From: an uncultured Rikenellaceae bacterium | GTDB lineage: Bacteria; Bacteroidota; Bacteroidia; Bacteroidales; Rikenellaceae | Reading direction: 5' to 3' | Assembly: GCA_947074135.1 (NCBI GenBank) | Contig: CAMTOL010000036.1 | Location: forward strand, 1 to 13,523 | DNA length: 13,523 nucleotides | Part shown: one piece after another, positions 1-13,523 of the stretch | Position numbering within the stretch: position 1 is the first letter of the stretch | How the letters are laid out: each line of letters opens with the position of its first letter | Translations under genes and position numbers: made by a program | The notes under the pieces: generated by a model | Databases searched by the model: none | What the model was told of the DNA's origin: nothing | Seen by the model: only the letters and a program-made list of their open reading frames with translations

Positions 1-1
1 T

Positions 2-113
2 TGTGTTTGGTAGATATAGTGTTGTGGGTATGTTTGTGTTTGTCCGTTCTGTGTTTGATTTGTTGAACTTTATTTTTGATATTGCAAAGGTATGTTGTAT
101 GGTCGTGTGTTTG
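2..113. repeat. Four copies of an 8-mer in a GT-rich stretch
   Basis: The first 120 bases of the plus strand contain only six C residues. Within them the word TGTGTTTG occurs exactly four times, at 2-9, 35-42, 50-57 and 106-113. Read on the minus strand this is a CA-rich leader carrying CAAACACA repeats around a leftward promoter. No convincing coding frame covers it. It could be an untranslated leader with protein-binding or pairing words, or simply low-complexity sequence; the window edge hides the gene it would serve. Confidence 0.4.
83..92 (-). promoter_or_regulatory. Leftward promoter -7 element (gene lies outside window)
   Basis: The minus strand reads TACCTTTGCA, which fits the Bacteroidota -7 consensus TAnnTTTG and matches the box upstream of the hydrolase at 2209-2218 (TATCTTTGCA). 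I see no clear TTTG at the expected -33 distance. The terminator at 163-200 closes the previous operon, so a new leftward transcription unit probably starts here. Confidence 0.45.
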
Positions 114-137
114 GTTTTTTAGAACGTCATATCTTAC

Positions 138-150
138 TTTTCTCAAACGT
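138..150 (+). promoter_or_regulatory. Candidate operator, copy 1 (TTTTCTCAAACGT)
   Basis: This 13-mer recurs exactly at 2241-2253. Both copies lie upstream of a leftward -7 box (at 83-92 and 2209-2218), although at different distances (about 45 and 22 bp). Here the core AACGTCAT is also repeated: 123-130 and 146-153, 23 bp apart, about two helical turns, as in AraC-type tandem sites. The adjacent AraC-type regulator is the obvious candidate binder. Copy number is too low for certainty. Confidence 0.35.
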
Positions 151-162
151 CATTATTATATG

Positions 163-200
163 TAATAAAAAATCCTCGAACCATTATGATTGGTTCGAGG
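163..200 (-). terminator. Rho-independent terminator after the AraC-type regulator
   Basis: A perfect 10-bp inverted repeat (CCTCGAACCA at 174-183 and TGGTTCGAGG at 191-200) encloses a 7-nt loop. On the minus strand the stem is followed by a T-rich run (ATTTTTTATT). It begins about 28 bases after the stop codon of the regulator at 229 and ends the hydrolase-regulator operon. Confidence 0.85.
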
Positions 201-228
201 AGTCAGATTATTTAGGAAGGCGATATCT

Positions 229-1059
229 TTATGCCAAAGATGAGGGTGAAAACCCAAACTCTTTCTTGAATGCAGTTGAAAAGTGAGACAGATTCTTAAA
301 TCCAACCTCCAGATACACATCGGCTGGTTTGCGTCCCAACTTCTCAATCACAGACTTTGCCTCTTCCAGTCGCCTCTTTGTAATCCATCGACTTGGTGTA
401 ATATTGAAGATATTTGCAAAATCTTTTTTAAACGATGACAAGCTACGACCTGTATAGTGTGCAAACTCCTCGAGGGAGAGATCCGACTTAAAGTTCTTGT
501 GCATAAACTCTTCAAGATTTATTTTCCAAGGCTCTGCAAAATCAAACAAAACCTGACCCAAATCGGGTTTTATTTGCAGAATCGTAAAGACAGCCTCGTG
601 TAGTTTAGCCTCCATCAACTCCTTTGAGGGATATTGCTGGGCATCGAAATATTGTTCGAGCGACAAGAATAGACCATTAAGAAATGGATGCTTATCCATC
701 ATCACATAGGTTGATTTCGAGGTAGCAGAGTTGCTAACAAGTGGCACTGTGATACTATGTTTACTAAGTATCTTTTTGAGAAATGGCGTTTTGAGTTGCA
801 AAAACAACCCCTTGAATGGCTCTCCACTCTTCGATGGTTGCTTAATCTTTTTCACCAAGTGATTACGCTTAACAAAAAAGGCATCTCCTTTCTTTAGGTG
901 ATATCTCTTTTCGGGAGCAATAAGCTCAAGCTCTCCCGAACATAGATAGACCAACATATGCTCGGTAACCATATCCTCACACCATCTATCTTTCTCCACC
1001 ATACAGCAGTAGAAGGTATCCATATAGTCATAGACCAATATTCCAGATTTTGCATCCAT
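229..1059 (-). CDS. AraC-family transcriptional regulator
   Basis: A 276-residue regulator. Residues 1 to about 110 look like an AraC-type sensing domain with a short cupin-like stretch (SGELELIAPEKRYHLKKGDAFFV, about 41-63). Residues 181-276 form the DNA-binding domain with two helix-turn-helix units. The first is in LSLEEFAHYTGRSLSSFKKDF, the second in PADVYLEVGFKNLSHFSTAFKKEFG, followed by the usual family ending (FSPSSLA). It starts 14 bp after the stop of the membrane hydrolase at 1074, so the two are almost certainly co-transcribed, and a strong terminator follows. The signal it senses cannot be told. Its target may include the TTTTCTCAAACGT motif found before its own operon promoter and before the next leftward promoter, but that link is inference. 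Confidence 0.9.
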   Translation of the reverse strand: MDAKSGILVYDYMDTFYCCMVEKDRWCEDMVTEHMLVYLCSGELELIAPEKRYHLKKGDAFFVKRNHLVKKIKQPSKSGEPFKGLFLQLKTPFLKKILSKHSITVPLVSNSATSKSTYVMMDKHPFLNGLFLSLEQYFDAQQYPSKELMEAKLHEAVFTILQIKPDLGQVLFDFAEPWKINLEEFMHKNFKSDLSLEEFAHYTGRSLSSFKKDFANIFNITPSRWITKRRLEEAKSVIEKLGRKPADVYLEVGFKNLSHFSTAFKKEFGFSPSSLA

Positions 1060-1073
1060 ATCCCATTATTTTT

Positions 1074-2189
1074 TTAATCAATATTATCCCACCACTTACG
1101 GCTCTCAAAAGATAAAGATACTACTTTTTCTCCCATTATTGGTGCTATGATCTCAATTTGATTATCAATAGCCAAATCCCACACCATATTAATCGACTCC
1201 GTCCAAGGGTGAAGGGCTAAGTCAAAAACGCCCCAATGGATAGGAAACAATCTATCATCACCCACAGCTTGACAAACACGAATCGCCTCTTCGGGAAATA
1301 GATAGGTATTTGGCCACCCTGCATTCCAACCATCAATCTCCACACAAGCCAAGTCGAAAGGCCCATATTTTTCACCTATATCTTTGAAGTGTTCGCCGTA
1401 TCCTGTATCTCCGCTCCAAAAGATATTTACATTATCGCTTTTAATTGCGTATCCGTTCCATAAGGTTCTATTTCGATCGCTTCGGCTTCTTCCTGAATAG
1501 TGCACCATAGGGCAAGCTGTAATCTTCAACTCATCTACAATAATAGAGTTTTCCCAATCCAACTCCTTTATCTTGCTCGTCTCTACACCCCAGTTTGCAA
1601 TACGTGACCCAACCCCCAAGGGAACAACGAATGTTATATCCCTACGACTTAGCTCTTTAATGGTAGCCATCTCCAGGTGGTCATAATGGTCGTGGGTGAT
1701 GAGCACAATATCTATGTGCGGAAGTTCATCTCTGGTAATTGGTGAAGATGAGTAGCGGGAAGTAATGTATGGGAAAGGGGCTGCATTTTCAAGCACAGGG
1801 TCTATTAAAATTCTCTTTGAATCGAGTTCTAAAATAGCAGAGGAGTGCCCTAACCAATATAGAGCAAAATTAACTGAGGTGTCCGAAAAGTCACTCTTTG
1901 TCAATACCTGTTTCGGCATCTCTTGAGTTGGGGCATTTGGTGATTTCTTGAAGAAACGAGCAAACCCAGCATCTCCACCGGTTGTTCGTTCGGGATAGTA
2001 CACTAACGGCTGGGGACTAATAAACTCAGATGTTGATGTTGAGTAGTAATCATACTGACCATACATCTGGGAGCTCTGACTTTTAGATAATATACTACCA
2101 ATATTATCCAACACCTGCACAACCACTAAGCCGATAAAGATAATCAGCAATAGTGCTATAATCGCTATAATTTTAGTTCTTTTTTTCAT
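1074..2189 (-). CDS. Membrane-anchored MBL-fold hydrolase, UlaG/RomA/NAPE-PLD-like
   Basis: A 371-residue metallo-beta-lactamase-fold protein. Residues 2-27 are a basic start plus one hydrophobic helix, which would anchor or export it. The zinc-site motifs are all present: HDHYDH at 166-171, a later metal His at about 230 (MVHYSG), SGDTGY with Asp at about 261, and HWG with His at about 318. The WLGHSS motif at 112-117 and the segment FDLACVEIDGWN are typical of the branch containing RomA-like envelope proteins and NAPE-hydrolysing phospholipase D, as opposed to antibiotic-degrading lactamases. The probable role is hydrolysis of a phosphodiester or acyl compound at the inner membrane; the substrate is unknown. 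It is the first gene of a two-gene operon with the AraC-type regulator downstream, and a good promoter lies just upstream. Confidence 0.88.
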   Translation of the reverse strand: MKKRTKIIAIIALLLIIFIGLVVVQVLDNIGSILSKSQSSQMYGQYDYYSTSTSEFISPQPLVYYPERTTGGDAGFARFFKKSPNAPTQEMPKQVLTKSDFSDTSVNFALYWLGHSSAILELDSKRILIDPVLENAAPFPYITSRYSSSPITRDELPHIDIVLITHDHYDHLEMATIKELSRRDITFVVPLGVGSRIANWGVETSKIKELDWENSIIVDELKITACPMVHYSGRSRSDRNRTLWNGYAIKSDNVNIFWSGDTGYGEHFKDIGEKYGPFDLACVEIDGWNAGWPNTYLFPEEAIRVCQAVGDDRLFPIHWGVFDLALHPWTESINMVWDLAIDNQIEIIAPIMGEKVVSLSFESRKWWDNID

Positions 2190-2208
2190 AAACAGACCTT
2201 ATATTCAC

Positions 2209-2239
2209 TGCAAAGATACTTGTATTTATCCTATACAAA
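2209..2239 (-). promoter_or_regulatory. Promoter of the hydrolase-regulator operon
   Basis: The minus strand carries TATCTTTGCA at 2209-2218, a full match to the -7 consensus TAnnTTTG. A TTTG at 2236-2239 lies 17 bp upstream and may be the -33 element, slightly closer than usual. The predicted transcription start leaves only a short leader before the ATG at 2189. Confidence 0.65.
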
Positions 2240-2240
2240 G

Positions 2241-2253
2241 TTTTCTCAAACGT
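2241..2253 (+). promoter_or_regulatory. Candidate operator, copy 2 (TTTTCTCAAACGT)
   Basis: Exact second copy of the 13-mer at 138-150, immediately upstream of the possible -33 element of the hydrolase promoter. This position would suit an activator of the hydrolase-regulator operon. Confidence 0.35.
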
Positions 2254-2444
2254 TATTTATTCCTTTTCTTAAAAGTTTTTATCGACTTGCACTTCAGGTA
2301 AAAATACAATCTAAGGCAATCGTCGATTTTGTAAATAAGTTTTGTTCAACATTAGAAAGACCATCTAATTCGATTTTAATTGTTGACATAGCATCAGATT
2401 ACTTTCTAATTGAGAACATTGAGAATATAATTATATGAAAGTAA

Positions 2445-2642
2445 CTAAATAGCAGTTCTTAAAAACAGATAAGGCAGAGCCTTTTTCATCTCTGCCTTAC
2501 CACTCTTGCGGTCATAGACCTTTTTTGATTTGTGTACCCCTGTAATACTAACAGGACGGTTGTGATTTTCAATCTCAGCCTGACGACTTGCTCGTCGGTT
2601 GGCTTTGATGTAATCACGCTCAGTAATTTTCTGTCGTTTCAT
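2445..2642 (-). CDS. Small conserved basic protein (65 aa), function unknown
   Basis: I place the start at the ATG ending at 2642 (MKRQKITERDYIKANRRAS), which gives 65 residues. A longer frame reaching 2807 would run deep into the neighbouring TfoX-like gene and its extra residues look non-coding. The protein is highly charged and basic, with the stretch VHKSKKVYDRK in its centre. I recognise the pattern (ITExDYIKAxRxASRxxEI, then HKSKKxYDRK) as a small protein common in Bacteroides and relatives, but know of no assigned function. A TAnnTTTG box lies 26 bp upstream. A strong hairpin sits inside the last codons, before the stop, which is odd. Confidence 0.65.
   Translation of the reverse strand: MKRQKITERDYIKANRRASRQAEIENHNRPVSITGVHKSKKVYDRKSGKAEMKKALPYLFLRTAI
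2461..2499 (-). terminator. Terminator-like hairpin inside the 3' end of the small gene
   Basis: TAAGGCAGAG at 2470-2479 and CTCTGCCTTA at 2490-2499 are perfect 10-bp inverted arms around a 10-nt loop. On the minus strand the stem is followed by TCTG and then five T residues (2461-2465). The shape is that of an intrinsic terminator, but it lies 5' of the TAG stop at 2445-2447, so termination here would give a message without a stop codon. Confidence 0.5.
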
Positions 2643-2667
2643 CTTTACATCAATTTTGATTTCGGCA

Positions 2668-2675
2668 CAAAGATA
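2668..2675 (-). promoter_or_regulatory. Possible -7 box for the small basic protein
   Basis: The minus strand reads TATCTTTG, a perfect TAnnTTTG match, 26 bp upstream of the ATG at 2642 and spanning the intergenic gap just after the TfoX-like gene. No TTTG is visible at the -33 distance, so it could be weak or fortuitous. Confidence 0.4.
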
Positions 2676-2676
2676 A

Positions 2677-3003
2677 CTATTTATTCTTTTGTTTGCGAGG
2701 TTTTGGGAGTGGGGTATTTTGTTCGAGCAACGGAACAACCTTTGCCACCAATTCAGAGTCCTCAATATCCAACATATAGTGAGGTTTTGCACCATTATAT
2801 GGTTCACCTACACGAGCACTTGCCATCACGCCCTCCACGCAAGGCAACATCTTTACAAATACCGTATTGTCACACACAAGCAGTACAGGTTTTTCGTTAG
2901 CATAAACGCAATATTCACCAAACATCTTCTTGAAGCGAAACTCAAAAGGTAGCCTTTCCAGCTCTCCCATCACAAACTCTATATAATCTACTGTTGTTGC
3001 CAT
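2677..3003 (-). CDS. TfoX N-terminal domain protein
   Basis: A 108-residue single-domain protein matching the N-terminal domain of TfoX/Sxy. Diagnostic features are the early LERLPFEFRFKKMFGEYCVY segment (about 15-34), followed by the strands VLLVCDNTVFVKML. It lacks the C-terminal TfoX domain of the Haemophilus competence regulator. Stand-alone N-domains of this length are common and their function is not known, so a competence role should not be assumed. The lysine-rich tail (PKPRKQKNK) is typical. The small basic protein follows 34 bp downstream and may be co-transcribed. Confidence 0.8.
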   Translation of the reverse strand: MATTVDYIEFVMGELERLPFEFRFKKMFGEYCVYANEKPVLLVCDNTVFVKMLPCVEGVMASARVGEPYNGAKPHYMLDIEDSELVAKVVPLLEQNTPLPKPRKQKNK

Positions 3004-3020
3004 AACTATCTGCTTTTACA

Positions 3021-3040
3021 GTATTTATTATAATAAATAC
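3021..3040. repeat. Perfect 20-bp AT-only core palindrome
   Basis: GTATTTATTA at 3021-3030 is followed directly by its exact reverse complement TAATAAATAC. It lies in the 56-bp gap between the TfoX-like gene and the endonuclease-domain gene, 18 bp upstream of the former's ATG. With no loop and little GC it is a poor terminator; a dimeric regulator site is more likely. Confidence 0.45.
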
Positions 3041-3059
3041 GAATCTAATTTAATGTGTA

Positions 3060-3578
3060 TTATGCAACTAAAAGAGCTGCAATTATTATAGGTATTACTG
3101 AGTCAACAACTCGTTTCTGAGGTTGAATATATGTTGAGATAAGTGTTGTTCGTAACTTTGCTCGCACATCATCATCTTTTAGGAGGTCAAAAAGTTCACG
3201 ATCTATTTTAGCGCAGCGGAAATGTTTTCGCATTGTCCCAGTAGCGTATGGATTACCTGTACGAAGAGTTTCAATTGTATCTTCGCCACCTACAAATGGA
3301 ACAAGCGTCCAAAATGGCTCTGAATGAAGATGAAAGAAAGGAGTTCCAATTTTAGGCGAGAACAAAATGGATCGACCAACATATCTATCCCAATTATGTT
3401 TAAACTGCTGTTCCAATCGTTCAGACAACTCTATTTCATTGTTTTTTATCACACCACACTCTACCAGATCAATCACACTAAGCAGCAACACTGCTTTGTG
3501 CGGTGCTGGCATACCTTTTTGTTTGTTGGTATGCAACGAACAGAAAAACAGGTCGTATTTATTTAAAACCTCTTGCAT
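3060..3578 (-). CDS. Stand-alone domain like the N-terminal part of McrA/HNH endonucleases
   Basis: A 172-residue protein. The segment PAPHKAVLLLSVIDLVECG (about 24-42), the following IELSERLEQQFKHNW, and the FxLHSEPFWTLVP block (about 82-94) resemble the N-terminal recognition domain that precedes HNH nuclease domains in ScoMcrA-like modification-dependent restriction enzymes. No HNH motif is present. After the domain's usual end (about residue 150) comes a hydrophobic tail (VIPIIIAALLVA) that I do not recognise. It is either a natural single-domain protein or a broken endonuclease with a new C-terminus. The ATG sits one base after the TGA of an upstream coding remnant, suggesting the two once belonged to one coupled unit. 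The surroundings (remnants, insertion-sequence repeats) point to a decaying defence or mobile patch. Confidence 0.6.
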   Translation of the reverse strand: MQEVLNKYDLFFCSLHTNKQKGMPAPHKAVLLLSVIDLVECGVIKNNEIELSERLEQQFKHNWDRYVGRSILFSPKIGTPFFHLHSEPFWTLVPFVGGEDTIETLRTGNPYATGTMRKHFRCAKIDRELFDLLKDDDVRAKLRTTLISTYIQPQKRVVDSVIPIIIAALLVA

Positions 3579-3579
3579 A

Positions 3580-3753
3580 TCAGCTGTATTTTTCTTTTAA
3601 TTCAAGTTTTTTAATGCGAGATTCTATACCGCCTCGTTTGCGTTGAAATATTTCTGATAGTTCTTTATTTGCCGATGCACAGCTTGTTAATACGTTGATT
3701 ATAAGGTATTTGCGTATATCAAAACTTACTGGTTGGTTCTGAAAAATTTTACA
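3580..3753 (-). pseudogene. C-terminal remnant with a helix-turn-helix-like end
   Basis: An open frame of 57 codons with no ATG, GTG or TTG start runs from an in-frame TAA at 3754-3756 to the TGA at 3580-3582. Its end, ELSEIFQRKRGGIESRIKKL, resembles the small HTH-like ending (ELAEIFQRxxGAIxSRLKKL) that I recall at the C-termini of some Bacteroidota helicase-like proteins. The rest of the protein is missing. The TGA lies one base before the ATG of the 172-residue gene, an arrangement typical of translationally coupled genes, so this was probably the tail of a longer neighbour lost by deletion. Confidence 0.45.
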
Positions 3754-3800
3754 TTACAAACACTTGATTATTAGCGTGTTGTAAATGATGTTTTTCTTTG

Positions 3801-3983
3801 TTACTTTCTGGTACAGAAAATAGAAAAAGTATATTTATAAATGTCATCTGTACTTAATTCGCCATTAGCGTTACTTTTTTTTGTGTCAGTAAATATGATT
3901 TTAGAGTTTCTGCTATGTATGTTGTACATATGATTGTTGTAATTGAATATCTCAGCTGTCAATGACTGATTGGAAAAAACGGT
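3801..3983 (-). pseudogene. Truncated 3' end of an unrecognised gene
   Basis: The minus strand holds a 60-codon frame ending in TAA at 3801-3803. Its composition is protein-like and it ends in ELSTDDIYKYTFSIFCTRK, with mixed polar and aromatic residues unlike random AT-rich DNA. The frame becomes featureless where the IS21-like repeats begin at 3985, so the 5' part appears to have been removed by an insertion sequence or a deletion. An internal ATG would give only about 42 residues. The family is unknown to me. Confidence 0.35.
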
Positions 3984-3984
3984 T

Positions 3985-4032
3985 AAATTGACCCCTCTGC
4001 GCCAGAGGAAATTGATCCCCTAAAGTTAGAGG
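3985..4032 (-). mobile_element. Tandem 24-bp repeats, remnant of an IS21-family end
   Basis: Two adjacent units, 3985-4008 and 4009-4032, share 16 of 24 positions; both begin AAATTGAyCCC and end AGAGG. The first contains a hairpin (CCTCTG-CGC-CAGAGG). On the minus strand they read GGGGATCAATTT and GGGGTCAATTT, the style of the multiple terminal repeats downstream of istB in IS21-family elements of Bacteroidota. A related GACCCCGATTTTGG lies further right at about 4048-4062. No istA or istB remains, so this is a scar, not a live element. The strand given is my guess from that comparison. Confidence 0.55.
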
Positions 4033-4077
4033 CGAAAAGCAAAGTAAAGTTGTGGTCCAAAATCGGGGTCTGAGTGG

Positions 4078-4368
4078 ATGATTTTGTCCTGGTTAAACTT
4101 TCTGTTTTTATCGTTAGTTTTGCTACCAGTTTTATATCTTATAAAATTTTTGTCGGACAGTACTACAGATCAACTAAAAAAACAACTTTTTTATTGGAGG
4201 TTTACACCAAAATCAGAGCCCCAATTATACGTAAACTCACTCCATTTCATATCGGAGCAGAAACAGCAAACACCCTCATTCGATAGATTTGAAACTGCCT
4301 TATTATTATATCGAGAAACAAACGTGCAAATCAAGGCTATCCCCTCGCTCCTTGATTGGATTGAGTAA
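4078..4368 (+). CDS. Doubtful small membrane-anchored protein
   Basis: A 96-residue plus-strand frame fills the gap between the IS21-like scar and the activase gene, and overlaps the activase 3' end by 63 bp on the opposite strand. It would have one N-terminal hydrophobic segment (about residues 5-25) and a C-terminal stretch, SFDRFETALLLYRETNVQIK, which loosely resembles the first helices of a helix-turn-helix seen in some Bacteroidota proteins. No promoter or ribosome-binding site is evident, and a second frame overlaps it from 4074. It may be chance coding or a gene fragment. Confidence 0.22.
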   Translation: MILSWLNFLFLSLVLLPVLYLIKFLSDSTTDQLKKQLFYWRFTPKSEPQLYVNSLHFISEQKQQTPSFDRFETALLLYRETNVQIKAIPSLLDWIE

Positions 4369-5232
4369 CATCACATCTAAACTCTTTCCGTTGCCCTTGT
4401 ATTGCAAACCTAGCTTTCGGTATTTTTCAACGCCTAAAATATGATAAGGCAAAAGCTCTACACGCCTAATATTTAACCCCAAAGCTAACTCAAACAACTC
4501 ATCAAAGAAAGCATCTTCAAAATTAAACCCAGCAACGCAAGGAACACGGATTACGACTTTACTACTATCATACCAGGCAATTTGCCGCAGATTATCCATA
4601 ATCAACTCCTTGCTTGCGCCTATAACCTGTTTTAGTTTATTTGAATCGGTATGTTTAACATCAAAGAGGAGTAAATCTACGTAAGGTAGCACATTTATAA
4701 TAGAGCTTGTTGGTACCTGCCCACAAGTTTCGATAGCAGTACTTATCCCCTCCGCGTTGCAACGTTTAAGAAGCTCCAAAAGACAATCGAGCTGGAGCAG
4801 TGCCTCGCCACCCGAAAAAGTAACACCCCCTCCAGAGCTTTCGTAATAATCCTTATCTCGCAAAATCACACTCATAACCTCGTCAACGCTCATCTCCACT
4901 CCTACCAATTTCATCGCACTTTGAGGGCAATGTTCGACACACTCGCCACAACCCTTACAAGCCAACCTGTCAATATCCAAAACCCCATCACAGAGAGATA
5001 GCGAATCATAAGGGCAGCTATTTACGCATTCTCCACACTTCGCACACTTTTGTACATCGTAAAATAGCTGCGCACTTACGGTTTGCGATTCAGGATTGGC
5101 ACACCAAGGACAGTGCAGCGGACAACCCTGAAAAAACACTACTGTTCTAATCCCTGGTCCGTCGTGTATTGCAAAACGTTCTATCTCTAGTAGGCGAACC
5201 ATCTCTCTATCTTCTATTTTTGTATTTGTCAT
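4306..5232 (-). CDS. Glycyl-radical enzyme activating protein (radical SAM)
   Basis: A radical-SAM activase that would install the glycyl radical on the enzyme encoded directly upstream. Using the ATG at 5232 it has 308 residues. The SAM-cluster motif CPLHCPWC gives CxxxCxxC with Cys at 37, 41 and 44. A ferredoxin-like insert follows with two four-cysteine sets (63/66/69/73 and 92/95/98/102) for two further 4Fe-4S clusters, as in most activases except that of pyruvate formate-lyase. GGE for SAM binding is at 141-143, DVKH at 191-194, and a C-terminal LLPYHILGVEKY. I prefer the start at 5232 because it follows the upstream TAA by one base (TAA-T-ATG); a longer reading to 5259 would overlap the enzyme gene. 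The C-terminus (LHVCFSI) is not a family hallmark. Confidence 0.95.
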   Translation of the reverse strand: MTNTKIEDREMVRLLEIERFAIHDGPGIRTVVFFQGCPLHCPWCANPESQTVSAQLFYDVQKCAKCGECVNSCPYDSLSLCDGVLDIDRLACKGCGECVEHCPQSAMKLVGVEMSVDEVMSVILRDKDYYESSGGGVTFSGGEALLQLDCLLELLKRCNAEGISTAIETCGQVPTSSIINVLPYVDLLLFDVKHTDSNKLKQVIGASKELIMDNLRQIAWYDSSKVVIRVPCVAGFNFEDAFFDELFELALGLNIRRVELLPYHILGVEKYRKLGLQYKGNGKSLDVMLLNPIKERGDSLDLHVCFSI

Positions 5233-5233
5233 A

Positions 5234-7519
5234 TTACTGTTTATCATCATAAAGAACACGGCTTAGTAACTCTTGCTGAATATTGGGAGACAAATCGACA
5301 AAGACTGCCGAGAATCCGCTTACTCGAACAATCAAATCGGGATATTTTTCGGGATGAGCCATCGCATCTTCCAAAATTCCTCTATCGACAATTGTCACCA
5401 TTAAGTGGCAGCCGCCTTTGCGGAAATAGGTCTTAAATAGGCACTTTATGGTATCTCGATACCCATTAAAGAGCGCAGGTGTGAACTTAATATTCTGCAC
5501 CGAACCGCCGTGATACTTTGCATCGAATCGTGCAAGAGAGTTCAACAGCGCAGTCGGTCCATTCTTATTGGCTCCACCTTGCGGATTATTGGCTGGGTTC
5601 ATATACATAGCCGACAATCTACCGTCAGGCGATGCTCCAGTTTGGTTTCCCCACTCGGTATTGAGCTGATTGTTGCTAATGACAATTAAATAGTACTGCA
5701 TTCCAATAGCGATTCCTCTATCTCTGACGCCTTTAGCCACAAACTCATAGAGGTCGTTTGCCGTATTGTCGGCATCGGATAAGTCATTACCATATTTCTG
5801 ACACTCAACACAGTGTTTACGCATCAACTCATAGCCTTCGAAATTGGCAAGTAGAGCGTCATTAATCTCTCTTAGTGAGTATTTATGCTGCTCAAAGACC
5901 AACTCCTTGATAGCTTGTAGAGAATCCGAAGTGTTAATATTTCCATACGTTTCGTTAGTTCCGCCAAGATATCTAACGCCTCCGCCCAAAATTGGTTTAC
6001 CTCTCGATATACAATCGGCAGTGAGCAGACTGCTAAAAAGGAAACCGACGTACCTATTCATTACTATATAGGAGTTGTATTGAGCCTCGACTGCTAAATC
6101 GAGGTAGTAATTGAGCAGCTCTTTAAAGCCATCGTAAAAATCTTCATAACTACCGAAATCCTCTAATCTTTTAATCTTAACGCCTCCATCTTTGCGAACT
6201 CCGTCTATTGGGTCTATACCGCCATTGAGGAAGATGGTCAAAATTTTGAGTATATTGATGCAAATATTTGGAGTACCGGTACTTTGCCCTTGAATCACAA
6301 ACTCTGTGCAACCAAAGGGTACATACTGTTCTGCTGTCTTTTCGTCAATTCGCATACCGTAAGCAACAGCAGGGACATTTATTTCGTCGTTATAGAGTGT
6401 TGGGTAGGTTGCACCTGCTCCAATAGCATCCATCGCCTCGTCCCATATCTGCTCAGAAGTATTTTCATCGACACGAAGAGTAAATTGAGGCTCAACATAT
6501 CTGCTATTTTTAGCAACCTGCATAGCTAGATGCAGAAATATATCAGCCTCTTTGGGGTGTTTGCGTCCACGACCGCCTACTATAATTCGACCATTGACCG
6601 TAGTTCGTCGATTTTCGATAAGTGTCCAGAGCGAAAGTATATAGTCGTAAGCCTCCTGTTCGCTCAAACGCCCAGCCTCCAAATCGGCGGCAAGATATGG
6701 ACCTAGATAATCGTCCAAACGACCATAGTTTATAACACCTGCAAGTAGAGCATAGAGCCAAAATAACTGAATAGCCTGATGAAAGGTTTGAGGTTTATCC
6801 TCTTTGATTACCCCCAAACTTTCGTACATAGTCAGCAGCTCTTTTTTTCTGCTCTGCGATGCACTTTCGATATCCTTTCGAACCATCGTTTGGAGAGCTT
6901 CGGCGCACTGTGTAAAGAGATTAAGGCACTCAATTCCTGATTGATAGAAAGAGTTGTTTGGAGCATACTCCAAGTGGCGTTGAAGAATTTGTTTTAACCC
7001 CGAAATACCATTATCGAGCAGCAACGGATAGTCAAGCATCATTCCCGACAGCCGAGCAGTGGTAATCATCGGGTAGTCGCAATCGATGAACGTACCTAAA
7101 GTTGTCCCATTAACCGTTTCTTTATTGAATTGGGTCTTTACATCGTGGTCGAGCCAGTAGTCGTAGAGTTTGTCGATACGGTGTTTTTGGCTTTGGTCTA
7201 GCTGAGTCTGCATTTCACGAAGCTTTCTGAAAACGCAGTAGTGACCAACGCCGCCAAGCGAGGTAACAGAGCCAAAACCGATAGGCAGAAAGTCGATGCG
7301 ACCCGCTATCAAATCGCAACTTTCAATCTCACGAAATAGGGTTGGATACAGCACTTTGAGGCACTCAACCTCACGATGCTCCTTAGTAGAGTTCGACATT
7401 GAGCGGTGAACATCAGTGTAACGCTCCATTATAGTCAACTGTTCGAGCAGAGGTTTTTGGCAAGGAATTTTCTTGCTAATCTCAACATTTTGAGCGACTT
7501 CGACATTAAAACCAGACAT
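5234..7519 (-). CDS. Glycyl-radical enzyme of unknown substrate (PFL-like family)
   Basis: A 761-residue glycyl-radical enzyme near the full family length. The C-terminal radical motif is intact: RVSGFSAVFVDLS with the radical glycine at about 735. The active-site loop reads PFGCTEF with the thiyl cysteine at about 404 and a glutamate at about 406. A single Cys-X-Glu pair excludes pyruvate formate-lyase, which has adjacent cysteines. It is shared with dehydratases and C-C, C-N or C-S lyases, which as I recall have GCVEP; here V and P are replaced by T and F. Other family landmarks are GFGSVTSLGGVGHYC (81-95) and NPANNPQGGANKNGPTALL (641-659). It is expected to be cytoplasmic and strictly anaerobic. 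The activase follows with a TAA-T-ATG junction. Its promoter carries the same operator as the kinase-epimerase operon, so the substrate is probably a sugar or sugar derivative of that pathway. Confidence 0.93.
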   Translation of the reverse strand: MSGFNVEVAQNVEISKKIPCQKPLLEQLTIMERYTDVHRSMSNSTKEHREVECLKVLYPTLFREIESCDLIAGRIDFLPIGFGSVTSLGGVGHYCVFRKLREMQTQLDQSQKHRIDKLYDYWLDHDVKTQFNKETVNGTTLGTFIDCDYPMITTARLSGMMLDYPLLLDNGISGLKQILQRHLEYAPNNSFYQSGIECLNLFTQCAEALQTMVRKDIESASQSRKKELLTMYESLGVIKEDKPQTFHQAIQLFWLYALLAGVINYGRLDDYLGPYLAADLEAGRLSEQEAYDYILSLWTLIENRRTTVNGRIIVGGRGRKHPKEADIFLHLAMQVAKNSRYVEPQFTLRVDENTSEQIWDEAMDAIGAGATYPTLYNDEINVPAVAYGMRIDEKTAEQYVPFGCTEFVIQGQSTGTPNICINILKILTIFLNGGIDPIDGVRKDGGVKIKRLEDFGSYEDFYDGFKELLNYYLDLAVEAQYNSYIVMNRYVGFLFSSLLTADCISRGKPILGGGVRYLGGTNETYGNINTSDSLQAIKELVFEQHKYSLREINDALLANFEGYELMRKHCVECQKYGNDLSDADNTANDLYEFVAKGVRDRGIAIGMQYYLIVISNNQLNTEWGNQTGASPDGRLSAMYMNPANNPQGGANKNGPTALLNSLARFDAKYHGGSVQNIKFTPALFNGYRDTIKCLFKTYFRKGGCHLMVTIVDRGILEDAMAHPEKYPDLIVRVSGFSAVFVDLSPNIQQELLSRVLYDDKQ

Positions 7520-7546
7520 AGCTACTTGTGGTTTAGAAATATACTA

Positions 7547-7554
7547 CAAAAGTA
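7547..7554 (-). promoter_or_regulatory. Promoter -7 box of the glycyl-radical enzyme operon
   Basis: The minus strand reads TACTTTTG, a match to TAnnTTTG, 28 bp upstream of the enzyme's ATG. The same ten-base context (ACAAAAGTAG on the plus strand) recurs before the kinase gene. No TTTG is seen at -33; instead the weaker regulator half-site lies there, which suggests activator dependence. Confidence 0.75.
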
Positions 7555-7571
7555 GTAGTCAGTCGTTGGTC

Positions 7572-7613
7572 AAGAAATGATTATTCTATATATAAAAGAT
7601 GGACAAAAGTTGC
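7572..7613 (-). promoter_or_regulatory. Predicted AraC-type operator upstream of the glycyl-radical enzyme
   Basis: Plus-strand ATAAAAGATGGACAA at 7592-7606, extended to TTGC at 7613, matches the site before the kinase gene at 20 of 22 positions. The spacing to the -7 box is 37 bases in both cases. A second, weaker half-site, AAGAAATGA at 7572-7580, lies 22 bp from the equivalent part of the first (AAAAGATGG) and corresponds to AAGCAATGG at the other promoter. Tandem direct half-sites two helical turns apart are the normal target of AraC-family dimers. The regulator encoded immediately upstream (stop at 7617) is the likely binder. Confidence 0.75.
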
Positions 7614-7616
7614 TTT

Positions 7617-8525
7617 TTAGTATTCATAATCTCCTTTTCTAACATTTAGTTTATAGGCAGAGGGTGCAACGCCCATAACTTTTTTAAAAAGTCGGCTAAA
7701 ATAATATGGGTCCTCAAAGCCAAACTTCAACGCAACCTGATTGACTCTCAAATTGGTATTAACCAGCAACTCCGCCGCTCGTTTGACTTTGATACTCTGA
7801 AAATAAGCAACCGGCGACATACCTGTTTCACGATGAAAAACCCGATAAAAATAGGACTTCGAATAACCGAAATTTGATGCCATATCACCCAATGTTAACT
7901 GCACCTCAATATTCTCGTTCATATAGTGTGTCGCAAGACTTATGAAAGAGGTATTGACAGCCTTTTCGGTCGAATATTTAGCCTTCTGGTACTCGCTAAC
8001 GTAAAGAAAAGTAGCGAATAGATGATTTACAGCCATATTGACATAACAAACAGTCGATTCTCTAGTTTCGCTCTCCATCACATTTAACAGCTCATCGAAA
8101 ACCTCAATACGCTGCGATACTCTTGACTGTTTGCTTATCTTTATATCATTAATCGAGCGGAGTTGTTCATAAATCGGTGGTGCTTTTTTTCCCTTGAAGT
8201 GTATCCAATATATACTCCACGGCTCATTGCAATCTGCCCAATACCTATGCGGTACGTCGGAGGGTAGAACAAAAAATTGATTCTCCAAAACCGAATACTG
8301 CTCACCTTTTAGTTCATAATAACCCTTCCCCTTGACACAGTAAATCAGAATATACTCCCCACAACCATTCTTCCTCTCTATGTAGTGACCATCTGCCCTA
8401 GGAAAATATCCCATCGAGTGGACAACCAAATCCGCCGACAAAGGATTGGCTAATGCCTCCTCGATAACGTAGATTGGATAGACCACCAACCTCTGCCCCA
8501 CAAAACCGTGCCTAATCTTTACCAT
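7617..8525 (-). CDS. AraC-family regulator of the sugar/glycyl-radical locus
   Basis: A 302-residue regulator. The N-terminal half is a cupin-type sugar-sensing domain: GEYILIYCVKGKGYYEL (about 56-72) and the beta segment FFVLPSDVPHRYWAD (about 84-98), followed by WSIYWIHFKG, as in AraC/MsmR/RhaR-type carbohydrate regulators. The C-terminal half (about 200-293) has both HTH units, LTLGDMASNFGYSKSYFYRVF and VNQVALKFGFEDPYYFSRLF, and the family ending KKVMGVAPSAYK. It lies between the exported GH94-like gene (27-bp gap) and the glycyl-radical enzyme gene. Sitting at the end of the kinase operon and beside the second promoter, it probably binds the twin operators at 7572-7613 and 12737-12778, including that of its own operon. 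Activation by a pathway sugar is the likely mode but is inferred. Confidence 0.92.
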   Translation of the reverse strand: MVKIRHGFVGQRLVVYPIYVIEEALANPLSADLVVHSMGYFPRADGHYIERKNGCGEYILIYCVKGKGYYELKGEQYSVLENQFFVLPSDVPHRYWADCNEPWSIYWIHFKGKKAPPIYEQLRSINDIKISKQSRVSQRIEVFDELLNVMESETRESTVCYVNMAVNHLFATFLYVSEYQKAKYSTEKAVNTSFISLATHYMNENIEVQLTLGDMASNFGYSKSYFYRVFHRETGMSPVAYFQSIKVKRAAELLVNTNLRVNQVALKFGFEDPYYFSRLFKKVMGVAPSAYKLNVRKGDYEY

Positions 8526-8552
8526 AGCGATTGCTTATTTGAAGTTTAGTGG

Positions 8553-10868
8553 TTACTCGCTCAAGCGGTAGTAGCAGTAGAGAATCCAAGCGTGAGGATG
8601 GGCGCAATAGACTGGAATTGCAGCGTAATCCAAACTCTGGTCGGGCAGACCCTCCTCAGTCCCCATTAACGAGGACTCTACATTGTCGGCAGCCGACCAA
8701 TACGATGTCCAGTACTGTGGAAACTGTTGGGCATAATTTTTAAAGGTCATATTGCGCAATAGTCGCCAAGCCTCATCGCTATCAAATGTGTTCACTCCCA
8801 CAATAGCAGGTCCATTGAGCGAGTACCAAAATCCGCCATTCTCCCTAGAACCATCTTCAAGCCCTGGTGCGGTAAATTCAGGCGTTTGTTGCTGACGAGC
8901 TCCTAGTTTTTCGTTCTGGTAAACTCGTTTTTGCATCTGAGCGTAGAGTGCTTTTTTGCGCTCTATGGACAGCTCTTTGATTTGAAGCATATAGCCTTGT
9001 GGCTCTAAAAACATATTATCGTCGCCAATCGACTCGCCGTTGAAATACATTCGACGAGAAAACTCTCTATCGCCTAGGTCGACCATAAAAGCGTTGTAAA
9101 GCGAATCCCAATATTTGTTCATACTCTTAACTATAACCTCCGCCTTTTTTTGCAGCTCTTTGCTGTTTACTCTCTGAGCGTACTCTCTAAGCGATGGAAT
9201 AAGGTTGCTCAGTATGCTAATTGCCATTGTAGTATTCATATGCGACTCGGCTGTGTAGATAACCCAGTTATAGGGCGATGGCTTTGCAACAAACACATTG
9301 TCGTTCCAGTCGGAATTGAGCAGTCTGACTAATCCGTGAGGTCCTGTTTTGACGTTGTTTTTGAGGTACGAGAAGCAATTTTTCACACAATCCAACATCG
9401 AACCGCTGCCACCATTACCGTATGGAAAGAAGCCTACTTTTTCGTCCAAAAAGGCGTAATCTTTGGTAACTCTCAAATATTCAGACATCAGCATAAAGAA
9501 GAACAGCTGCTGGTCGCTCACATTATAGACCATATTTTCGGCATAGCCATTACCGTACTCTATGAGCCGAATTTCGCCCCAATTAGTTGTGCGTTTTGCC
9601 ATATATCGCATCACACTTTTGGCTAGTTCGGGGTTATAGTAAATCAGTGGCAGTGCGTGTTGGAAATTGTCACGTGCACTGGCGTGTTCGCCCCAGTAGT
9701 AGTCATAGATAGTGCCTTGCGGTATTTTAGTCTCTTTATAGAACGAGCTATATGTTGCCATTGCTTCGAGGTTGTAGGCGTGCCAACGAAGCTCTTGGCG
9801 AATCTCTTTGTCACTTTGGTTCTCTAGCGCAGGAATAATTTTCAGCCAATGAGCTGCAAACGACGATGCAGCGCTGTTATCCTTACTATGAGCATATAGT
9901 TCGGTTGCCATCTGCTCTATTTGCACCATATCACCCTCAAACGTAAAGCCGATAACCATCTCTATCGTCCTCTCTTCGTTACGTTTGAGAGTCAATGAGG
10001 TGGTAGCACTTAAGTTTCCATTTAAGTCATAAGCAACCACTCCTTCGGTTAAAAGTTTTATAAACAGTGTTGGAGGGTAGGCATCATACATCGACATCTG
10101 GTCGGGGTCAGCAATTAGCAGTGGGTCGTCAGATGAGGCTGTAACGTCGGCTTTAACAATTGATTTTACATTGTCAACGCTATATGTATTCTCGAAACTT
10201 AACGCTCTATTGCTCTGACGTTGAAACTGAATAGGGAGATAATTTGCCAGTACAGACTCCTCAAAATTTAGGCTAATCGCCTCTTTCCCACTGTTTTTGA
10301 TACGCACCTTTAGCAAAAACGCTGGCACTCCGCCGTCAATTGTCATTGATGGAGCAACCGATAGTTTTCGTTCAACCTCAAGGTTATTCGTTTTATACTT
10401 ATAGAGTGCAAATCCACAACCAAAGCTCTTTTGGTAGTGTTCATTGTGCGCTTCAGAACCTTTGCCAATTAGATGAATCTCCTTTACTGTGCTTTTATCT
10501 ATGCCCAAAATTGAAATCTTAGAGCCATTGGCACCAGAGTTCATCTTCTCGCCTTGGTTCATTCGTCCCCAGGCACGTTGCCCAGTGATGAGTTCATACT
10601 CACCGCTCACGTGCGTAAAGAGAGTTAGTTGATAGTTACCGAGCAGAAACCAGGGGTCATCGGATATTTTAGCTGCCTCTCCATTAGGCTCAATGCCTAC
10701 TGCGGGTAGTGCGCCAGTATATCTAAAATATGGCAAACCCGCGTTGTCATCTGCCCAGTATCCTATCTGAGGGGTTTTCTCTTTTGCATTTGCACTTAAA
10801 GCACCACTAGCAAATATTAAAACGAGTGCTATAAAAAGTTTTAGGGTTTTATTCATAGTTTTGAGCAT
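8553..10868 (-). CDS. Exported GH94-like (alpha/alpha)6 glycoside phosphorylase or hydrolase
   Basis: A 771-residue protein with a Sec signal peptide: basic start, hydrophobic core LFIALVLIFASGAL, and a likely cleavage after ANA at about 28; there is no lipobox cysteine. The mature start, IGYWADDNAGLPYFRYTGALP, and the following beta-rich domain (to about 310) resemble the N-terminal domain of GH94 enzymes (cellobiose- and chitobiose-type phosphorylases). The helical barrel follows, with RDNFQHALPLIYY (399-411), SDWND at 519-523 where GH94 has its catalytic acid, and ENGGFWY (676-682). GH94 phosphorylases are normally cytoplasmic, so an exported one is odd and it may be a hydrolase in the periplasm. 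The start could be 10868 or the ATG at 10856; both keep the signal peptide. It is the third gene of the kinase-epimerase operon. Confidence 0.78.
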   Translation of the reverse strand: MLKTMNKTLKLFIALVLIFASGALSANAKEKTPQIGYWADDNAGLPYFRYTGALPAVGIEPNGEAAKISDDPWFLLGNYQLTLFTHVSGEYELITGQRAWGRMNQGEKMNSGANGSKISILGIDKSTVKEIHLIGKGSEAHNEHYQKSFGCGFALYKYKTNNLEVERKLSVAPSMTIDGGVPAFLLKVRIKNSGKEAISLNFEESVLANYLPIQFQRQSNRALSFENTYSVDNVKSIVKADVTASSDDPLLIADPDQMSMYDAYPPTLFIKLLTEGVVAYDLNGNLSATTSLTLKRNEERTIEMVIGFTFEGDMVQIEQMATELYAHSKDNSAASSFAAHWLKIIPALENQSDKEIRQELRWHAYNLEAMATYSSFYKETKIPQGTIYDYYWGEHASARDNFQHALPLIYYNPELAKSVMRYMAKRTTNWGEIRLIEYGNGYAENMVYNVSDQQLFFFMLMSEYLRVTKDYAFLDEKVGFFPYGNGGSGSMLDCVKNCFSYLKNNVKTGPHGLVRLLNSDWNDNVFVAKPSPYNWVIYTAESHMNTTMAISILSNLIPSLREYAQRVNSKELQKKAEVIVKSMNKYWDSLYNAFMVDLGDREFSRRMYFNGESIGDDNMFLEPQGYMLQIKELSIERKKALYAQMQKRVYQNEKLGARQQQTPEFTAPGLEDGSRENGGFWYSLNGPAIVGVNTFDSDEAWRLLRNMTFKNYAQQFPQYWTSYWSAADNVESSLMGTEEGLPDQSLDYAAIPVYCAHPHAWILYCYYRLSE

Positions 10869-10874
10869 TATTTA

Positions 10875-10905
10875 CAAATTTAATCGAAAAAATTGAACAA
10901 ATTTA
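10875..10905 (-). promoter_or_regulatory. Possible internal promoter before the GH94-like gene
   Basis: In the 74-bp gap after the epimerase gene the minus strand has TAAATTTG twice, at 10898-10905 and 10875-10882. Either could serve as TAnnTTTG, and the first could supply the TTTG of a -33 element, though 15 bp is a short spacing. The shared operator is absent here. This could give extra transcription of the exported enzyme, or be chance in AT-rich DNA. Confidence 0.3.
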
Positions 10906-10942
10906 ACAATGATTCGAAATATTACATTTACCTCTACAGTTT

Positions 10943-11683
10943 CTAATGTTTGCTTCTCTCTGCCTCACGCCAGTTGTTTTGATAGCCTGTCAACAAATCG
11001 CTAAAGCGTTTGGTTATCAAGTGCGGACGAGTGATAGCACTGCCTACTACAACCGAATAAGCCCCTAAATAGAGTGCTTTCATCGCATCTTCGGGCGTAT
11101 AAATATGACCCTCCATAACAACGTGAGCCTTATCCTTGAAATCACGACACATTCGAGCAAACTCCCTCAAATCAGGCTCTTCGATATGTTTAGTTTGAGC
11201 TGTATAGCCATACAGAGTTGGACCAACAAAGTCAGCACCAAGCTCAATAGCTCTCACAGCCTCTTCGTACGAAGAAACATCGGCAAAAATTAGAGCTTCG
11301 GGAATCTCACGTTTGACAATTGGCAATAGCTCATAAGCTGGACGACCTACGTGAGTTATTTGGGAGGTGCAATCCATAGCGATAATATCGGCACCAGCCT
11401 CCCAAACACCTTTTGCAGCTTCGAGCGTTGGAGTAATAAAGACATCGGTATCGTCAAACCAAATTTTGTGCAGTCCTATAAGCGGCAAATCCACCTCGTT
11501 TTTGATAGCTCGGATTTGGTCGGGCGAGTTGGCTCTTAGTCCCACTGCTCCACCCCACTGAGCAGCCTTAGCCATCTTGACGACAAAGTCAATAGAGTAT
11601 GTTGGGTCGTCGTGCTGAACTTGACACGACACAATTAGACCTCCTTTGAGAGATGTGATTATCTCTTCGTTTGTTTGCTTCAT
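10943..11683 (-). CDS. nanE: N-acetylmannosamine-6-phosphate 2-epimerase-like protein
   Basis: A 246-residue TIM-barrel epimerase. The N-terminal LKGGLIVSCQ (12-21), GGAVGLRANSPDQIRAIK (44-61) and LPLIGLHKIW are close to NanE, with the catalytic lysine at about 73. DCT at 104-106 corresponds to the usual DAT, and VMEGHIYTPEDA holds the catalytic-site glutamate at about 191, followed by GAYSVVVGSAITRP (207-220) of the phosphate site. In NanE enzymes the reaction is ManNAc-6-phosphate to GlcNAc-6-phosphate in the cytoplasm. Small departures (GPTLYGYT for the common GTTLSGYT, DCT for DAT) leave room for a related 2-amino or 2-acetamido sugar phosphate. It begins two bases after the kinase stop codon, so the two are coupled and probably act in sequence. 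No NanA aldolase is present in the window. Confidence 0.88.
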   Translation of the reverse strand: MKQTNEEIITSLKGGLIVSCQVQHDDPTYSIDFVVKMAKAAQWGGAVGLRANSPDQIRAIKNEVDLPLIGLHKIWFDDTDVFITPTLEAAKGVWEAGADIIAMDCTSQITHVGRPAYELLPIVKREIPEALIFADVSSYEEAVRAIELGADFVGPTLYGYTAQTKHIEEPDLREFARMCRDFKDKAHVVMEGHIYTPEDAMKALYLGAYSVVVGSAITRPHLITKRFSDLLTGYQNNWREAERSKH

Positions 11684-11685
11684 TG

Positions 11686-12672
11686 TTATAGATTTTTGTT
11701 AAATATTTTAGATTTTTGTTCCAAAAGTGCTGCCCCGATAATACCAGCATCGTTGCCAAGTTTAGCACCCACTATCGGCGGCACTCCTATCATATCTGCC
11801 CCAAAAGTTGCTTTATAAACCTCCTCTCTAAGCGGATTGAATAGAAAATCGCCACTATTAGCTATTCCTCCGCCAAGAACGATTATCGAAGGACGGAAGA
11901 TTGTGATAAACGTCGATAACCCTGCCGCCAGATGCTTGATATACTGCTCAATTATTCCACTTGCCGTAGGGTCGCCTTTTTTTGCGGCTTCAAAGATTAT
12001 TTCGCCGTTGAATTCGATATTCTGCTCATCAACCATTTTCGCAAAGTCCGACTGAGGATAGAGTTTTAGTGTTTTTTTGGTAACTCTTAACAATGCGGTA
12101 AGCGAGCAGTACGCTTCCAGACACCCTTTCTGCCCACAAGTGCATAACTCTCCGTCATATACCAGTTTGGTATGTCCTAGTTCCGCTCCCATATTGTCGG
12201 CTCCAGTGTATATTTTTCCATCAATAATGATTCCGCCACCAACGCCAGTTCCGAGAGTGAGCATCAGCACATCTTTGTAGCCTTGAGCTGCACCTGCAAG
12301 AGCTTCGCCATAGACAGCACAGTTGGCATCGTTTTCTATGAAAAATGGGAGAGGAAGTTTGCCTTCGAGATGGTCGTATATAGGCATATTTTTCCAACCG
12401 AAACAGTTGGCGTGAACGAGCAGGTTGGTTTTGATATTAATACAACTAGGCATACCTATACCCCACGACGAGATTTGACTTATCTCCAAACCACTCTTAG
12501 CAACGACTCCACGACTCACTTCAACCATATTGTCAATAATTTCGGCGGTTGAGCGGTGAGCATTAGAGGGTATTTTTAGACGTTCAATAATTTGGTAATT
12601 ATCATCAACAATAGCGGCAGCCAAATTAGTGCCGCCAACGTCTAAACCGAGGTAGTATTTTTTGTTTTTCAT
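11686..12672 (-). CDS. ROK-family sugar kinase, probably an N-acetylmannosamine or glucose kinase
   Basis: A 328-residue ROK kinase without the N-terminal HTH of ROK repressors. It has the phosphate-binding LGLDVGGTN (8-16), FIENDANCAVYGE (111-123) with the catalytic aspartate at about 115, GTGVGGGI (141-148), and the ROK zinc site: ExGH at 164-167 and CTCGQKGC (177-184). It phosphorylates a hexose or acetamidohexose at O6 with ATP. The coupled epimerase makes ManNAc the most natural substrate (a NanK role), but sequence does not separate that from glucokinase or a kinase for another sugar. It is the first gene of the operon. The last codons contain a 12-bp direct repeat (TAGATTTTTGTT at 11689-11700 and 11709-11720 on the plus strand), which extends the C-terminus. 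Confidence 0.92.
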   Translation of the reverse strand: MKNKKYYLGLDVGGTNLAAAIVDDNYQIIERLKIPSNAHRSTAEIIDNMVEVSRGVVAKSGLEISQISSWGIGMPSCINIKTNLLVHANCFGWKNMPIYDHLEGKLPLPFFIENDANCAVYGEALAGAAQGYKDVLMLTLGTGVGGGIIIDGKIYTGADNMGAELGHTKLVYDGELCTCGQKGCLEAYCSLTALLRVTKKTLKLYPQSDFAKMVDEQNIEFNGEIIFEAAKKGDPTASGIIEQYIKHLAAGLSTFITIFRPSIIVLGGGIANSGDFLFNPLREEVYKATFGADMIGVPPIVGAKLGNDAGIIGAALLEQKSKIFNKNL

Positions 12673-12711
12673 CTCTTTTGTGCAATTGATTGGGATAAAA
12701 ATTCTTTATCA

Positions 12712-12719
12712 CAAAAGTA
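12712..12719 (-). promoter_or_regulatory. Promoter -7 box of the kinase-epimerase operon
   Basis: The minus strand reads TACTTTTG, identical to the box before the glycyl-radical enzyme and in the same ten-base context. It lies 40 bp upstream of the kinase ATG, giving a leader of roughly 30 bases. Confidence 0.75.
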
Positions 12720-12736
12720 GATAGTACACTTTGAGT

Positions 12737-12778
12737 AAGCAATGGCACTACATTGCATAAAAGATGGACAATAATTGC
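12737..12778 (-). promoter_or_regulatory. Predicted AraC-type operator upstream of the kinase
   Basis: ATAAAAGATGGACAA at 12757-12771, extended to TTGC at 12778, is the second copy of the site at 7592-7613. The weaker half-site AAGCAATGG at 12737-12745 lies 22 bp from the matching part of the first, as at the other promoter. The distance from the -7 box to the 22-bp site is 37 bases, exactly as at 7547-7613. Elsewhere the two upstream regions differ, so the conservation is site-specific and not a recent duplication. Confidence 0.75.
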
Positions 12779-12863
12779 ATTAAATCACCATTGTTGATAG
12801 TTGAGTGTCGCACCGAAGCAGTAGGTAAAGATGATGGTAAATCATAATACTGGACTTTCCAAC

Positions 12864-12899
12864 GGTAACTGCAGAGCCAGTTCGGCAATAAAAGTTACC
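12864..12899. repeat. Nested inverted repeats just before the IS3 orfA remnant
   Basis: GGTAACT at 12864-12870 pairs with AGTTACC at 12893-12899, and inside it AACTG (12867-12871) pairs with CAGTT (12878-12882). The two foldings are mutually exclusive. It lies within the leader of the transposase remnant and may belong to that element. I could not identify a terminal inverted repeat with confidence. Confidence 0.3.
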
Positions 12900-12907
12900 T
12901 TTGAAAG

Positions 12908-13188
12908 ATGGAAAGAAAAAATTACACTAAAAAGTTTAAAGAGTATGCCGTTAAGTGGAGTTATGAGCGCTCTTCTCAAAGCGCACTAGCTAAAGAGTTG
13001 GGTATCTCATCGACCTTGCTTAGCAAGTGGTGCAAAGAGTTTGCCGAGTATGGTTCGGCAAGTTTCCAGGACGAGGAGTGGAGCGTCTCACTGATGAACA
13101 GCGTAGGATTAAGGATCTCGAAAAAGCCCTTAAAAATAAGAAATTAGAGCTTGGCAAACCGAACGAAGCGATGGTCATTGAACTCTGA
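12908..13188 (+). pseudogene. IS3-family transposase orfA, frameshifted
   Basis: The start, MERKNYTKKFKEYAVKWSYE, and the HTH ALAKELGISSTLLSKWCKEF are typical IS3 OrfA. After SASFQ (codon ending at 13069) the frame is lost by an apparent one-base deletion. Restoring one G gives GRGVERLTDEQRRIKDLEKALKNKKLEL, the expected leucine-zipper continuation. That frame then decays (GKPNEAMVIEL) and stops at 13186-13188. Read without correction, the frame ends at 13147 after 79 residues. Confidence 0.75.
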
Positions 13189-13216
13189 CTCGCAAGGAGT
13201 TTTTAGACGTAGTCAG

Positions 13217-13523
13217 ATACTAAAAAAGGCAATAGCTGTCTTCTCAAAAATAGATCAGTAAGATATTCGTTTATGGATATTCATAATGGGTAAAATGAAA
13301 ATCGTACAATGTATGTTCCGAAAAGGGACCTGCTTGGAAAATTATTAGGAGCGAGCGCAATCAAACTCGTTTGAATTGCCAAGTGACGACATAATTTATG
13401 TACAATGCTGTGGCTGCAAGTTTCTTCAAGAGTCTAAAGTGCGTATTGGTGTATGGGTGCAATTTGCTGACCGCTTCTGAAATGGAGTTATTGATTTTTG
13501 AATACTTTGAATGCTGGTCCACC
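13217..13523 (+). pseudogene. orfA tail and orfB traces of the IS3 element
   Basis: At 13217-13258 the frame ILKKAIAVFSKIDQ, ending in TAA, is an intact IS3 OrfA C-terminus, although the region before it already contains a decayed version of the same ending. It is followed by fragments resembling the OrfB N-terminus in shifting frames, such as RYSFMDIHNG and then KMKIVQCMFRKGTCLENY, a stop, and ERAQSN. These recall the KMCxVxxVSRSGYYxW region. Stops and frameshifts throughout show it is dead. Confidence 0.45.

Follow-up and report, generated by a model that had tools for sequence, protein, structure and literature searches.

The presence of a glycyl-radical enzyme (GRE) gene among genes for sugar breakdown raises the question of what the radical enzyme does there and on which substrate. 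The window analysed here (the whole stretch of 13,523 nt, contig CAMTOL010000036.1) carries six full-length ORFs, all on the minus strand, spanning positions 4306–12672. They encode a ROK-family kinase, a NanE-like epimerase, an exported GH94-fold enzyme, an AraC-family regulator, the GRE and its activase. ORF and Pfam/NCBIfam analyses thus agreed with a preliminary description that had listed six co-oriented genes of these kinds. From kinase to activase, the genes are separated by 2, 74, 27 and 97 bases, followed by a 26-base overlap between the GRE and activase genes. The spacing and orientation suggest that the set is co-regulated, and the arrangement is non-chance. Pfam and NCBIfam scans of 10 window proteins revealed neither NanA nor a transporter, in agreement with that description. 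Searches of the window with Rfam (gathering thresholds) and ARAGORN gave zero matches.

The GRE (5234–7519, minus strand, 761 aa) matched the Pfam families Gly_radical (87.6 bits) and PFL-like (391.6 bits), which places it in the GRE superfamily. It contains a GCTE motif (C404 and E406) and an RVSGFS glycyl loop (G735). By homology, C404 would be the site of the thiyl radical, E406 the base and G735 the site of the glycyl radical. C404 and E406 were invariant across 50 aligned sequences, so that the GCxE motif of eliminases, common to the aligned dehydratase and lyase GREs, is retained. R304, T306, N309 and R311, which might bind phosphate, are invariant as well. The adjacent activase (4306–5259, minus strand, 317 aa) is a radical-SAM protein with 4Fe-4S ferredoxin-like motifs (Fer4 and Radical_SAM in Pfam). 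Its match to TIGR02494 ("glycyl-radical enzyme activating protein") was well above the cut-off (335.3 versus 174.35 bits), its gene overlaps that of the GRE, and 54 of the 56 related GREs have a related gene next to them; the two exceptions, L036 and L045, are at contig ends. These are the properties of a cognate activase. The window GRE is the single Gly_radical match in the source draft genome.

To which group of GREs does the enzyme belong? It scored below the curated cut-off of all 12 NCBIfam GRE families matched (PFL2-3, HypD, CutC, HpsG/HpfG, indoleacetate and hydroxyphenylacetate decarboxylases, and PFL); the scores were 317.1 versus 678.2 bits for TIGR01774, 260.1 versus 1100 for HypD and 240.8 versus 1050 for CutC. 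Identity to six references (YbiW, PflD, 8id0, GDH, HypD and CutC) was 25–28%. The alignment and tree comprised 50 of 57 GREs (the window and 49 loci), seven truncated or unlisted loci being left out. In the tree, a clade of 53 left out all six characterised references with a support of 0.998. The enzyme thus fell outside the characterised groups tested; a place inside such a group would, according to the preliminary description, have been a refutation. The structure model (pLDDT 88) gave query-normalised TM scores of 0.78–0.85 among the 50 chains listed. The B12-independent glycerol and propanediol dehydratases (1r8w and 5i2g), HypD and CutC have the same fold (0.82–0.85 among the matches listed) and share the thiyl, base and glycyl motifs, whereas the identity to GDH, HypD and CutC does not exceed the range given above. 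Fifty-six positions were conserved between the window GRE and two or more of three sister GREs, with a residue unlike that of every reference having one there. The sisters, 38–44% identical, had no NanE-like gene in the DNA examined (one lies at a contig end), and the GRE clade is thus not tied to epimerase-linked chemistry. Their neighbourhoods were mixed, with ureohydrolase-like and Gfo/Idh genes (by eye) and a GH5-like gene just below the Pfam cut-off; considered as a substrate clue, this gene content pointed to none.

Related GRE loci (n = 56; GRE identity 59–75%) were found in Bacteroidota and Firmicutes; the clade spreads over many gut and rumen lineages, and some of its members, at 75% identity, carry the name Parabacteroides distasonis. 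Neighbourhood ORFs were called with a simple script and included antisense artefacts (clusters c14, c17 and c20, by eye). Key partner counts were therefore redone by tblastn, scoring any gene outside the DNA examined as absent, truncated loci included. A NanE-like gene lay at most 4.1 kb from the GRE in 50 of the 56 loci, a ROK kinase (at least 40% identity) accompanied it in 31 and a GH94-like gene in 12. The order kinase–epimerase–GRE–activase on a single strand was seen in 23/56. Hence, of the three partners whose recurrence the preliminary description proposed as a check, the epimerase held up, and the kinase and the GH94-like enzyme are common without being obligatory. The second ground of refutation named there, a neighbourhood that is not conserved in other genomes, did not apply to the loci compared. 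Among 395 genomes of the window's class, the linked GRE and the linked NanE occurred together in one genome and neither occurred alone; the same was found in 391 genomes of another class. Since the GRE is missing from the other 394 genomes of the window's class, and the best NanE match in 60 other close relatives had E = 1e-5, the locus is patchy.

The NanE-like protein (10943–11683, minus strand, 246 aa; PF04131, 171.9 bits) scored 243 bits against NF002231 (cut-off 189). Besides the window protein, the comparison with 11 canonical NanE proteins took in those of 45 out of 50 tblastn-positive loci, five having been missed by the ORF caller. All 46 linked proteins fell in one clade apart from the canonical proteins (support 0.969). 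Catalytic roles in SaNanE are assigned in a portion of PMC8482478; mapped by numbering offset and motif, the equivalents of Q11, R40, K63, D124, E180 and R208 are retained in 45–46 of the 46 linked proteins. The phosphate motif VG[SG]AxTR is present in 46/46. Canonical and linked types are thus alike in Pfam/NCBIfam family, catalytic residues and phosphate motif. They differ in that the linked type forms a separate clade, has an extra conserved C-terminal tail and lacks the published NanE signature XPXIGIXKZ (Z basic), which the same strict pattern found in 0/46 linked but 7/11 canonical proteins. Because the catalytic and phosphate residues are retained, an aldohexose-6-phosphate is the likely substrate of the epimerase.

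Genes beside a few copies agree with this assignment. ManA scored above cut-off in L050, with a gene of the same cluster at the same position in L019, and L048 carries a GH125 mannosidase gene. L040 encodes a ChvE/GguAB-like monosaccharide ABC transporter (below equivalog cut-offs), and the ATPase and permease genes of its cluster are also found in L050 and L032. A mannose-class PTS (IIB-IIC-IID) lies near L038 and an organophosphate-antiporter-like gene in 3/56 loci, two of which have no ROK gene; both systems scored below cut-offs. L038 itself has neither a NanE-like nor a ROK gene. No single transporter, aldolase or downstream enzyme recurred across the related loci. Sulfosugar metabolism, to which a split transketolase in L039 and the corresponding gene in L047 might point, was set aside, these being just two related loci.

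The ROK kinase (11686–12672, minus strand, 328 aa; PF00480, 236.7 bits) appears glucokinase-like: it fell narrowly below the TIGR00744 cut-off (254.9 versus 260.35 bits), and its best solved relative is glucokinase 3vgk. The GH94-like protein (8553–10868, minus strand, 771 aa; Glyco_hydro_94, 54.5 bits) has a signal-peptide-like N-terminus (by eye) and the GH94 fold; alignment places the putative general acid at D519 (numbered on P0121, a 767-aa form beginning 4 codons into the 771-aa ORF). Identity to the GH94 phosphorylases (cellobiose, chitobiose) was 15%, and their RDxxQD motif reads RDNFQH here. The histidine of their ENGGxFxH motif, which we take to bind phosphate, aligned with serine in the window and with alanine in the family majority, in a stretch of alignment with a negative domain score. 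These differences make phosphorolysis doubtful, and the exported enzyme is probably a hydrolase. The AraC-family regulator (7617–8525, minus strand, 302 aa) has a cupin-type ligand domain (AraC_binding; HTH_AraC, 88.1 bits), and copies 42–60% identical lie beside Bacteroidota GREs.

How might these proteins work together? We put it at about even that the locus serves the anaerobic breakdown of a hexose, with a kinase and a 2-epimerase followed by radical elimination on a hexose-6-phosphate. The exported GH94-fold enzyme would free the hexose; at other loci this might be done by GH1, GH3 or GH125 enzymes or by an exported 3-ketoglycoside system. The ROK kinase would supply the intracellular hexose as its 6-phosphate, which elsewhere could come from a mannose-class PTS or a sugar-phosphate antiporter. 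The NanE-like enzyme would then invert C2 of the aldohexose-6-phosphate by the proton-displacement mechanism of NanE. The activase would place a glycyl radical on G735, from which a thiyl radical on C404 would form. At a carbinol carbon of the sugar phosphate, this radical would abstract hydrogen, with E406 assisting loss of the neighbouring oxygen group; the result would be a deoxy-keto sugar phosphate (or a deoxylactone), which may then go to aldol cleavage. The computations show what the genes are, that they are conserved together, that the GRE belongs to a clade of its own and that catalytic residues are kept; sequential action of the three enzymes, phosphorylation of the GRE substrate, the bond cleaved and the product are inferred. 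The preliminary description had suggested a possible new radical sugar pathway. This suggestion stands: the GRE lies outside the groups tested, the NanE-like, GRE and activase genes are conserved together in two phyla, and the pathway is probably new.

Small non-sugar alcohols are the substrates of most GRE eliminases characterised. The GRE might attack a released aglycone or polyol while the kinase and epimerase separately process the sugar half. Within the DNA examined, 6/56 loci had the GRE without a NanE-like gene (L013, L037 and L038 having flanks of 5 kb or more on either side), and 25/56 had no ROK gene by tblastn at 40% identity or more, as this reading would allow; these absences also count against the ordered hexose-6-phosphate pathway. 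However, no partner except the activase is more constant than the NanE-like gene, which exceeds every glycosidase tallied. GRE and NanE-like distances were also correlated (r = 0.78, 1035 pairs), although common ancestry alone could yield this value. We consider separate action on two halves unlikely.

The locus could instead represent an independent form of anhydroglycolysis: the kinase would phosphorylate 1,5-anhydroglucitol or 1,5-anhydromannitol, the GRE would open the ring to yield 1-deoxyfructose-6-phosphate, as YbiW and PflD do, and the NanE-like enzyme would act on that product. Gfo/Idh oxidoreductases, which we take to be the superfamily of anhydrofructose reductase, are encoded near several copies (clusters c8 in 9/57 and c10 in 6/57 loci). 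The window GRE shares its fold with AG6P-bound 8id7 and AM6P-bound 8id0. In the genome-wide checks, which covered 21 genomes (the window's and 20 from the 56 related loci), FSA/TalC was above cut-off in 9/21, the window's included, but had no match in 8/21. The 1,5-anhydroglucitol-6-phosphate precedent named in the preliminary description is real: in Escherichia coli, the GREs YbiW and PflD open the AG6P/AM6P ring (Ma et al., cited in sections of PMC12441222), and there, too, 6-phosphorylation precedes a GCxE radical enzyme with its own activase. At 24.6% identity to YbiW and 26.9% to PflD, however, the GRE was no closer to these enzymes than to those for hydroxyproline (HypD, 27.7%) or choline (CutC, 28.4%), and it did not cluster with them in the tree. 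Several aligned active-site residues differ: the histidine column of PflD, 8id0, YbiW and GDH is a gap in the window GRE, and N418 takes the place of an aspartate present in PflD, 8id0 and GDH. The partners also differ: fsaA neighbours ybiW and PTS genes neighbour pflD, whereas a ROK kinase and a NanE-like gene are found here. Moreover, NanE chemistry, as set out in part of PMC8482478, uses an aldehyde at C1 and a free hydroxyl at C5, which anhydrohexitols do not have. An anhydrosugar route is thus quite unlikely. That the NanE-like protein serves as an aldolase in place of FSA is also disfavoured, since FSA/TalC had no match in those 8 genomes and the retained residues suit enolisation beside a C1 aldehyde, in line with the same part of PMC8482478.

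A ManNAc or sialic-acid branch would pair a ManNAc kinase and a ManNAc-6-P epimerase of the ordinary kind with a GRE acting on another part of the glycan. The ROK family includes ManNAc kinases, and the epimerase is above the NF002231 cut-off with all six catalytic residues. In NanE, the aromatic residues Y149 and F72 touch the N-acetyl group; both are retained here, as Y160 and F82, so that an N-acetyl substrate stays compatible with the enzyme. NagA and NagB were each above cut-off in 16/21 genomes. On the other hand, three of the 21, possibly incomplete, had no NagB match and NagA below cut-off. A NagB-like gene 42 bases past the L031 activase gene, on the opposite strand, scored far below the NagB cut-off (105.4 versus 236.9 bits). 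The linked proteins form their own clade without the published signature, and in the two genome panels they never occurred without the GRE. In addition, canonical NanE was co-resident in 7 of the 20 genomes carrying the linked type. These seven copies were 37–44% identical to it, with no GRE in flanks of ≈ 1.4–1.5 kb per side (the upstream flank in L076 being shorter). The L039 genome contains another, third NanE copy that might have been a linked type lacking a GRE; with 33% identity and no GRE within the 17 kb examined, it is not of that type. We therefore find the "amino-sugar type" label of the preliminary description unsupported, set aside a ManNAc-to-GlcNAc-6-P route on the same evidence, and regard the branch as quite unlikely.

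Exported glycoside 3-dehydrogenase/DUF1080 genes lie beside some Bacteroidota copies. The Parabacteroides GRE is flanked by genes for a 3-keto-disaccharide hydrolase domain (PF06439), a BT_2158-family glycoside 3-dehydrogenase (892.4 bits; cut-off 750), a second Gfo/Idh protein and AP_endonuc_2, and the fate of 3-ketogalactose is stated as unknown in a passage of PMC9007349. That the core handles an odd product of cleaving 3-ketoglycosides, such as 3-ketoglucose or a 1,5-anhydro-enone, is nevertheless the least probable reading, as the hydrolase cluster (12/57 loci; dehydrogenase cluster, 11/57) was confined to Bacteroidota and had no member in the window or the Firmicutes loci within the DNA examined.

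GREs account for much of the gut's unusual anaerobic chemistry. The titles and abstract openings of the open-licence literature yielded no description of a system joining a GRE to a NanE-like enzyme, and we found no assigned reaction for the clade. The recurrent gene set in two phyla points to an undescribed anaerobic route of hexose breakdown. Besides the proposed clade, the only sugar-phosphate GREs that we found were YbiW and PflD, within the covered part of PMC12441222. Tentatively, and at somewhat less than even chances, the locus may define a new branch of anaerobic sugar catabolism: 6-phosphorylation of a free hexose, C2 inversion by a repurposed NanE that would give the leaving group the right geometry, and deoxygenation by a GRE of a new clade whose NanE-less sisters would act on other substrates. 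Since the three-enzyme set is defined and occurs in a culturable genus (Parabacteroides), the search for its substrate is directly testable. In gut and rumen lineages, this GRE clade travels with a dedicated epimerase.

The window comes from a draft genome of 2.09 Mb that is 84% complete. Six genes run head to tail on its minus strand from 12672 to 4306 and encode an ROK kinase (11686-12672), a NanE-like epimerase (10943-11683), an exported GH94-like enzyme (8553-10868), an AraC regulator (7617-8525), a glycyl-radical enzyme (GRE; 5234-7519) and its activase (4306-5259). The genes are separated by 2, 74, 27 and 97 bases, and the last two overlap by 26 bases. Pfam and NCBIfam returned the gene names given in the preliminary description, and its statement that NanA and a transporter are absent held for the 10 window proteins scanned against both. 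Outside the operon, a second AraC regulator (ExsA_N domain) lies immediately 3' of a metallo-beta-lactamase-fold gene (Lactamase_B_2; both within 229-2189, minus strand), whose product has an N-terminus that appears hydrophobic by eye. A short TfoX_N-like protein (2677-3003, minus strand) scored under the Pfam cut-off, and neither Pfam nor NCBIfam matched a 172-aa ORF (3060-3578, minus strand) at E 0.001.

The GRE, suggested earlier to be part of a new pathway, did not belong to any of the characterised groups available for testing. Its score was below the cut-off of each matching NCBIfam GRE model, and its solved relatives gave near-equal bit scores (PflD-type 8id0, 237; HypD, 234.9; CutC, 226.4; YbiW, 211.3). 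An AlphaFold2 model (pLDDT 88) matched GRE folds at 19-24% identity among the 50 matches listed. A tree was built from 50 members of the family, three sister GREs and six characterised references (YbiW, PflD, 8id0, GDH, HypD and CutC; 25-28% identical to the window GRE); in it the family and its sisters formed one clade (support 0.998, stem 1.03) that excluded all six references. Using conservation in 96% or more of the 50 sequences as the threshold, we obtained 290 family-conserved positions, of which 56 were common to at least two of the three sisters but to no reference and 43 to neither sisters nor references. The C404/E406 pair and the glycyl residue G735 are present. We compared the pocket by alignment with that of glycerol dehydratase (1r8w), which includes H164, H281, S282 and D447. 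Because H164 aligns with a gap and H281, S282 and D447 with G261, V262 and N418, the pocket of the window GRE is predicted to be built differently.

The occurrence of the GRE is patchy despite its wide taxonomic spread. A scan of species genomes yielded 56 loci (59-75% identity) in records titled Parabacteroides, Dysgonomonas, Tannerellaceae, Alistipes, Prevotella, Clostridium, Lachnospiraceae, Ruminococcus, Erysipelotrichaceae and others, and the best 120 protein-database relatives included 119 other proteins at 75-80% identity, two of them named P. distasonis. Among 395 genomes of the class to which the window belongs, only its own carried the main type, and among 391 of another class only one did. 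The sister GREs (L099 7865-10102, L100 8405-10210, L101 7941-10166) are 38-44% identical and have their own activase; one of them shares a genome with a main-type GRE. No NanE-like gene was found near them in the fetched DNA, in which the L100 GRE is interrupted by a contig end. A GH5-like protein beside the L101 sister GRE (11099-13051; Pfam score just under cut-off) and one near a main-type GRE in another genome (L020 18116-18565) have N-termini that are very similar by eye.

The neighbourhood recurs, as the preliminary description had asked. By tblastn across the 56 loci, the activase was found in 54, the NanE-like gene in 50, the ROK kinase (at least 40% identity) in 31 and the GH94-like gene (at least 30%) in 12; the same-strand order ROK-NanE-GRE-activase occurred in 23. 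AraC matches were present in 27, and those of Firmicutes, at 20-30% identity, are probably a different regulator. The same search found no NanE-like gene in L010, L013, L022, L027, L037 and L038; the contig edge coincides with the GRE start in L022 and L027, and only 960 bases extend beyond the GRE in L010. Across both genome panels, only the two GRE-carrying genomes had the NanE-like type; the remaining matches reported were 40 and 44% identical, within the canonical range. In L029, the kinase and GH94-like genes (4364-5338 and 9342-11511) are each broken into two ORFs, possibly by assembly or by real frameshift. A fused [FeFe]-hydrogenase-like/rubredoxin/rubrerythrin protein, perhaps with a role in oxygen protection, follows the activase in L023 (13361-15451), and L025 has an ORF of the same length there.

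Judged by sequence, the GRE-linked NanE-like protein is distinct from ordinary NanE (ManNAc-6-P 2-epimerase). The 46 linked proteins analysed (the window's and those of 45 of the 50 loci) formed a single clade apart from 11 canonical NanE proteins (support 0.969, stem 0.77). Roles of Q11, R40, K63, D124, E180 and R208 are described for S. aureus NanE in portions of PMC8482478. Placed by numbering offset and motif, with the S. aureus sequence outside the alignment, these correspond to Q21, R50, K73, D135, E191 and R219, each of which 45-46 of the 46 linked proteins retain. All 46 also have VG[SG]AxTR (9/11 canonical) and the aromatics Y160 and F82, which lie close to the N-acetyl group; the published signature XPXIGIXKZ occurs in 0/46 versus 7/11. 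Residues including Q108, Y158, H193 and Y195, as well as a C-terminal tail, are conserved among the linked proteins and differ from the four canonical proteins compared. Both types coexist in seven of 20 genomes; in one (G463) they lie about 17 kb apart on a single contig (C36, 22931 and 39951). The genome of L039 encodes a third, divergent NanE-family protein (L105 8564-9295), 33% identical to the window's, beside a gene whose start looks SIS-domain-like by eye.

GCxE GREs abstract a hydrogen beside a hydroxyl and expel the neighbouring group. For NanE, portions of PMC8482478 propose that a C1 aldehyde is enolised and that the C5 hydroxyl acts as proton relay. The most economical combination of the two would be a pathway in which the kinase yields a hexose-6-phosphate, the NanE-like enzyme acts on it as a 2-epimerase and the GRE as a radical eliminase; in this general form we give it an even chance. 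YbiW and PflD are described, in the relevant part of PMC12441222, as different GREs that each handle one of two C2-epimeric 6-phosphates. A first rival is ring opening of an anhydrohexitol by the GRE, and a second is a ManNAc branch. NagA and NagB each exceeded the cut-off in 16 of 21 genomes; in those of L024, L029 and L030, which may be incomplete drafts, NagB was unmatched and nothing reached the NagA cut-off. Since drafts may be incomplete and most of the 21 genomes have each enzyme, this absence is an argument against that branch, not proof. A 3-keto product as substrate, or an aglycone as that of the GRE, would be further rivals.

GREs, NanE proteins and ROK kinases are already known kinds, and the literature searched held no description of this GRE clade, its dedicated epimerase or their union. 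Around the hexose-6-phosphate pathway proposed here, other loci vary in sugar context. A ManA gene (196.4 versus a cut-off of 116.2 bits) lies between GRE and activase in L050, and L019 has a gene of the same cluster in the same place; L048 has a GH125 alpha-mannosidase gene between activase and kinase. A ChvE/GguAB-like ABC transporter, below equivalog cut-offs, lies 5' of the kinase in L040, and ATPase and permease genes clustering with it occur in L050 and L032. A mannose-class PTS (below cut-offs) is on the opposite strand near L038, which has neither NanE-like nor ROK gene, and L007, L016 and L055 contain a relative of GlpT/UhpT-type antiporters (below cut-offs), the first two of these loci being without ROK. 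Twelve Bacteroidota loci carry instead a DUF1080 cluster of exported 3-ketoglycoside enzymes. The weight of these contexts is limited because each occurs in few loci, selected from varied neighbourhoods with fucosidases, rhamnosidases and other unrelated genes. The sugar-context genes would be alternative means of supplying a single core with a hexose or its phosphate.
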